From: SAR86 cluster bacterium
GTDB taxonomy: Bacteria; Pseudomonadota; Gammaproteobacteria; Magnimaribacterales; Magnimaribacteraceae
NCBI GenBank assembly: GCA_029268615.1
Contig: JAQWNM010000010.1
Location: forward strand, 248,001 to 312,000
DNA length: 64,000 nt
Reading direction: 5' to 3'
Shown here: piece after piece, positions 1 to 64,000 of the stretch
Layout: every line of letters begins with the position of its first letter
How positions within the stretch are numbered: position 1 is the first letter of the stretch
Position numbers and translations under genes: made by a program
The notes under the pieces: generated by a model
The model's database searches: none
What the model was told of the DNA's origin: nothing
What the model saw: only the letters and a program-made list of their open reading frames with translations

Positions 1-80
1 AATAGAGAAATCACAACCAAGACAATTAGAGCGGCAAAACCTCCAACTAATTTAATTAAAAAGAGAAAAAAACGTTTCAT
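1..80 (-). CDS. N-terminal fragment of a membrane-anchored protein
   Basis: Only the first 26 codons are inside the window; the gene runs off its left edge. It begins with ATG at 80 (minus strand), followed by MKRFFLFLIK and a long run of hydrophobic residues, as in a signal anchor or signal peptide. The start resembles that of the membrane-anchored proteins at 135-539 and 1053-1478, so it may be another member of that small group, but too little is visible to say. Function unknown. Confidence 0.45.
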   Translation of the reverse strand, partial: MKRFFLFLIKLVGGFAALIVLVVISL

Positions 81-134
81 AGGTCTAATACTGTCATAAA
101 AAATTATCTATTAAAAGTAAGCTGAAAATTAATT

Positions 135-539
135 CTATTCTTTAATTTCCAAACGAAGAAAATACCTAGGAGGAAACCCTGTAAGTAATCTAAAAGATAA
201 TGAATGAGCATGCTCCTTGATAAGTTTAGCGTGCTCCTTACCTTCAACTGGAATGGCTAAATAAAGATTTTTTTTTCCTTTATACAATACCTCTACATTT
301 GGATTGGACTTAGCCTGCCTATACCATGCACGAGGCCAATGATTTGCTGAAACATAAAGCTTTCCGTCATTATTCACAGCTGAAAGTACTCTGTCTTTTG
401 ATTGATTATTATCTAAAGTAGTTATAACTAGAGTATTTGTATTTGTAGGTTGAGAATAGCCTAACCAAGACTCAAACACTACAACTAAACTAATATAACA
501 AAGGGCTAAGCTTATAAAAGTTATTCTTAAAATCTTCAT
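135..539 (-). CDS. Membrane-anchored deazaflavin-dependent nitroreductase-like (DUF385-type) protein
   Basis: The frame is open from a TTG at 596, but the ATG at 539 gives a clean N-terminal hydrophobic anchor (MKILRITFISLALCYISLVV) and is preferred; the protein is then about 134 residues. After the anchor comes a small beta-rich domain whose pattern (a GKLYVSAN segment, then PRAWYRQAKSNPNVEV and a closing beta strand) resembles the split-barrel fold of F420/deazaflavin-dependent nitroreductases. In that family the equivalent segment is GG-x-Y-V-V-A-S followed by W-x-x-N-L-x-x-x-P. The similarity is only moderate and cofactor use is not proven. It shares its layout and C-terminal R-L-E-I ending with the protein at 1053-1478, suggesting local duplication. 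Substrate unknown. Confidence 0.55.
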   Translation of the reverse strand: MKILRITFISLALCYISLVVVFESWLGYSQPTNTNTLVITTLDNNQSKDRVLSAVNNDGKLYVSANHWPRAWYRQAKSNPNVEVLYKGKKNLYLAIPVEGKEHAKLIKEHAHSLSFRLLTGFPPRYFLRLEIKE

Positions 540-642
540 ATTAAATTTATCTACTAACTTTAACTTGTATTGAAGAGCCTGGAAAGGCTTGAACAAAATC
601 TCTATGATTTATTTCTGTACGTCGATATTAAAATTTTTTGCA

Positions 643-1056
643 CTAATCTGTGAACTGATCTTTAGATCGCCATAAAGCTATCATCGGAATACAAAAAATT
701 AAAGCCGAAATAAAAGCTGCAGTTAAATTATTATCCTTTAATATATTCCAAACAAACATTGCTATAACAATTTGAGCAGCATAAATACTTGCCCATGGCC
801 ACATCCAAGTTTTCATTTGCCAAAAACCATAAGCACCCAAACCATAAATTAACCAATGTAAAGGCTCTGTAGCCTTCGCCCACCAACCTATCAGGGTGAA
901 ACCAAACCAAATTTCTTCATCTTCTGCTACTGGTTTTAAGAATAAATCAAAAGGTAAGTAGATAAAAGTCATATACAAGCAAAAATAAAATAACAATGAC
1001 ATCCACCAACTTCTTTTTTTCCAATCTTGTCTCAATAAATTCATTAAATTTTTCAT
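643..1056 (-). CDS. Hypothetical integral membrane protein, about 4 TM segments
   Basis: A 137-residue protein rich in Trp, Phe and Ile, with about four hydrophobic segments (roughly residues 18-38, 50-65, 70-95 and 112-130). An N-terminal basic stretch (RQDWKKR) suggests a cytoplasmic N-terminus. I recognise no family motif. Its start overlaps the end of the upstream gene at 1053-1478 by 4 bases (ATGA type), so the two are probably translated together. It sits between two soluble-domain proteins with membrane anchors and may be their membrane partner, which is inference from position only. Confidence 0.6.
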   Translation of the reverse strand: MKNLMNLLRQDWKKRSWWMSLLFYFCLYMTFIYLPFDLFLKPVAEDEEIWFGFTLIGWWAKATEPLHWLIYGLGAYGFWQMKTWMWPWASIYAAQIVIAMFVWNILKDNNLTAAFISALIFCIPMIALWRSKDQFTD

Positions 1057-1478
1057 ATTTTCTCTAGTCTCACTGGAATACCACTGCAGTTCTCTTTAGT
1101 TGTTGCGTTAAAGGTAAGCATTTCCAAAACCTTATCTGAGAGTCCGTACTTTTCTCTTCTCAAACTGTGATAAAAATCATGAGCCTCCCTGTCAGTAAAA
1201 GCTAAAAACTTACCTTCTTTCCCTTCTCTAATAATAGAAAGTTCAGGATCACTATTTAATTGTTGTATCCAGTATGTCTTGCTATCTCCATGTTCAATCC
1301 ATGATTGATTATCTGAGTCTACAACCCAAACTCTAATATTTTTATTACTACCATCAGCTTCTGGTCTAATTAGAGTTATCACCTCCCCACCTAGTTCAGA
1401 GAAGCCGAACATTAAAACTCCATAAACAATCACAGCACTTATTAAAACAACAACTATTTTTAAAAAGGGATTTTTCAT
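1053..1478 (-). CDS. Membrane-anchored DUF385-like small protein, paralogue of 135-539
   Basis: 141 residues with an N-terminal anchor (residues about 6-26, IVVVLISAVIVYGVLMFG), then a soluble domain. The segment VWVVDSDNQSWIEHG, then WIQQLNSDPELSI and a C-terminal PVRLEKI, runs parallel to the protein at 135-539. This suggests a divergent copy of the same split-barrel (deazaflavin nitroreductase-like) fold. No catalytic residue can be assigned. It is followed by the membrane protein at 643-1056 with a 4-base overlap. The family call is tentative; existence of the gene is well supported by the overlap and the open frame. Confidence 0.55.
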   Translation of the reverse strand: MKNPFLKIVVVLISAVIVYGVLMFGFSELGGEVITLIRPEADGSNKNIRVWVVDSDNQSWIEHGDSKTYWIQQLNSDPELSIIREGKEGKFLAFTDREAHDFYHSLRREKYGLSDKVLEMLTFNATTKENCSGIPVRLEKI

Positions 1479-1514
1479 AAAGTAATTTAAGCCTTTAAAG
1501 TATTTCTAAGGATC

Positions 1515-1886
1515 TCAAGCCATAGCTTCAAAGTAAGTATTACTATCAAAATAATCTCGCCAGACTTTAATTTTCCCATCTTGCATTTCAAACACTCCAA
1601 CACAAGGAAGATCCACAGCCTTGTCACCTGCCTGGGTACGATCAAGCCGCTCTACTATTACCAATTCACCTGCTGAAGCTATTGATAGAATATCCCAAGT
1701 GGTTTCGGTCCAAGGTTGAATAAAACCGGTTATAAATTGCCTTACATTTTCTTTACCCTTGACTGGCTCCATAGGTATATTGTGATAAACACCATCTTTA
1801 GAAAAAAAATCTGCCAATTTATCTGCATTTAACTCAGACCAAGAAGAGATAAATTCTCTAATAATTTCTTCATTTTTCTCTAACAT
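1515..1886 (-). CDS. Limonene-1,2-epoxide hydrolase / SnoaL-like protein
   Basis: A 123-residue cone-shaped alpha+beta barrel protein. The residues used by limonene-1,2-epoxide hydrolase appear to be present in order: Tyr34 and Asn36 (YHN), Arg80 and Asp82 (ERLDR), and Asp111 (WRDYFD). These match the Tyr53/Asn55 and Arg99-Asp101-Asp132 set of the Rhodococcus enzyme in spacing. In that enzyme the set activates water to open an epoxide in one step. It could equally act on another small hydrophobic epoxide, or be a SnoaL-type isomerase. A strong AGGAGG ribosome site lies just upstream of the ATG at 1886, so the start is secure. It seems to have its own promoter after the fnr gene. Confidence 0.75.
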   Translation of the reverse strand: MLEKNEEIIREFISSWSELNADKLADFFSKDGVYHNIPMEPVKGKENVRQFITGFIQPWTETTWDILSIASAGELVIVERLDRTQAGDKAVDLPCVGVFEMQDGKIKVWRDYFDSNTYFEAMA

Positions 1887-2000
1887 ATAAATTCCTTCCT
1901 CCTAATACTTATTTTAAAGAAACCAATAATTAATTTCTACCTTGAGAGAGATTCACTGACCGTATGAAGGAATAGTAAATCTATATGGTCTAAAATTTTT

Positions 2001-2720
2001 TTATTTTAAGGAACTTCTTTGAAAAAGTGTTTTTTTGTCATTTATTGTGCATTCTTTATTGCCAAAATTTACAAGTCCTTCTTTATTTAACTTAGTTATC
2101 ACTCTACTTAAACTTTCTGGTCTCATTTGAAGTAATTTTGCTATTTCAGCTTTAGTTACAGGTACAGGAAACTGATAACTTGATTTGACTTCCAATTTGA
2201 GCTTTGAGCTTACAATAAATATCCAAGTAATAAGTCGTTGTTCTGAGTTACCTTTTGTAAGACTTTGAGCCCATCTTAGTTGTTTAGATAATTGACCGCT
2301 GATGGCTTTGCTAATGTGCAAAGCTAATTGAGATTCTCTACAAGCAAAGGTTTCCAAATTATGATAATTAATTAAACAAAGATCAGAATCCTCTGTAGAA
2401 ACTGCAAAGTGAGAGTATCTTTTAAAGGAAATACAATCCAAAGCTAGAAATTCTCCTGGAAAGAATAGACCCTCTATTAATTCTTCACCGTCTTTATCCA
2501 GACTGAAAGTTTTTACGCATCCTGACCGAATTGTATAAATTGATTGAAATTCATCTCCTTGTCTGTACACCAATTTTCCTTTAACAAAAGAAGTTTGTTG
2601 GGCTAGATCAGAAGCAATTTTTTGAACAAAAGGTTCTTGCAGTGAAGGTAGTAACGATTTAGGAATGCATATATCACGATATTGACAAACTCTACATAGA
2701 GCTAAGTTATTTTTAGCCAC
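2001..2720 (-). CDS. fnr: FNR-type oxygen-sensing transcription regulator (Crp/Fnr family)
   Basis: 239 residues with the full FNR layout. The N-terminal cysteines C9, C12 and C18 (CxxC-x5-C) and C114 in the sensor barrel match the four ligands of the oxygen-labile [4Fe-4S] cluster of E. coli FNR. A cyclic-nucleotide-binding-type beta barrel covers about 25-120, then a dimer helix, then a C-terminal helix-turn-helix (about 188-212). The recognition helix reads ESLSR (E201, S204, R205), as in FNR, which reads TTGAT half-sites. The start is GTG. The gene follows a 56-codon gene by 9 bases and may share a transcript with the Rieske-like gene, whose promoter carries a perfect FNR box. Under low oxygen it should bind as a dimer; the sequence suggests autoregulation. 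Confidence 0.92.
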   Translation of the reverse strand: MAKNNLALCRVCQYRDICIPKSLLPSLQEPFVQKIASDLAQQTSFVKGKLVYRQGDEFQSIYTIRSGCVKTFSLDKDGEELIEGLFFPGEFLALDCISFKRYSHFAVSTEDSDLCLINYHNLETFACRESQLALHISKAISGQLSKQLRWAQSLTKGNSEQRLITWIFIVSSKLKLEVKSSYQFPVPVTKAEIAKLLQMRPESLSRVITKLNKEGLVNFGNKECTINDKKTLFQRSSLK

Positions 2721-2729
2721 ACTTCTATT

Positions 2730-2900
2730 CTATTTGTTTAATTTTGATTCTACTACTTTAATATTAGCATACAGAGTCTCAATTTCTTCTCCATCTCCTG
2801 TCCAAAAACAAAGACCATCTTCATCTTCTAGCTTGGAAAGTTGTTGTTTCAACATTTTAAGTTCTTTTCTTAAAGAGTCCTTTGTTTTATCTTTATCCAT
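2730..2900 (-). CDS. Small coiled-coil protein, 56 aa, upstream of fnr
   Basis: ATG at 2900 opens a 56-codon frame ending in TAG at 2730-2732. The protein begins MDKDKTKDSLRKELKM and continues with heptad-like leucines and charged residues (about 8-26), then a DGLCFWTGDGEE segment and a second short amphipathic helix. It is strongly charged and lacks a signal peptide or membrane segment. It ends 9 bases before the fnr start, which argues for co-transcription and for a real gene. No family is recognised. It may be a small regulatory or structural partner of FNR or of the Rieske-like protein, but that is speculation. Confidence 0.6.
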   Translation of the reverse strand: MDKDKTKDSLRKELKMLKQQLSKLEDEDGLCFWTGDGEEIETLYANIKVVESKLNK

Positions 2901-3013
2901 AAATCTCATTGAGGTACAAAGATAAACCCATTAAAAATATTCATAAAATCATGCAAGTAAGAAAGATTCAACCTAATTCTATTAGCGTTTGAAGTTCTGC
3001 CTTACTCCAAATT

Positions 3014-3403
3014 TTAGTCATTACCTTTTTCTTTCTTTTTCAAACTTGACCACCAAACGTAGACAAAACCATTGGTTTCCTTGGTTTTAAAGGAGTGACA
3101 AATAAGCCAAGGATAATCATTTAAGAGGAAGGTAGAGGTCCCTTTTAATCGCCCATTTTTATCCCAAAACATACGATGATTCGGACACACTAAATAGTCA
3201 TTTTCTATCTTGCCGACTGCCATATCTTCCCCCATAAAAGGGCAGAACCTCTCCAAGGCAACAACACTACCTTTGCTGGTACGCCACAAACATAATGAAG
3301 TTATAAAGTCTGGACGAGAAAGGCCATAGGGTCGATCCTTCGTGACTTCTATTGAAGTTGCTACTTTATTCCAGCCTTCATAGGATAACTGATTAGGATT
3401 CAT
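3014..3403 (-). CDS. Rieske-like ferredoxin-domain protein with a lost first-pair histidine
   Basis: A 129-residue protein with the size and pattern of a stand-alone Rieske [2Fe-2S] domain. The first ligand pair, normally C-x-H, reads C54-P-F56. The second pair is intact as C73-P-N-H76 and is followed by the usual aromatic/glycine turn (MFWDKNG). The codon at residue 56 is TTT, read directly from the minus strand, so a normal 2Cys-2His cluster is unlikely unless another residue substitutes. The gene lies 3' of a perfect FNR box with a matching -10 element and 5' of fnr, so it is probably expressed under low oxygen. Its job is unknown; loss of ligands is also known in NirD-type Rieske-like folds. 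Confidence 0.75.
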   Translation of the reverse strand: MNPNQLSYEGWNKVATSIEVTKDRPYGLSRPDFITSLCLWRTSKGSVVALERFCPFMGEDMAVGKIENDYLVCPNHRMFWDKNGRLKGTSTFLLNDYPWLICHSFKTKETNGFVYVWWSSLKKKEKGND

Positions 3404-3408
3404 CTTCT

Positions 3409-3513
3409 TTAAAAGAAAGTTTCAGTCAAATAAGCAGTTGCAGAATTTTGAAATCTACTCTTATCTAAGCTGATTAGAATTGTATCAGCCTTTCTTTGTT
3501 TTAACTTATTCAT
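3409..3513 (-). CDS. Possible 34-aa leader ORF ahead of the Rieske-like gene
   Basis: ATG at 3513 opens 34 codons (starts MNKLKQRKADTILISLDKSR) ending with TAA five bases before the Rieske-like start. The predicted start of the FNR-dependent transcript falls only about 7 bases before this ATG, so the ORF would be nearly leaderless. There is no Shine-Dalgarno sequence. It may be a true small protein, a translated leader, or chance; the call rests only on position and an open frame. Confidence 0.22.
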   Translation of the reverse strand: MNKLKQRKADTILISLDKSRFQNSATAYLTETFF

Positions 3514-3526
3514 TAGAGACTTCTAA

Positions 3527-3567
3527 ATCTTACATGAAAGAAAACAAAGGTAATTGATCTAGATCAA
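3527..3567 (-). promoter_or_regulatory. FNR box plus -10 element (class II FNR-dependent promoter)
   Basis: The sequence TTGATctagATCAA at 3554-3567 is a perfect match to the FNR consensus TTGAT-N4-ATCAA. Downstream on the minus strand, TAAGAT at 3532-3527 is a good -10 hexamer. With the start of transcription near 3520 the box is centred close to -41, the classic class II activator position. The promoter would drive the Rieske-like gene and possibly the 56-aa gene and fnr. Confidence 0.7.
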
Positions 3568-3616
3568 TTCTTGTAAATATTAATACAAAGGAAACTAAAT
3601 TAAAATTTAATTAAGT

Positions 3617-3693
<77 letters not shown>

Positions 3694-3712
3694 GTTTATT
3701 GACGGGGTGCGC

Positions 3713-3718
3713 ATTTTA
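3713..3718 (-). promoter_or_regulatory. Likely -10 element of the tRNA-Ile promoter
   Basis: TAAAAT on the minus strand at 3718-3713 is followed by the GC-rich stretch GCGCACCCCG before the tRNA 5' end at 3693. A GC-rich discriminator directly after the -10 is typical of stable-RNA promoters under stringent control. The -35 element is not clear. Confidence 0.35.
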
Positions 3719-3794
3719 ACTTTTATCTTAGAAAGATTAAAGTTAAGACTTTGATACAAGATACTTATTTATTTAAAAAATTTGAAAAACTATT

Positions 3795-4586
3795 TTAGTT
3801 CCGTATAGCTTTTAATAAGTAAATAATTGGCCCAGAAATCACATAAGTGGAAGCGCATACCACTAAAACAATGGGTGGATCTATGGAGATTAAGGCAATT
3901 ATGAAGACAGCAAAAAGAATAGCAAAAAAAGGCACTCTATTCCTTAGATTGATATCTTTAAAACTATAGTAAGGCACATTAACCACCATAAGCATCGTAA
4001 CTAGCCCAGTTAAAGAAGCAGTCAAAATTGCTAAGGAAAAAGAAACTGTCTCCTGTTGAATGCCAGAAGCACTAAGTGTCCACACAAAATAAACAATAAA
4101 AGCTGCTGCTACTGGACTTGGTAAACCAGAAAAGAATTTTGAATCCGTTAATTCTATTTCTACATTAAACCTTGCCAGTCTAAGCGCTGTAGCTGCTAAA
4201 TAAAGAAAAGATATCACCCAACCCACTCTACCTAATTCTTCAAGGCCCCATAAGAACACCATAATGGCAGGTGCTATTCCAAAGGATATCACATCACACA
4301 GACTATCATATTGAGCACCAAAAGGACTTTCTGCATTAGTTAATCTAGCAACCCTTCCATCTAAACCATCAAAAATTTGTGCAGCAAATATGGCCATCCC
4401 TGCGAGAATAAAATTACTTTCTATAGATGCAATTATCGCAAAGAAACCCGAAAATAAAGAAGCTGTTGTAAATAGGTTAGGCAATAAGAAGATACCTTTT
4501 CTTTTAACTCTTTTGCCTGCCTCGGAGACTATTTCTTCATGTTCATCATAAAGAGGAGGTATAGAATCTTTTGTTTCTTTGGACAC
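3795..4586 (-). CDS. pssA: CDP-diacylglycerol--serine O-phosphatidyltransferase
   Basis: 263 residues of an integral membrane CDP-alcohol phosphatidyltransferase. It makes phosphatidylserine from CDP-diacylglycerol and L-serine, the first step to phosphatidylethanolamine. The signature D-G-x2-A-R-x8-G-x3-D-x3-D is present as DGLDGRVAR, then FGAQYDSLCD. About eight hydrophobic segments follow an acidic cytosolic N-terminus. The start is GTG at 4586, 8 bases after ilvC, with no clear ribosome site. The order ilvB-ilvN-ilvC-pssA is the one seen in Pseudomonas, so it is likely the last gene of that operon. Confidence 0.93.
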   Translation of the reverse strand: MSKETKDSIPPLYDEHEEIVSEAGKRVKRKGIFLLPNLFTTASLFSGFFAIIASIESNFILAGMAIFAAQIFDGLDGRVARLTNAESPFGAQYDSLCDVISFGIAPAIMVFLWGLEELGRVGWVISFLYLAATALRLARFNVEIELTDSKFFSGLPSPVAAAFIVYFVWTLSASGIQQETVSFSLAILTASLTGLVTMLMVVNVPYYSFKDINLRNRVPFFAILFAVFIIALISIDPPIVLVVCASTYVISGPIIYLLKAIRN

Positions 4587-4594
4587 TTAAATTT

Positions 4595-6115
<1,521 letters not shown>

Positions 6116-6128
<13 letters not shown>

Positions 6129-7873
6129 GACCCTGTTTTTCTTGTCTTATCTAAATGCATATCTGCCAAAGACATTGAAGCTTCTAACATAGGATAAACA
6201 TGCTCTTCAGGGTCTACATCAATATCTAAAAAAACTAATTTTGTCTTCATTTTAAAACACTGCTTCATAGCTTTCTTGAGATCTTTATAATGAGTAACTT
6301 TTATTCCTACGTGACCATAAGATTCTGCTAATTTTATAAAATCTGGTAAAGAATCTTCATAAGTACTGTGTGATAATCTTCCATCGTACTGCATATCTTG
6401 CCATTGTTTTACCATTCCCAGGGCTGCATTATTAACATTGATTATTTTTATAGGTAGTCCATATTGAAGACACGTAGATAATTCTTGAATACACATCTGA
6501 ATACTCCCTTCTCCAGTAACGCATGCAACTATGTCATCAGGGAAGGCAAATTGAACACCCATAGCTGCTGGAAGGCCAAATCCCATAGTGCCTAATCCTC
6601 CAGAATTAATCCACCTTCTTGGTTTATCAAATTTATAGTACTGAGCAGCAAACATTTGATGCTGGCCAACATCGGATGTAACAAATGCATCCCCTTTAGT
6701 TTCTTTATATAAAGCCTGTATTACCTGTTGTGGTAATATTTTCTTTCCTTTAGGTCTCTTATCTATTAAATCATGATCCAAGCCGTAATCTTTTTTCCAC
6801 CCCTTAATCTTTTTGTGCCAAGGACCTATCTTATCTTTCTCTATTAGATGTTTTTTCTTAATTAAACCTTCATAAATACTCTTCAACACAGATTTTGTTG
6901 ATCCCACTATAGGAACATCTATGTCTATAATTTTATCAATTGATGCCGGATCAATGTCAATGTGGATCTTTTTTGATTCCAAAGAAAATTTCTTTGGATT
7001 ATTAGTAATCCGATCATCAAACCTTGCCCCAACTGCAAATATAAGGTCACTTTCATGCATCGCCATATTTGCTTCATAAGTTCCATGCATTCCAAGCATT
7101 CCTAAAAATCTATTCTCATTTGCAGGATAAGCTCCTAAGCCCATTAAAGTACTTGTTACAGGGAAATCTAATAATTTAGCAACTTTTATTAACTCCTTTG
7201 AAGCATTAGCATTAATCACACCACCTCCAGAATAAATAACTGGCCGTTTTGCTTGTAGTAATAATTTAATAGCTCTTTTTATCTGACCTGGATGCCCATC
7301 TTCTTTAGGTTTATAGGATCTAATAGAAATATTCTTTTTGTATTTATAGGAAACTCGATGCTCTGCATCGGTTAGATCTTTTGGAATATCTACAACAACA
7401 GGTCCAGGCCTCCCAGAAGTAGCAATATAAAAAGCCTTACTTATAATATCAGGTATATCTTCGGCTCTTTGTACTAAAAAGTTATGCTTTACTACAGGTC
7501 TTGATATTCCAATCATGTCTGTTTCTTGAAAAGCGTCAGTTCCAATTAAAGGGGCTTTTACCTGGCCTGAAATAATCACTAAAGGAATGGAATCCATAAA
7601 GGCCGTAGCTATTCCAGTAATTGCATTGGTTGCGCCTGGTCCGGAGGTCACAAGAGCAACTCCAGGTTTGCCTGAAGCTCTCGCATACCCATCTGCTGCA
7701 TGAACTGCAGCTTGCTCGTGTCGCACTAAAATATGTTTTATGTCTTTTTGCTGAAATAAAGCATCATAAATAAATAAAGCCGCTCCTCCTGGGTAACCAA
7801 ACAGAAGATCTGTACCTGCATCGCGTAAAGAAAGCATTAAAGCTTCTGCGCCTGAAACGTTTTTTATTGCCAC
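6116..7873 (-). CDS. ilvB: Acetolactate synthase large (catalytic) subunit
   Basis: 585 residues with the three-domain thiamine-diphosphate enzyme layout. The N-terminal pyrimidine domain has GYPGGAALFIYDAL with the following R-H-E-Q-A-A glutamate loop. An FAD/Rossmann-like middle domain follows. The C-terminal diphosphate-binding domain carries GEGSIQM followed by NNAALGMVKQWQ. It condenses two pyruvates, or pyruvate plus 2-oxobutyrate. The start codon is GTG at 7873. The leader before it is about 45 bases if the promoter noted at 7923-7950 is used, so there is no room for a classic ilv attenuator. First gene of ilvB-ilvN-ilvC-pssA. Confidence 0.96.
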
Positions 7874-7922
7874 TTTATTGAATATTTATAATTTTTAGCT
7901 CTACCTTAGAAGAAGTCGAAGG

Positions 7923-7950
7923 ATTGTGACATCCAAAAAACCTAAGTCAA
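7923..7950 (-). promoter_or_regulatory. Candidate promoter of the ilvB operon
   Basis: On the minus strand TTGACT (7950-7945) and CACAAT (7928-7923) lie 16 bases apart, matching the -35 and -10 consensus at 5 of 6 and 4 of 6 positions. The start of transcription would be near 7916, about 43 bases before the GTG. Read by eye only. Confidence 0.35.
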
Positions 7951-7973
7951 GAAATAGAGTTTCAATATTTTAA

Positions 7974-8918
7974 TTACCTTTGGGGTATTTTACTAAATGA
8001 AAACATAAAATCTTTATCCCTTTTTATCACTATATTGGCAATCTTGGGGACTTCTTTGAAAATATGATGAGTTAATCTTTCATAATGCATAACAAATCTA
8101 TTTACTTCCTTCTTTGTCATAATTTTACTTAAATCTTTTGGATCTGATAAATTCTTAGCTAAAGTTTGCTCTTGCAACCACCTACTATCAAATACAGTCT
8201 GCATATCTGGCACTTCAATCATAATAAGAATATCAAACAAAGAAAATAAATCTTGGTATTGATTTTTTAAGGCATTATTGCTCCATTTCCACCAAATTCC
8301 TTCCGGATCCTCTTCCTTTTCTAAAATATTAATTGGTCCTTTCCAAGAATTATCTTTTTCTGGTGGAACACCTCCACACCAAGCATCAAAAAAAATAAAA
8401 TCTGGTCTTCCCCTAAATACTGGCCAATCCTTTTTAGGTTTTCTTCTATCTTGAGGTTTTGAAAAAGATGGTATCAAAGTCTGAGTCTCTGAATCTGCAT
8501 TAAATAATTCTTCTATGGTATCAATTCCTAATTGGATATCATGAGTACCGGGAACTCCTCTTACTTTACATAATTTATGGATCGTTTCAGACATGTTTAA
8601 TCTTTCTTCATAAGTCTTATAAATATCATCAATTGAAAATCCAACAGAGTTCTTATTTTTATAAGCGCCCAAAGCAATTTGTACAAGTTCAGATAGAGTA
8701 GTTTTTCCTGAACCTTGCCCTCCAGAAAAACAAACTTTAAGAGGCATTTCTGAACTACTTCTCTCAGAAAGATAAGCTGCCAATGGACAAACAATGTCTA
8801 ATAGAAAATTACTTCCAAAGATTTCAATAGATTTATCGATGCAATGAGCTTGTAAGAGCTCATGTGAGCTATCAAATATTTCTTTAGAAACTGAATCTTC
8901 TATCATAGTAAATTTCAT
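7974..8918 (-). CDS. D-glycerate 3-kinase-like P-loop kinase
   Basis: 314 residues. The Walker A loop is SGGQGSGKT (about 65-73). It is followed by a D-D-I-Y segment, the family-typical RGVPGTHD motif, and a late DAWCGG block. These are features of the plant/yeast-type glycerate kinase family (YGR205w/GLYK), unlike the GarK/GlxK fold. The expected reaction is ATP-dependent phosphorylation of D-glycerate to 3-phosphoglycerate, though some members have unproven substrates. It overlaps the stop of the upstream dehydrogenase gene by one base (TAATG), so the pair is translated together. That pairing fits a tartronate semialdehyde to glycerate to 3-phosphoglycerate route (inference). Confidence 0.8.
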   Translation of the reverse strand: MKFTMIEDSVSKEIFDSSHELLQAHCIDKSIEIFGSNFLLDIVCPLAAYLSERSSSEMPLKVCFSGGQGSGKTTLSELVQIALGAYKNKNSVGFSIDDIYKTYEERLNMSETIHKLCKVRGVPGTHDIQLGIDTIEELFNADSETQTLIPSFSKPQDRRKPKKDWPVFRGRPDFIFFDAWCGGVPPEKDNSWKGPINILEKEEDPEGIWWKWSNNALKNQYQDLFSLFDILIMIEVPDMQTVFDSRWLQEQTLAKNLSDPKDLSKIMTKKEVNRFVMHYERLTHHIFKEVPKIANIVIKRDKDFMFSFSKIPQR

Positions 8919-9784
8919 TACTTCTTAAGTCTTCTTAACAGGCTTGAGGTGTCCCATGCTCCTCCTCCCATATTCTGAATATCCTCATAGAATGAATCTA
9001 CAAGTGAAGTTACTTCCAATGAAAGGTTATTCTTTTGGGCTTCTTTAATCGCTATAGATAAATCTTTTCTCATAAGATCAACTGCAAAACCATGATCGTA
9101 AAAATCCTTGGTCATGCTTTCGGCCCTGTTATCCATCTGCCATGACTGTGCTGCGCCCTTAGAGATAACTTCAATGACATCTTTACTATCTAGTTCTACT
9201 TTTTCTGTAAAATTTAAGCCCTCTGCTAAACCTTGAATGAGACCCGCTAAGCAAATTTGATTTACCATCTTTGTTAATTGACCTGAACCTGGTCCGCCCA
9301 TAAGTTTTGAAAATTTTGAATAGCAATCTATCACAGACATTATCTCTGTATAAACTTCTATTTCTCCTCCCAACATCACAGTTAAAGTGCCATTCTTAGC
9401 TCCTACTTCACCTCCTGAAACTGGCGCATCCATAAAGTGAATTCCCTTCTTTTTAGACTCATGAAACATTTCTTGAGCTAAACCTGCTGATGTAGTCGTA
9501 TGATCAACTATGATGGAACCTCTTTTCATTGATTGAAGAAGCCCTATTTCTCCTAGTAAAGTGGTTCTAACATCTTCATCTCTACCAAGGCATAAAAAAA
9601 CTGCTTCCTGTCCTTCTCCAGCTTTCAGAACAGACTCAGCTACATTGCCACCAAACTTCTGATTCCATTCATTTGATTTTAGTTTTGTCCTATTAAAGAC
9701 TGTGGTTTCAAAATTAGCTAACTGAATATGAGATGCCATATGAAATCCCATAGTTCCTAAGCCAATAAATGCAATTTTTTTCAT
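8918..9784 (-). CDS. Beta-hydroxyacid dehydrogenase (tartronate semialdehyde reductase / 3-hydroxyisobutyrate dehydrogenase family)
   Basis: 288 residues. The NAD(P)-binding motif GLGTMGFHMA lies near the N-terminus (7-16). The substrate signature DAPVSGGEVGAKNGTL is at about 119-134, and the catalytic lysine is K172 in GQLTKMVNQ, followed by the C-terminal helical domain. The family includes tartronate semialdehyde reductase, 3-hydroxyisobutyrate dehydrogenase and succinic semialdehyde reductase; the sequence alone does not separate them. Its direct coupling to a glycerate kinase favours the tartronate semialdehyde reaction. No glyoxylate carboligase gene is in the window. Confidence 0.82.
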   Translation of the reverse strand: MKKIAFIGLGTMGFHMASHIQLANFETTVFNRTKLKSNEWNQKFGGNVAESVLKAGEGQEAVFLCLGRDEDVRTTLLGEIGLLQSMKRGSIIVDHTTTSAGLAQEMFHESKKKGIHFMDAPVSGGEVGAKNGTLTVMLGGEIEVYTEIMSVIDCYSKFSKLMGGPGSGQLTKMVNQICLAGLIQGLAEGLNFTEKVELDSKDVIEVISKGAAQSWQMDNRAESMTKDFYDHGFAVDLMRKDLSIAIKEAQKNNLSLEVTSLVDSFYEDIQNMGGGAWDTSSLLRRLKK

Positions 9785-9791
9785 GTTGAGT

Positions 9792-10514
9792 TTAATTTAT
9801 CCATACTATAGTTTGCATTCTCTTTGATGTCTTATCTCGTCTATAAGAATAGAATAAATTATCTTCCGTGTAAGTACATAAATTGCTCTGATTAACTTTA
9901 ACCCCTTTTCTTTGCATTACTTTTAGAGCGGCATTCCTTAAGTCAAATTTCCATTTATCTTTTGCTTTTAAAGGAAAAAAGAATTTATCTAGATTCTTAT
10001 TATTAAATTGTTCCAATACATCTTTACTAACTTCAAAATTCTCAATAGAGATGCAAGGAGCAAACCATGCAGACAATTCACTATGTTTATTTTTAAATAG
10101 CTTTAGGGTTGAATCAATAACACCATTTGCCAAGCCTCTCCAACCAACATGAATAGCTGCTATCTCACTAGCATCATTGCTAGCTAGTATTATTGGAAGA
10201 CAATCAGCTGATGAAACTGCCAGCGCTAATTTCTTACTTTGGGTATAAATAGCATCCGCATTTAAGAACTTATTTAAATCGCTTCTACTTACTTCCAATG
10301 CTTCATTTCCATGAATTTGGTTCATGCATATTATAGGTACTGCAATTAGATCTTCTAAAGCTGAAATAACTAACTTATTCGATGTTGAAGTATGTTTGAA
10401 TGTTAAGTTTTGATCAAAAATCTTATTGGTCATAAAAGAGAAAACACTCGGATGAAATATTTTTTCTGGAATTATAAATAAATTGAGTTTATCTCTTATT
10501 TCTTTTCTAAACAT
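9792..10514 (-). CDS. pgeF: Peptidoglycan editing factor PgeF (YfiH, polyphenol-oxidase fold)
   Basis: 240 residues of the YfiH/PgeF family, whose members have a Cys/His zinc site and remove mis-incorporated L-serine-containing muropeptide precursors. The family motifs are clear: NQIHGNEA, then DAIYT, SSADCLPIIL, IHVGWRGLANG with the metal-site histidine, and APCISIENFEV. These supply the conserved H, C and H ligands. It overlaps the end of rluD by 19 bases. The arrangement rluD-pgeF facing bamD is conserved in gammaproteobacteria. Confidence 0.92.
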   Translation of the reverse strand: MFRKEIRDKLNLFIIPEKIFHPSVFSFMTNKIFDQNLTFKHTSTSNKLVISALEDLIAVPIICMNQIHGNEALEVSRSDLNKFLNADAIYTQSKKLALAVSSADCLPIILASNDASEIAAIHVGWRGLANGVIDSTLKLFKNKHSELSAWFAPCISIENFEVSKDVLEQFNNKNLDKFFFPLKAKDKWKFDLRNAALKVMQRKGVKVNQSNLCTYTEDNLFYSYRRDKTSKRMQTIVWIN

Positions 10515-11440
10515 TCGATTAATTTTGTGAAGTCTTTAGGTAAACCTGTTTTATATTTCTTTAGATCTCCACTTATTGGATGCCGAAATGATAAAGACTG
10601 AGCATGTAATGCTTGTCTCTTGAAATTTTCTATAAACTTTCTTTGTTCATCAGTAGTATTAGGAGCTAAACGCTTCCTATTTCCATATACTCCATCTCCC
10701 ACAATGGGCATCTTTTTATAAGCAAAGTGAACCCTTATCTGATGAGTTCTTCCTGTCTTTAAATATGCATTAAGAAGAGTATAGCCATCTAATCTTTTTA
10801 CAATCTTATACTCAGTGACAGCAAATTTTCCAGAATGAATCACTGCCTGTTTTGTTCTTAGTTTGGGATGCCTCCCTATTGGTTCATCTATGGTTCCTGC
10901 AGAAATTGGACTACCGACAACAAGAGCGAGATACTCACGTTGTACAGTTCTATTTTTTAATTGTTTAACTAAATTTAAAAAAGAAGATTCAGTTTTGGCA
11001 ACTACCATAATTCCAGAGGTATCTTTGTCTAGTCTATGAACTATCCCTGCTCTAGGCAAAAGTGCTAGGTTTTTGTCATAATTTAAGAGCGCATTCAGTA
11101 AGGTTCCATTTCTGTTGCCCGCTCCAGGATGCACTACTAAACCAGATGGCTTATCAAGAATTAAGATAGCCTCATCTTCTGCGATAATAGAAAGAGGTAT
11201 CTTTTCTGGTTTATCTTGACTTAAGATTTCTTCCTTAGCACTCAATTCAATAATATCCCCTTCTTTTAAAATAGTTTTTGGCTTAACTTTAAGTTCATTA
11301 AGTAATAATGATCCGCCCAGAATCCATTTCTTTATATGATTTCTAGAATATTCAGGGCATAGTTTTGCCATAGCTGAATCTAATCTTATTCCTGAGTTTT
11401 CAGAGCCTACTGATAAAGATAATTTAATTGTTTTAGTCAT
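10496..11440 (-). CDS. rluD: 23S rRNA pseudouridine synthase D
   Basis: 314 residues. An N-terminal S4 RNA-binding domain (about 14-75) is followed by the RluA-type catalytic domain with the HRLDKDTSGIMVVAK motif, in which the Asp is the nucleophile. A late GRTHQIRVHF block also fits. It modifies uridines 1911, 1915 and 1917 in helix 69 of 23S rRNA and supports ribosome assembly. The ATG at 11440 is divergent from bamD across about 100 bases. Confidence 0.95.
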   Translation of the reverse strand: MTKTIKLSLSVGSENSGIRLDSAMAKLCPEYSRNHIKKWILGGSLLLNELKVKPKTILKEGDIIELSAKEEILSQDKPEKIPLSIIAEDEAILILDKPSGLVVHPGAGNRNGTLLNALLNYDKNLALLPRAGIVHRLDKDTSGIMVVAKTESSFLNLVKQLKNRTVQREYLALVVGSPISAGTIDEPIGRHPKLRTKQAVIHSGKFAVTEYKIVKRLDGYTLLNAYLKTGRTHQIRVHFAYKKMPIVGDGVYGNRKRLAPNTTDEQRKFIENFKRQALHAQSLSFRHPISGDLKKYKTGLPKDFTKLIECLEKK

Positions 11441-11541
11441 TGAGTAAATATTTATTTAAATCTTAAATCATATTTGTATGAATCCAGAGGTATTTTTACT
11501 GTCAATGAAGGTTAACCATATGTAGAATTCTTATTATTATC

Positions 11542-12414
11542 ATGCAGTTTAAAAATCTAACACTTAATCCAATGCATAAAAAATCAGAATTTATTATTTA
11601 TCTAATTTCTATTTCTCTTGTGCTTTTAAATATAGGGTGTTCGTCGACTGAGGAAGGACCTGATGAAAGGTTATTAGAAAAAGAACTATATGATCAAGCG
11701 CAAGACCGGTTGAGTAATGAAAACTTTGCAACCGCGATAATAAGCTTAGAGACTCTTGAAGCAAGATTTCCATTTGGAAGATATGCTGAACAAGCTCAAG
11801 CAGAATTAATTTACGCTTATTATCGTAACTACCAGTATGAAGCGGCAAATTCCGCAGCTGAAAGATTTGCAAACCTTCATCCAAGACATCCTCATACAGA
11901 TTATGCCTATTATTTAAGAGGGTTAGCAGCTTTTACAAATGATTCAGGTTTATTATCAAGATATATGAATACTGATTTATCAAAAAGAGATGTGACCCAA
12001 GCTCAAATTTCTTTCGATAATCTAAGCGAATTCATTTCTAGATTTCCAAAGAGTGAATATGTTGAACATGCAACTCAAAGAATGATTTATTTAAAGAATC
12101 TTTTAGCTCAACATGAGATTAATGTTGCAGAGTATTATTTAGAAAGAAGAGCATATATTGCAGCAGTTGGTAGGGCTAAATATGTGCTTGAACACTTGCC
12201 TAAAACACCGCAAACTCCTGAAGCCCTTAATATATTAATGATCGGCTACCGAGAATTAGGTCAACAAGATTTATCAGATATAAATAAGGAAATATTAGAA
12301 TTTAATTATCCAGATTACAACATTATATCTAACTCATCTAGAGTCTCTTCAAGATCATGGTTAAACACTTTATCCTTTGGATTATTCGGAGAAAAATCTA
12401 TACCTAGACCTTAG
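11542..12414 (+). CDS. bamD: Outer-membrane assembly lipoprotein BamD
   Basis: 290 residues from the first ATG. The second in-frame ATG at 11572 gives a more typical lipoprotein signal (MHKKSEFIIYLISISL then LLNIGC), with Cys33 of the longer form as the lipidated residue, and may be the true start. The body has five TPR-like helical repeats (for example LYDQAQDRL, then AIISLETLEARFPFG and YAEQAQAELIYAYY). BamD is the essential lipoprotein of the BAM complex that inserts beta-barrel proteins, a central need in a cell with many TonB receptors. It is divergent from rluD, as in other gammaproteobacteria. Confidence 0.95.
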   Translation: MQFKNLTLNPMHKKSEFIIYLISISLVLLNIGCSSTEEGPDERLLEKELYDQAQDRLSNENFATAIISLETLEARFPFGRYAEQAQAELIYAYYRNYQYEAANSAAERFANLHPRHPHTDYAYYLRGLAAFTNDSGLLSRYMNTDLSKRDVTQAQISFDNLSEFISRFPKSEYVEHATQRMIYLKNLLAQHEINVAEYYLERRAYIAAVGRAKYVLEHLPKTPQTPEALNILMIGYRELGQQDLSDINKEILEFNYPDYNIISNSSRVSSRSWLNTLSFGLFGEKSIPRP

Positions 12415-12425
12415 AGTAAAAGACT

Positions 12426-12626
12426 ATGTTTCAAATATTCATCATTGCCTTAATAATGATCGCGATTTTTTGGATGAATAAAATTCTAAAAAACGAAAAA
12501 AAAATAAGCAAAGATCCGCATGTTATGGTCAAGTGCAAGACCTGCAATCTAAATATTATTCAATTGGATGCAGTTAACTCAGAAGGATTCTGGTATTGTT
12601 CTAAGGAACATTTGCCCAAGAATTAA
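12426..12626 (+). CDS. PP0621-type small zinc-ribbon membrane protein
   Basis: 66 residues. An N-terminal hydrophobic anchor (2-18) is followed by a short basic linker and a cysteine pair C-K-T-C, then W-Y-C-S-x-E-H near the end, a likely zinc-binding ribbon. This pattern and its place just downstream of bamD fit the PP0621 family named from Pseudomonas, where the gene also neighbours bamD. Function unknown. It is 11 bases from bamD, probably co-transcribed. Its last four bases overlap the end of the convergent DUF5916 gene. Confidence 0.75.
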   Translation: MFQIFIIALIMIAIFWMNKILKNEKKISKDPHVMVKCKTCNLNIIQLDAVNSEGFWYCSKEHLPKN

Positions 12627-14941
12627 AATCTGTATCTAAGTTTAATAGTAAAGCTATCTGTTGTTGGTTCATCCCAAGGTCGTTGATAAATCTTACCAAG
12701 ATTGTCCTCTTCATCTTCTGCTTCAACTCTGCCTCCTTTCGTGTAAACAACGAAAAGATATGCTAGAGGTAAGATCTCATACCTATAACGCACTTGAAAC
12801 GAAACATCGGAAAGAGTGAAAGAAGATATATCAATATCAGTCTTATCCAATTGACCTTTTATATCAGCTATGTATGCTTGAGGATTCCTAGCAGTAAAAG
12901 CAACAAACTGACTCTTTAATCTCAGTTCGTGCTTATTACCTCTAAACCAAGTTAAATTTATAGAAGTTACTCTCTTGTTCCTCTTGTAAGTTGCCAGAAG
13001 ATCTCTCTCTATCCAGTTTAACCATTCTTTTTCTTTATGATTCGCATAACCTAAAGAAAAAACTAAATTCTCCATTGGAAAAAACCTAGCAAACCCTTTA
13101 TAGCCATAACTTTTATTTAAGCTTGGGCTGTATTCAGAACCTTTTCCTGAATAGACAACAAAACCATATGCCCAAAAATCACTTCTGGGTCCTTCAAATT
13201 CTATCTTAGATCCATATCCTTGAGGCATTTCTACGTAAGGAGCAAACTTATAGCCATCAGTAATAATATTGTCTTTACCTTTCGTTCTATAAAATAGCTC
13301 TAACTCTAAGCCAGCGGTACTTTTAAAGATGTTCTGAAATTCAAAAGCTAATTTTGCGGGTTCTCTATCTCCGCTCAAATTACTATCAGCCGAAAACATA
13401 AGAGTATATTCTCTCTTTAGAGTAGCTGAATCTGGACTAAAGTTAGTTTGCCTAAATTGCGTTCTACCACCAAAAAGCATCCAGTCATTTCTTCCTAGAT
13501 ATCCCATATCATTTAGATTTAGATCTTCATCAAAATAATAAAAACCTAAGTAATTTGATCTATCTTTATTAGGCATATGGTTCATGCCTAACCTCAATCC
13601 TAATCCCTCTTCACCGTTGACCAAAGAATTCAAAAAAATACCATAAAGTCTTAATTCAGGAGAATACTTGTAATCAAAATCCACTGTATGGACAGAAGCA
13701 GTTCTGTCAAATATAGGACTTTCTACATATGTTCCCAAGTATCCAACTTTGAAATTCTTATAAGAATTTCTAATTCTAGCTGCATAAAAATCTTTACCTT
13801 GGCTATAATCTTCATCAGCCTCAAAAGCTCCTAAAAAACCAATCTCAGTATTATTAGCTTGTTGAGTATAACGAACAGCTAAATCTATATCATTGCTGCC
13901 ATTTTCTTGTGAAGTAAGATCGCAGAGGTTTTGCAATTCTTCTGAATACTCCTCACAATTATAATCAGGAGTGCCGCCAATTCTTCGAGTATTAATAACA
14001 TAAAAAAATCTATAACCTGAAACGTCAAACATAGATTGATTTTCAGCAAAGAAAGGCCTTTTATCTGCATAATAAGTCTCTATATTAGAGAAATTTACTA
14101 CTACATCATCACTTTCAACCTGACCAAAGTCAGGGTTAATAGCAATATTTAATTGCTTGCCAGAATCTATTTTCCAAAAGAATTCTGCACCTGCCTTTGA
14201 AGTATTATCTTCCTCTAACCTGTCATTATTTAGGGTAAGATAAGGAAAAAAATCTTTCTTGCTTGCACCAAAATTTTTAAACACATAATCATTCAATAAA
14301 GATATAAAAGGATTCCTAGTAGGATTTGACTTAACAGTTGCGTAAACTTTACCTTCAGCCATGGACTGTCGAAAGAAACCTAATTTTACTTTTCTAAAGT
14401 CCCCTTTCTGAATCTTCATTGGAGCAACGGACCATGGAATAAACATCTCACAATACCAAACATTTTCTTCTTGGCTTGTTGCCGCCTCCCAATCTGCATC
14501 CCAATCAGGTTTTTGATTGTTCTCATTGGTAAAAACAACATCTCTCATAGAGCCGCCCAACGAAACTGAAAACTCATATGCGACACTCGAGTCAGCATTA
14601 TAATCAATAATAAAACCCACCCTATCTGCATTAGTCTGCCAAGCATCTCTTTCATGCAGGTTTGCTCTCATAGTTTTCGTTGGCTGATAAGCTCTATAAC
14701 CTAAGTAAATTCCTCTTTCATCTTCATAAACTAAAACTTCAGTTTTATATAAAGGATCTGAAAGTGTAAAAGGCAAGATTTGTCTAAACGCATCTATCCT
14801 GTTTGCATCTTTCCACTCCAAGTCAGATAAATTACCATCTATCTCTATTGATTGAATTAAATTAGAAATAGATATCAAGCCTATAAAACAAAGCTTCTTG
14901 AGTATTCTTATTTTAAACACCCTGAAAGAATTAGGATTCAT
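12623..14941 (-). CDS. Outer-membrane DUF5916 / CBM9-like domain protein
   Basis: 772 residues with an N-terminal signal peptide (the hydrophobic stretch LKKLCFIGLISISNL). A carbohydrate-binding-module-9-like domain follows (about 35-220, starting IEIDGNLSDLEWKDA, with DRVGFIIDYNAD). A long beta-strand-rich C-terminal half ends in Tyr-Arg-Phe, as outer-membrane barrels do. The middle FFAENQSMFDV block is a hallmark of the DUF5916 family common in marine Bacteroidetes and gammaproteobacteria. Whether it is a transporter, sensor or enzyme is not established. It overlaps the DUF4399 gene by 4 bases and lies in one operon with it and a flavin reductase. Confidence 0.85.
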   Translation of the reverse strand: MNPNSFRVFKIRILKKLCFIGLISISNLIQSIEIDGNLSDLEWKDANRIDAFRQILPFTLSDPLYKTEVLVYEDERGIYLGYRAYQPTKTMRANLHERDAWQTNADRVGFIIDYNADSSVAYEFSVSLGGSMRDVVFTNENNQKPDWDADWEAATSQEENVWYCEMFIPWSVAPMKIQKGDFRKVKLGFFRQSMAEGKVYATVKSNPTRNPFISLLNDYVFKNFGASKKDFFPYLTLNNDRLEEDNTSKAGAEFFWKIDSGKQLNIAINPDFGQVESDDVVVNFSNIETYYADKRPFFAENQSMFDVSGYRFFYVINTRRIGGTPDYNCEEYSEELQNLCDLTSQENGSNDIDLAVRYTQQANNTEIGFLGAFEADEDYSQGKDFYAARIRNSYKNFKVGYLGTYVESPIFDRTASVHTVDFDYKYSPELRLYGIFLNSLVNGEEGLGLRLGMNHMPNKDRSNYLGFYYFDEDLNLNDMGYLGRNDWMLFGGRTQFRQTNFSPDSATLKREYTLMFSADSNLSGDREPAKLAFEFQNIFKSTAGLELELFYRTKGKDNIITDGYKFAPYVEMPQGYGSKIEFEGPRSDFWAYGFVVYSGKGSEYSPSLNKSYGYKGFARFFPMENLVFSLGYANHKEKEWLNWIERDLLATYKRNKRVTSINLTWFRGNKHELRLKSQFVAFTARNPQAYIADIKGQLDKTDIDISSFTLSDVSFQVRYRYEILPLAYLFVVYTKGGRVEAEDEEDNLGKIYQRPWDEPTTDSFTIKLRYRF

Positions 14942-15378
14942 TTGATAATTATAGAAATTTCTTTGGATATAATTGGAGGTAAATGAGGAATATGATATTT
15001 ATCTCCAAGCAACAATTGTAACTTATGATTACCTGGGGAAAGTTCCAATAAGACTTCTGTTTGCCCTCCCCCAAAATGTATATGATTAGAATCAGATATT
15101 ATCGGCTCATCTAAAGGCGGTAATTCTTCAACATCCACTAAAAGATGATGATGCCCTGTCCCAGATATGTCTACTCCGGCTGGAGCAACACCCATGCCTC
15201 TAAGTCCAAATTTAACCCTAATTGGGCTTTCAAGTATTTGTCCTTCTTTAGGTTGAATAAAATATAGTTCAGCTCCTTCTGAAGATAAAGACCTGTCAGA
15301 AGATGCATATGCATTAAACGAGATTAAGCATATAAAAAAAGAAATTAAATAGTGGTTATTAATTTTTATATTTTCCAT
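14938..15378 (-). CDS. DUF4399 domain periplasmic protein
   Basis: 146 residues with a cleavable signal peptide (LISFFICLISFNAYA) and a single DUF4399-type domain. It starts with the YFIQPKEGQ strand, then FGLRGMGVAPAG, and a histidine-rich segment GTGHHHLLVDV with HIHFGGGQTEV. The clustered histidines could bind a metal; this is seen directly, the function is not known. It overlaps the upstream flavin reductase by 20 bases and the downstream DUF5916 gene by 4, so it belongs to a three-gene operon. Confidence 0.82.
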   Translation of the reverse strand: MENIKINNHYLISFFICLISFNAYASSDRSLSSEGAELYFIQPKEGQILESPIRVKFGLRGMGVAPAGVDISGTGHHHLLVDVEELPPLDEPIISDSNHIHFGGGQTEVLLELSPGNHKLQLLLGDKYHIPHLPPIISKEISIIIK

Positions 15379-15826
15379 CTAAATAAATTAATGGTTTTTT
15401 TACATTGCTATCAACTATTTTAAAAACTTTACCTATAAAAATTGTATGTGATGATTGCTCTATCAACTCATAGCATTTACAAAATATATTAGCTTGAGCA
15501 TCTGATAAATAAGGCACTCCGTCATCTTCGGACCAATTCCCACTTTCAAACCTGACTTCTCCTTCTTCTTTACCGCTACAAATTTCTGCTAGATCTTGCT
15601 GTTTAGAAGTTAAAATATTAATGCAAAAACTTGAATCAATGCCTAACAAATTATGGATGGAAGAACTTTTGTTAACACAAATGAGCATACAGGGTGGATC
15701 GATAGAAAGAGAGGTGACCGCAGATGCTGTCATAGCTTGTCTATTGGACGAATTCTGAGAAGAAATGACATTAACTGTAGATGCAAATCCTCTCATAACT
15801 TCGATAAAATTTTCCTGGATAGTCAT
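15359..15826 (-). CDS. Flavin reductase-like FMN-binding split-barrel protein
   Basis: 155 residues from the ATG at 15826; a TTG four codons earlier (15838) is also open but less likely. The protein follows the HpaC/flavin reductase pattern: GFASTVNVISS, then MTASAVTSLSIDPPCMLICVN and FCINIL. These residues form the FMN-binding split barrel that uses NAD(P)H to reduce free flavin for a partner monooxygenase. No monooxygenase is adjacent; the partner is elsewhere, or the protein serves the outer-membrane DUF5916 system with which it is translationally linked. Divergent from rsmD across about 90 bases that contain an inverted repeat. Confidence 0.82.
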   Translation of the reverse strand: MTIQENFIEVMRGFASTVNVISSQNSSNRQAMTASAVTSLSIDPPCMLICVNKSSSIHNLLGIDSSFCINILTSKQQDLAEICSGKEEGEVRFESGNWSEDDGVPYLSDAQANIFCKCYELIEQSSHTIFIGKVFKIVDSNVKKPLIYLDGKYKN

Positions 15827-15869
15827 GAAGGGTAGCAAAATATCATGGATTCAATTTTGAAGCTAGATA

Positions 15870-15888
15870 ATTGAGAAATTATCTCAAT
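15870..15888. promoter_or_regulatory. Inverted repeat between flavin reductase and rsmD
   Basis: ATTGAGA and TCTCAAT form perfect 7-base arms separated by five bases, in the gap between two divergent genes. It could be an operator; there is no direct evidence for a bound regulator. Confidence 0.3.
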
Positions 15889-15917
15889 ACCTTAAACTCC
15901 TATATAAATATATCTGT

Positions 15918-16490
15918 ATGAAAATAAGTAAATTAAAAATTATAGGGGGAACAAATAAAGGGAGAGTGATTTCTTTTAATCCATCTAAATCTCTTAGGCC
16001 TACAAGTCATAAAACTAGGGAGACACTTTTCAATTGGTTAGCTATTTATATAGATGATTCTAAATGCCTAGATTTATTTTCTGGGACAGGTGCTCTTGGA
16101 ATTGAAGCTCTTTCAAGGAATGCAAAATCTGTTACTTTTATAGAAAATAAGAAACTACACTATATAAAATTAAAAGAGAATATAGATTTAATGAGTTACA
16201 GCAAAAAGTCTAAAATTATTTTTGAAAATACTTTTGATTGGCTAGAGAAGTTAAATAAACAAAAACTAGATTCTGATATAGTCTTTATTGACCCTCCATT
16301 TGGAGAGAAGAAAATCCAAAAAGTATATGGAATACTTGAAAAGAAATCTCTTTTAAAAAATGACACTGTTATATACGTAGAAGCAGAAAAAGAATTAAAT
16401 ATAATGGATATCTGCTCAAACTGGACTGAACTGAAAACAAAGATCAGCGGGGAAACAAAATTTAGTTTATTTTTAAAGAAAAAAGAATGA
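15918..16490 (+). CDS. rsmD: 16S rRNA (guanine966-N2)-methyltransferase
   Basis: 190 residues of the class I methyltransferase RsmD. The N-terminal motif IIGGTNKGR and the RPTSHKTRETLFNWL block are family-specific. The SAM-binding motif is LDLFSGTGALGIEAL, and the catalytic DPPF (IDPPFG) follows. It methylates G966 of 16S rRNA in the small subunit. The ATG at 15918 has no strong ribosome site. The next gene overlaps by 4 bases. Confidence 0.95.
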   Translation: MKISKLKIIGGTNKGRVISFNPSKSLRPTSHKTRETLFNWLAIYIDDSKCLDLFSGTGALGIEALSRNAKSVTFIENKKLHYIKLKENIDLMSYSKKSKIIFENTFDWLEKLNKQKLDSDIVFIDPPFGEKKIQKVYGILEKKSLLKNDTVIYVEAEKELNIMDICSNWTELKTKISGETKFSLFLKKKE

Positions 16491-16714
16491 GAAAAGCACT
16501 AATAGTATTTATTTTTTCAATAATTGGTGCCCTTATGCTAGAACAATTTAATTTCATTGAAGAAGGAATTATTTTTCTAGAAATGAAAAAAGAGATTAAT
16601 TTAGAAAATATCTTTTTTACCTTTACAGGAATCACAATAGGATTTTTCTTAATGTTGTTTTTAGTTCTGATACAAAGAATTTCTGCTAAATTGAGAAGCT
16701 CGAATGAAGATTGA
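16487..16714 (+). CDS. Small two-TM membrane protein downstream of rsmD
   Basis: 75 residues with two hydrophobic segments (about 4-18 and 43-63), joined by an acidic and basic loop and ending in a short charged tail. It has an ATGA overlap with rsmD, so it is probably translated with it. No family recognised. It ends two bases before the stop of the convergent rho gene. Confidence 0.6.
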   Translation: MRKALIVFIFSIIGALMLEQFNFIEEGIIFLEMKKEINLENIFFTFTGITIGFFLMLFLVLIQRISAKLRSSNED

Positions 16715-16716
16715 AA

Positions 16717-17976
16717 TTACTTTCTCTTCATAGACTCAAAGAACTCATTATTTGTCTTAAAATCTTTTAGTTTATCGATAACCCACTCCATTGCTGAAGT
16801 GTCTTCCATTTCATTTAATAGTTTCCTTAAAATAGTTATATGCCTCAACTCTTCTTCAGAAGTTAACAAGTCTTCTCTCCTAGTTCCTGTTCTTCGTATA
16901 TTTATAGCAGGAAAAACTCTCTTTTCTGCTATTTTTCTATCAAGATGAATTTCTGAATTGCCAGTACCTTTAAACTCTTCAAAAATTACTTCGTCCATTC
17001 TGGAGCCAGTGTCTATTAAAGCAGTAGCAATTATAGTTAAACTACCACCACCTTCTATATTCCTTGCAGCTCCAAAAAAACGCTTTGGTTTTTCCAAGGC
17101 ATTTGCATCCACTCCGCCTGTTAAAATTTTTCCAGAAGCTGCTTGAGTAGAGTTATATGCTCTAGCTAATCTAGTTAAGGAGTCCAAAAGAATAACCACA
17201 TCTTGATTGTGTTCAACTAGTCTTCTCGCTTTATTTATGACCATTTCAGCTACTTGAACATGTCTAGATGGAGGTTCATCAAATGTACTTGCCACTACTT
17301 CTCCTGAAACTGATCTAGACATCTCTGTAACCTCTTCTGGCCTTTCATCTACAAGTAAAACGATAATTTTACACTCTGGACTATTTTTAGAAATTGCATG
17401 CGCCATACTTTGCAACAAAAGTGTTTTACCTGCTTTCGGTGGAGAAACTATTAAAGATCTCTGACCTTTACCTGTAGGTGCTGTTAAGTCTATAACTCGA
17501 GCTGAAAGGTCTTCTGTGCTTCCAGTCCCAGCCTCTAGTATAATTCTTTGGTCTGGAAATAAAGGTGTTAGATTCTCAAATGAGACTTTATTTTTAGATT
17601 TATCAACATCTTCAAGATTTATAAGATCTACTTTTAAAAGGGCAAAATATCTTTCACCATCTTTTGGAGCTCTTATTTTTCCTTGAATAGTATCTCCAGT
17701 TCTGAGACTAAAACGTCTAATCTGACTTGGAGATACATAAATATCATCCGGTCCAGCTAAATAAGAGGAATCTGGAGAACGTAAGAACCCAAAACCATCC
17801 TGAAGGATTTCTAATACACCACCTCCTTCTATGTCTTCACCCTCTTTTGCTTTTTTCTTTAGAATGCTAAAGATCACATCTTGTCGTTTAGAACGAGCAG
17901 CGTTCTGAACTCCTAATTGTTCAGCTAGGCTTACGAGGTCTTCTACTGGAGATTTTTTAAGTTCTGATAGATCCAT
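16717..17976 (-). CDS. rho: Transcription termination factor Rho
   Basis: 419 residues, the normal length for Rho. The N-terminal helical Rho-N segment ([20 protein letters not shown]) is followed by the RNA-binding cold-shock-like domain with GFGFLRS. The hexameric ATPase core follows, with Walker A PPKAGKT, the [14 protein letters not shown] block and the arginine-finger region. It terminates unprotected transcripts. Since recognisable intrinsic terminators are scarce in this window, Rho may do most of the work here (inference). The trxA-rho order is conserved in gammaproteobacteria. Confidence 0.97.
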
Positions 17977-18078
17977 ATCTAGATAGTTTTTGAAAAATTT
18001 TCGAATTAAAACAGAGTTAACGGGTGTCTTTGATGAAAGACTAGATTCAATCTAACATCAGATGAAAGTATCGTCTAG

Positions 18079-18399
18079 TTAAATATTTTCTTCTATAAAT
18101 TCAGTTAATTGAGATTTACTTAAAGCTCCTACTTGTTGCGCTATAACTTCTCCATCCTTGAATAACAATAGTGTAGGAATACTCATAACATTTTGAGCAG
18201 CTGCCAATTCCTGATTTTCATCAACATCTAATTTCCCTACTTTTAAAATACCAGAAAAATCTTCAGCTATCTCTTCTACAATTGGACCAACCATTTTACA
18301 AGGACCACACCAAGCTGCCCAGTAATCTAGTAAAACTGGTTTGTCACTTTTAGTGACTTCTGCTTCAAAATTGTCATTAGTTATAGTGACAACGGTCAT
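18079..18399 (-). CDS. trxA: Thioredoxin 1
   Basis: 106 residues with the canonical active site W-C31-G-P-C34 and the cis-proline loop (SIPTLLLF). It is the main cytosolic dithiol reductant, regenerated by thioredoxin reductase. A strong AGGAGG ribosome site precedes the ATG at 18399. It stands about 100 bases upstream of rho on the same strand and is divergent from the TonB receptor gene. Confidence 0.97.
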   Translation of the reverse strand: MTVVTITNDNFEAEVTKSDKPVLLDYWAAWCGPCKMVGPIVEEIAEDFSGILKVGKLDVDENQELAAAQNVMSIPTLLLFKDGEVIAQQVGALSKSQLTEFIEENI

Positions 18400-18482
18400 A
18401 GGTTACCTCCTAAATTTAAAAAGTCGGGTTTGTCTAAGAAATTCAAGTACATTTAATTCAATGTTTATATTATTGGTATAAA

Positions 18483-21152
18483 ATGCAGAATTTTCAAGTA
18501 GAAATTATCAATTTAATTCATATGAATGGACAACTGAACAAATTAATTAAAATAAATGCTCTCTTTTACCTAATAATTATTTCTCTATTTAGTTCTTGGA
18601 TTCAAGCTTCGAATGAAATAGAAGAAGTGATTGTAACAGGCTCTCACATAGCTGTTAGCAATGAACAATCTTCTCCTGTTGAAATAATTTCGTCTGCTGA
18701 TTTAGAAAATTTAAATGTGTCCACAGTTGCAGAAATATCAAAGTATTTAAGTTCTAGTTCAGGCTCTCACTTTCAAACAAATGCAATGGATGGAGTTGAT
18801 CAAGGAATGTCATCTATAACTTTGAGAGGCTTGGATCAAGCATCAACTCTATTACTTATTAATTCTAGAAGACAAACTTTTTCAGGAACTCCTTCTCATG
18901 AGGGGGAAGGATATATAGATGCAAATATTATTCCTAAAAGTGCTATTGAAAGGATAGAAATATTGAAAGAAGGCGGAACGTCACTATATGGTTCTGATGC
19001 CGTATCTGGAGTCATCAATTTTATAACTCATAAAAATTTTGAAGGCGTAGAAATTAGCACAGCGTCTCAAGGTACTGAGAACTATAATCAAGATGAACAT
19101 AACCTTGGTATCTTATTAGGTAAAAATTTTGAATCTTCGAATATAACAATAGCAGCGAATTTTTTAAGTAGAAGCTCCCTTTCTGCTTCTGAGATTCCAG
19201 GGATAGCTGAGTTAGGCATAAGCACTCTTGGAAATACTTTTATACTTACAAAAAAAGATGAAGTCATGGCTGGAGATTATCAAGGAAAGTATAGTGCAGG
19301 TCAGAAAATACCAGACCCTATGTGTCTAACTAATGGAGGGATTATAGAATTTGGGTTTTGTAAATTTAAGTATGGTGAAAGGTTCAATATAGTAAATGAT
19401 GAGGATCATAAAAAGTTTTATCTTAATTTATATAAGGATTTAAAAAAATTTTCATTCAACTCTACTCTAATAACATCAGATGTTGATGTGAATGATAATC
19501 CTCAATCTCCTTCTTACCCAGCGTTAAGTTTCCTATCTAGATTAGTTCAACCTGATCAAGGAGGGAACCCATTCAATGTTCCTGTACGGTGGTTTGGTAG
19601 ACCTCTGGCAGCAGCTTTTCCTTCTCCTTTTTCACCTAAAGATATTTTTCAATATCATTTTAGTAATTCGTTTTATTTTGATCTACGTGACAATTTAGAT
19701 CTTCAAATATCTTTAACTAAAAGTAAGCATACAAATAAGCATTATAGACCTGACATAATAAATTCTAGATTTGAAAATGCGATAGATGGCATTGGAGGAC
19801 CTAATGGAGATCAAAAATGGAATTTAATAGACTCTTCGGCAAATTCAGACTCACTTATTAAATACTTAAGAGGAGCGGAAATTTCAAAAAAGATAGGGGG
19901 TCTTACTTCTTTGAACTCTATTCTAAGAAACTCTAATAAGACTTTTGATATCGCCTTTGGTATGCAACTAGATAAAGAAACCTTAGATATTACCTATGAC
20001 GATTTATCTAGAGCTGAATTTGATAATGATGGAAAAATGCTAAAAACTGCAGATCTTCTTTTCTTAGGAGGAGGAAAAAATGTAGCTGAATCTAGAAATA
20101 AAAAATCTTTATTCGCAGAAGTATCAAAGAATTTTAATAATAATTTTAATTTATTATTTGCAGGAAGGTACGAAAGATTAGATAACTTTTCTAGTTTTGA
20201 CCCAAAAATTTCACTTAGATTCAATGGCAAAAAAGCGTTAATTAGAGGATCCATTGGAAACAACTTTGTTTCACCTTCTATGGCACAAAAATATTCTTCA
20301 GATATCCAGCTTGGGAGCGTAAGGTATCTAGATGAAACTCCATTTGTTAGGCAGGCACTTCTAGGAAATCCAAGTTTGAAAGCTTCTACATCTCAAAATG
20401 TCAACATAGGTCTAATCTATGAACTTCATGAAAATCTAAAAGTTACATTAGATTATTGGAGAATAGATTATAAAAACAGAATTGAAGTTGAAAGCGCGCA
20501 GCAACTAATTTTATCCGACCCCTTCAATCAAGCCATAACAAGGGATACCCTAGGAAACATAACAGGCATTAGCACTTCATATATAAATGAAGAAGAAACA
20601 AAAATAAATGGTTTAGATTTTTCATTAAATTATGAACATAATTTAGTTAATTTAGGGGATTTTAAATTTAAAATCCAAGGAACAACATTACACGAATTCT
20701 TAACCCCAGAAGATATTGATCAAGGAAATGAATCTATTAACAAAGAAAAACATCGAGTTATGATTAACCGAGTAGGAAAATTTAATTACGATTCTAATAC
20801 TCATTCCTTGCCTAAGCTTAGATTAAATGCCTTTAGTTCATTAGAAACAGGAGGAATAAGAATTGGCCTTAATATTAGATATATAGATGGTTATACAAAC
20901 CTTACTCCTATTAATACAAAAGGACTAAATCTCGGGTATAAAAATATAGTTGATTCTTTCACAGTATATGATTTATCTGCAAGGAAAAATTTTGTTTTAA
21001 ATAAAAATAAGATGTCTCTCGAACTAGCTATCATTAATTTATTTGATAAAAAAGCACCAAGGTTATATGACGCTCCTGATTTTAGTTTTGATACTAGAGT
21101 ACATGATCCTAGAGGAAAACTATTGCAGATAAATTTTAAAATCAGTCGATAG
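18483..21152 (+). CDS. TonB-dependent outer-membrane receptor
   Basis: 889 residues. A signal peptide precedes a TonB-box-like EEVIVTGS, a plug domain (about 50-180, with [17 protein letters not shown] and [18 protein letters not shown]), and a long beta barrel ending with a C-terminal strand ([10 protein letters not shown]). The ATG at 18522 gives a shorter, more ordinary signal peptide and is an alternative start. It imports a large substrate across the outer membrane with energy from TonB-ExbBD. The ligand is not evident from its neighbours (trxA, ilvD). The plug resembles vitamin/polymer-type receptors common in marine bacteria. Its 3' end overlaps ilvD by 11 bases. Confidence 0.93.
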
Positions 21153-22815
21153 TTGTAACTGCTCCTTTTGAAGCAGAGCTTACAGTCTTAGAATACTTTA
21201 ATAAAACTCCACCTAAATCATTTCGCACCGGGGGAATCCATTTTTTCTTTCGATCCCTAAGGACTTCGTTTGAAACTAAAAGATTAAGCTCACTCTTTTT
21301 AGCATCTATTTCGATCTCATCTCCATCCTCGACTAAAGCTAAATTTCCTCCTATGAATGCCTCAGGAGTTATGTGTCCTGCTACAAAGCCATGAGTGCCT
21401 CCAGAAAACCTTCCGTCCGTTAGAAAAGCTACTTTATTCCCTAAGCCCTTGCCCATAATGGCTGCTGTTGGACTAAGCATTTCTCTCATTCCTGGGCCTC
21501 CTTGCGGTCCTTCATATCTGATAATAAGAACATCTCCTTCTTGAATTTTATCTCCTAGAATTGATTGCATAGCATCTTCTTCAGAATTAAAAGTCACCGC
21601 TCGTCCATGAAAAGAAGTGCCTTCTTTTCCTGATATTTTAGCTACAGCCCCTTCTTCTGCTAGATTCCCATATAGAACTTGTAAATGACTATCTTCTTTT
21701 ATAGGGTTGTCGATGGACCTAACTATGTCCTGATTATTTGGGTAAGATTTTGCTGTTTCAAGATTTTCTTTCATAGTCTTTCCTGTAACTGTCATAACAT
21801 CACCATGCAAAAGATTGTTCTCAAGTAAAATTTTCATCAGTGGTTGAATTCCTCCAACCGCTATCAATTCTGACATCAAATAATTTCCGCTAGGCTTAAC
21901 ATCTGCTAAGACTGGAACTTTTCTTCCTAATCTTGAAAAATCATCTAATGTTAAATCTATATTTGCTTCATGGGCAATTGCAATTAGATGAAGAACGGCA
22001 TTTGTAGAACCTCCCAAAGCTATGACAACAGAAATAGCATTCTCAAAGGCTTTCTTAGTCATAATATCCTTAGGTTTAATTTCTTGATCAATTAAATAAG
22101 TAACTGCTTCTCCTGCCATCTCAGAATCTAGTCTTTTAGCAGTTGAAATTGCTTCTTGCGCAGAGCTATTGGGAAGACTCATGCCAAGGGCTTCAATGGC
22201 TGAAGCCATGGTATTAGCTGTATACATTCCACCACAAGAACCTGGTCCTGGAATTGCATTTTTTTCAATATCCAATAATTCAAGTTCCGAAATATTTCCT
22301 GAAGAATGGGCACCTACAGCCTCAAATACTGACACAATATCAGTTCTATCCTTACCCGGTTTAATGCTTCCTCCATAAACAAAAACAGCTGGCCTGTTTA
22401 ATCTAGCAATTGCCATTAAACAACCAGGCATATTTTTATCACATCCCCCTATGGCTACCAAGCCATCAAATCCTTGACCACAAACGACTGTCTCTATTGA
22501 ATCTGCTATTACTTCTCTAGAAACAAGCGAATATCTCATGGATTTAGTACCCATAGATATACCATCTGAAACTGTAATTGTATTGAATATTAACCCTTTA
22601 GAGCCACTTTTATCTACCCCTAAGCAAGCTCCATCTGCTAATTGATTAATATGCATATTACAAGGTGTTACATTGCTCCAAGTTGATGCTATACCTATTT
22701 GGGGTTTTTTAAAATCCTCATCTTTAAAGCCTACCGCTCTTAGCATAGCTCTAGAAGGAGCTTGTTCATTGCCATCAACTATTTTTGAGGAATATATTCT
22801 TTTTTTATCTGACAC
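21142..22815 (-). CDS. ilvD: Dihydroxy-acid dehydratase
   Basis: 557 residues, the length of the IlvD/Edd family. Three conserved cysteines fit Fe-S ligands: C52 (PCNMH), C125 (GGCDKNMPG) and C194 (GPGSCGG), the set used by [2Fe-2S]-type dehydratases. It dehydrates dihydroxyisovalerate and dihydroxymethylvalerate to the keto acids of valine, leucine and isoleucine synthesis. It follows the ilvC step but is encoded 13 kb from the ilvBNC operon. The start is GTG at 22815. It is convergent with the TonB receptor with an 11-base overlap. Confidence 0.96.
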
Positions 22816-22863
22816 TTTTTTTTATTAAATGAAAGTATATGTTAATTCTTAATTAAGAAAACC

Positions 22864-23961
22864 TTAACTTATAGAAGCCAACAGTAATTCTTGAGTATAT
22901 GGATGTTGAGGATGATTAAAAATATCATTACACCAGCCCTTTTCAACAATCACTCCATCCTTCATAACATATACAAGATCGGATATGCTTTGTATAACTC
23001 TTAAATCATGACTAATACATAAATAAGAAAGATTAAATTTACTTTGTAACTCTAATAATAGATCTAAAATCTGAATTTGTATTGAAACATCAAGCGCTGA
23101 AGTTGGTTCATCTAAAAGAACTAACTTTGGCCTAAGAATAATAGCTCTAGCTATAGCTACTCTTTGTCGCTGTCCGCCTGACAGTTCATGAGGAAATCTG
23201 TTTATAATTTCTAAATCTAAGCCCACATCCTTGATAGCCTCAAAAATTCTTGCATTTCTGTCTTTAAGGTTTAATTTTTTTTCATGCACCTTGAGCCCCT
23301 CACCTATAATTTCTCCTATAGTAAATCTAGGGGAAAGAGACCCAAAAGGATCTTGAAAAACTATCTGAAAATCTTTCTTTAAATTTCTAAAAGATTCTTT
23401 GCTTAAATCTTTTAAATTTGCCCCTTCAAAATAGACTTCACCTTCATATTTTTCTAATCCTAATAGAGCTCTTGCAAGAGAAGATTTACCTGACCCAGAC
23501 TCCCCTACCAATCCAACAGTTGAACCTCTAACTAGAGAAATATCAACAGAATCAATAGCAGTAAAATATTTAACGCTTTCAAAAAAAGAATTTTTTCTAA
23601 GCTTGTACTTAACACTCAAATCTTTTGAAGTTAGAATTGGATCTTCATTCTTCTTGTCATAATCTTTTGCTTTAGGTATGGAATTAATTAATTCCTTGGT
23701 GTATGCCTCTTTCGGGCTATCAAATATTTCACTTACAGATCCATTTTCTATTATTTGTCCTCCTTTCATAACACAAACTCGATCAGAGAACTTCTGCACA
23801 ACATTTAAATCATGAGTAATGAATAATATAGCCATACCAATCTCTTTCTGAAGATCTTTTAATGTCTTAAGAAGTGATTTCTCTACAGTTACATCTAAAG
23901 CTGTGGTCGGTTCATCTGCGATTAATAAATCAGGTTCATTTGCAAGTGCCATAGCTATCAT
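22864..23961 (-). CDS. yejF: YejF-like peptide ABC transporter ATPase, C-terminal part (frameshifted gene)
   Basis: 365 residues: the end of the first ATPase domain (Walker B LLIADEPTTALDVT) and a complete second ATPase domain. The latter has Walker A GESGSGKSSLARALLG, signature LSGGQRQRVAIARA and Walker B LVLLDEPTSALDVS. Together with the fragment at 23936-24466 it makes the double-ATPase protein of oligopeptide/microcin C-type transporters (YejF, about 530 residues). The join is broken by one extra A in a run of ten (24009-24018). With nine, the frame reads PEKKIESYPHQLSGGQ straight into MIAMALANEP, and the whole protein would be 533 residues. No permease or binding-protein gene is adjacent. 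Confidence 0.85.
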   Translation of the reverse strand: MIAMALANEPDLLIADEPTTALDVTVEKSLLKTLKDLQKEIGMAILFITHDLNVVQKFSDRVCVMKGGQIIENGSVSEIFDSPKEAYTKELINSIPKAKDYDKKNEDPILTSKDLSVKYKLRKNSFFESVKYFTAIDSVDISLVRGSTVGLVGESGSGKSSLARALLGLEKYEGEVYFEGANLKDLSKESFRNLKKDFQIVFQDPFGSLSPRFTIGEIIGEGLKVHEKKLNLKDRNARIFEAIKDVGLDLEIINRFPHELSGGQRQRVAIARAIILRPKLVLLDEPTSALDVSIQIQILDLLLELQSKFNLSYLCISHDLRVIQSISDLVYVMKDGVIVEKGWCNDIFNHPQHPYTQELLLASIS

Positions 23962-24466
23962 GACCCTCTGACGCTGGCCCCCAGAAAGTTGGTGAGGATA
24001 AGATTCTATTTTTTTTTTCTGGTTGAGGTATTCTCACTTTATGCAAAAGATCCAATGTCTTTTTATTTGCTTCTTTTGAATCAAAACCCCGGTGAACAAG
24101 AAGAACTTCATTTATTTGCTTACCCACTTTCTGAAAGGGATTTAAAGAGGTCATAGGTTCTTGAAATATCATTGAGATTTTATTACCTCTTAATTTTCTA
24201 ATTTTATTCTTTGTAATTCCTATTACTTCTTGATCCTTGAATTTGATAGAAGATTCAGAAGTGTGGGAAGCTAAGGGATATGGAAGAAGTTGCATAATAG
24301 ACATGGCAGTCACAGATTTTCCTGAACCTGATTCACCTACCAAAGATAACGTCTCTCCTTTGCAAATATTAAATGAAATATTATTTAAAGCATCAAATGC
24401 CCCTTTAAAAGAATTAAAATTAACACTTAGATTATTTACTTCTAGAAGATAATCAGACATGCTCAT
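23936..24466 (-). CDS. yejF: YejF-like peptide ABC transporter ATPase, N-terminal part (frameshifted gene)
   Basis: The first 150 residues are a normal ABC ATPase: Walker A GESGSGKSVTAM (about 42-53), a Q-loop (IFQEPMTSLNP), and helices up to PQPEKK. After the A10 run the frame goes astray (NRILSSPTFW...) and stops at 23936, inside the downstream fragment. The signature LSGGQRQR is found only in the other frame. The missing permease genes make the role uncertain. Either the gene is a pseudogene, the run is miscalled, or slippage on the A tract restores the full protein. The start ATG at 24466 or 24460 overlaps the end of the upstream esterase. Confidence 0.85.
   Translation of the reverse strand: MSMSDYLLEVNNLSVNFNSFKGAFDALNNISFNICKGETLSLVGESGSGKSVTAMSIMQLLPYPLASHTSESSIKFKDQEVIGITKNKIRKLRGNKISMIFQEPMTSLNPFQKVGKQINEVLLVHRGFDSKEANKKTLDLLHKVRIPQPEKKNRILSSPTFWGPASEGHDSYGTCK
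24009..24018 (-). other. yejF: A10 homopolymer carrying the frameshift
   Basis: Ten T on the plus strand read as ten A in the coding strand. Removing one A restores an intact YejF reading frame at exactly the expected place in the protein, just before the ABC signature. Confidence 0.8.
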
Positions 24467-25490
24467 TTTGTTTTGATAAAGATACTAAATCCAAACAAGC
24501 TTCTTTTATTGCAGACCTACATTCAGGAATAACACCAAATTGGGCAAAAGCATGAATAAAACCAGGTTGTTCTTTGTAAATTACATCAATTCCAGATAGT
24601 TTGAGTTTTTGAGCGTATTCATAACCTTCGTCGCGAAGTGGATCAAACCCAGCGGTCACTATTACGGAAGGGGGTAAGCCAGTAAAATCTTCTGCTAGTA
24701 AAGGACTGGCCAAAGGATTCATAGCATCATTATTAGTTATGTAATTGTTTACAAACCAACGCATCATATTTCCTGTTAAGAGAAAACCTTTATCATATAG
24801 CTTATATGACTCAGTTAGGTATCTTAGGTCTGTTACCGGGTAAAATAGTAACTGCCCAAATGGCATTGACTTATTGGATTCCTTCCTAATGAGGCATAGA
24901 GCTGCAGAAAAATTACCTCCTGCACTATCTCCACCTGTATAAATTCTAAGAGGATCAACCCCAAAACCTTCTGCGTTTGCAATCAACCATTCATATGCAT
25001 AATGGCAATCATTTAACGGTATAGGAAATTTATATTCAGGAGATCTTCTATAATCAACAGAGAAAATATTAATGCCCAAAAGATAAGATAAATATTTGCA
25101 TAAATTATCATGACTCTCTAGGTTCCCCGAAGTAAAGCCTCCACCGTGAAAGTATAAAAGTGACTTCTCTGAAGAGTTTTTAGAAATATATTGTCGTACT
25201 TTAATAGATCCATCCTCTACTTCAACATGATGATCAAGAGTCTCAAGGTTATCCGATTTTTTTGAATAAAATGACATTGGATTAGGCTGATCATAATTCT
25301 TTCTGAAATCAGAAGCGCTTAAACTACTATAATCGATCTCAGAATTTTCATTCTCTGACATTGATAACATCAGCTGAAAGCTTGGTAATAACTTCCTTCC
25401 ATGGAGATTTATTTGCTTTTTCCTAGATAAAAATAATTTTATAAAATCTGGAAGATTCATCATGAAAGTTAGCAGAATTTTTTGAATCAT
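24453..25490 (-). CDS. Alpha/beta hydrolase, hormone-sensitive lipase family (esterase)
   Basis: 345 residues. The HSL-family signatures are plain: oxyanion hole H-G-G-G at 115-118 (FHGGGF), nucleophile elbow GDSAGG with Ser189, acid Asp283 (GFDPLRDEG), and His313 (GFIHAF). The expected activity is hydrolysis of short to medium acyl esters or lactones in the cytosol. An N-terminal hydrophobic, basic segment may form part of the cap. It shares 14 bases with the downstream ABC ATPase gene and lies 4 bases from the copper chaperone gene on the same strand. The substrate is unknown. Confidence 0.9.
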   Translation of the reverse strand: MIQKILLTFMMNLPDFIKLFLSRKKQINLHGRKLLPSFQLMLSMSENENSEIDYSSLSASDFRKNYDQPNPMSFYSKKSDNLETLDHHVEVEDGSIKVRQYISKNSSEKSLLYFHGGGFTSGNLESHDNLCKYLSYLLGINIFSVDYRRSPEYKFPIPLNDCHYAYEWLIANAEGFGVDPLRIYTGGDSAGGNFSAALCLIRKESNKSMPFGQLLFYPVTDLRYLTESYKLYDKGFLLTGNMMRWFVNNYITNNDAMNPLASPLLAEDFTGLPPSVIVTAGFDPLRDEGYEYAQKLKLSGIDVIYKEQPGFIHAFAQFGVIPECRSAIKEACLDLVSLSKQNEHV

Positions 25491-25494
25491 AGCT

Positions 25495-25938
25495 TTATTT
25501 AAAGGGTATATTTATTAAAAACTCATCATCCTTTCCCAGGGCCAAGTAACATGAAATATATTCTTTATCAAAAAATTCTCTCTTTAAACCCATCAACATA
25601 AGATGTCTTCCGCCCTCTTTGAGTTTAATAGATTCATTTAAATCAAGAATAATTTTATCTTCTTTAATCATTTGTAACATCTGATTTTCTTCACTTAACC
25701 TCATATTATGAAATGATGACATAGTTACTCCATCACATTTAATCCCCGAGATAGTTATTACTTGATCAGAAATATTTTTTAAAGTCATATAAGCGGCAAT
25801 GCTTTCTTGCCCTTTCATTGGGAAATTTCCATACGGCTGATCTATACTAAGAGGGTATGAAGTATTCTCATTAGAGCAAGTTGAGAAGAGAACTATGATG
25901 AACAAGAAAAGAATATTATTAAAATTGGGGACACTCAT
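25495..25938 (-). CDS. PCu(A)C-type periplasmic copper chaperone lipoprotein
   Basis: 147 residues with a short signal ending in a lipobox-like LFSTC, so likely a lipoprotein. The domain has the PCuAC pattern AAYMTLKNISDQ, then a His (SFHNMR), a Met (NQMLQM), and H-L-M-L-M-G-L. These are the H..M..H-x-M ligands that bind Cu(I) for delivery to the CuA site of cytochrome oxidase. The start codon ATG at 25938 lies back to back with the CTG-like start of the divergent DsbD-type gene, with no bases between. Confidence 0.85.
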   Translation of the reverse strand: MSVPNFNNILFLFIIVLFSTCSNENTSYPLSIDQPYGNFPMKGQESIAAYMTLKNISDQVITISGIKCDGVTMSSFHNMRLSEENQMLQMIKEDKIILDLNESIKLKEGGRHLMLMGLKREFFDKEYISCYLALGKDDEFLINIPFK

Positions 25939-26415
25939 CTGAAATTATTTTTAATTTTTAATTTATTAATCTTACAAATTGTACATGCATTGCCTGTTTC
26001 TGCAGATCAGAATATTAATTCATTAATTTTTAAAAGTCAGAAAATTTTAAAAGAAGATGAAGCTTTTAAAATTTCTGCTAGCTACAAAGGTAAAGGTATT
26101 ATTTCTTTGCAATGGGACCTTAGTGAAGGCGTATACCTTTATAAAGATAAAATTTCCATCAAAAGCGATGTTGAAGTAACTATTAAAGATTTGCCTCCAG
26201 GAAAATTAAAGTATGATGAATTCTTTGGAGAATCTGAAGTATATTTCAATCAAGTCTCTGCTAACTTAATTTACGATGTAACTAAACTCACTAGTTTTAT
26301 CATAACTTTTCAGGGGTGCAGTATTAAAGGCTATTGTTACCCTCTAATAAGAAAAGAGCTCAAGCTTCAAGAAAATACTATAGAGATTAATAAAATTGAA
26401 CTTAAAATCTCTTAA
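25939..26415 (+). CDS. Stand-alone DsbD N-terminal (DsbD-alpha) periplasmic domain
   Basis: The domain matches the N-terminal immunoglobulin-like domain of DsbD. The two redox cysteines are kept with the correct spacing (FQGCSIKGYCYP, Cys-x5-Cys, as C103/C109 in E. coli). The frame from the first standard codon (TTG at 25990) lacks a signal peptide. The reading upstream of it, KLFLIFNLLILQIVHA then LPVSA, is a clean signal peptide that starts at a CTG codon at 25939, so a CTG start is inferred. The membrane and C-terminal thioredoxin domains of DsbD are absent. In Pseudomonas dsbD stands just before aroQ-accB-accC, and the same genes follow here, so this may be a reduced relic of dsbD that still works. 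Confidence 0.75.
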   Translation: MKLFLIFNLLILQIVHALPVSADQNINSLIFKSQKILKEDEAFKISASYKGKGIISLQWDLSEGVYLYKDKISIKSDVEVTIKDLPPGKLKYDEFFGESEVYFNQVSANLIYDVTKLTSFIITFQGCSIKGYCYPLIRKELKLQENTIEINKIELKIS

Positions 26416-26462
26416 TTTCTTTAAACTTCGTCAAAATTTCTATAAAGTACTTAAATTAAACT

Positions 26463-26906
26463 ATGTCAAATTTTCTATTACTTAATGGACCAAACTTAAA
26501 TCTCTTGGGAACAAGAGAACCAGAAATTTATGGTAAAGAAACTTTAGACGATATAGAAAATGTACTATGTTCGATAGCTAATAATTCTGGCCAAACTATA
26601 GAATCATTCCAAAGCAATGCGGAGCATGAATTAGTTGATAAGATTCAAGCAGCAAAGTTAAAAAATATTGCTTGCATTATATTTAACCCAGGAGCTTTAA
26701 CTCATACAAGCATAGCTTTAAGGGATGCTTTTTTAGGCACTGCAATACCATTCATTGAGGTTCACATCTCTAATATTTATAGTAGAGAAGATTTTAGAAA
26801 AGAATCTTTTTTATCTGATATTTCAATTGGAATTATTTCAGGTCTTGGCACGAAAGGTTATGAATTAGCTTTAGAAGCTGCAATTACTAAATATGGAAAT
26901 AATTAA
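26463..26906 (+). CDS. aroQ: 3-dehydroquinate dehydratase, type II
   Basis: 147 residues, typical for the dodecameric type II enzyme that makes 3-dehydroshikimate in the shikimate pathway. The N-terminal motif [18 protein letters not shown], which holds the active-site loop, and the later NPGALTHTS and EVHISN segments are characteristic. The arrangement aroQ-accB-accC is common in gammaproteobacteria. Confidence 0.96.
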
Positions 26907-26908
26907 AA

Positions 26909-27349
26909 ATGGATATAAGAAAAGTAAAAAAATTAATAGAAATGCTTGAATCTTCAAATCTCGAAGAAATTGAAATCCAAGAAGGCGAAGAATCAGTTAG
27001 GCTGGTAAAAAGAAAAAATAGTCATGTCAATCTACAAGAAGTTTCTCAACCAATAGAAGTCCAATCAACTCAAAAAATTGAAAAAGATGAGCCCTCAATA
27101 GAAGAACAGACTGTGAGCAATGCAATCAAATCTCCTATGGTTGGAACTTTTTATGCTTCCCCCTCCCCAGGAGCTAGAGAATTTGCAAAAGCGGGTGACA
27201 TTATAAAAGAAGGAGATGTTGTTTGTATTGTTGAAGCAATGAAGATGATGAATGAAATTAAATCTGAGTTTTCAGGAAAAATTCTAAAAGTACATACAGA
27301 TAATGCCTCTCCAGTAGAGTTTGGCCAGACACTCTTCACGATAGAATAA
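26909..27349 (+). CDS. accB: Acetyl-CoA carboxylase biotin carboxyl carrier protein
   Basis: 146 residues. An N-terminal helical part and a glutamate-rich linker lead to the C-terminal biotinyl domain. The biotinylated lysine is K112 in VEAMKMMNEI. It carries carboxybiotin between AccC and the AccAD transferase in fatty acid synthesis. It starts only 2 bases after aroQ and ends 12 bases before accC. Confidence 0.96.
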   Translation: MDIRKVKKLIEMLESSNLEEIEIQEGEESVRLVKRKNSHVNLQEVSQPIEVQSTQKIEKDEPSIEEQTVSNAIKSPMVGTFYASPSPGAREFAKAGDIIKEGDVVCIVEAMKMMNEIKSEFSGKILKVHTDNASPVEFGQTLFTIE

Positions 27350-27361
27350 AAAAATTAGTAA

Positions 27362-28696
27362 ATGATAAAAAAATTAGTAATAGCTAATCGAGGAGAAATT
27401 GCGCTCAGAATCCTAAGAGCTTGCCGAGAATTAGATATTAAAACAGTTGCAGTTTATTCAGAATCCGATAGAGATCTGATGCATGTAAAAATGGCAGATG
27501 AATCAATCTGCATAGGACCATCCGACTCCTCTTTAAGTTATTTAAATATACCTGCTATCATAAGCGCTCTGGAGTTAACAGGAGCTGATGCAGTACATCC
27601 TGGATATGGCTTTCTTTCAGAAAATCCTGATTTTGCAGAAAAAGTAGAAAAAAGTGGATTTCATTTCATAGGCCCTAGTGCAGAAGTGATTAAAAAAATG
27701 GGTAATAAAGTATCCGCTAAGAAATTTGCTCTTGAATCAGGTTTACCTATTGTTCCTGGGACTGATGGTGCTGTGGATGATAACCCAGAAGCGCAAGCAG
27801 ATAAAATTGGCTATCCTCTAATAATCAAAGCTGCATCAGGGGGAGGCGGAAGAGGAATGAGGATAGTAGAAAATAAAGAAGATCTGGAGAATGCAATAAA
27901 TCTAACCCAAAAAGAGGCTGCTTCATCTTTTGGGGATTCCACTGTATACATGGAAAAATTTCTTCTACATCCAAGACATATTGAAATCCAGATATTGGCA
28001 GATAAATTTGGAAATGTAATTCATCTTGCTGATAGGGATTGTTCTCTTCAAAGAAGACACCAAAAGGTCATAGAAGAAGCTCCTGCTTTAGGAGTTCCTG
28101 AAGAGCTAAGACAAGATATGTTTTCTAGATGTATTGATGCCTGTAAAAAACTAAATTATGTGAGCGCAGGTACTTTCGAATTTCTTTATGAAAATAATAA
28201 TTTTTATTTTATTGAGATGAACACAAGAATACAGGTCGAACATCCAGTCACAGAGCAAATAACGGGACTAGATCTTGTAAAGTTGCAGCTCAGAATTGCT
28301 AGAGGAGAAGAGCTTTCCTTAAAACAAGAGGACATAGTTTTTAGAGGTCACGCTATAGAATGTAGAATTAATGCAGAGCATCCTAAGACTTTCCTTCCTT
28401 CTCCTGGCAAGATAACTGAATATCATCCTCCTGGAGGTATTGGTGTGCGGGTAGATTCTCATATCTATCAAAATTATACTGTACCTCCATTTTATGATTC
28501 TTTAATATCTAAAATTATAGTCAGAGCTAATGACAGAGAGGATACTCGGATAAGATTGTTAAGAGCTCTAGATGAAATGCAAATCTCCGGAATTGATACA
28601 AACATAGAAACCCATAGAAATCTTATAAATGATGAAAAGTTTATTTCTGGTAATTTTGATATCAATTATCTAGAAGAAAAATTTAAACCAAAGTGA
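27362..28696 (+). CDS. accC: Biotin carboxylase (acetyl-CoA carboxylase subunit)
   Basis: 444 residues, normal length. The ATP-grasp enzyme carboxylates biotin with bicarbonate and ATP. Visible motifs include the start [21 protein letters not shown], the glycine-rich loop [12 protein letters not shown] and the active-site [14 protein letters not shown]. It overlaps the leuS start (GTGA), so translation is coupled. In many relatives prmA follows accC; here leuS takes that place. Confidence 0.97.
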
Positions 28697-31161
28697 TAAA
28701 AGACAATAAAAACTTCTATAATTCTGATGAAGTAGAAAAAAAAGCTCAGGAATTCTGGGAAAAAAATAATTCATTTGAAGTCTCAGAAGATGATAATAAA
28801 GAAAAATTTTATTGCTTAAGCATGTTTCCATATCCAAGTGGGAATTTACATATGGGTCATGTAAGAAATTATACTCTTGGCGATGTCATTAGCAGGTTCA
28901 ATAGAATGTTAGGAAAGAATGTTCTTCAGCCCATAGGCTGGGATGCTTTTGGTTTACCTGCTGAGAATGCCGCCCTTCAAAATAAAGTTCAACCTTCAGA
29001 TTGGACTTATGAAAATATTAAGAATATGAAGTCACAGCTTAAAAGCATGGGATTTTCTTATGATTGGAAAAGAGAATTTGCTACATGTGATGAAGATTAC
29101 TATAAATGGGAACAATGGTTTTTCTTAGAACTAGTAAAAAAAGATCTGGCTTATCAAGAAGAAGCTGAAGTTAATTGGGATCCAGTCGATATGACTGTAC
29201 TAGCGAATGAGCAAGTTATTGATGGAAAGGGTTGGCGTTCTGGGGCAATAGTAGAAAAGAAAATTATTAAGCAATGGTTTCTCAGAATAAGTAATTTTTC
29301 AGAAGAACTACTGAAGGGCTTAGATTCTCTCGAAGATTGGCCCGAACAAGTGAAAACGATGCAGAGAAATTGGATTGGATACTCTGAAGGAATGGAGTTT
29401 AGATTTAAAATTGAGACCGGAATTGAAGAAATTTCTGTTTTTACAACTAGGCCAGACACAATCATGGGAGTTTCTTTTATAGCTCTTTCCCCTAACCATT
29501 CTGTTATCCAGAATTATTGTAAGAACAATAATGAGATATCAGACTTTTTGAAACAAGTAAATAAAGTAAAAGTTTCAGAGGCTGATTTCGCAAAACAAGA
29601 AAAAATAGGAGTAAATACTGGCTTATTCGCTATTCATCCATTTTCCGAAGAAAAGATCGAAATTTGGGCAGCTAACTTCGTAATCAGCGACTATGGTTCA
29701 GGAGCTTTGATGGGAGTCCCAGGTCATGATCAAAGAGATTTTGAATTCGCAAAGAAGTATAACTTATCTATAAAAAAGGTTATTCAGCCTTTTTTAGATG
29801 ACAAAGAAGAAGTTAACCTTAAAAAAAATGTCTTAATAAACTCAGATGAATTCAATGGGCTAAATTACGATGAAGCTTTTATAGCCATTTTACACAAGGC
29901 AACCACACTAAATTGTGGTGTCAAGAAAACTAATTATAGACTTAGAGACTGGGGTATATCGAGACAAAGATATTGGGGAACTCCTATACCAATTCTAAAA
30001 GACTCAGATGGAAAAAATATACCGGCCTTTGATTTACCAGTTTCTTTACCGAAACAAGTTAAATTTAAAGGAGTTTCTTCTCCTCTAAAAGATATGAAAG
30101 AATTTCTTTCTCTTAAACATAAGAATAAAGAATATGAAAGAGAGACTGATACCTTTGATACTTTCTTTGAATCTTCTTGGTACTTTGCTCGCTTTGCTTC
30201 ATATGACAGTAAAGAATCCATGCTTGATGAAAGAGTGAATTATTGGCTTCCAGTCTATCAGTATATTGGAGGAATAGAGCATGCAATTCTTCATTTACTT
30301 TATTCTAGGTTCTTCTATAAATGCCTTCGTGAATTAAAACTAGTAAAAGGAGATGAGCCTTTTACTAAATTACTATGTCAAGGTATGGTTTTAAAAGATG
30401 GGTTCAAAATGTCTAAATCTAAAGGTAATACTGTAGATCCAGAACCTCTCATAAAAAAATATGGGGCTGATACCGTGCGACTATTTATTCTGTTTGCCGC
30501 ACCTCCAGAACAAACTCTTGAATGGTCAGATGAAGGCCTCAAAGGATCTTCAAGATTTATAAAAAAAATATGGAATTTAATTCATGATCATATAAAGGCT
30601 GGGATTCCAGATGGGATCTTAATGGATCCTAAATCTGAAGAAGAGATACAACTTAGAAGAAAAACTCATCAAACTATATTAAAGGTGAGAGACGATTATG
30701 AAAGACGACAAACTTTTAATACAGCCATTGCAGCTATTATGGAATTAACAAATACAATCCCTAATTCCTTTTTAGATGTAAATGCCTCTTTATCAAAGAG
30801 AAGAGTGGTGCATGAAACAATTCATGCTATTGTTTTAATGTTATCTCCTGTCACTCCTCATTTATGCCATCATTTATGGCAATTACTTAATACAAATCTA
30901 AAAAAAGATATATTAAATGAATCATGGCCAAAAGAAGATAGGAAAGCTTTAATAAATGATCAACTTGAAATAGCTATCCAGGTTAATGGGAAATTAAGAA
31001 ATACCTTAAAGGCAACAAAAGATATGTCTCGAGAAGAAATCCAAGAAATAGCTATATCTGATGAGACTATAAATAAATATATTTCAAAAAGAGAAATACA
31101 AAGAATTGTTTATGTGCCGGGAAAGATAGTAAATATAGTAATTAAAGATGAAAAGAATTAG
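28693..31161 (+). CDS. leuS: Leucyl-tRNA synthetase
   Basis: 822 residues of a class I aminoacyl-tRNA synthetase. The HIGH-like motif is HMGH in the [16 protein letters not shown] block, and the KMSKS motif is [12 protein letters not shown]. The CP1 editing domain lies between, with TTRPDTIMG. It starts with GTG at 28693 within the accC stop. leuS-lptE-holA is a conserved gammaproteobacterial cluster. Confidence 0.97.
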
Positions 31162-31636
31162 ATACTACTTTGTGGCATTAATCTTAATATCTCTCATAGC
31201 TAGTTGCGGATATAAAATAAGGGATAGTGAAAATGCTTTTATAGGGGCCAAAGTAATATTAATTTATGATCCCAAAGAAATTAATCAGAAATTTATAAAC
31301 CAATTTCAGGAAAGTCAAAATTACAAATCCTTGTTGTTAAATAACTCGGATCAAGATGCGGACATTATTTTAAGAGTTATAAATCAAACATTAAATAGAT
31401 ATTCTTTAGCCCTTAATGAAAACTTAGAAGCTTCAGAAGCAAGATTAGAGTATAAGCTTGAATATTCTATAAGGATTAAGGGTCTTGAAGAAAACTTCTT
31501 CCAGATAAAATTAGAGAAACCCTTTTTGTATAATGAATCTAGAATTATGGCTATGGAAAATAAAGAAGAGTTACTATTAAATGAATTTATTAAAGATGCT
31601 ATTTCTTTGATTTCTTTAACCATCTCATCTTTATAA
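31148..31636 (+). CDS. lptE: LPS-assembly lipoprotein LptE
   Basis: 162 residues with a lipoprotein signal (LISLIASC) followed by GYKIR, as in LptE. LptE plugs the LptD barrel in the outer membrane and delivers lipopolysaccharide to the surface. The sequence is otherwise poorly conserved, as usual. The call rests on the signal, the length and the position between leuS and holA. It overlaps leuS by 14 bases. Confidence 0.85.
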   Translation: MKRIRYYFVALILISLIASCGYKIRDSENAFIGAKVILIYDPKEINQKFINQFQESQNYKSLLLNNSDQDADIILRVINQTLNRYSLALNENLEASEARLEYKLEYSIRIKGLEENFFQIKLEKPFLYNESRIMAMENKEELLLNEFIKDAISLISLTISSL

Positions 31637-31648
31637 AGAAATCTAAAA

Positions 31649-32629
31649 GTGAAGATTGCCCACTCAACTATAGATTCCCATTTAGAAAAAGGTCTAGAAA
31701 ATATTTATACAGTTTTTGGCAATGAAACTCTTTTTATTCAAGAAACCATTGAAAAAATAAGGGCTAAAGCTGTTAAAAATGGATACACAGAAAGAAGTTC
31801 TATAGTGGTAACTAAAGATTTTGATTGGACTACACTAACCAATGCTTCAGAAAACTTAGATCTTTTTGGAAATATGAAAATCTTAGAACTAAAGATGTTA
31901 GGGACTGGACCAGGAGTTTCAGGAAGTAAAGCCTTAAAGGACTACACGGGAAAGAAAAATGATTCCCAAATACTTATTATTTCTGCAGAAAGATTAGAAA
32001 GTAAATCTCTATCTTCTGCTTGGGTAAAAGCATTAGATAGCAACGGTATACTTGTAACAGTAAAAACGCTTGATGATAATCAAATAGTTAGTTGGATTAA
32101 TGAGAGAGCTCTAAAATTTGGTAATGAGATAACACCAGACGCAGTTTTATTTCTAGCTGAAATGACAGAAGGAAACCTATTCGCTACTCTACAAGAAATG
32201 CATAAGATTTCTCTCATCTATCCTAAAGAAAAAATAAATCTCGAAAAGATGATTAATGCCATTTCTAATGCTTCGAGATATGGGATCTTTGATTTAACTG
32301 AAGCTTTTATATTAGGAAATAAAAAAAAGACAGTTCAAATATTGGAACATTTCAGATCTGAGGGTACTCCAGAACTCCAAATATTAAGTTTGCTATCGAA
32401 AGAATTAAGTAATCTATTTTTAATCAAAACATTAGGAAATTACGAAAAGGTTTTTGGGCCTAAATTTTATAAAGATAGACTAAAAGGGGCAGCAAAAAAA
32501 TTAGAACTTAAACAAATAAAAGATGGCTTATCAAAAGTCGCAGAAATTGATGCATCCGTCAAAGGAAATAAAAAACAGGACTCTTGGCAAGGATTAAGAG
32601 ATTTAAGTCAGCTTTTTTTTAAGAATTAA
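31649..32629 (+). CDS. holA: DNA polymerase III, delta subunit
   Basis: 326 residues with the delta-subunit pattern (YTVFGNETLFIQETIEKIR near the start). It opens the beta clamp in the clamp loader complex. Start codon GTG at 31649, 12 bases after lptE. Its last 11 bases overlap the end of the convergent aminotransferase gene. Confidence 0.9.
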   Translation: MKIAHSTIDSHLEKGLENIYTVFGNETLFIQETIEKIRAKAVKNGYTERSSIVVTKDFDWTTLTNASENLDLFGNMKILELKMLGTGPGVSGSKALKDYTGKKNDSQILIISAERLESKSLSSAWVKALDSNGILVTVKTLDDNQIVSWINERALKFGNEITPDAVLFLAEMTEGNLFATLQEMHKISLIYPKEKINLEKMINAISNASRYGIFDLTEAFILGNKKKTVQILEHFRSEGTPELQILSLLSKELSNLFLIKTLGNYEKVFGPKFYKDRLKGAAKKLELKQIKDGLSKVAEIDASVKGNKKQDSWQGLRDLSQLFFKN

Positions 32630-33467
32630 TAGTCTTGATATACTCTTTTAAGACCTCCCTCCATATCTGGCTGGTCTCATTATAATTTACTTGAAAATTA
32701 TCTATCTGACTAACGGGTTGAATTTCTTTAGTAGAACTCACATACCAAATCTCTCGTGCAGAAGGCAGCTCATCTATATGAATGTCTCTTTCTATAAAAT
32801 TAATAGCCATCTTATCAAGAATCTTTTTTATATGATTTCTTGTTATACCGTGCAAAACTTTAGAGTCTAGGATGGGAGCAGACACTGTATCTTTTGAGAC
32901 AAAAAAAATACTACCTGCACTTGCTTCAGTTACAATTTTACTTTTATGCATAAGAACTTCATCTGATTTATCATTGTTTTGATCTAATAAAGCATAAATG
33001 TTTGGCAATAAAGAAGTTGATTTAATATCACACCTTAACCACCTAGGATCTTCATAACAAATTAATTTAAGCCCGGGAATATTAGATTCACCTCTATAAG
33101 GGTTGATGGCCAATTTAGAAGAAAACAGAAATATTGTTGGGGTAATTTCTAAGTCGGGTATGCGTTGCCTCTTATTTTCATTACCTCTAGATATTTGAAT
33201 ATATACATATTGATTATCCCAAGAGTTTCTTTGAATTAACTCATTAATAATTGATGTCATTTTTTCCTGGGAGAAAGGAGAAATTATAGAAATAGACTGA
33301 AGACTATTTTCTAATCTATTCAAATGCTCATATAGTAAAAAGGGCTTTTTATTATAAACAGGTATAACTTCGTATACGCTATCGCCAAATAAAAACCCTC
33401 GATCAAAAGGAGAAATACTTACTTGATCTTGAGAAATAAAGTTATTATTTAAGAAAGACCAAGCCAT
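32619..33467 (-). CDS. D-amino-acid aminotransferase-like class IV PLP enzyme
   Basis: 282 residues of the fold-type IV aminotransferases (D-alanine aminotransferase, BCAT and ADC lyase group). The N-terminal FDRGFLFGDSVYEV block, the catalytic lysine K149 in RCDIKST, and the phosphate-binding LHGITR loop are present. The D-amino-acid (Dat) form is most likely because the gene follows dacA in a cell-wall operon, where it could make D-glutamate or D-alanine. Substrate preference is not fixed by the sequence. Confidence 0.85.
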   Translation of the reverse strand: MAWSFLNNNFISQDQVSISPFDRGFLFGDSVYEVIPVYNKKPFLLYEHLNRLENSLQSISIISPFSQEKMTSIINELIQRNSWDNQYVYIQISRGNENKRQRIPDLEITPTIFLFSSKLAINPYRGESNIPGLKLICYEDPRWLRCDIKSTSLLPNIYALLDQNNDKSDEVLMHKSKIVTEASAGSIFFVSKDTVSAPILDSKVLHGITRNHIKKILDKMAINFIERDIHIDELPSAREIWYVSSTKEIQPVSQIDNFQVNYNETSQIWREVLKEYIKTINS

Positions 33468-33478
33468 TTATCTTTCAA

Positions 33479-34651
33479 TTATTCATCTTCCATTAAAAAA
33501 CCATAAACAATAAGTTGAAAATTGGACCAAACTCTCCCAAAAAAACCCCTTGAATCAATAATAGAATTTGAGACGAGATCTTCTTTATAAAGTTCTATGC
33601 CATCCAATTCTATAACCACACTTCCAACCTTGTCGCCTTTGTAAATAGGTGCTTGGATGTAATCATCTAAATTAGTAATTATGTTTATCCTTTCAAAATC
33701 TCTAGGACTTTGTGTTAAGTAAATATCTTCTTTAGAGAATAAAGAAACTTTCTCTACTTCTCCACCCCAAACAGTTTCATCTATTAGAGGCTGAGTCGAA
33801 GAAAGAATTTTTCTAGTTTGAAAGTACCTAAAACCATAATCTAAGAGGCGTCTATTATCTGTAGTTCTTGTTCTTTCATTATCACTTTTTATTGTGATAG
33901 CTATTATTCTAGTATCTCCCCTTTTTGCTGAAGTGACGAGGCAATAACCTGCCGAATCAGTTTTACCAGTTTTAATGCCGTCTATGGAATCATCCTGCCA
34001 TAATAGGCTATTCCTATTTCTCTGTTTTATTTCATTATAAGTAAACCATTTTTCTTTATATAAAGCATAGTGAGATGGAAAGTCCAATATTAAACGGGAA
34101 GAAATCTTTACTAAATCTCTTGCTGTAGAATAATGATTGGTATCAGGCCAACCAGTTGCATTAACAAAATTAGTTTCTAAAAGACCCATTTCAATCACGT
34201 ATGTCCTCATAAGGTCTATAAAATTTTCTTCAGAACCGGCTACATGTTCCGCCAAAGCACACGTTGCATCATTACCAGATTGTATGATCATGCCTTTCAA
34301 TAAATCATCTACTAAAACTTTTTTTCCTGCTTCTATAAACATCCTTGAACCAGTTTTCTTCCAACAATTTTCACTGATTAGAACTTCATCCTGTTCATTG
34401 ATAAATCCTTTATCAATCTGATCTGCTATAATATAACCAGTCATTAATTTGGTAATACTAGCCGGCTCAATTCTTTTATCAGCATTCTTTTCTGCTAAAA
34501 CTCTCTGAGTTGTCACATCTATCAATAAAAAATTTTCTGCGCTTAAGTTAGGAGGATCGGGAATAAAACTCACTTTTCCATTTAATAATCCTGAAAGCAT
34601 CAAAAGAATTACTAAAGAAAAGTTTCTACGAAATTTAAAAAAATTTATCAT
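33479..34651 (-). CDS. dacA: D-alanyl-D-alanine carboxypeptidase (PBP5/6 type)
   Basis: 390 residues. A signal peptide precedes the penicillin-binding catalytic motifs S65-x-x-K68 (ASITKLM), S125-G-N127 (SGNDATC) and K227-T-G229 (KTGKTDSAG). A C-terminal beta domain and an amphipathic tail for membrane contact follow. It removes the terminal D-alanine from muropeptides, controlling cross-linking. It sits in the elongation cluster after mltB. Confidence 0.95.
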   Translation of the reverse strand: MINFFKFRRNFSLVILLMLSGLLNGKVSFIPDPPNLSAENFLLIDVTTQRVLAEKNADKRIEPASITKLMTGYIIADQIDKGFINEQDEVLISENCWKKTGSRMFIEAGKKVLVDDLLKGMIIQSGNDATCALAEHVAGSEENFIDLMRTYVIEMGLLETNFVNATGWPDTNHYSTARDLVKISSRLILDFPSHYALYKEKWFTYNEIKQRNRNSLLWQDDSIDGIKTGKTDSAGYCLVTSAKRGDTRIIAITIKSDNERTRTTDNRRLLDYGFRYFQTRKILSSTQPLIDETVWGGEVEKVSLFSKEDIYLTQSPRDFERINIITNLDDYIQAPIYKGDKVGSVVIELDGIELYKEDLVSNSIIDSRGFFGRVWSNFQLIVYGFLMEDE

Positions 34652-34657
34652 AATATT

Positions 34658-35644
34658 TTAGAACGAATTAATTAAAGAATTGCTCAATTCTACAACGGCC
34701 ATAATATATAACTTACTCCTATTATAACGAGACAAAGCATTATAGTTATGCATGCCAATCCAGTACTCAAACCCTACTTCTGATTCAAGTTCTATAGGAA
34801 TAAATTTCTGATTCTGCATTAGGGGTATTAAAGGATAAAGACCTTGTTTTTCTAAATCATCTAAACTTAAATTTGGTTTAAAAGATGATTTAATCTTGGG
34901 CCTCTCATTTTTTAATAAAGCTGGAACAACTATTCCACTATTTGGTTTCCATTTACCTTTTTTACTAAGAAAATTTGCAACACTACCTATTGCATCAGAG
35001 GCATTATTAAATAAATCTCTTTTCCCATCAAAATCAAAATCTACAGCATAATCTCTGTAACTATCGGGCATAAATTGACCATAACCCATAGCTCCAGCTA
35101 TCGAACCCATTACTGAATAAGGATCTATATCCTCTTCCCTAGTTAGAAGTAGAAAATTTTCTAATTGGATTTTAAAAAATTTTTCTCTTCTTGGATAATA
35201 AAAAGATAGTGTCATAAGTGAATCTAAAACCCTGCTTGTTCCTTGACCTTTTCCATATCTTGACTCCACTCCTAAAATAGCCGCTATAACTTGGGCGGGA
35301 ACTCCATAAATATCTTCTGCTCTCTTTAAATCATTTCTATATATATTTATAAACTCTTTTCCGGCATCAATACGTGAAGAATTGACCATAATTTTTTTAT
35401 ACTGGCCCCAAGTCATTGTGCCTTCTGGCTGCCTATCCATAATCCTTATTACTTTCTCTTGAAATTTAGCAGATTCAACTAATTTTATTAAATCTTCTTT
35501 CTTAAAATCATGTTTATCCTCCATCTCTTTTAAAAAATTAGAGATAGCCGGATTTACTTCAAAGCTATATAGAGTTGGACTTAAAGAAAGAAATAAAGTT
35601 AACATCAATGGAAAAATTGACTTAAAATAATTTTTTTTAAACAC
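34658..35644 (-). CDS. mltB: Membrane-bound lytic murein transglycosylase B
   Basis: 328 residues, GTG start at 35644. A signal-type hydrophobic N-terminus leads to the SLT-like domain with the catalytic Glu in GVESRYGK (the E of the AIL-G-V-E-S block). It also has the family segment GAMGYGQFMPDSYRDYA. It cleaves the MurNAc-GlcNAc bond to form anhydro-muropeptides. It overlaps rodA by 8 bases. The rlpA gene found between mltB and dacA in Pseudomonas is absent. Confidence 0.92.
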   Translation of the reverse strand: MFKKNYFKSIFPLMLTLFLSLSPTLYSFEVNPAISNFLKEMEDKHDFKKEDLIKLVESAKFQEKVIRIMDRQPEGTMTWGQYKKIMVNSSRIDAGKEFINIYRNDLKRAEDIYGVPAQVIAAILGVESRYGKGQGTSRVLDSLMTLSFYYPRREKFFKIQLENFLLLTREEDIDPYSVMGSIAGAMGYGQFMPDSYRDYAVDFDFDGKRDLFNNASDAIGSVANFLSKKGKWKPNSGIVVPALLKNERPKIKSSFKPNLSLDDLEKQGLYPLIPLMQNQKFIPIELESEVGFEYWIGMHNYNALSRYNRSKLYIMAVVELSNSLINSF

Positions 35645-36776
35645 TTTTCATATCTTCTTTTCTTACAGACAGAATAACACCAAAACTGAGTAAGTGAATA
35701 AGAATTGACGTCCCTCCTTGACTAATCAATGGCAATGGTACACCTACAACTGGAATCAATCCAACAACCATTAATATATTTACAAGGAGATAGATTATAA
35801 AAATAGAAGCAAGACATGAAGATGCTAACCTTCCGAATTCTGTCTTGCTATTCAAAGCAATTTTAAGGCATCTCGCAAAGATAACTAAGTAAACTATTAA
35901 AAGAATAATGATGCCTAAGAAACCAAACTCCTCTCCTATTACTGCGAAGATAAAATCTGAATGGCTTTCAGGAATAAAATCTAACTGACTTTGGGTCCCT
36001 TCAAGATAACCTTTTCCAGATAATCCTCCAGATCCAATTGCTGTTTTGGATTGCGAGATATTCCATCCTGCCCCTAAAGGATCTGCATCAGGATTAAAAA
36101 GAGTAATAATTCTTTGTCTTTGGTATTCTTTAAGTGAAGTCCAAATAAAAGGAGACATTGCTGTGATAAATGCTGCAAGAGTGAATAAATATGCTCTGGG
36201 AAAGCCAGCTAGAAATAAAGGTAAAAATCCAGACATAGCAACTATTAGAGAAGTGCCTAAATCTGGTTGCTTTAAAACTAAGAATGCGCATATTAAAGTT
36301 GCTATAAAAGCTACTGACCAATCTATAAAAGACAAATTAATCTTTCGTTTTGTCAAATAAGAAACGATTGCAAGAGGAAGAATAAAACGAACTATCTCAG
36401 AAGGCTGAAAACTTATAAAGCCTAGATCTATCCACCTATTTGTCTTATATCCTTCTGCAGGAAAAAATAAAACTAGCACTAATAAACCAATAGCTATCCA
36501 AATAAAATGTAAAGAAAACTCCTCATAAACTTTTAACTTAATTCTAGAAAAGAAAAACATCAAGATAAGACCTAAAGTTATATACAGAGACTGTCTAATT
36601 ACCATTGCAGTAGATTGACCACTTGCACTGTATAGAACAAACAAACCAAAAATTAAAATTAATAATAATGAGATAACAAGAGGTAAATCTCCAAAAAAAT
36701 TAGTAATTTTTTTTGAGAAAGAAACGTCTACTAAAGATGTATTCAGACTATGTTCTAAAGGTCTTAATTTACTCAT
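35637..36776 (-). CDS. rodA: Rod-shape-determining protein RodA (SEDS glycosyltransferase)
   Basis: 379 residues with about ten transmembrane segments and the SEDS-family signature near the end (the GVPLPLISQGGTSI block). It polymerises glycan strands in cell elongation together with PBP2. The ATG at 36776 overlaps the stop of mrdA by one base. Also known as mrdB. Confidence 0.95.
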   Translation of the reverse strand: MSKLRPLEHSLNTSLVDVSFSKKITNFFGDLPLVISLLLILIFGLFVLYSASGQSTAMVIRQSLYITLGLILMFFFSRIKLKVYEEFSLHFIWIAIGLLVLVLFFPAEGYKTNRWIDLGFISFQPSEIVRFILPLAIVSYLTKRKINLSFIDWSVAFIATLICAFLVLKQPDLGTSLIVAMSGFLPLFLAGFPRAYLFTLAAFITAMSPFIWTSLKEYQRQRIITLFNPDADPLGAGWNISQSKTAIGSGGLSGKGYLEGTQSQLDFIPESHSDFIFAVIGEEFGFLGIIILLIVYLVIFARCLKIALNSKTEFGRLASSCLASIFIIYLLVNILMVVGLIPVVGVPLPLISQGGTSILIHLLSFGVILSVRKEDMKSV

Positions 36777-38602
36777 TATAATTTTGATGAAAAATAATGA
36801 TCAAACATCTTTTTTGCAATAGGAGCCGCCACAGAACTACCCGACTCTCCGTACTCTATAACAACAACAATTACTAAAGATGGATCGGGAACTGGACCAT
36901 AACCAATGAATAATGCATGATCTCTTCTTGAACTTTCTTGTCTAACAATCGAATAATCTTCCTCTTCAGATAAACTACTTATTTGTGCAGTACCAGTTTT
37001 ACCAGCAATCTTAGGACCCTTCGGATCAAAAACATTATGAGCTGTTCCATTCCATGCACTTATAACATTCATCAAGCTAGATTCCATTTTTTTCCAATTA
37101 TTTGAATCAGTCTCGATTGAGTAAAGAAGTTGTCTGGCGGTTTCTTCAGAACCTATCTTCTTAACTACTCTAGGTTGAAAGGCATCTCCTTTATTTGCTA
37201 ACGCAGATGTTGCTACAGCCAATTGAATAGGCGTCGCCGTCATATAACCTTGACCAATTCCTATGTTAACGGTATCTCCTAAATACCAAGATGAGCCTAT
37301 GTTACCAAGTTTCCATCTCTTATCAGGAACAACTCCTGACTGCTCGTTATCAAGATCAATATTAGTCAGAGAACCAAACCCTATTTGCATAAGAAAATTA
37401 GATATCTCTCCTATCTTTAATTTAAGGGCTAATTGATAAAAGAAAACATCAGAAGATTCAATAAGAGCCTTAGATAGGTTTACCATTCCATGACCGTCTT
37501 CTTTCCAACCTTTAAAAACCCTCCCTCCTTCAGTTATTTGGAAAGACCCTTTGTCTTCTATTTCTGTTCTCCAATCTAGTTTATCTTCGTTTAGTCCCAA
37601 AATTCCAAGAAAAGGCTTAATTGTAGATGCTGGAGGATAATTACCAGAAATTGCTCTATTAAATAATGGTGCATCTTTATTTGAAATAATTTCATGCAAT
37701 TTTTCTATTTTACCTAAATTAAATAAACTTGGATCATAGTCTGGAAAGCTTACTAAAGCTTTTATTAGTCCAGTAGATGGATCTAAAGCAATAATTGTGC
37801 CTGTTTTATCTTTCAGGCTATCTCTTGCAATTACTTGGAGCTCTCTATCGATACTTAATTGAATGTCAGGAGCCTTGACTGGTGAGGTTGTTCTTATTTC
37901 TCTCACTTCAATCCCATGAACATTTGCTTCAATAGTCTTATATCCTACCGAACCTCTTAATTGCCGCTCATAGAACTTTTCTATACCAGCCTTGCCTACA
38001 AGGGCATCTAATGGATATTTATATTCTAGTGAAGAATTAATGGCTTCAATATCTATTTGACCTAAATAACCAAGAACATGAGAATATAGAAAGCCATCTA
38101 GAACATGTCTCATTAAATCTGCTTCAATCTTTACTGATGGCCATCTAGATTTTTTTAATGAAAATCTAGCTATCTGTTCCTGTGATAGCTTTCTCACTAA
38201 AGTTATTGGTTGATACTTATAAGTTCTATTTTCCAAAGACTTTTTAAAAGTTTGAATTTCTTCATCTGAAATTTCTAACTCCTCCCTTAACTCATCAAGA
38301 ACCTTCTCAAAATTATCATGAGGTCCTGGTACCATAGTTAATTTCTGGAAAACAATATTATCAACGAGTAGATCTCCATTTTCGTTGTAAATCAAACCTC
38401 TATTTGAGTAAAGAGGAATATTTATAATCCTATTATTTTCTGAAGCTGTTTGATAAATACTATTATTCAATACAGACAAATTGAAGATCTGAAAAAAGAA
38501 AATAATAAAAACTAGAAAAAAAATTAAAGCTATGAATCTCAATCTAAAATTAAATAGTACAGAAGTTCTATTTTTTTTATTTAAACTAAGAATTTTTTTC
38601 AT
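36776..38602 (-). CDS. mrdA: Penicillin-binding protein 2 (elongation transpeptidase)
   Basis: 608 residues. One N-terminal membrane segment (about 23-48) is followed by the dimerisation/pedestal domain and the transpeptidase domain with active-site S-T-I-K (PASTIKP), S-S-D and K-T-G-T (KTGTAQISS). It cross-links lateral wall peptidoglycan in partnership with RodA. It lies between rlmH and rodA, as in other gammaproteobacteria. Confidence 0.95.
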   Translation of the reverse strand: MKKILSLNKKNRTSVLFNFRLRFIALIFFLVFIIFFFQIFNLSVLNNSIYQTASENNRIINIPLYSNRGLIYNENGDLLVDNIVFQKLTMVPGPHDNFEKVLDELREELEISDEEIQTFKKSLENRTYKYQPITLVRKLSQEQIARFSLKKSRWPSVKIEADLMRHVLDGFLYSHVLGYLGQIDIEAINSSLEYKYPLDALVGKAGIEKFYERQLRGSVGYKTIEANVHGIEVREIRTTSPVKAPDIQLSIDRELQVIARDSLKDKTGTIIALDPSTGLIKALVSFPDYDPSLFNLGKIEKLHEIISNKDAPLFNRAISGNYPPASTIKPFLGILGLNEDKLDWRTEIEDKGSFQITEGGRVFKGWKEDGHGMVNLSKALIESSDVFFYQLALKLKIGEISNFLMQIGFGSLTNIDLDNEQSGVVPDKRWKLGNIGSSWYLGDTVNIGIGQGYMTATPIQLAVATSALANKGDAFQPRVVKKIGSEETARQLLYSIETDSNNWKKMESSLMNVISAWNGTAHNVFDPKGPKIAGKTGTAQISSLSEEEDYSIVRQESSRRDHALFIGYGPVPDPSLVIVVVIEYGESGSSVAAPIAKKMFDHYFSSKL

Positions 38603-38606
38603 AATT

Positions 38607-39077
38607 CTAACGGTGATAAGGATGGTTTTTAGTTAAGGACCAAACCCGATATATTTGTTCAACAATTAGCAATGGAACTATTCCATGAGGAAATGTCAGA
38701 GCAGACAAAGACCAAACTTCATCAACATTATCAATCAGCGCAGCTCCATGTCCATCTGCTCCTCCTATTAAAAAATTAACAGATTTATGAGACTCACGCC
38801 ATTTTATAAATCTTTTATGCAACTGATGAGTTGTCCATTGAACTCCTTTTCGGTCTAAAGCAATATTTAATCCTGAATTCTTAGTTGAATTTAATAACAT
38901 AACACCCTCTTTCTGAATGATCTTTTGAGGATTATTTATCTTATTAGTCCTTTTTTCTGGAGACAAAGTTTTCCAACTCATCTGTATTGATTTATCGAAT
39001 CTCTTGCAATAACTTTCGAATGCCTGAGAAGACCAGTTAGATTTAGCCCCCGATAAGGAAACAATAATTATTTCCAT
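38607..39077 (-). CDS. rlmH: 23S rRNA (pseudouridine1915-N3)-methyltransferase RlmH
   Basis: 156 residues of the SPOUT class knotted methyltransferase. Family motifs such as LDRKGVQWT and FLIGGADGHG, and the C-terminal YRVWSLTKNHPYHR, are present. It methylates the pseudouridine made by RluD (also encoded in this window) in helix 69. It is adjacent to rsfS, the usual order. Confidence 0.96.
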   Translation of the reverse strand: MEIIIVSLSGAKSNWSSQAFESYCKRFDKSIQMSWKTLSPEKRTNKINNPQKIIQKEGVMLLNSTKNSGLNIALDRKGVQWTTHQLHKRFIKWRESHKSVNFLIGGADGHGAALIDNVDEVWSLSALTFPHGIVPLLIVEQIYRVWSLTKNHPYHR

Positions 39078-39401
39078 CTATTCTAAATCCCATAAACCTT
39101 CAAGATCGTAAAAACTTCTGGCCTCGGCTGACATAATATGAACTACTGCATCACCTGCATCTAATAGGATCCAATCTTCCCCATCAAAACCTTCTGAACC
39201 TAATAAACTTAGATTCATATCTTTTAGAGACTTTATTATCGCCTGACTAATAGCCCTCATATGAGTACTTGAAGTTGCTGTTAATACCATTATATAGTCA
39301 GTAAAAATACCTGAATTCTTTACATCTAAGACTACAGGATTCAACGCCTTTAGATTTTCAACTTCCTTAAGTACCTTATCTTTTAGTTTTACTGATTCCA
39401 T
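39078..39401 (-). CDS. rsfS: Ribosomal silencing factor RsfS
   Basis: 107 residues from the ATG at 39401. The frame is open up to 39467, but that part overlaps nadD and does not resemble RsfS, so the internal start is chosen. The RsfS pattern is clear: VLDVKNSGIFTDYIMVLTATSSTHMRAI and WILLDAGDAVVHIM. It blocks 30S-50S joining by binding L14 when nutrients are short. The stop is next to the rlmH start. Confidence 0.95.
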   Translation of the reverse strand: MESVKLKDKVLKEVENLKALNPVVLDVKNSGIFTDYIMVLTATSSTHMRAISQAIIKSLKDMNLSLLGSEGFDGEDWILLDAGDAVVHIMSAEARSFYDLEGLWDLE

Positions 39402-39405
39402 AATT

Positions 39406-40065
39406 TTATTCGTTATAAAGTTTATGTTCATGAATATATTCAAAAACATCTTTGGAAACCAAATCATTTATTGGAATTTTATTCTGAATTCTTGATCTAA
39501 TCAAAGAAGAGGAAATGTTTATTAGGCTCATAGGAAGATGTAAAATATTACCATATCCATTTCTATGAAATTCATGAAAAGTATCTACAAACCTTTCAGA
39601 AAATCTATTATCCAAAGTTTCTATGTTTCTGCTACTGGGATCTAATCTAGAAACAATAATTAGATTTGTTGAATCTAAAAATTCTTGCCATCTATACCAA
39701 CTTTCTATCTCAGAAAAAGCATCTTCTCCCATGATCCAAACCAAAGATACGTCTTCCGACAGCTCTTTAGCTAAAGACTCAATGGTTTCTATAGAACGGG
39801 AAGGCCCGTCTTGAATAACTTCTCTGGAGTCCACCACAATTTTTTCCTTTTCTTGAAAAGCTATTTGTACCATTTTTAACCTATCTTCTGAAGAAGCAAC
39901 AAAATCTCTATGCGAAGGTAAGCCGCATGGCACAACCCTAATCTCTTCAAAAGGGAGATTATCCAATAAAAAATCAACTATTTTTATATGCCCTTTATGT
40001 ATTGGATCAAAAGTCCCACCAAAAACCCCAATTAGATCTTTTTTAGTTTCATCGGAGATTAGCAT
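39406..40065 (-). CDS. nadD: Nicotinate-nucleotide adenylyltransferase
   Basis: About 219 residues from the ATG at 40065; a GTG at 40068 is also possible. The nucleotidyltransferase motif GGTFDPIHKGHI (about 15-26) and the late SSSLIRSRI match NadD. It adenylates nicotinate mononucleotide to form deamido-NAD. It overlaps the end of proA by about 17 bases. Confidence 0.95.
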   Translation of the reverse strand: MLISDETKKDLIGVFGGTFDPIHKGHIKIVDFLLDNLPFEEIRVVPCGLPSHRDFVASSEDRLKMVQIAFQEKEKIVVDSREVIQDGPSRSIETIESLAKELSEDVSLVWIMGEDAFSEIESWYRWQEFLDSTNLIIVSRLDPSSRNIETLDNRFSERFVDTFHEFHRNGYGNILHLPMSLINISSSLIRSRIQNKIPINDLVSKDVFEYIHEHKLYNE

Positions 40066-41311
40066 CACCTTTTACAATAAACTTCTGAGAAGTTAGCCCT
40101 TCTAATCCTACTGGTCCTCTAGCATGAATTTTATCAGTTGAGATTCCAACTTCTGCTCCAAGTCCATACTCAAAGCCATCAGCCCAGCAGGTTGGCAAGT
40201 TATGCATAACCGAACTAGAATCTACTTCGTTTAAAAATTTTTGAACATTATCATTATTTTCAGTGACTATAGAATCTGTATGTCCTGATCCAAATTTATT
40301 TATATGATCTATTGCTTCTTTTACATCCATTACAAGTTTAATAGACAAAATAGGAGATAAATATTCAGTCCCCCAATCTTCTTCTTCAGCATCTTTAACT
40401 GATATAAATCTCTTTGTTTGTTGGCAACCTCTTAACTCTACATTCATTTCCGTAAAATGTTTATGTATTAAGGGCAAGATCTGTTTTGCTATACTCTTTG
40501 ATATAAGTAAAGTTTCCATAGCTCCACAAATTCCAAATCGATAGGTTTTAGCATTTACAGATACATCAACAGCTTTCTTCAAATCTGCTTCTGCATCAAT
40601 ATAAACATGACAAATACCTTCTAAATGTTTTATGACAGGAACTTTTGCTTCGTCGGAGATAAGTTTAACAAGACCTTTACCTCCTCTAGGTATGATGACA
40701 TCTAAAAATTTGTCCATACCTAAAAGGACCTTAACAGCCTCACGATCAACAGTATCCACAAGCTGAATAGTTGAAAGAGGTAATCCAGATTGCTTTAACC
40801 CTTCAATTAGACATTTAGAAATTATTCTATTAGTTAGGATGGCTTCAGAACCTCCCCTTAGGATTACAGCATTCCCTGATTTTAAAGCTAGAGCAGCTGC
40901 ATCTGCAGTTACATTTGGTCTTGATTCATAAATTATTCCTACAACTCCTAATGGAACTCTCATACGGCTTACCTCTATACCTGAAGGAGTAGGACCCATA
41001 TCTATGAGCTCCCCTACAGGGTCTTCAAGAGAAGATATATGATGAATCCCTGATATCATGGAATCCACTCTATCCAAAGTTAATTCAAGCCTATCAATCA
41101 AGGTGTCTGCAATTCCTTTCTTTTGAGCATTCATCAAATCTTTTCTATTAGCTTTTATAATTTCATCCTTTTGTTCTGAAATAGCATCAGCACAAGCCAA
41201 TAATGCTTTATTCTTTTTAACTGTAGTTGTTTGCGACAAAACTGATGCTGCCTCTTTTGCTTTGGCCCCCAAAAAGTTCATATAACGATTAATGTCTTTA
41301 CTATCACCCAT
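40049..41311 (-). CDS. proA: Gamma-glutamyl phosphate reductase
   Basis: 420 residues of the aldehyde-dehydrogenase-like ProA, which makes glutamate semialdehyde for proline synthesis. Characteristic stretches include RPNVTADAAALALKSGNAVILRGG split by the usual loop, VPVIKHLEGICHVYID, and the catalytic cysteine region (RFGICGAMETLL). It is the first gene of the proA-nadD-rsfS-rlmH-mrdA-rodA-mltB-dacA group. proB is not in the window. Confidence 0.96.
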   Translation of the reverse strand: MGDSKDINRYMNFLGAKAKEAASVLSQTTTVKKNKALLACADAISEQKDEIIKANRKDLMNAQKKGIADTLIDRLELTLDRVDSMISGIHHISSLEDPVGELIDMGPTPSGIEVSRMRVPLGVVGIIYESRPNVTADAAALALKSGNAVILRGGSEAILTNRIISKCLIEGLKQSGLPLSTIQLVDTVDREAVKVLLGMDKFLDVIIPRGGKGLVKLISDEAKVPVIKHLEGICHVYIDAEADLKKAVDVSVNAKTYRFGICGAMETLLISKSIAKQILPLIHKHFTEMNVELRGCQQTKRFISVKDAEEEDWGTEYLSPILSIKLVMDVKEAIDHINKFGSGHTDSIVTENNDNVQKFLNEVDSSSVMHNLPTCWADGFEYGLGAEVGISTDKIHARGPVGLEGLTSQKFIVKGDANLR

Positions 41312-41361
41312 AAGTAAATATTCTATATGAATTAATTAGATTAATTAGAGAAATTTTTAAA

Positions 41362-41967
41362 GTGTTTGATCTTGAATTGCTTAAAATTTGGATAGAACTA
41401 AATCCTGACTGGATTAGTATTTCTATCTTTATAATTGCTTTTATAGAATCTTTTGTAGGTATAGGCTTGTTTATGCCTGGTGTTATTTTGCTGGCTATGG
41501 CTTCTGGTATTGCTTATCTAGCTAATGTGCATCCCTTAGAAATTTTTCTTTATGGTTATATAGGAGCATGTCTTGGAGATATTCTTAGCTTCTTAATTGG
41601 CGGCCTCTTCCAAGAGAGAATTAACTCTATATGGCCATTTTCTAAGTATCCTGATGCCTTAGAAAAAGGAAGATTATTTTTTAATAAATATGGTATTTAT
41701 GGAATACTAATAGGGAGATTTATGGGCCCAATAAGAACAGTTTTACCAGCAATAGCTGGAACCATGGGCATGTCTAAACATAAATTTCTTTTTATAGATC
41801 TTACGTCTGGAATACCTTGGGCATTCTTTTATATTTTATCTCCCTATTATTTAACTCAATCCTTTCCTAAAGAACTCCCCTTATTTGTTTACTTACTAGG
41901 GCTAATCTTTATAGTCGTTTTCATTGTGGGTATAAGAATATTTCTCCAAAGATTTAACAAAGCTTGA
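41362..41967 (+). CDS. DedA family membrane protein
   Basis: 201 residues with five or so hydrophobic segments. The DedA hallmarks are present: FIESFVGIGLFMPG near the N-terminus and the GRFMGPIRTVLPAIAG motif with the conserved arginines. Members move or flip undecaprenyl phosphate or phospholipid and help keep the membrane potential. Start codon GTG at 41362, divergent from proA. Confidence 0.92.
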   Translation: MFDLELLKIWIELNPDWISISIFIIAFIESFVGIGLFMPGVILLAMASGIAYLANVHPLEIFLYGYIGACLGDILSFLIGGLFQERINSIWPFSKYPDALEKGRLFFNKYGIYGILIGRFMGPIRTVLPAIAGTMGMSKHKFLFIDLTSGIPWAFFYILSPYYLTQSFPKELPLFVYLLGLIFIVVFIVGIRIFLQRFNKA

Positions 41968-41975
41968 TAATTTCA

Positions 41976-42006
41976 ACTTGACAACGACAAGTCAGTAAAC
42001 GTTAAT
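41976..42006 (+). promoter_or_regulatory. Promoter with inverted repeat ahead of the carotenoid oxygenase gene
   Basis: TTGACA at 41978-41983 is a perfect -35 hexamer. GTTAAT at 42001-42006 follows after 17 bases as a -10 element. The -35 lies within ACTTG-N7-CAAGT (41976-41992), an inverted repeat that could be an operator. A Shine-Dalgarno AAGGAG at 42023-42028 leads to the ATG at 42036. Confidence 0.5.
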
Positions 42007-42035
42007 ATCAATTCTAAATTATAAGGAGAGAACTA

Positions 42036-43445
42036 ATGACAGAGACTTATCCTAATCATCCAAACTTACAAGGAAATTTTGCGCCATTAAGAATGGAGTC
42101 AGATTTAAATGATCTGATAATAGAAGGAGAAATACCAAAAGATTTATTTGGTAGCTACTACAGGAATGGACCAGATCCGCAGTTTCCGCCTTTGGGCGGA
42201 GAATATCATTGGTTTGCTGGAGATGGGATGATACATGCCTTTCACTTTGAAAATGGAAAAGTCTCTTATAAAAATAGATGGGCTAAAACTTCTAAATGGA
42301 AGCAAGAAAGATTAGCAGGTAGATCTTTAATTAATTTTATGAATCCTATGGAGCCAGATCCAGATTGGAATCCAGAGGGTGAAGATGGAACTGCCAATAC
42401 AAGCATAATTCATCATGCTGGGAAGCTTTTAGCCTTGGAAGAAGGTCATGCTCCATTTGAACTAGATCCTTATAGCCTTGAATCTAAAGGATCCTGCACG
42501 TATGAAGGAAAACTTAAATCACCCATGACAGCTCATCCTAAAGTGGACCCAATAACTGGTGATATGCATGGATTTAGTTATACAGTTGGTGAAATATTTA
42601 GTACAACTATGAGTTACTTTGTAGTTAACAAACAAGGGGAACTCATAAAATATGAAGAGTTTGATGCACCCTATTCTTCTATGGTCCATGATTTTATGGT
42701 GACAACTGAACATGTAATATTCCCTATTTTTCCTTTAACTATGGATCTAAACAGAGCAATCGAGGGTAAGCCTCCAATAGCTTGGGATCCTGATCTAGGA
42801 AGTCATATTGGTGTTATGCCTAGGGATGGTTCTGTTGAAGATATAAAATGGTATACGGATGAAGCTTGTTTCGTCTTTCATCCAATGAATGCTTTCACTA
42901 AAGATAATAAAATTATTGCTGATGTCATGCAATTTGAAGAACCCCCTCTATTTCCTCATGCAGATGGGACAAAAGGAGAAACCCAAAATGCAGAAGCAAG
43001 ATTAAATAGATGGGAAATAGACTTGGAATCTAACTCAAGTAACATCAAGAAAACTTATAAAGATGAAGAAATGGGAGAATTCCCTAGATTTGATGAAAGG
43101 TTTGCTATGCAAGATTATAGGCATGGTTATTACGCAGCTGGCATAGGAGATCATCCTGAAGGAATAAGTCTTAATTCGATTGCACATATGGATCATGAAA
43201 CAGGCAAGAAAGAAGCTTATTCTTTAACTAATTTAGATGCCGTGGGCGAACCTGTTTTTGTTCCTAAATCTAAAGACGCTTCAGAAGGAGAAGGTTATCT
43301 TATTGCAACTGCTTATAATGGAGCTGACAATACATCTGATTTGATGGTACTAGACGCTCAAAATGTTTCAGATGGACCCATAGGAAAAGCAAAATTACCT
43401 CACAGAATACCTCATGGATTTCATGGAAATTGGCGCCAGGGATAA
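42036..43445 (+). CDS. Carotenoid oxygenase family protein
   Basis: 469 residues of the RPE65/lignostilbene dioxygenase family. Four iron-binding histidines appear to be kept: H167 (TAHPKV), H218 (VHDF), H282 (FHPMNA) and H463 near the C-terminus (PHGFHGNW). The early block YYRNGPDPQF matches family members. The enzyme should cleave a conjugated double bond of a carotenoid, apocarotenoid or stilbene with O2 to aldehydes. No signal peptide. It is followed 16 bases later by an alkenal-reductase-like gene that could reduce the product. Confidence 0.9.
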   Translation: MTETYPNHPNLQGNFAPLRMESDLNDLIIEGEIPKDLFGSYYRNGPDPQFPPLGGEYHWFAGDGMIHAFHFENGKVSYKNRWAKTSKWKQERLAGRSLINFMNPMEPDPDWNPEGEDGTANTSIIHHAGKLLALEEGHAPFELDPYSLESKGSCTYEGKLKSPMTAHPKVDPITGDMHGFSYTVGEIFSTTMSYFVVNKQGELIKYEEFDAPYSSMVHDFMVTTEHVIFPIFPLTMDLNRAIEGKPPIAWDPDLGSHIGVMPRDGSVEDIKWYTDEACFVFHPMNAFTKDNKIIADVMQFEEPPLFPHADGTKGETQNAEARLNRWEIDLESNSSNIKKTYKDEEMGEFPRFDERFAMQDYRHGYYAAGIGDHPEGISLNSIAHMDHETGKKEAYSLTNLDAVGEPVFVPKSKDASEGEGYLIATAYNGADNTSDLMVLDAQNVSDGPIGKAKLPHRIPHGFHGNWRQG

Positions 43446-43461
43446 TAAATAAATAATAAAA

Positions 43462-44493
43462 ATGACAAGATCTAATTTTAAAAATAGACAATGGGTATTA
43501 GCAAAAAGACCTGATGGAATGGTGGGAGAAGAAAACTTTTCTTGGAAGGATGAAGTAGAAATAGAAGAGATTAAAGATGGTGAATTTTTAGTCAAAAATC
43601 TTTACTTAAGTTTTGATCCTGCACAAAGAGGATGGATGGAAGATAGAAAAAGTTATGTTCCTCCTGTACAAATTGGTGAAGTAATGAGAGCTGGCTCGGT
43701 TGCTCAGGTTATTGAATCTAAGAATTCTGATTTTAAAGAAGGCGATATTGTAGAAGGAACATTTGGTTGGCAAGACTATGCTATAACTGACGGAACTGGT
43801 CTTTTAAGAGCTTCTAAAGTACCTTCAGATATTCCTATAACAACTCCTTTAAGCGTCTTTGGAATAACTGGTATGACAGCGTATTTTGGTCTATTAGAAA
43901 TTGGTAAACCAATTTCAGGTGATATAGCTCTTATTTCAGGAGCTGCAGGATCTACTGGTTCTATAGCTGGACAGATTGCAAAAATAAAGGGATGTGAAGT
44001 TATAGGGATAGCTGGTGGAGCAGAAAAATGTAGATGGCTAACAGAGGAGGCAAATTTTGATTCAGCCATAGACTATAAAGAAGCAAATATGCGACAATCA
44101 ATAAGAGAAGTTTGTCCAAAAGGTGTCAACGTAGTTTTTGATAATGTTGGGGGAGATTTTCTAGATGCCGCCCTAACCCAGCTGAGCTTAAATTCTAGGA
44201 TTGTGTTGTGTGGAGCAATTTCTAGATATAATGAAAAAACCTTACCTCCAGGGCCTACAAATTATATGTCATTGATTTTTATGAGAGCAAAAATGGAAGG
44301 TTTTATAGTTACTGATTATGTAGAAAAATTTCCTGAAGCTATAGAAGAAATGAAAAACTGGGTGGATGAAGGAAAAATTATTTACGAAGAAGATATACAA
44401 GAAGAATTAGAAAACGCTCCAAAAACTCTTCAAAGACTTTATACAGGCATGAATAAAGGGAAACAATTACTTAAGCTTGGAGATCCTGAGTAG
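43462..44493 (+). CDS. NADP-dependent medium-chain oxidoreductase (alkenal/curcumin reductase-like)
   Basis: 343 residues of the zinc-free MDR family. The N-terminal GroES-like domain has the typical LYLSFDPAQRGWM block. The NADP Rossmann segment ALISGAAGSTGSIAGQIAK follows, and the C-terminal end reads AIEEMKNWVDEGKI. It is closest in pattern to bacterial YncB/curcumin reductase and plant 2-alkenal reductases, which reduce the C=C of alpha,beta-unsaturated carbonyls with NADPH. It likely acts after the carotenoid oxygenase. Its 3' end overlaps the convergent gene by 23 bases. Confidence 0.88.
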   Translation: MTRSNFKNRQWVLAKRPDGMVGEENFSWKDEVEIEEIKDGEFLVKNLYLSFDPAQRGWMEDRKSYVPPVQIGEVMRAGSVAQVIESKNSDFKEGDIVEGTFGWQDYAITDGTGLLRASKVPSDIPITTPLSVFGITGMTAYFGLLEIGKPISGDIALISGAAGSTGSIAGQIAKIKGCEVIGIAGGAEKCRWLTEEANFDSAIDYKEANMRQSIREVCPKGVNVVFDNVGGDFLDAALTQLSLNSRIVLCGAISRYNEKTLPPGPTNYMSLIFMRAKMEGFIVTDYVEKFPEAIEEMKNWVDEGKIIYEEDIQEELENAPKTLQRLYTGMNKGKQLLKLGDPE

Positions 44494-45103
44494 GACCTGA
44501 ACCTCCTCCAAACTTAACTATTAGGTGGTCTAAAAATTCCAATCTCTTTTTATCTGAAGATGCTTCAAGTATCTCTTGCTTCTCTAGAGGAGACAGCGGA
44601 AGTAAACTAGACAAATTATAGATAACATTCGTTGAAGAAGTGAAATCAATTTCAATATTCATTTTTTTAATCTCAGGATGTTCAGAAATTTCTTTCAGCA
44701 CTTTCCAGATATTATTAAAATATTTCTTTAATTCTGAAGAATTTTCTTCTTCAAGTTGTTCAACTTGAGCTATGTTCAAGCCATCTTCTTGAGTATAAAA
44801 GTTTAAGACTTTCACTCTAAATTTACCCTTTGCTGTTATGCCTAATAACCCATTATCTAATTTATCAAAATCAACAATCTCTACATACGTTCCTATGCTA
44901 TGAAAGCTTAAGTCTTTATTTCGTTCTCCAACTTCATATTTATCTAAAACTACTACAAAACCAAAGTTATCACTCATACATAGTTTAACCATATCAATAT
45001 ATCGAGGCTCAAAAATTTGAAGGGGGATAAATCCTTCTGGCAAGAGATTCACATTTAGAGGAAAAAGAGGTATCTCTTTTAATTTATTTGAATTTATTGG
45101 CAT
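44471..45103 (-). CDS. LON N-terminal substrate-binding domain protein
   Basis: 210 residues with only the N-terminal LON domain (IPLFPLNVNLLPEGFIPLQIFEPRY split across the first 40 residues), without ATPase or protease parts. Stand-alone proteins of this type are common in proteobacteria; their role is unclear, perhaps binding of damaged protein. It overlaps the dipeptidase stop by 20 bases and is convergent with the oxidoreductase. Confidence 0.88.
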   Translation of the reverse strand: MPINSNKLKEIPLFPLNVNLLPEGFIPLQIFEPRYIDMVKLCMSDNFGFVVVLDKYEVGERNKDLSFHSIGTYVEIVDFDKLDNGLLGITAKGKFRVKVLNFYTQEDGLNIAQVEQLEEENSSELKKYFNNIWKVLKEISEHPEIKKMNIEIDFTSSTNVIYNLSSLLPLSPLEKQEILEASSDKKRLEFLDHLIVKFGGGSGPTQDLQA

Positions 45104-46292
45104 ACTGTTCCGTTACTGACCAGACTCGTCTAAGATTTCCTCCTAATACTTTCTTTATATCTGCTTCCGAGTAACCTCTTTCTAACATTCTTCTTATTAA
45201 ATTGGGGTACATCGAAACATCCTTCAAATTTGTAGGCAAAGAGTCTCCTACTCCATCAAAATCTGACCCTAATCCCACATGATCTATACCAACCAGATTT
45301 ACAACTCTATCAATATGATCTACTACATCATCTATAGAAGCAAAAGGAAGTAAACCATTTGTCATCTGAAATTTATCTTTAGCTTTAATCAATTCTTGAG
45401 GCTCTACTATAGATATATCATCTCCAAAGAGATTTTTCATATAATTCTGCGAAGCATCAGAATATGCGCGCGCCTGTTTTGTTAAAAAAGTACTTCCAAA
45501 ATTTATCTGAATAACTCCACCTTTTTCTGCTAACTTTATTAACATATCATCACTTACATTTCTTTCAAACCCAGGAGTAAAGTGACGCAAAGAAGAGTGA
45601 CTAGCTATTAATGGCACATTACTTAGTTCTATAGATTGATAGAATGCTTCATCGCTTACATGAGAAATATCTATCATGATTCCAACTCTATTCATTTCTG
45701 GAATCAATTGTTTTCCAAAGTCGCTCAACCCACCCCAAACACGTTCAGAGTCATAAGAGGAATCACTGATATGATTTACTCTAGAGTGTGTAAGGGTTAT
45801 ATAGCGAATACCTCTTTCATAAAAAAATTTAACTCTTTCTAGTTTGCCTTCTAAGGGAGCTCCATTTTCCATGCCTAAAGCTAACCCTACTTTTTGCTTC
45901 TTTATTAAACCATCTAAAGATTTAGTATCTTTTATAAATAAAAACTTACTCGGATTTAGGGTAATAATATCTTCAATTACATCTATCAATTTATTAGCCT
46001 CTTCAAAAGATGTCCTCGTGATTTGGGTCTTAGCTGGAAGGTAAATAGACATAAAAGCGACATTCAAACCACCCTTTTTAGCTTTTGGATAATCAAACTC
46101 TGTATTGGTTGTATCGGCAAGATCATGGATTTGTAAACCTTCTTGAATTAACAAGTTTAATTTATGAGGTGCATCTATATGAGTATCAATAATCAAGCTA
46201 TTTGCAGCTATCTTGTTAAAACTATCTACCTGTTTTTCTTGGGAGCAAGAGCTTAAAAAAAGAATTAATATTATAGATGAAATTTTTTTCAT
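45084..46292 (-). CDS. Membrane dipeptidase (peptidase M19) lipoprotein
   Basis: 402 residues with a lipoprotein signal (LILFLSSC). The zinc dipeptidase domain follows: DTHIDAP with the first metal histidines, the bridging Glu in GMENG, then DISHVSD, IASHSS and GSDFDG. It hydrolyses dipeptides, including those with D-residues, in the periplasm. The order with chorismate mutase and SRAP on the same strand suggests one transcript but no shared pathway. Confidence 0.92.
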   Translation of the reverse strand: MKKISSIILILFLSSCSQEKQVDSFNKIAANSLIIDTHIDAPHKLNLLIQEGLQIHDLADTTNTEFDYPKAKKGGLNVAFMSIYLPAKTQITRTSFEEANKLIDVIEDIITLNPSKFLFIKDTKSLDGLIKKQKVGLALGMENGAPLEGKLERVKFFYERGIRYITLTHSRVNHISDSSYDSERVWGGLSDFGKQLIPEMNRVGIMIDISHVSDEAFYQSIELSNVPLIASHSSLRHFTPGFERNVSDDMLIKLAEKGGVIQINFGSTFLTKQARAYSDASQNYMKNLFGDDISIVEPQELIKAKDKFQMTNGLLPFASIDDVVDHIDRVVNLVGIDHVGLGSDFDGVGDSLPTNLKDVSMYPNLIRRMLERGYSEADIKKVLGGNLRRVWSVTEQYANKFK

Positions 46293-46580
46293 TTAATTTT
46301 CAGATATCCTGGAAAATTCTTCGAACTCATGGTCTATAGAAAGTGATATTAATTTTCTCCAAAGAGGTTCTGAAATATCTAAAGAGAGACCACAATTCTT
46401 AGAAAATTTCTTTACTTTACTTATAACATCTTCAATTCTTTCTTCATCAATAATTTTGTTTTTATCATTTTTGATCAAGGCAGCTAACTCTATACATTTC
46501 TGCCTCCTAGCTAAGATTAAAACTAACTCTTTATCGATTAGATCTATTTCTTCTCTAACTTCTTTCATTGTTGAATACAT
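46293..46580 (-). CDS. Chorismate mutase, AroQ-type
   Basis: 95 residues, a single helical AroQ domain. It begins with VREEIDLIDKELVLILARRQ, the usual start containing an Arg for substrate binding. A following Lys (IKNDK) and an EERIEDV helix bind the carboxylates. It converts chorismate to prephenate, or may be an isochorismate-pyruvate lyase, which shares the fold. The gene ends one base before the dipeptidase start. Confidence 0.85.
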   Translation of the reverse strand: MYSTMKEVREEIDLIDKELVLILARRQKCIELAALIKNDKNKIIDEERIEDVISKVKKFSKNCGLSLDISEPLWRKLISLSIDHEFEEFSRISEN

Positions 46581-46592
46581 AATTTTTAAACC

Positions 46593-47177
46593 TTAATCTA
46601 ATTTTTTTAAACATGTTTCATCATCAAACTGAGGGTTATTTACATGATTCGAAACAGGATAGTATTGTACCCTCTCAGTCATGTTAGAAGTATATATATC
46701 CTTAAGATTTCCCTCTAACCAGTCTTTATGGCGAGCTTTTTCAATTATGACAGGAGCTCTTTCATGAATATGACTTATTTCGTTAGGAGCTAGCATAGTA
46801 AGAATTGCGCAGCCAACTTCCCCCCTAAACCCTCCAAATACTCCTGCAAAGCAAAAAATCTCATCGTCAAAATGATGAAAATATGGCACTTTCTTATCTG
46901 ACTCTTTTTTCCATTCATACCATCCATCTGATGGTATCAAGCATCTCCCTGCATTCTTAAATGAAGGTTTTTCATAAACAGTTTCAGATCTGGCATTAAT
47001 AAGATTAAAAGGTTTATCTGCCCAATAAGGAGTGAAACCCCACTTTATAAATCTAGGAATATCTGTGATCGTTAAAATATCTTGGCCGGGTGAGATATTA
47101 AATCTAGAGGATCTAATCTCGCACTTAAATTGCTCCTGAGCTTTGATATGATTTCTTAAAGTATAACGACCGCACAT
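46593..47177 (-). CDS. SOS response-associated peptidase (SRAP/YedK, HMCES-like)
   Basis: 194 residues. The invariant MCGRYTLR start gives Cys2, which after removal of Met forms a thiazolidine link to abasic DNA. The following NISPGQDI, WGFTPYWA, NARSET and a conserved Glu/His pair (GWYEWK and SHIHERAP) complete the SRAP site. It shields abasic sites in single-stranded DNA. Confidence 0.95.
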   Translation of the reverse strand: MCGRYTLRNHIKAQEQFKCEIRSSRFNISPGQDILTITDIPRFIKWGFTPYWADKPFNLINARSETVYEKPSFKNAGRCLIPSDGWYEWKKESDKKVPYFHHFDDEIFCFAGVFGGFRGEVGCAILTMLAPNEISHIHERAPVIIEKARHKDWLEGNLKDIYTSNMTERVQYYPVSNHVNNPQFDDETCLKKLD

Positions 47178-47186
47178 AATTCAAAT

Positions 47187-48539
47187 CTAATTCAATCTAT
47201 TAATAATACGATTACCAAGAGATGAAAAATTTCCATTAGACATAAAGACTACAATATCTCCATTCTTTAATTCAGAAACAAAGCTAGCTATAAACTCTTC
47301 ATTATCTTTAATCTTTTTACATTTACTTTTATTCTCTTTAATCAGTCTATCTTCTTGATCAAAGTTTTTACTTTTCCAAAATACCAGATCAGAGTCAATT
47401 ATAGAATTATTCAATTCTTCATCATGTAATCCACTCCTCATTGTGTTTGAACCCAACTCAATAAGACTTATTATTCTAGAATTAGGGTATTTAGATTTCA
47501 AACTTTTTAAAGTCTTACGTATTGCAGTCGGATGATGAGCAAAATCATCATAGATACTAATATTATTGTCTTGATAAATTAAATCTAACCTTCTATCAAC
47601 ACCTTTGAAGGTCGAAAGCGCTTCACAAGAATTTTTAATAGGAACCCCTAATTCTTTGCAAGCCATGACTGAAACTAAAGCATTTTGAGCATTATATTCT
47701 CCAATTAAGCTCCAATCTACTTCTTGTATTTTATCTTTAAAAGAGATCTCAAAAATGGAGAAATCTTCATTTACTGCCTTATAATTCCAATCAGATATTT
47801 TTTGGTCACCATAAGTAACTATATTGGACCAGCTTCCTTGAGAGATAACTTCTTGAATATTTTCATCATTTTCTGGGAACAGAATATGACCTTTTGATGG
47901 CATAGTTCTTATTAAATGATGAAACTGGGTTTGAATAGATCCTATGTCCTTATAGATATCTGCGTGATCAAATTCTAAATTATTTATTACCAAAATCTCA
48001 GGATTATAATGCACAAATTTAGCTCTTTTATCAAAAAAGGCAGTGTCATACTCATCTGCCTCTATGATAAAGATTTCATGACTACCTAGCCTAGAAGAAG
48101 AATCAAAGTTTTTTGGCTTTCCAGCTATCAAAAATCCTGCATCTATTCCTGTATAATCAAGAATCCATGAACACATGGAGGTAGTTGTTGTCTTTCCATG
48201 AGTTCCTGAAATAGCTAAAACTTTTCTGTCATGAAGAATATTTTTAGCCATCCATTCTGGGCCAGAAAGAAATTCTTTTTTGTTATCTAATAAAAATTCT
48301 ATTAAAGGATTACCTCTGGAAAGGGCATTGCCAATAATATATAAGTCGACATCAGGTAAATCATCTAGATCATAACCTTGAACTAGATTGATTTTTTGAT
48401 CTTCCAATATCTTAGACATAGGAGGATAAATATTTGCATCGCATCCACTTACTTCATAACCTCTATCTCTAGCTAAAAGAGCTAGACCTCCCATAAAAGT
48501 CCCACAAATTCCTAAAAAATGTATCTTTTCTTTATTCAC
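47187..48539 (-). CDS. mpl: UDP-N-acetylmuramate:L-Ala-gamma-D-Glu-meso-DAP ligase
   Basis: 450 residues of the Mur ligase type. The N-terminal dinucleotide-like loop reads HFLGICGTFMGGLA, typical of Mpl. The ATP loop is SGTHGKTTTTSM, and the C-terminal domain has YDDFAHHPTAIRKT. It recycles murein tripeptide onto UDP-MurNAc. Start codon GTG at 48539, divergent from the phosphofructokinase. Confidence 0.95.
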   Translation of the reverse strand: MNKEKIHFLGICGTFMGGLALLARDRGYEVSGCDANIYPPMSKILEDQKINLVQGYDLDDLPDVDLYIIGNALSRGNPLIEFLLDNKKEFLSGPEWMAKNILHDRKVLAISGTHGKTTTTSMCSWILDYTGIDAGFLIAGKPKNFDSSSRLGSHEIFIIEADEYDTAFFDKRAKFVHYNPEILVINNLEFDHADIYKDIGSIQTQFHHLIRTMPSKGHILFPENDENIQEVISQGSWSNIVTYGDQKISDWNYKAVNEDFSIFEISFKDKIQEVDWSLIGEYNAQNALVSVMACKELGVPIKNSCEALSTFKGVDRRLDLIYQDNNISIYDDFAHHPTAIRKTLKSLKSKYPNSRIISLIELGSNTMRSGLHDEELNNSIIDSDLVFWKSKNFDQEDRLIKENKSKCKKIKDNEEFIASFVSELKNGDIVVFMSNGNFSSLGNRIINRLN

Positions 48540-48603
48540 TAAATCAATTATAACTAAAGATCATGATTCCCACTGAATGAAGTTTTAAGTACCATAAGAT
48601 TTT

Positions 48604-49860
48604 ATGAATAAAAAAAATGCTATATATGCTCAATCAGGCGGAGTAACTTCGGTTATAAATGCTACCGCTACTGGAGTTATTCAAGCTGTCTCTAAGTCAA
48701 AAAAGATAAATAGAATATTCGCTGCTAAGAATGGAATTCTAGGCGTTCTTAGAGAAGAAATTTATGATGTAAGTAAAGAAAACGTAAAAGAAATAGAAAA
48801 ACTTCTCTTCACACCTGGTGGAGCATTTGGTTCTTGTCGATATAAACTGAAAAATTTTAAGGAACAAAAAAAAGAATATTTGAGATTAATTGAAGTTTTT
48901 AAAGCTCATAACATAGGATATTTTTTTTACAATGGAGGTGGAGATTCTCAAGATACTGCAAATAAAATATCAGAAATAACTGCCAAGCTTGACTGGCCTG
49001 TGCAATGTATAGGTATCCCTAAAACTGTTGATAATGATTTGCCTTTTACAGATAATTCACCAGGATTTGGATCTGTTGCTAAATATGTAGCCACTTCTAC
49101 CCTCGAAGCTAGCTTAGATATAGCCAGTATGGCTGAAACTTCAACCAAAGTATTTATATTAGAAGTAATGGGAAGACATGCTGGTTGGATAGCTGCTTCA
49201 GCTGGTTTGGCTGCCGATAAAAAAAATGATCCTCCACACGTCATAATCTTTCCTGAGGTGCCTTTTAATAAAACGCTCTTTTTAAAAAAAGTTAAAAAAA
49301 CTGTTCTTCAAGAAGGTTACTGTGTAATAGTTGCCTCGGAAGGTGCACAGTATAAAAATGGTAAGTTCTTAGCAGAAGCAGAAAAACAAGATGCCTTTGG
49401 GCATAAACAACTAGGAGGTGTTGCTCCATTCTTAGCTAATTTAATTGATACTAATTTAGGATATAAATTTCACTGGTCTGTGTCAGACTACCTTCAACGT
49501 TCAGCTAGACATATTGCTTCTAAAGTTGATCTAGATCAGGCTTATGAAGTTGGAAAATCAGCCGTTAAATATGCTGAAAAAGGAGAATCTGCAGTCATGC
49601 CTATAATTGTTAGAGGCAAAGGAAAAAAATATACTTGGAGGATTTCAAAAGCTCCTCTCAATAAGATAGCTAATATTGAAAAAAAGATGCCTAAGAAATA
49701 TATAAGTAGTAAAGGTTTTGGCATAACAAAAGCCTGTAAAGATTATTTATTACCCCTTATTCAAGGGGAAGCCTATCCTCCTTATGTTAAAGGTATTCCT
49801 GACAGAGCTAAGCTAAAAAAAATATTAATCACGAAAAAACTTAAGAAGTTTAGAATATAA
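48604..49860 (+). CDS. 6-phosphofructokinase, probably pyrophosphate-dependent
   Basis: 418 residues of the PFK family. The phosphate loop is AQSGGVTSVINA. The donor site reads NGGGDSQDTA, and the catalytic block is PKTVDND, with a lysine where ATP-PFKs have glycine. These features mark the PPi-dependent class, which works reversibly on fructose 6-phosphate and fructose 1,6-bisphosphate. The substrate segment is MGRHAGW. Donor preference is inferred from motifs only. Confidence 0.85.
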   Translation: MNKKNAIYAQSGGVTSVINATATGVIQAVSKSKKINRIFAAKNGILGVLREEIYDVSKENVKEIEKLLFTPGGAFGSCRYKLKNFKEQKKEYLRLIEVFKAHNIGYFFYNGGGDSQDTANKISEITAKLDWPVQCIGIPKTVDNDLPFTDNSPGFGSVAKYVATSTLEASLDIASMAETSTKVFILEVMGRHAGWIAASAGLAADKKNDPPHVIIFPEVPFNKTLFLKKVKKTVLQEGYCVIVASEGAQYKNGKFLAEAEKQDAFGHKQLGGVAPFLANLIDTNLGYKFHWSVSDYLQRSARHIASKVDLDQAYEVGKSAVKYAEKGESAVMPIIVRGKGKKYTWRISKAPLNKIANIEKKMPKKYISSKGFGITKACKDYLLPLIQGEAYPPYVKGIPDRAKLKKILITKKLKKFRI

Positions 49861-49863
49861 AAA

Positions 49864-51063
49864 TCAAGGACTAATGGGGCCTTCAAAAATTATCTCGACG
49901 TTTTTAAGTCTCTCAATAAGAATATTGCCAAGACCGGTAGATGCCGTTAAAACTCCTCCATAGCCTTCTCCACCTGGCAATCTATCAAGATCTTTTGTCA
50001 ATGAAATCGCACTCTCGCAAACAAATTTTGAAGTTACCCTATATCCTGGATCGCCATTCCCAAACATTCTATAAATCTTTTTTTCTCCATCTTCTGCTTC
50101 AACTAATAACAAACACTCAAAAAAACCATTCTGCATAACTTCTTCACTTGGTCCTTCACCAGGTTTAGGTAACAAAGGTCTTATTAACTTTCTTAAAGGT
50201 GTAAATAAGATAATACCTCCCAAAATGGTTGTGATAGAAACTATCATAGCGCTTAAAAAAGACTTATAGGAAGCCTTTTCTGTGTATATAAAATCTTCTC
50301 CATAAGGCATTTGTCTTTGTGCAAATAATGCAGCGCTTCTTCTAACTACTCGGGTGTTAGCTATTGCCATAATAAAAGGTCCTGACCAAGATTTTATATC
50401 TTTGTCTTTAGAAACCCCTACTCTGTCAGAAGTTGATGAGATTTGTATATCACTTGTTGATTTTGCAGGATTTAATAAAAATAGGTCCTGCATCTCCTTG
50501 CCTAATTTAAGATCTCCCATACTAAACATTGTTTCTGTCGTACCTCCAGAAACTCCACCTTGGCCAGTATGAAAAGAAACTACCTTTTTAATAGGCTTGT
50601 TCATCTCCTTAATTGCAAAATACGTTCCTAAATCTGAAGGTAAAGAATCATATCCACAACTTGGAACTATTCTTATCCCCTCAGCTGCTGCTTGCTCATG
50701 ATGCTTGTCTATAAGTCCTTTGACCCAAAAATTTTCACCTGTGATATCCGTATAATGAGTTTTATTATTCACACAAGACGCAACTAATTTTGAGCTATAT
50801 CTATGAAAAGGACCTGCAGTTGACAGAATAACTTTAGTCCTTTTTGTAATTTTATCTAATGCAACTTCATCATCAGAATCAGCTAAGAGTATTTCTAGAT
50901 TTGAACCAAACTCTTTATTGATATTCTCTAACTTCTCGAAATTCCTACCTGCTATAGCCCATTTAAAGTCTTTTTCATTATAATTTTCTAAAAAATACTT
51001 CACACATAATTTTCCTGTAAATCCTGTAGCTCCATAAATAACTATGTCTAATTCTTTATTCAT
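49864..51063 (-). CDS. Saccharopine dehydrogenase-like NADP-binding protein (trans-acting enoyl reductase type)
   Basis: 399 residues. The N-terminal Rossmann motif is IYGATGFTGKL (about 8-18), followed by AIAGRN and a SYGCGYDSLPSD-like segment (CGYDSLPSDL). A hydrophobic stretch near 268-288 (IVSITTILGGIILF) suggests membrane contact. This matches the lipid-linked saccharopine-dehydrogenase-like family that includes mycobacterial trans-acting enoyl reductase. The substrate is unknown. It overlaps the hotdog thioesterase gene by 4 bases, suggesting a fatty-acyl-related job. Confidence 0.85.
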   Translation of the reverse strand: MNKELDIVIYGATGFTGKLCVKYFLENYNEKDFKWAIAGRNFEKLENINKEFGSNLEILLADSDDEVALDKITKRTKVILSTAGPFHRYSSKLVASCVNNKTHYTDITGENFWVKGLIDKHHEQAAAEGIRIVPSCGYDSLPSDLGTYFAIKEMNKPIKKVVSFHTGQGGVSGGTTETMFSMGDLKLGKEMQDLFLLNPAKSTSDIQISSTSDRVGVSKDKDIKSWSGPFIMAIANTRVVRRSAALFAQRQMPYGEDFIYTEKASYKSFLSAMIVSITTILGGIILFTPLRKLIRPLLPKPGEGPSEEVMQNGFFECLLLVEAEDGEKKIYRMFGNGDPGYRVTSKFVCESAISLTKDLDRLPGGEGYGGVLTASTGLGNILIERLKNVEIIFEGPISP

Positions 51064-51473
51064 TTTTTATCCATTTTTTTAATTACACCACCAAAATTCA
51101 TTATAATTTTTGTTCCTACCTTAATCTTACCTTCAGAAAAACCTAATGATGTGCCTAATTTTGTTCTGATAGCTTTGACTTCCAGTAGCTCACCAACCTT
51201 TGCCGGCGCTATAAATTCAGAATGAAAACTAATAGTAGCCACAGGATTCCTTGGTCCTTCCATAATAGTAGTTGCCAGAGTATAGTCTGCTATCGCCATT
51301 AACATGCCTCCATGAGCAGAACCTGCTTGATTACAATTCTCTGGCTTCACATAAAAAGCAAAAACTAGCTGACCATCCTCTTCCCTCTTATAATAACCCG
51401 GCCCTAAAGTTTCTATATGTGGTTGAGCGATCTCTAACTTCTTATAACCTTTTGGAACTATTTCATTACTCAT
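51060..51473 (-). CDS. Hotdog-fold PaaI-type thioesterase
   Basis: 137 residues with the PaaI/4HBT pattern NQAGSAHGGMLMAIADYTL, in which the acidic residue in the helix after HGG is catalytic, and a TISFHSEFIAPAKVGE strand. It should hydrolyse an acyl-CoA thioester. Its end overlaps the start of the saccharopine-dehydrogenase-like gene (ATGA), so the two likely act together on a lipid intermediate (inference). Confidence 0.88.
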   Translation of the reverse strand: MSNEIVPKGYKKLEIAQPHIETLGPGYYKREEDGQLVFAFYVKPENCNQAGSAHGGMLMAIADYTLATTIMEGPRNPVATISFHSEFIAPAKVGELLEVKAIRTKLGTSLGFSEGKIKVGTKIIMNFGGVIKKMDKK

Positions 51474-51487
51474 GTCTTAAAATTATA

Positions 51488-51991
51488 TTAATCTTTAATT
51501 AACTCTTTTCCTCTTAAACTAAGAATAATTTCTTCCATCTTATCTATCAACTCTAATTTTTCTTCTTCATTAAGAAAATCTCCTATTGGAACTCTTTCAC
51601 CCTTTGAGGCGATCACTAAATGCAATGGATACCAAGGATGAATAGTTTTCTCTATTTCTACTTGGGTCCATAAACGAATATATTCTATTACTTCTCTAGA
51701 GTTATAACTGCCCCTTTCTACAACTAACTTTTCAGGAGTTAAAGTCAGAATTTCATTTTTTTTAGATTTATTCGCCACTAGATATACACAAATTACTACC
51801 AACAAAACTTCTAATCCAGCAAAAGGTAAAATAAGAGTAGCTCCTGCAAAAGCAAAAAGGGTAGCTATAAGAAAACAGGTAACAAAGATTACCAAGAGAA
51901 AAATTAGATTATTTTTCCAAGTCATAGAGCGATTAGGTTGCAAAAGAATCCTATAAATATTTTTTTTTGCGTCTATTTTTAGATTAATCAT
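51488..51991 (-). CDS. DUF2244 membrane protein
   Basis: 167 residues. Two central hydrophobic segments (about 26-50 and 52-72) are followed by a cytosolic domain with LTPEKLVVERGSY and the WTQVEIEK segment, typical of DUF2244 proteins of alpha- and gammaproteobacteria. Function unknown. In the same direction as the thioesterase pair and divergent from argD. Confidence 0.82.
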   Translation of the reverse strand: MINLKIDAKKNIYRILLQPNRSMTWKNNLIFLLVIFVTCFLIATLFAFAGATLILPFAGLEVLLVVICVYLVANKSKKNEILTLTPEKLVVERGSYNSREVIEYIRLWTQVEIEKTIHPWYPLHLVIASKGERVPIGDFLNEEEKLELIDKMEEIILSLRGKELIKD

Positions 51992-52071
51992 AAATAATTG
52001 TTACATAGAATCAATAAAGAATATTAAACTTATACATATTAAATATGGTATATAAATTTAAAAACTGAGTT

Positions 52072-53256
52072 ATGTCAGAATATAAACACGGCATGTTCCC
52101 AAATTACACTCCTGCAGATTTTATTCCTTTAAGAGGATTGGGATCAAGGGTGTGGGATAAAAATGGTAAAGAATACATAGATCTTGGAGGAGGAATTGCT
52201 GTCAATTCCCTTGGTCATGCTCATCCTGAATTAGTTAATGCTATAAATGAACAGTCCTCTTTAATATGGCATACAAGTAATTACCTAGTTAATAATCCAA
52301 CTATTGACCTTGCCAATACTTTAGTTGAATTAACTTTTGCAGACAGTCTATTTTTTTCTAATTCTGGATCAGAGGCCAATGAAGTGGCAATTAAATTAGC
52401 AAGAAAGTATCACCATTCAAATGGTGAGAATAGAAATAAAATTATCTCCTTTTCAAATTCTTTTCATGGAAGAAGTCTTTTAAATATAGCCTTGGGCAGT
52501 TCAGAAAAACATAGAGAAGGTTTTGGCCCTATACCAGAAGGAGTCATACACTTGGAATTTAATAATTTGGAAGAAATAAAGAATGCAATTGATAAAGAAA
52601 CTGCGGCAGTAATTATAGAGCCCATTCAAGGAGAAGCTGGAATAAGAATTGCAAATCAAGAATTCTTAAACACCTTAAAAGAACTTTGTAGCCAAAATGG
52701 AGCTCTTTTAATTTTTGATGAAGTCCAAAGTGGCATAGGAAGAACAGGATATCTATTCGCTTATCTTAAATATGGAATAGAACCTGATATCCTTACATCT
52801 GCTAAAGGCTTAGGAGGAGGTTTTCCAATAGGCGCTACTTTAACAAAAAAACATATTGCAAATTGTCTTCAGCCAGGATCACATGGCAGCACTTTTGGGG
52901 GCAACCCTATTGCGTGTGCAGTAGCTCTTAGAGTTGTTAATATAGTGAAACAACCCTACCTCTTAGATAGCGTATTAGAAAAAGAAGAAATATTGCTTCA
53001 GGGATTAAAAAAAATATCTGATAAATACAAATGTTTTAATGAAATAAGGTCAGCAGGCCTTTGGATAGGTTGCGATCTAACTAAAATTAATTCTGCTAAT
53101 GACGCTTTAGACTCTTGTTATCAGGAAGGTGTCATAGCTGTCACTGCCGGTAATTCCACTCTAAGATTAGCTCCCGCACTAAATATCCCGCCTTCAGATA
53201 TAGATGAAGGTTTGAATAGGCTTGACAAAGCACTTTCTAAAATTAGTCAATACTAG
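52072..53256 (+). CDS. argD: Acetylornithine aminotransferase
   Basis: 394 residues of a class III PLP aminotransferase. The cofactor block is FSNSGSEANEVAIKLAR, the aspartate is in LIFDEVQSGIGRTG, and the Schiff-base lysine is in SAKGLGGGFPIGA. It makes N-acetylornithine in arginine synthesis and may also serve in lysine synthesis. The 3' end overlaps the convergent hydrolase gene by 14 bases. Confidence 0.93.
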   Translation: MSEYKHGMFPNYTPADFIPLRGLGSRVWDKNGKEYIDLGGGIAVNSLGHAHPELVNAINEQSSLIWHTSNYLVNNPTIDLANTLVELTFADSLFFSNSGSEANEVAIKLARKYHHSNGENRNKIISFSNSFHGRSLLNIALGSSEKHREGFGPIPEGVIHLEFNNLEEIKNAIDKETAAVIIEPIQGEAGIRIANQEFLNTLKELCSQNGALLIFDEVQSGIGRTGYLFAYLKYGIEPDILTSAKGLGGGFPIGATLTKKHIANCLQPGSHGSTFGGNPIACAVALRVVNIVKQPYLLDSVLEKEEILLQGLKKISDKYKCFNEIRSAGLWIGCDLTKINSANDALDSCYQEGVIAVTAGNSTLRLAPALNIPPSDIDEGLNRLDKALSKISQY

Positions 53257-54298
53257 TTACATCAATCTCATCACTGTCAACAGGGAGAACTATCATTGTC
53301 CCGTCTTTGGAAAGCGTCCAATCATCTCGAATATCATCAACTCCTCTAAGAAAGATTCTTTCCATCATTTCATTTCTAGGTGCAGGAGTTAGATGATAAA
53401 AAACTAGATGTTTTGCATTAGCTTTGCTGGCTATCTCAGCAGCCTCCAATGGGGTTGTGTGATAAGTCATAATATCTTCCATTATTTTTGCTCTCATTGT
53501 TGCTCCTTGCTTTATAGCAAAAGACTGAATCATCCCTACTAAATAATTAGACTGTGCTTCATGCAAAAGAACATCAACATCTTTTGAATATTTAACGACG
53601 TTCTCACTATAAGAAGTATCTCCGCTTACCACCAAAGATCGGCCCTTATAATCAAAACGATATCCTAGAGCTGGCTTAACCGGATCATGGAGTACTTTAA
53701 AGGCAGTAATCTTCAAACCTTCTTTATTAACAATAACTGGGTTATTCAAATCTATAGTTTTAGGGTCAAAGCCAACAATATCTAAAGGGGCTATTTCCTC
53801 TCCATGATGGGAATTTCTATAAAAATAATCAGGTCCATAAGCTGACTCAAACCCTTGAGTAACAAGCTCTACGCCTTCTGGTCCATAAACTGTCAACTTA
53901 TCAGTTCTTTTCTGAGCTATCCATGTCGCTAAGTGGATATCTGCTAAATCAGAGATATGGTCAGAATGTAAATGAGTAAAAAGGACTGATTCTATTTTAT
54001 TAAAAGGTACATTCCATTTCCTTAGGTTAACAGCACTGCCATTTCCTGTATCTACAAGGTAGATACTTTCTCCGGCCCTAACCATAATGCAAGCCTCAGC
54101 CCTTCCTTCACTTGGTATCGGAGATCGAGATCCACAAACAACTGCTGTGAGTGCATCCTCTTCCGGTAAACTACTAGTTTGCACAGAGTTACTAACCGCC
54201 GTTATAACGACCCTATCTTCTACTGCTGGAATTCTTGAAATAATAAAACCAACAATGATAACTAGGCCTAAAGTAATAAGTATTTTTTTCATAAACAT
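53243..54298 (-). CDS. Membrane-anchored metallo-beta-lactamase-fold hydrolase
   Basis: 351 residues with an N-terminal hydrophobic anchor (5-20) and an MBL domain with the zinc motif T-H109-L-H111-S-D113-H114. Further metal ligands lie in the VSGDTSYS and YHLTP segments. The pattern (CGSRSPIPSEGRAEAC near residue 55, LVDTGNG) resembles RNase Z-like and alkyl/arylsulfatase-type MBL proteins from marine bacteria. The substrate is unknown. It sits between argD and a TetR regulator in the same direction as the regulator, so it may share the TetR gene's control. Confidence 0.88.
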   Translation of the reverse strand: MFMKKILITLGLVIIVGFIISRIPAVEDRVVITAVSNSVQTSSLPEEDALTAVVCGSRSPIPSEGRAEACIMVRAGESIYLVDTGNGSAVNLRKWNVPFNKIESVLFTHLHSDHISDLADIHLATWIAQKRTDKLTVYGPEGVELVTQGFESAYGPDYFYRNSHHGEEIAPLDIVGFDPKTIDLNNPVIVNKEGLKITAFKVLHDPVKPALGYRFDYKGRSLVVSGDTSYSENVVKYSKDVDVLLHEAQSNYLVGMIQSFAIKQGATMRAKIMEDIMTYHTTPLEAAEIASKANAKHLVFYHLTPAPRNEMMERIFLRGVDDIRDDWTLSKDGTMIVLPVDSDEIDVTSID

Positions 54299-54316
54299 AT
54301 TGTCTTATCTTAAATA

Positions 54317-54916
54317 TTATGGCGTCTTTACATCTAATAATTTTTTCACTTGAAATCTTATAACTTCGATAGCCTTTTTTTTACTCATGCCCTGCAACTC
54401 CCTTAGTCTTTCCCAAGATTCAAACGAAAGAAGTAATTCAATTAATTGTTGAGATTCTTCATCTTGTTTTAATAATTCTTGTAGATAATATTGTAGATGT
54501 TTTTTTAAATCTATTTGAGATTGCTTATAATTTGTCTCTAGTACTTTATAACGCCACATCATAGCTTTAGTAGCCTTGATCATAAAGTTCATATCCTCAT
54601 ACACCTTTGAGTGCATTTTAATTAAAAGAGAAAGTCGCTTGTCTAGTTCTAAACCCTCATCAAAATCTAAAAAGTACCTTCTGTGTTTAACAACTTCTTT
54701 TTGATGAATTGTCTCAAATAAACTTTCCATATCTTTAAATCGTCTAAACACAGTTCGAATTGCTACCTGAGCACGATCTGCCACTTGTTGAGCAGTAGGT
54801 ATAAGGATCCCTTCTTGGATTAAAGACAACATTGCATCACCGATTACTTGATGCGACTGCTGACTTCTTAGTAACCGACCATCTGTATTTTCTTCTTGAT
54901 TATCTTGGAATGTCAT
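54317..54916 (-). CDS. TetR family transcription regulator
   Basis: About 199 residues from the ATG at 54916; a GTG three codons upstream is also open. The N-terminal helix-turn-helix is at about 41-62 (TAQQVADRAQVAIRTVFRRF). The C-terminal ligand domain is all helical. A perfect palindrome lies just upstream in the divergent gap and is the likely operator. It probably represses the seven-gene block to its right, and itself, until a ligand binds; the ligand is not known. Confidence 0.88.
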   Translation of the reverse strand: MTFQDNQEENTDGRLLRSQQSHQVIGDAMLSLIQEGILIPTAQQVADRAQVAIRTVFRRFKDMESLFETIHQKEVVKHRRYFLDFDEGLELDKRLSLLIKMHSKVYEDMNFMIKATKAMMWRYKVLETNYKQSQIDLKKHLQYYLQELLKQDEESQQLIELLLSFESWERLRELQGMSKKKAIEVIRFQVKKLLDVKTP

Positions 54917-54932
54917 AAGTAACACTTTGTCA

Positions 54933-54955
54933 TATTGACATAATATATGTCAATA
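54933..54955. promoter_or_regulatory. Palindromic operator between the TetR gene and the catabolic block
   Basis: TATTGACATA and TATGTCAATA form perfect 10-base arms around a 3-base centre. The site lies between the TetR start (54916) and the GST-like start (54971). TTGACA within each arm can serve as a -35 element in both directions, so a bound repressor would block both genes. This is the expected place and form for a TetR-family operator. Confidence 0.7.
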
Positions 54956-54970
54956 GTTTAGTATAAAATT

Positions 54971-56008
54971 ATGACTCTTCCAAGACCTTTAAAACTAATA
55001 GGTGCTCCTCCATCTCCCTACACCCGAAAAATGGTAGCTCTATTACGTTACCGTCATATTCCTCATACTATTATTTGGGGCGATCCCAATAATATATTGG
55101 ATCAAATGAATATAGAAAAGCCTTCACCAGGCTTATTGCCTACTTTCTTGCTTCCAGACGAAGCTGGCAATATAAATGCAGTTACAGACTCCACACCCAT
55201 CATAAGACGACTAGAAAATGAAGTGGCAGGAAGAAGTGTTATACCTAATGATCCTGCAGTAAAATTTATTAACTTCTTGCTAGAAGATTTTGGTGATGAG
55301 TGGGTTACTAAATACATGTTTCATTATCGATGGCATCTCAAAGAAGATGCCGAAAATGCAGCTAAACTTCTACCACTTAACAATAACGTCACTTTAACTG
55401 AAGAAATTTGGAAAAAATTTAAAGATTATATTGGACCAAGACAAATTAATCGATTATGGGTCGTGGGCTCTAATGAAACTACTGCGCCAATTATTGAATC
55501 TAGTTATAAACGCTTTCTAAGTATAATGGAAAAGCACTTTGCATCATTTCCCTTCCTATTAGGATATAGGCCTAGTTCTTCAGATTTTGCGATTTATGGG
55601 CAATTAACTCAATTAATAGGTTTTGATCCAACTTCAAGAAAAATAGCACATGAAATTTCTCCAAGAACTATTGCTTGGGTAAATACCATGGAAGACCAAA
55701 GTGGACTAGATCCAAAAGAAAATGATTGGCTTGAAATAGGGTCTCTACCTGATAGTCTTCAAGCATTACTTTCAGAAATAGGACGAGTTTATGTGCCAGC
55801 CTTATTGGAAAATGCAAAAGCTTTAAAAAATAAAAATAAAACGTGGGAAGCAAAAATCGACAATTGCCTATGGCATCAACAAACTTTTAATTACCAAGGT
55901 AAATGCCTGAGATGGATTATTGAGGAGTACCAATCTCTTAATCCAAGTGATCAAGAAAAAATCTCTAGTATCTTTGAAGGTACTGATTGCGAATTACTCC
56001 TGCAATAA
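54971..56008 (+). CDS. Glutathione S-transferase-like protein
   Basis: 345 residues, longer than the usual GST. The N-terminal thioredoxin-like domain carries the SPYTRKM active-site segment (residues about 15-21) and TDSTPIIRRLE for glutathione binding. A long helical C-terminal domain includes FPFLLGYRPSSSDFAIYGQL, typical of the GST C-terminal half. It could conjugate, dehalogenate or isomerise a hydrophobic compound. It is the first gene of the block behind the palindrome, about 16 bases before the haloalkane dehalogenase. Confidence 0.85.
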   Translation: MTLPRPLKLIGAPPSPYTRKMVALLRYRHIPHTIIWGDPNNILDQMNIEKPSPGLLPTFLLPDEAGNINAVTDSTPIIRRLENEVAGRSVIPNDPAVKFINFLLEDFGDEWVTKYMFHYRWHLKEDAENAAKLLPLNNNVTLTEEIWKKFKDYIGPRQINRLWVVGSNETTAPIIESSYKRFLSIMEKHFASFPFLLGYRPSSSDFAIYGQLTQLIGFDPTSRKIAHEISPRTIAWVNTMEDQSGLDPKENDWLEIGSLPDSLQALLSEIGRVYVPALLENAKALKNKNKTWEAKIDNCLWHQQTFNYQGKCLRWIIEEYQSLNPSDQEKISSIFEGTDCELLLQ

Positions 56009-56024
56009 TTATAAACATCTAAAA

Positions 56025-57092
56025 ATGAAAATACTTAGAACCCCTGATGACAGATTTAAGAATCTTGTAGATTACCCGTTTGAACCTCACTATACCAACA
56101 TAAAAACCAAAGATGGATCTGATTTAAGGATTCATCATATTGATGAAGGGCCTAAAGATGGCCCTATCCTTTTAGCCATGCATGGCCAGCCAGTATGGAG
56201 TTACTTGTATTCAAAAATGATTCCTTTTTTAACACAAGCTGGAATAAGAGTTATTGCGCCTGATCTTCCCGGATATGGAAAATCTGACAAGCCAGCTTCT
56301 AGGGATGATTATAGCTATCAAAACCAAGTGGATTGGATGGTTGATTGGCTTGTTGCTAATAATTTCCAAGACTTAACTTTCTTTGGCCAAGATTGGGGCG
56401 GCCTAATAGGTCTCCGAATGGTAGCTAGAGAACCTGAAAGATTTACAAAAGTTTCAATGGGCAATACTGGGCTGCCTTATAACCCAGAAGCACCAGAAGA
56501 AGTTATTGAAGAAATAAGGGCCTTCAGAGAAAGTAACTTAAAATTGACTCCTTTTTCTATGGCAAAACAAGTCAGAGAAATGGACAGCGGGAAGACACAT
56601 CCTGGATTGAAATTCATGTATTGGCAAAAATTCTGTTGGGATACAGTAGACTTGCCAACTGGTTTTATGATGTCACAGCAAATGGGTAAAAATTCAATTA
56701 TTTCGACCATTTTAAATTATATTTTCGTTATGCTGAGCATTAGCGGTTCATCGCCTTTTAAATCTGATTTAGCTAAAGCTTACGATGCCCCATTCCCTGA
56801 CCCAAGTTACAAAATGGGTCCGAGAGCTATGCCTAGCCATGTGCCTATTATTCCTGATCAATCCTTAGAAGAGCAAAAAAAGGCGAGAGATTTTTTTGGT
56901 ACATGGCAAAAACCTTTCTTGAGTGTGTTTGCAGGAGACGATCCTGTTACAAACGGTATAGAACAGGATGTTTTAGAAATGTGCCCTAACGCTAAAAGTG
57001 CACCTCATATTGGAGGAGGACATTTTTACCAATGGACTCGACCTAAAGAATTATCTGAAATTCTCATAAATTTTATAAATCAAGTTAATTAG
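56025..57092 (+). CDS. Haloalkane dehalogenase (HLD-I type alpha/beta hydrolase)
   Basis: 355 residues from the ATG at 56025; the frame is open further upstream but overlaps the GST gene, so this start is preferred. It follows the Xanthobacter DhlA plan closely. The oxyanion segment is HGQP (53-56; DhlA has HGEP), the nucleophile D123 is next to halide-binding W124 (GQDWGG), and the acid is D306 (AGDDP). The His is H333 (GGGHFYQ), with the family segment AYDAPFPDPSY in between. About 45 residues longer than DhlA, mainly in the cap, which includes a hydrophobic stretch (225-241). It would hydrolyse a C-halogen bond, but related family members can act on other substrates. Confidence 0.85.
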   Translation: MKILRTPDDRFKNLVDYPFEPHYTNIKTKDGSDLRIHHIDEGPKDGPILLAMHGQPVWSYLYSKMIPFLTQAGIRVIAPDLPGYGKSDKPASRDDYSYQNQVDWMVDWLVANNFQDLTFFGQDWGGLIGLRMVAREPERFTKVSMGNTGLPYNPEAPEEVIEEIRAFRESNLKLTPFSMAKQVREMDSGKTHPGLKFMYWQKFCWDTVDLPTGFMMSQQMGKNSIISTILNYIFVMLSISGSSPFKSDLAKAYDAPFPDPSYKMGPRAMPSHVPIIPDQSLEEQKKARDFFGTWQKPFLSVFAGDDPVTNGIEQDVLEMCPNAKSAPHIGGGHFYQWTRPKELSEILINFINQVN

Positions 57093-57103
57093 GAAATAAC
57101 ATT

Positions 57104-57523
57104 ATGATAGTAAAAAACGCAGTGATGCCTAATGAAAAACAAATGAAGGATTTTCTTGAAGAAGGTCATGATGAGCCTATTTTTATGATCAATCTTTTAA
57201 AATTTAAAGAAAAAGCTTCATATCCAGATAAAAGGGAGACTAATCTTACTGGTGCGGAAGCCTACGCAATTTATGGAAGAGAAGTGGTTGAGCATCTACA
57301 AAAAGTAGGAGGTAAAGGCATTTATGGAGGAAGAGTAACAAGACTTATGTTAGGAGAAGTTGAAGATCTATGGGATTCAGTGGCAATAGCTATGTACCCT
57401 AGCAGAAAAGCTATGTTGGAAATGATTTCCAATCCTGACTACATAAAAAGTGCTCAACATAGAATTGCGGGACTCGAAGGTCAACTGAATATTGAAACAA
57501 ATAGTGAAGATATTTATGCTTAA
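57104..57523 (+). CDS. DUF1330 family protein
   Basis: 139 residues of the ferredoxin-like alpha+beta barrel family DUF1330. The family pattern is PIFMINLLKFK, then YAIYGREVVEHLQKVGGKGIYGG, and later AMYPSRKAMLEMISNPDY. Relatives are small proteins found next to catabolic or monooxygenase genes; the reaction is not known. An AGGAAA ribosome site precedes the ATG, 11 bases after the dehalogenase. The following gene overlaps its end by 8 bases. Confidence 0.88.
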   Translation: MIVKNAVMPNEKQMKDFLEEGHDEPIFMINLLKFKEKASYPDKRETNLTGAEAYAIYGREVVEHLQKVGGKGIYGGRVTRLMLGEVEDLWDSVAIAMYPSRKAMLEMISNPDYIKSAQHRIAGLEGQLNIETNSEDIYA

Positions 57524-57986
57524 TACAATCCTCCCATTAGAAGCTAACAATAACTATCAAGGTGCCAAGATTGCGATGTGGTTCTTTATTGTTTTTGTAT
57601 GCCTAATGACTTGGCGCTCTATCATTCATATGTTATTTGAAGAATATGGCATGCATGGCATAGCTAATTTGAAGGTGTTAACCGGCGATCCAGATCCTAT
57701 GCCACTTATATATATGTTTTTTTCTATTTGGGGATTGGCGCAGCTTATATTCTGTGCGGTTTGCTGGATTGTGATCTTTCGTTACAGATCATTAATACCT
57801 TTAATGTATTTATTTTGGATTCTCGAATGGGGAACCAGGACTTTTCTATACCCCATAATGACAGGAGATCTGATTGCTGCAGGAGAATACTCTAATGGAC
57901 CAACTCCCGGTCATGTTTTAGCTCCTTATGTAACGATTATCTTACTGGCAATGTTTTTTCTTTCTACACGACAAAAGAATAACTAA
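57516..57986 (+). CDS. Unknown four-TM membrane protein in the catabolic block
   Basis: 156 residues from the ATG at 57516, chosen over an upstream TTG/ATG-like reading because it sits exactly across the DUF1330 stop. Four hydrophobic segments (about 20-42, 62-82, 88-108, 130-150) are joined by short loops with charged residues (FEEYGMHGIANL and TGDPDPMP). I recognise no family. Position and coupling suggest it serves the pathway, perhaps as transporter or membrane-bound enzyme partner, but nothing in the sequence settles this. Confidence 0.72.
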   Translation: MLNTILPLEANNNYQGAKIAMWFFIVFVCLMTWRSIIHMLFEEYGMHGIANLKVLTGDPDPMPLIYMFFSIWGLAQLIFCAVCWIVIFRYRSLIPLMYLFWILEWGTRTFLYPIMTGDLIAAGEYSNGPTPGHVLAPYVTIILLAMFFLSTRQKNN

Positions 57987-57994
57987 AAAATAAT

Positions 57995-59101
57995 ATGAAC
58001 GAATTACAAACACTTAAAACTGACCTGAACAAAACCCGAATTGTTTCAAAAAAACAGGGCGATCATATCGGAGAAAACGAAGTTCTTGTCAGAATAGAAA
58101 AATTTTCTTTCACGGCAAATAATGTTACTTATGGTGTTGCGGGTGACGCCATTGGTTACTGGAAATTTTTTCCTCCCTCAGAGGATTCTAATAATGAATG
58201 GGGATGTATTCCTGTCTGGGGTTTTGCTGAAGTAGTTATGTCTAACAATGAAGAGATTGAACAAGGGGAAAGAGTTTTTGGTTATTTTCCACCGGCAAAC
58301 TTTTTAATTGTTAAACCTATAAAAGTCTCTCCTCAGTCTTTCATTGATGGTAAAGAACATAGACAAGAACTACCTCCCGTTTATAACAATTATGTAAGAC
58401 TCAATTCTGAAGAAAATTATGATGCGTCTATGGACAATATTAGAGCCTTGCTCTTCCCTCTACATATAACCGCCTTTTGTTTATGTGATGCGTTAGAAGT
58501 TCAATCTTATGAAGGCGCATCTCAAATCATAATCGTAAGTGCTTCAAGTAAGACAGCTATAGGACTAACTCAAGGATTAGCAGAAACAGACGATTCACCA
58601 AAGATAGTGGGTTTGACTTCAAAGAATAATATCAAATTTGTAGAGAGTTTAGACTGCTATGACGAAGTTATATCTTATGATGATTTAGGCCGTATAAGTA
58701 AAGATTTATCTGTTATGGTCGACATGTCAGGTAATCAATCAGTTCTCTCTTCAGTTCAAGGCTCTTTGGGAGATAAAATGCTCAAATGCCTTACAGTAGG
58801 AATGACCCATTGGGATAAAGGAGGGTCTGTAGACGAGGCACTAGCTCAAGCAGAGTTGCAAGAAAGAACTGAATTCTTTTTTGCCCCAGCTCATATTCAA
58901 AAACGCATTGGAGACTGGGGTCATGATGGCTATGCCGAAAAAACAAACTTATTCATGAGTGCCAGAGCGTTGCAAAGTAAAGATTGGATGCAGGTCAAAG
59001 AAATCTCTAGTTTAGAAAATTTTACCAGCACTTATGAAGAAGTGGTTGCAGGGAATATCAACCCAAATGAAGGGATTATCGTGCAGCTAACAGATGATTA
59101 A
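57995..59101 (+). CDS. DUF2855 family protein (MDR-like)
   Basis: 368 residues of DUF2855. The N-terminal part resembles the GroES-like domain of medium-chain dehydrogenases (ENEVLVRIEKFSFTANNVTYG), and the middle carries IIVSASSKTAIGLTQGLA in place of the usual nucleotide loop. Members are often found in lipid or xenobiotic gene sets of marine bacteria; no activity is established. It lies 8 bases after the membrane protein, and the sulfatase gene overlaps its end by 8. Confidence 0.87.
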   Translation: MNELQTLKTDLNKTRIVSKKQGDHIGENEVLVRIEKFSFTANNVTYGVAGDAIGYWKFFPPSEDSNNEWGCIPVWGFAEVVMSNNEEIEQGERVFGYFPPANFLIVKPIKVSPQSFIDGKEHRQELPPVYNNYVRLNSEENYDASMDNIRALLFPLHITAFCLCDALEVQSYEGASQIIIVSASSKTAIGLTQGLAETDDSPKIVGLTSKNNIKFVESLDCYDEVISYDDLGRISKDLSVMVDMSGNQSVLSSVQGSLGDKMLKCLTVGMTHWDKGGSVDEALAQAELQERTEFFFAPAHIQKRIGDWGHDGYAEKTNLFMSARALQSKDWMQVKEISSLENFTSTYEEVVAGNINPNEGIIVQLTDD

Positions 59102-60740
59102 AAAGCTAGCCTATTTTTTACCGATACTTGTAATTTCAGGATTTTTAATCTGGGAATATAAAGTAAATATTCTTATTTGGTCTATACCAAAGATAGCCAG
59201 TTTCACAATGCCTGTACAAGAAAACATTCCAACCTCTTGGCCCAAAGGTCCTAAGGTTGCCAGTCAAGATGATAGACCAAACATAATCTTAATTTTGGCT
59301 GATGACATGGGTTACAACGATATATCCATGCATAACGGCGGAGCGGCTGATGGATCTCTTCAAACTCCTCATATTGATTCATTAGCAAGCAGCGGCATTT
59401 TGTTTTCTAGAGGTTATGCAGCAAATGCAACTTGTGCTCCATCTAGAGCTTCAATAATGACGGGAAAATATCCAACAAGCTTTGGATATGAATTCACTCC
59501 TGTTCCTGCTACAGGAAGATTAATCATGAATTGGCTTGCAGAAGAGAATGACTCAGAGCTTAAAGCAAGGATTGATAGAGAAGTAGCAACAAAAATTCCT
59601 CCTTATATGGAACAAGGAATGCCCACCGAACAGATCACTATTGCTGAGGTTTTGCGAGATGCAGGATATTACACGGCACACATAGGAAAATGGCATCTTG
59701 GTAATGCCTATGGCATGGATCCTCTCAGTCAAGGCTTTCAAGACTCTTTGTCTATGGTGGGACCGCTGTATTTACCTGAAGATCATCCAGATATCGTGAA
59801 TGCCAAGTTTGATACAAGAATTGATAAAATGATCTGGGGTATTGGTCAATATTCGGCGAGGTTTAATGGAGGCGATTTATTCGCACCAGATAAATATCTG
59901 ACTGATTACTATACTGACGAAGCATTAAAAGTAATTGAAAATAATAAAAATAGACCTTTTTTCTTATATTTGAGCCATTGGGCAATTCACAATCCGCTTC
60001 AGGCATTGCGAAGTGATGTTCAACAAATGAGTCATATGTCTGGCCACAATCTTCGGGTTTACTCAGGAATGATAGCTGCACTTGATAGAAGTGTTGGAAA
60101 GGTTGTTGAGAAGTTAAAAGATTTAGATATATATGGCAAAACTCTCATCATATTTACTAGTGATAATGGTGGAGCTAATTACATAGAATTAGAAGATATC
60201 AATAAACCTTACAGAGGTTGGAAAATAAGTTTTTTTGAAGGAGGAATAAGGGTTCCTTTTATCATTAGTTGGCCTAATGAAATTAGTCCAGGACAAAAAT
60301 CCGATAGTGCTATTCATCATTTTGATATTTTTTCTACTATTGCTTCAGCTGCAAGAACTGAATCCTCTAATAAAAATGAATTAAATGGAGTGAATTTATT
60401 GCCGTATATAAAAAATGAAAATTCTTCACGGCCGCATAAAACTCTTTTTTGGAGATCATGGAATCATCAGTCTGTCTTGCACGAAGAATGGAAATACATA
60501 ATTAGTAAAAAAGAAAATATGCGCTGGTTATTTGATACTTCAGTGGACCCCTTAGAAAAAAATAATCTCATTGAAAGTCATGCTGAAGAAGCAAATTTAA
60601 TTGAAGAGCTCTTAGTAAAATTTAATTCAGAACAAAAAGAACCTTTATTTCCGTCTGCCTATGAGGTTCCAACCATGATAGATAAATATGATGGACAGAA
60701 GTATGAGGAAGGTGATGAATATATTTACTGGTCTAACTAA
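59094..60740 (+). CDS. Sulfatase (arylsulfatase family)
   Basis: 548 residues. An N-terminal hydrophobic segment (4-20) anchors or exports it. Metal-binding D70-D71 (LADDMG) is followed by C114-A-P-S-R, the formylglycine signature, then GKWHLG, and SDNGGAN near residue 355. It should hydrolyse a sulfate ester in the periplasm after conversion of C114 by a formylglycine-generating enzyme, which is not encoded in the window. The substrate could be an aryl, steroid-like or sugar sulfate. It overlaps DUF2855 by 8 bases and precedes the flavoprotein by 15. Confidence 0.92.
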   Translation: MIKKLAYFLPILVISGFLIWEYKVNILIWSIPKIASFTMPVQENIPTSWPKGPKVASQDDRPNIILILADDMGYNDISMHNGGAADGSLQTPHIDSLASSGILFSRGYAANATCAPSRASIMTGKYPTSFGYEFTPVPATGRLIMNWLAEENDSELKARIDREVATKIPPYMEQGMPTEQITIAEVLRDAGYYTAHIGKWHLGNAYGMDPLSQGFQDSLSMVGPLYLPEDHPDIVNAKFDTRIDKMIWGIGQYSARFNGGDLFAPDKYLTDYYTDEALKVIENNKNRPFFLYLSHWAIHNPLQALRSDVQQMSHMSGHNLRVYSGMIAALDRSVGKVVEKLKDLDIYGKTLIIFTSDNGGANYIELEDINKPYRGWKISFFEGGIRVPFIISWPNEISPGQKSDSAIHHFDIFSTIASAARTESSNKNELNGVNLLPYIKNENSSRPHKTLFWRSWNHQSVLHEEWKYIISKKENMRWLFDTSVDPLEKNNLIESHAEEANLIEELLVKFNSEQKEPLFPSAYEVPTMIDKYDGQKYEEGDEYIYWSN

Positions 60741-60755
60741 ATCTAAGGAGAAGAA

Positions 60756-61682
60756 ATGAATAGAGTCACTAAAATATTAGGATGTAAATACCCAATTATT
60801 CAAGCCCCTATGGGATGGATAGCAAGAAGTCAACTTGCGTCAGCTGTATCTAATGCTGGAGGTTTTGGAATAATAGAAACTTCCTCTGGTGAAGTTGAAA
60901 ACTGCAAAAATGAAATTAAAGCTATGTCTCAAATGACAGATAAACCTTTTGGCGTAAATCTTCCACTATTATTTCTACAAGACGAAAGTATGATTGATCT
61001 TGTTGTAGAAGAAAAAATAAAGTTTGTTACTACTTCAGCTGGCGATCCTTCAAAATACATTCATATCTTAAAAGAAGCTGGAATTACAGTTTTTCATGCA
61101 GTACCAAGTCTTGCTGGAGCAATGAAAGCTGCTAATGCCGGAGTGGATGGCCTTGTAGTAGAAGGAACAGAAGGAGGAGGCTTTAAGAGCCCTGAAGAAG
61201 TGGGTCTAAGTGTTCTATTGCAATCAATTAGAAGACAAACTGATCTTCCTATGATTGCTGCCGGAGGAATAGTGAATGGCATAGGTATGGCTGCCGCTTT
61301 TGCTGCAGGAGCTGAAGGAATCCAAATGGGAACAAGATTTGTCTCTTCTAAAGAAAGTCCTGTTCATGATAATTTCAAAAACTACATACTCAAATCCAAT
61401 GAACAAGGCACTTGGATCCTTAATAAGAAGTCAAAACCGTGTATCAGAGCTTTAAAAACAGATTTTACTAAAGATATTTATGAAGAGGGTATTATGGAAA
61501 TGTCGGCAATGTCGAAAATAAAAGACTTGTATTTTGGAGGTGACATGAATGCGGCTCCTGCTCTTGCAGGACAATCTGTAGGGCTTATTGATCAAGTAAA
61601 ACTTGTTAAAGATATCATTAATGAGACTATTAATGAATTTAATGAAATTTGTAAAAGAATGTCATCACAGATTTTAAACTAA
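60756..61682 (+). CDS. Nitronate monooxygenase / FabK-like flavin oxidoreductase
   Basis: 308 residues of the FMN TIM-barrel family. The start is YPIIQAPMGWIA, then the FMN-phosphate segments AAGGI and GAEGIQMGTRF. The family loop, usually GGH in nitronate monooxygenase and FabK, reads EGGGFKSP here, so the catalytic His position is Phe and the true reaction is uncertain (perhaps a reductase of an enoyl or nitro compound). A strong AAGGAG site precedes the ATG. Last gene of the tight block; the TonB receptor follows 141 bases later. Confidence 0.85.
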   Translation: MNRVTKILGCKYPIIQAPMGWIARSQLASAVSNAGGFGIIETSSGEVENCKNEIKAMSQMTDKPFGVNLPLLFLQDESMIDLVVEEKIKFVTTSAGDPSKYIHILKEAGITVFHAVPSLAGAMKAANAGVDGLVVEGTEGGGFKSPEEVGLSVLLQSIRRQTDLPMIAAGGIVNGIGMAAAFAAGAEGIQMGTRFVSSKESPVHDNFKNYILKSNEQGTWILNKKSKPCIRALKTDFTKDIYEEGIMEMSAMSKIKDLYFGGDMNAAPALAGQSVGLIDQVKLVKDIINETINEFNEICKRMSSQILN

Positions 61683-61700
61683 ATATAATTATCCAACTTA

Positions 61701-61718
61701 TTGGCAGATTCCTGCCAA
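61701..61718. repeat. Inverted repeat between the flavoprotein and TonB receptor genes
   Basis: TTGGCAG and CTGCCAA are perfect 7-base arms with a 4-base loop. It is followed by A, not T, on the plus strand, so it is not a standard terminator for the upstream genes. It could be an operator or mRNA hairpin. Confidence 0.45.
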
Positions 61719-61823
61719 AAAAATGAAAAAATGGTCAATTTGCTCAAAAAGTGTAATATTAAAGTAATATTTTTTTATAAATATCTTTATTTATTAAGAT
61801 TTTTAACTTACTGGGGAGAGAAA

Positions 61824-64000
61824 ATGAAATCAATAAAACACATAATAATACTGTCTTTGCTAATGAGCGGCGGGTCCATATTTACTGCAGAATTAGAAGA
61901 GATTGTAGTTACTGCGCAGAAAAGAGCTGAAAACGTTCAAGATGTTCCTGCTACTGTTAATGCTCTAACTGCTAGTGTAATGGAAGACTTCCAAATACGA
62001 GATTTTAGTGAAATAGGTAGCCTTGTTGCTGGAACTACCTTTAATGAGTACGATACCCGTCGTAAAGCAGTCTCAATCAGGGGCCTTTTTACTGACCCAG
62101 ATTGGTCAGGAGTAGCCTTAGCACAAAATTATGTCAATGAAGTGCCTGTAAGACCGGGTGAAGCTTTCTTTGAACTGTATGACATAGAGCGAATAGAAGT
62201 TCTAAAAGGTGCGCAAGGAACGCTTCAAGGTGTTACTTCTCCTGGAGGAGCTATTCATATCTATACCAAGTCAGCTGAAATTGCTGATGCAATGAGCGGT
62301 TATGTTGAAAGTTCAATAGCAGATAATAATGGAACTTTGATTAAAACTGGCGTAAACATTCCTCTTACTAGTAGTCTTGCTATGAGATTTGCTGGAGTAG
62401 TCAATGAACATGATGGGCATGAAATTTTTAATGTAACGACAGGGCAAAGAGAGAATAAAAAAATTGATAGTCAAAGATTATCGTTTACATTTGCTCCAAC
62501 AGATGCCTTGGATATGCAACTGGTTTATGAAAAAGCTAACATCTCTCACACCCAACCAAGACCCGTAGCTGGATCAGCTGGTTCTGCACCTGCCGCAGTT
62601 GCACAGACCAAAGGATTCTTATCTCAATTTTCACCTGCAGCTGCTGGAATAAAAGTACCTTCCTATAATCGCCAATATTATGGAGGCCCTATTGGAACTG
62701 TAAGTATGGAAGATGGAATTGCTATTCATAATGGATTAGCTATGGATGAAAATGATTTAGATAGAACAACACTTACTATAAATTACTCCTTAGCTGGTCA
62801 TACTTTAACTTTAATTGGTTCAGATAAAGAGAATCTCTCTGATACTATTATTGATAGAGATTTTGGTAAATTTTACCCTGGGGGATATTATCAACGAGTA
62901 ACTACAGCGTCTGAAACTAAACATGGAGAAATTCGTATTGCAAATGATCCTGGTGGAAAAATTGAATACGTTGTTGGAGCGTACACTAATAACACGGACA
63001 CCTTTACTTTAGCTACTGTAGATACTACAGGTTTTCAAGCTAATATATTGGGTGCGTCTTACCCTCATCTTTTTTTTCAAGTTGATACCATCATACCTCT
63101 AGCTAGACAAACTAATGCTTTCTTCGCTAATGTGAAGTTTAATATTACAGATTCTACAGCTATCCAAGTTGGGGTTAGAGATCAAGAAATGGATTTCTTT
63201 AAAAAGCAAACAACTGACCTCACAACACTCTACACTAATATGGGTATGGCTTACTTGTGTGGGCTTGGAATGTGTACTTTAGATGCCATAGCTGATGCAG
63301 ATGCTTATGGTGAAAATGAATCTACAACAGAAAGCTTTAAGATTATACACAACCTCAATGAGGATGTTATGGTCTACGTCAGCTTAGACAGTGGTTTTAG
63401 ACCTGGTGGTCTTACTATAACCCCTACTGCCATAGATCCATCGTTGCTTGTTTATCAAGATGAAGAGAGTGATTTAATGGAAATAGGTGTTAAAAGCACG
63501 CTGATGGATGGAAAACTCATGATAAATGCATCTTATTTTGAAACTGAATTTGATGGATATCAAGGCAAAGCAGATAACATAACAGTCTTTGATAGAGCTA
63601 CTCAAAGCATGACCAATATGCAAGGTGGACTTGCATTTAATGCGGATGCAACTGCTGAAGGTTTTGAAATGGAATGGGCTTACTTAGTGAGCGATTCATT
63701 GACTTTGGGTGGTTCATTGGCGAGCGTCACTGTGGAATATGATTCTGGCACAATAGGCCCTATAAATGATCCAACATACGTTGGACTGCTAACTGCTACA
63801 GGAAGTATTGCTGGCCAAAGTGCTTCGAACGCACCTGAAGATACAGTAAATTTTTGGGCTGACTATAGCGCAGGAAATTACTTTGCAAGACTAATTTGGT
63901 CTATGGCCGGAGAACGAACTGATAGACTTGTTCCTGGAGGAGAAATAGGCGAACTAAATACTGTTAATCTACTGACTGGATATACTTCAGATAATGGTAT
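61824..64000 (+). CDS. TonB-dependent receptor (3' end beyond the window)
   Basis: The frame is open from the ATG at 61824 to the window end (725 complete codons). A GGGGAGAG ribosome site precedes it. A signal peptide leads to the TonB-box-like LEEIVVTAQKR, then a plug domain with KAVSIRGLF, an IERIEVLKGAQGTLQGV block and GAIHIYTK, and a long barrel. It has the layout of the large receptors of marine bacteria for complex organic substrates. It stands directly after the seven-gene block and may import its substrate, although the gene has a 141-base leader of its own. Confidence 0.93.
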   Translation, partial: MKSIKHIIILSLLMSGGSIFTAELEEIVVTAQKRAENVQDVPATVNALTASVMEDFQIRDFSEIGSLVAGTTFNEYDTRRKAVSIRGLFTDPDWSGVALAQNYVNEVPVRPGEAFFELYDIERIEVLKGAQGTLQGVTSPGGAIHIYTKSAEIADAMSGYVESSIADNNGTLIKTGVNIPLTSSLAMRFAGVVNEHDGHEIFNVTTGQRENKKIDSQRLSFTFAPTDALDMQLVYEKANISHTQPRPVAGSAGSAPAAVAQTKGFLSQFSPAAAGIKVPSYNRQYYGGPIGTVSMEDGIAIHNGLAMDENDLDRTTLTINYSLAGHTLTLIGSDKENLSDTIIDRDFGKFYPGGYYQRVTTASETKHGEIRIANDPGGKIEYVVGAYTNNTDTFTLATVDTTGFQANILGASYPHLFFQVDTIIPLARQTNAFFANVKFNITDSTAIQVGVRDQEMDFFKKQTTDLTTLYTNMGMAYLCGLGMCTLDAIADADAYGENESTTESFKIIHNLNEDVMVYVSLDSGFRPGGLTITPTAIDPSLLVYQDEESDLMEIGVKSTLMDGKLMINASYFETEFDGYQGKADNITVFDRATQSMTNMQGGLAFNADATAEGFEMEWAYLVSDSLTLGGSLASVTVEYDSGTIGPINDPTYVGLLTATGSIAGQSASNAPEDTVNFWADYSAGNYFARLIWSMAGERTDRLVPGGEIGELNTVNLLTGYTSDNG

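Follow-up and report, generated by a model that had tools for sequence, protein, structure and literature searches.

The locus considered here raises the question of what a DsbD N-terminal domain (nDsbD) does when it is encoded as a protein of its own, immediately upstream of aroQ, and from where it would draw its electrons. The gene, referred to below as the orphan, lies in the window, a stretch of 64,000 nucleotides from a SAR86 cluster bacterium (contig JAQWNM010000010.1, positions 248,001 to 312,000; G+C 0.32-0.38), and was examined against a set of 101 genomes of the same order, which range from 0.7 to 1.8 Mb. In the labels used, G denotes a genome (G000 being that of the window), L a fetched locus, f a family (f1 being that of the window) and g a group within a family. 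The genes at 26463-31161 are those that we take to be aroQ, accB, accC and leuS, the names following the initial annotation. The features concerned are as follows.

24453..25490, minus strand: alpha/beta hydrolase (Pfam), beside the PCu(A)C gene in the window
25495..25938, minus strand: PCu(A)C copper chaperone, lipoprotein-like (Pfam, 5.9e-16; copper ligands H77, M90, H112 and M114; cysteines C68/C130)
25915..26415, plus strand: orphan nDsbD gene (Pfam, ORF list and relatives; the start is a set of candidates)
25939..26004, plus strand: signal peptide-like stretch LKLFLIFNLLILQIVHALPVSA (sequence; an ATG and a comparable stretch are present in most relatives)
26215..26229, plus strand: cap loop DEFFG over the active site (sequence and alignment; E. 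coli D68-E69-F70-Y71-G72)
26317..26337, plus strand: redox cysteine pair C-x5-C, GCSIKGYCY (sequence; kept in 61/61 fetched relatives)
26463..26906, plus strand: aroQ (ORF list; adjoins the orphan in 61/61 fetched loci)
26909..27349, plus strand: accB (ORF list; present in 57/61 fetched loci)
27362..28696, plus strand: accC (ORF list; present in 55/61 fetched loci)
28693..31161, plus strand: leuS (ORF list; present in 60/61 fetched loci)

Identity of the encoded domain

The initial annotation described the product as a DsbD N-terminal domain with both redox cysteines, and the description holds. Pfam assigns the product to DsbD_N (PF11412) at 4.1e-22, with a score of 78.9 bits where the cut-off is 25. 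The match spans positions 2-116 of the 119 in the profile, and DsbD_N is the single domain coded by the frame, which is open from 25888 and closes with the stop codon at 26413-26415. The cysteine codons at 26317-26319 and 26335-26337 (FQGCSIKGYCYP) supply the C103/C109-type pair, and the cap loop with its aromatic F70 is present also; the role of this loop over the nDsbD active site is treated in the available text of PMC7347389. No membrane or thioredoxin domain follows DsbD_N on its 3' side at the locus, where aroQ comes next, and the score against the canonical DsbD model NF001419 is 89 bits where 330 are required, with coverage of only positions 8-142 of 574. Going by its reading frame, the orphan is not a canonical three-domain (alpha-beta-gamma) DsbD.

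A profile built from an alignment of 34 orphans returned E. coli nDsbD structures as its first matches (1l6p at 1.1e-26). The AlphaFold model of the orphan (mean pLDDT 85) has 1jpe, also E. coli nDsbD, as its best match, with a TM-score of 0.85 by target and an rmsd of 1.6, and the top 18 PDB matches of the model are all nDsbD, from E. coli or Neisseria. The orphan is therefore predicted to take the immunoglobulin-like fold of nDsbD. Its identity as a complete nDsbD, aromatic cap loop and both redox cysteines included, is confirmed.

Start codon and signal peptide-like stretch

The divergent PCu(A)C gene (PF04314) starts at ATG 25938, within the start region of the orphan, in keeping with the adjacency that had been noted from the sequence. 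A CTG start at 25939 had also been proposed for the orphan. Indeed, the window has no in-frame ATG, GTG or TTG ahead of the hydrophobic stretch, which was judged signal peptide-like by eye and by hydrophobicity score, and nearly all relatives have an ATG ahead of such a stretch. CTG 25939 is not the sole candidate, however, since ATT codons at 25915, 25918 and 25924 are candidates too; a start at TTG 25990 would drop most of the signal peptide. Where the PCu(A)C overlap of a relative is divisible by three, the CAT opposite the PCu(A)C ATG is also in the frame of the orphan, and the orphan begins at an ATG 6 to 12 codons before this shared CAT. ATT 25918 and ATT 25915 lie 6 and 7 codons upstream of it in the window; when the sequences are aligned by the shared CAT, these two codons fall at the start position of the relatives, and CTG 25939 falls a few codons later. 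The CTG thus stands as one of several candidate starts, itself unproven.

Two side observations concern this region. Out of frame with the orphan, two ATG codons at 25895/25898 begin a basic peptide of 15 residues that has its stop at 25940-25942, ending just where the CTG frame of the orphan turns signal peptide-like. Further along the minus strand, an ABC transporter ATPase gene (22864-24466) is split into two frames at an A run (24011-24018); the fetched relatives have it as a single ORF apart from L071, where it is also split, and the split may be either an assembly error or a true break. Given this frameshift, a small assembly error near the orphan start is possible. A search of IMG/VR with the exact start region of the window gave no match.

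Distribution and selective constraint

A DsbD_N match is present in 96 of the 101 genomes of the order, and the orphan is carried by at least 65 (the window, 61 fetched orphan-length copies from different genomes and three found next to aroQ). It lies beside aroQ in all 61 fetched loci, which span f1-f3, with stop-to-stop gaps of -19 to 67 bases and no gene in between. The f2 loci L044, L067, L077, L081 and L088 have aroQ and leuS, accC not having been found at these loci, and locus L049 ends at a contig end. On the other flank, an alpha/beta hydrolase gene accompanies PCu(A)C within f1 only in the window's genome and in L050 (G002), and in f2 an alpha/beta hydrolase gene is found on the divergent side of the orphan; in the g16 locus L047 a gene resembling a flavin monooxygenase by eye (5378-6730) stands between orphan and hydrolase.

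The motif GCx5CY is kept in all 62 orphans (61 fetched plus the window's), and five residues (C, C, Y, D and G), which belong to the active site and the cap loop, are invariant in 34 of 34 aligned orphans. For pairs within twelve groups of close relatives, with dS between 0.05 and 2, the median dN/dS of the orphan is 0.26 (46 of 52 pairs with usable dS), compared with 0.07 for aroQ (44 pairs) and 0.31 for PCu(A)C (33 pairs); frames were taken from stop to stop, so that a few codons before the start are included in these values. In these pairs the orphan evolves under purifying selection, and since it is also retained in so many genomes with its cysteine motif intact, it is not decaying.

The fourth family differs. 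Among the matches listed for f4 (21 genomes) there is no orphan-length match, G067 having one weak match, and the order aroQ-accB-accC-leuS is seen without the orphan in the four genomes viewed (G037, G043, G049 and G082).

Relationship to canonical DsbD

The suggestion that the orphan occupies the usual place of dsbD, before aroQ-accB-accC, agrees with the rest of the class, where 15 of 21 fetched loci of full-length DsbD, a non-random set drawn mostly from high scorers, show aroQ no more than 2 kb downstream. At six loci from Woeseiaceae and similar genomes, aroQ follows canonical DsbD at about 0.7-2.6 kb, and the orphan profile matches these DsbD loci at 6e-24 to 6e-47; it finds none of 18 fetched ScsB-type ORFs at E up to 10. 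The tree separates the ScsB N domains at 100/100 and places the orphans among canonical DsbD N domains, and an assignment of the orphan as a ScsB N domain was rejected on both counts. The orphans form one group at 70/86, in 80% of bootstrap trees computed from only 120 columns. Their single origin appears likely on this topology, with modest support.

N-only genes were found at the same place in two other lineages, f88 and f151, among the matches listed. In each of the three f88 genomes drawn (G184, G307 and G409), aroQ is preceded by a TlpA-like thioredoxin gene (L164:4851-5843, L166:4641-5285 and L161:2516-3316; by Pfam for two of them) and, further upstream, by an N-only gene of 221-241 codons. 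Elsewhere in G307 and G184 there is a DsbD_TM-plus-thioredoxin ORF that has no N domain (by Pfam for the G307 copy only), and G184 has a second DsbD_TM match of 245 codons; the corresponding ORF of G409 begins at a contig end, such that an N domain cannot be judged. The f88 arrangement looks like a natural two-gene split of DsbD. Within f151, the N-only gene of G247 (170 codons) precedes aroQ-accB-accC, and the single DsbD_TM match of this genome is an ORF of CcdA size (246 codons); G358 has a full DsbD of 606 codons.

Three further short loci (L163, L165 and L168) were discarded as N-only genes, being short because they are cut by contig ends. Additional copies, not next to aroQ, are L160 (G275, 280 codons) and L162 (G151, 176 codons), whose genomes encode a full DsbD as well; the L162 copy (5015-5542) is a free, lipoprotein-like nDsbD. 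A tandem double N domain precedes the DsbD membrane part in many members of the class (L034-L038, L180, L181, L184, L192, L194, L195 and L199). DsbD itself is said, by the title of a 2002 paper by Katzen, to be the product of domain fusion in transmembrane electron transport. A free-standing nDsbD is not named in the titles and abstract openings listed on this subject from the PubMed Central open literature.

Electron supply and candidate clients

The initial annotation drew attention to the missing electron-supplying domains, and proposed a search for a CcdA-like partner. The membrane and thioredoxin domains are indeed gone from the orphan chain. No canonical DsbD was found in G000, a draft genome that is 96% complete, but an ORF of 684-688 aa at G000:C9 contains DsbD_N, DsbD_TM and thioredoxin-like domains. 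This second DsbD_N match was considered as an intact canonical dsbD and rejected in favour of a ScsB-like protein, since it scores 113 bits against the DsbD model (cut-off 330) and its best PDB match is the N domain of Proteus mirabilis ScsB (6c29, 2.7e-12). It keeps two membrane cysteine sites and the motif TADWCITCK. The gene of an AhpC/TSA-type redoxin overlaps its end, an arrangement that fits the ScsB-thioredoxin-peroxiredoxin chain of Caulobacter as given in the available part of PMC5403849. Electron supply is thus not absent from the cell, given that a ScsB-like three-domain reductase is encoded in it. No CcdA-like partner came to light with PF02683, the membrane family of DsbD and CcdA: searched with it at E up to 1, G000 gave one match only, inside the ScsB-like ORF. 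An intact dsbD elsewhere, together with decay of the orphan in relatives, had been named as the outcome that would refute the initial reading; what was found is a ScsB-like second protein and purifying selection.

Across the order, DsbD_TM scores over its cut-off in 90 of 101 genomes, once in each, in ORFs of 646-717 aa with the exception of three shorter pieces (G033, G049 and G083), and all 18 of these ORFs that were fetched have an N domain of ScsB type by its WHTYW motif. Candidate clients are widespread too, with DsbC_N in 84 and DsbE/CcmG over cut-off in 76 of the 101 genomes, G000 included in both cases; three proteins of G000 match the CcmG model, one of which is CcmG itself by score.

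The likeliest reading, in which we place about half of our confidence on these comparative grounds, is that DsbD has undergone fission and that the orphan is a free periplasmic electron shuttle with the ScsB-like protein as its donor. An ancestral, aroQ-linked DsbD would have lost its membrane and C-terminal parts, leaving the N-terminal (alpha) domain free. Exported to the periplasm, this domain would retain its fold together with the C-x5-C pair and the protective cap loop. Its re-reduction in trans would fall to the thioredoxin-like domain at the C terminus of the ScsB-like reductase, and it would hand electrons to periplasmic thiol proteins such as DsbC and CcmG. The head-to-head PCu(A)C of f1, with its new cysteine pair, may be a further client. 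According to the accessible text of PMC7347389, nDsbD normally receives electrons from the DsbD C-terminal domain and passes them to CcmG.

Several observations weigh against such a shuttle. ScsB has an N domain of its own, so a second one is not obviously needed, and the dN/dS of the orphan is above that of aroQ (0.26 versus 0.07). Six orphan-bearing genomes have no DsbD_TM match (G002, G005, G007, G012 and G028, each less than 90% complete, and G065, 92% complete), which counts against ScsB as the donor. Finally, f4 lacks the orphan among the matches listed, but 16 of its 21 genomes have DsbC and 18 of 21 match CcmG strongly (E 2e-27 or better); loss of the orphan along with either protein was rejected accordingly, and these clients can evidently manage without it.

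The divergent PCu(A)C gene

It had further been suggested that the orphan may be a reductant for periplasmic copper delivery, with conservation of its pairing with PCu(A)C as a point to check. The pairing holds within one family: PCu(A)C is found in 31 of 35 f1 genomes, and wherever an f1 locus has the orphan, in 30 of 30 cases, the two genes are adjacent and divergent. In f1 genome G017 the PCu(A)C gene is at a contig end, and four f1 genomes, 50-89% complete, have neither gene among the matches listed. Beyond f1 the pairing fails, PCu(A)C being found in 0 of the other 66 genomes.

The H, M, H, M copper motif is invariant in the 31 f1 PCu(A)C proteins. In the window's protein M-x21-H-x-M is exact and the first H lies 13 residues before the M, as against the motif H(M)X10MX21HXM, in which copper is bound by Met and His (PMC6696091, available text). 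C68 and C130 are likewise invariant in the mature f1 proteins (31/31). Among 29 PCu(A)C proteins from elsewhere in the class, which are top-scoring loci and hence not a random sample (L238 being aligned only in fragments), C68 occurs in two, C130 in none and both together in 0/29; none of five PDB alignments has a cysteine at these columns. To our knowledge PCu(A)C is generally without cysteines. The orphan shows a family-specific pattern as well: a third cysteine is present in 28 of the 29 f1 orphans other than the window's, the remaining one having two, and two cysteines only are found in the window's orphan and in all 32 orphans from outside f1. The cysteine patterns, as they appear in the alignments, are compatible both with a thiol link between orphan and PCu(A)C and with a structural disulfide.

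The predicted starts of the two genes overlap by 8-65 bases in 26 of 28 parsable f1 loci, even when each is placed at the last ATG, GTG or TTG ahead of the hydrophobic stretch; the set excludes L049, which did not parse, and the window, which has no strict start. Overlaps of 149 nt (L046) and 173 nt (L075) probably reflect misplaced starts and were not used. Of the 30 f2 and f3 loci tested, 26 yielded values, which are a gap, two shared bases or 9 bases (three g15 loci), and in L096 an overlap of 80 or 2 depending on the choice of ATG. In a survey cited here from part of its text, none of 75 divergent overlaps longer than 60 bases was real (PMC2478687); nearly all of the f1 start overlaps are shorter than this.

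These data bear on a second explanation, namely that the f1 orphan is a dedicated reductant for copper delivery, keeping the PCu(A)C cysteine pair reduced for thiol-switched loading or release of copper. The constant pairing, the cysteines peculiar to f1 in both proteins, the overlapping starts and the presence of SCO1 in the window's genome would all suit such a role. Nevertheless, the explanation is considered unlikely: the orphan is constrained in f2 and f3, where PCu(A)C was not found, the window's own orphan has no third cysteine, C68/C130 may be a plain structural disulfide, and known PCu(A)C binds copper via Met and His (PMC6696091, available text). Since the pair is confined to f1 and the orphan is distributed more widely, copper delivery is unlikely to be its only job; a secondary, family-limited copper link is plausible from the gene pattern. 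In its boldest form, which must likewise be rated doubtful, the f1 nDsbD and the cysteine-bearing PCu(A)C would be a co-expressed, thiol-switched copper pair fed by the membrane reductase, with the two signal peptides encoded within the same few tens of bases, one on each strand, and fission would have occurred more than once upon replacement of DsbD by a ScsB- or CcdA-type protein.

Other explanations for the orphan

A TlpA- or CcmG-like thioredoxin, as opposed to ScsB, might reduce the orphan, which would then be a side carrier or sink. The f88 loci lend this idea some substance, in that the TlpA-like protein encoded between the N-only gene and aroQ is apparently membrane-anchored by sequence, and the three CcmG-model matches of G000, CcmG itself among them, would offer candidates. 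It is somewhat less probable again than a dedicated copper role, however, because the interval between orphan and aroQ holds no gene in the 61 fetched loci, and because nDsbD normally is fed by the DsbD C-terminal domain and gives to CcmG (PMC7347389, accessible text). A non-redox function, such as that of a periplasmic binding protein or of a structural partner, is improbable for the domain; the redox activity of the orphan is a prediction, but the invariance of the five active-site and cap-loop residues in 34 of 34 orphans argues for it. Lastly, a decaying, functionless remnant is scarcely credible: the other parts of DsbD are missing, the gene is absent from f4 among the matches listed and the window's copy has no ATG start, but this pseudogene reading was rejected on the cysteine pair (62/62), the median dN/dS of 0.26, the ATG and signal peptide-like stretch of nearly all relatives, and a place conserved across three families.

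Comparison with known systems

The conserved free-standing nDsbD is real, and is best read as a product of DsbD fission. If such a conserved fission is true, nDsbD could serve as a diffusible adaptor, with the electron-giving domain freed and another reductase family taking over the membrane step. A route from ScsB via free nDsbD to DsbC and CcmG would be a directly testable case, and the f1 pair is a candidate case of thiols controlling a copper chaperone whose class has been described as binding copper through Met and His.

Of the known systems, the orphan comes closest to the alpha domain at the N terminus of E. coli DsbD (1jpe, 1l6p and 3pfu), with which it has in common the fold, as predicted, the C-x5-C pair, the cap loop and the signature QGC..G.CYP. 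It differs in being a free protein with its own signal peptide-like stretch, the chain having neither membrane nor C-terminal domain. CcdA, which is DsbD cut down to the membrane domain, provides another instance of DsbD parts on separate genes (PMC4460558, available text), but here it is the N domain that stands alone. The membrane reductase of G000 resembles Proteus mirabilis ScsB (6c29) and the ScsB of Caulobacter, with a redoxin gene next to it, whereas the orphan itself is an N domain of the canonical DsbD type. In Bradyrhizobium, TlpA reduces Sco (PMC6696091, available text). Known PCu(A)C proteins with their Sco and TlpA partners share the Met/His copper motif with the f1 protein, in a genome that encodes SCO1; the f1 protein is set apart from them by its additional invariant cysteine pair and by a start region shared with an nDsbD gene.
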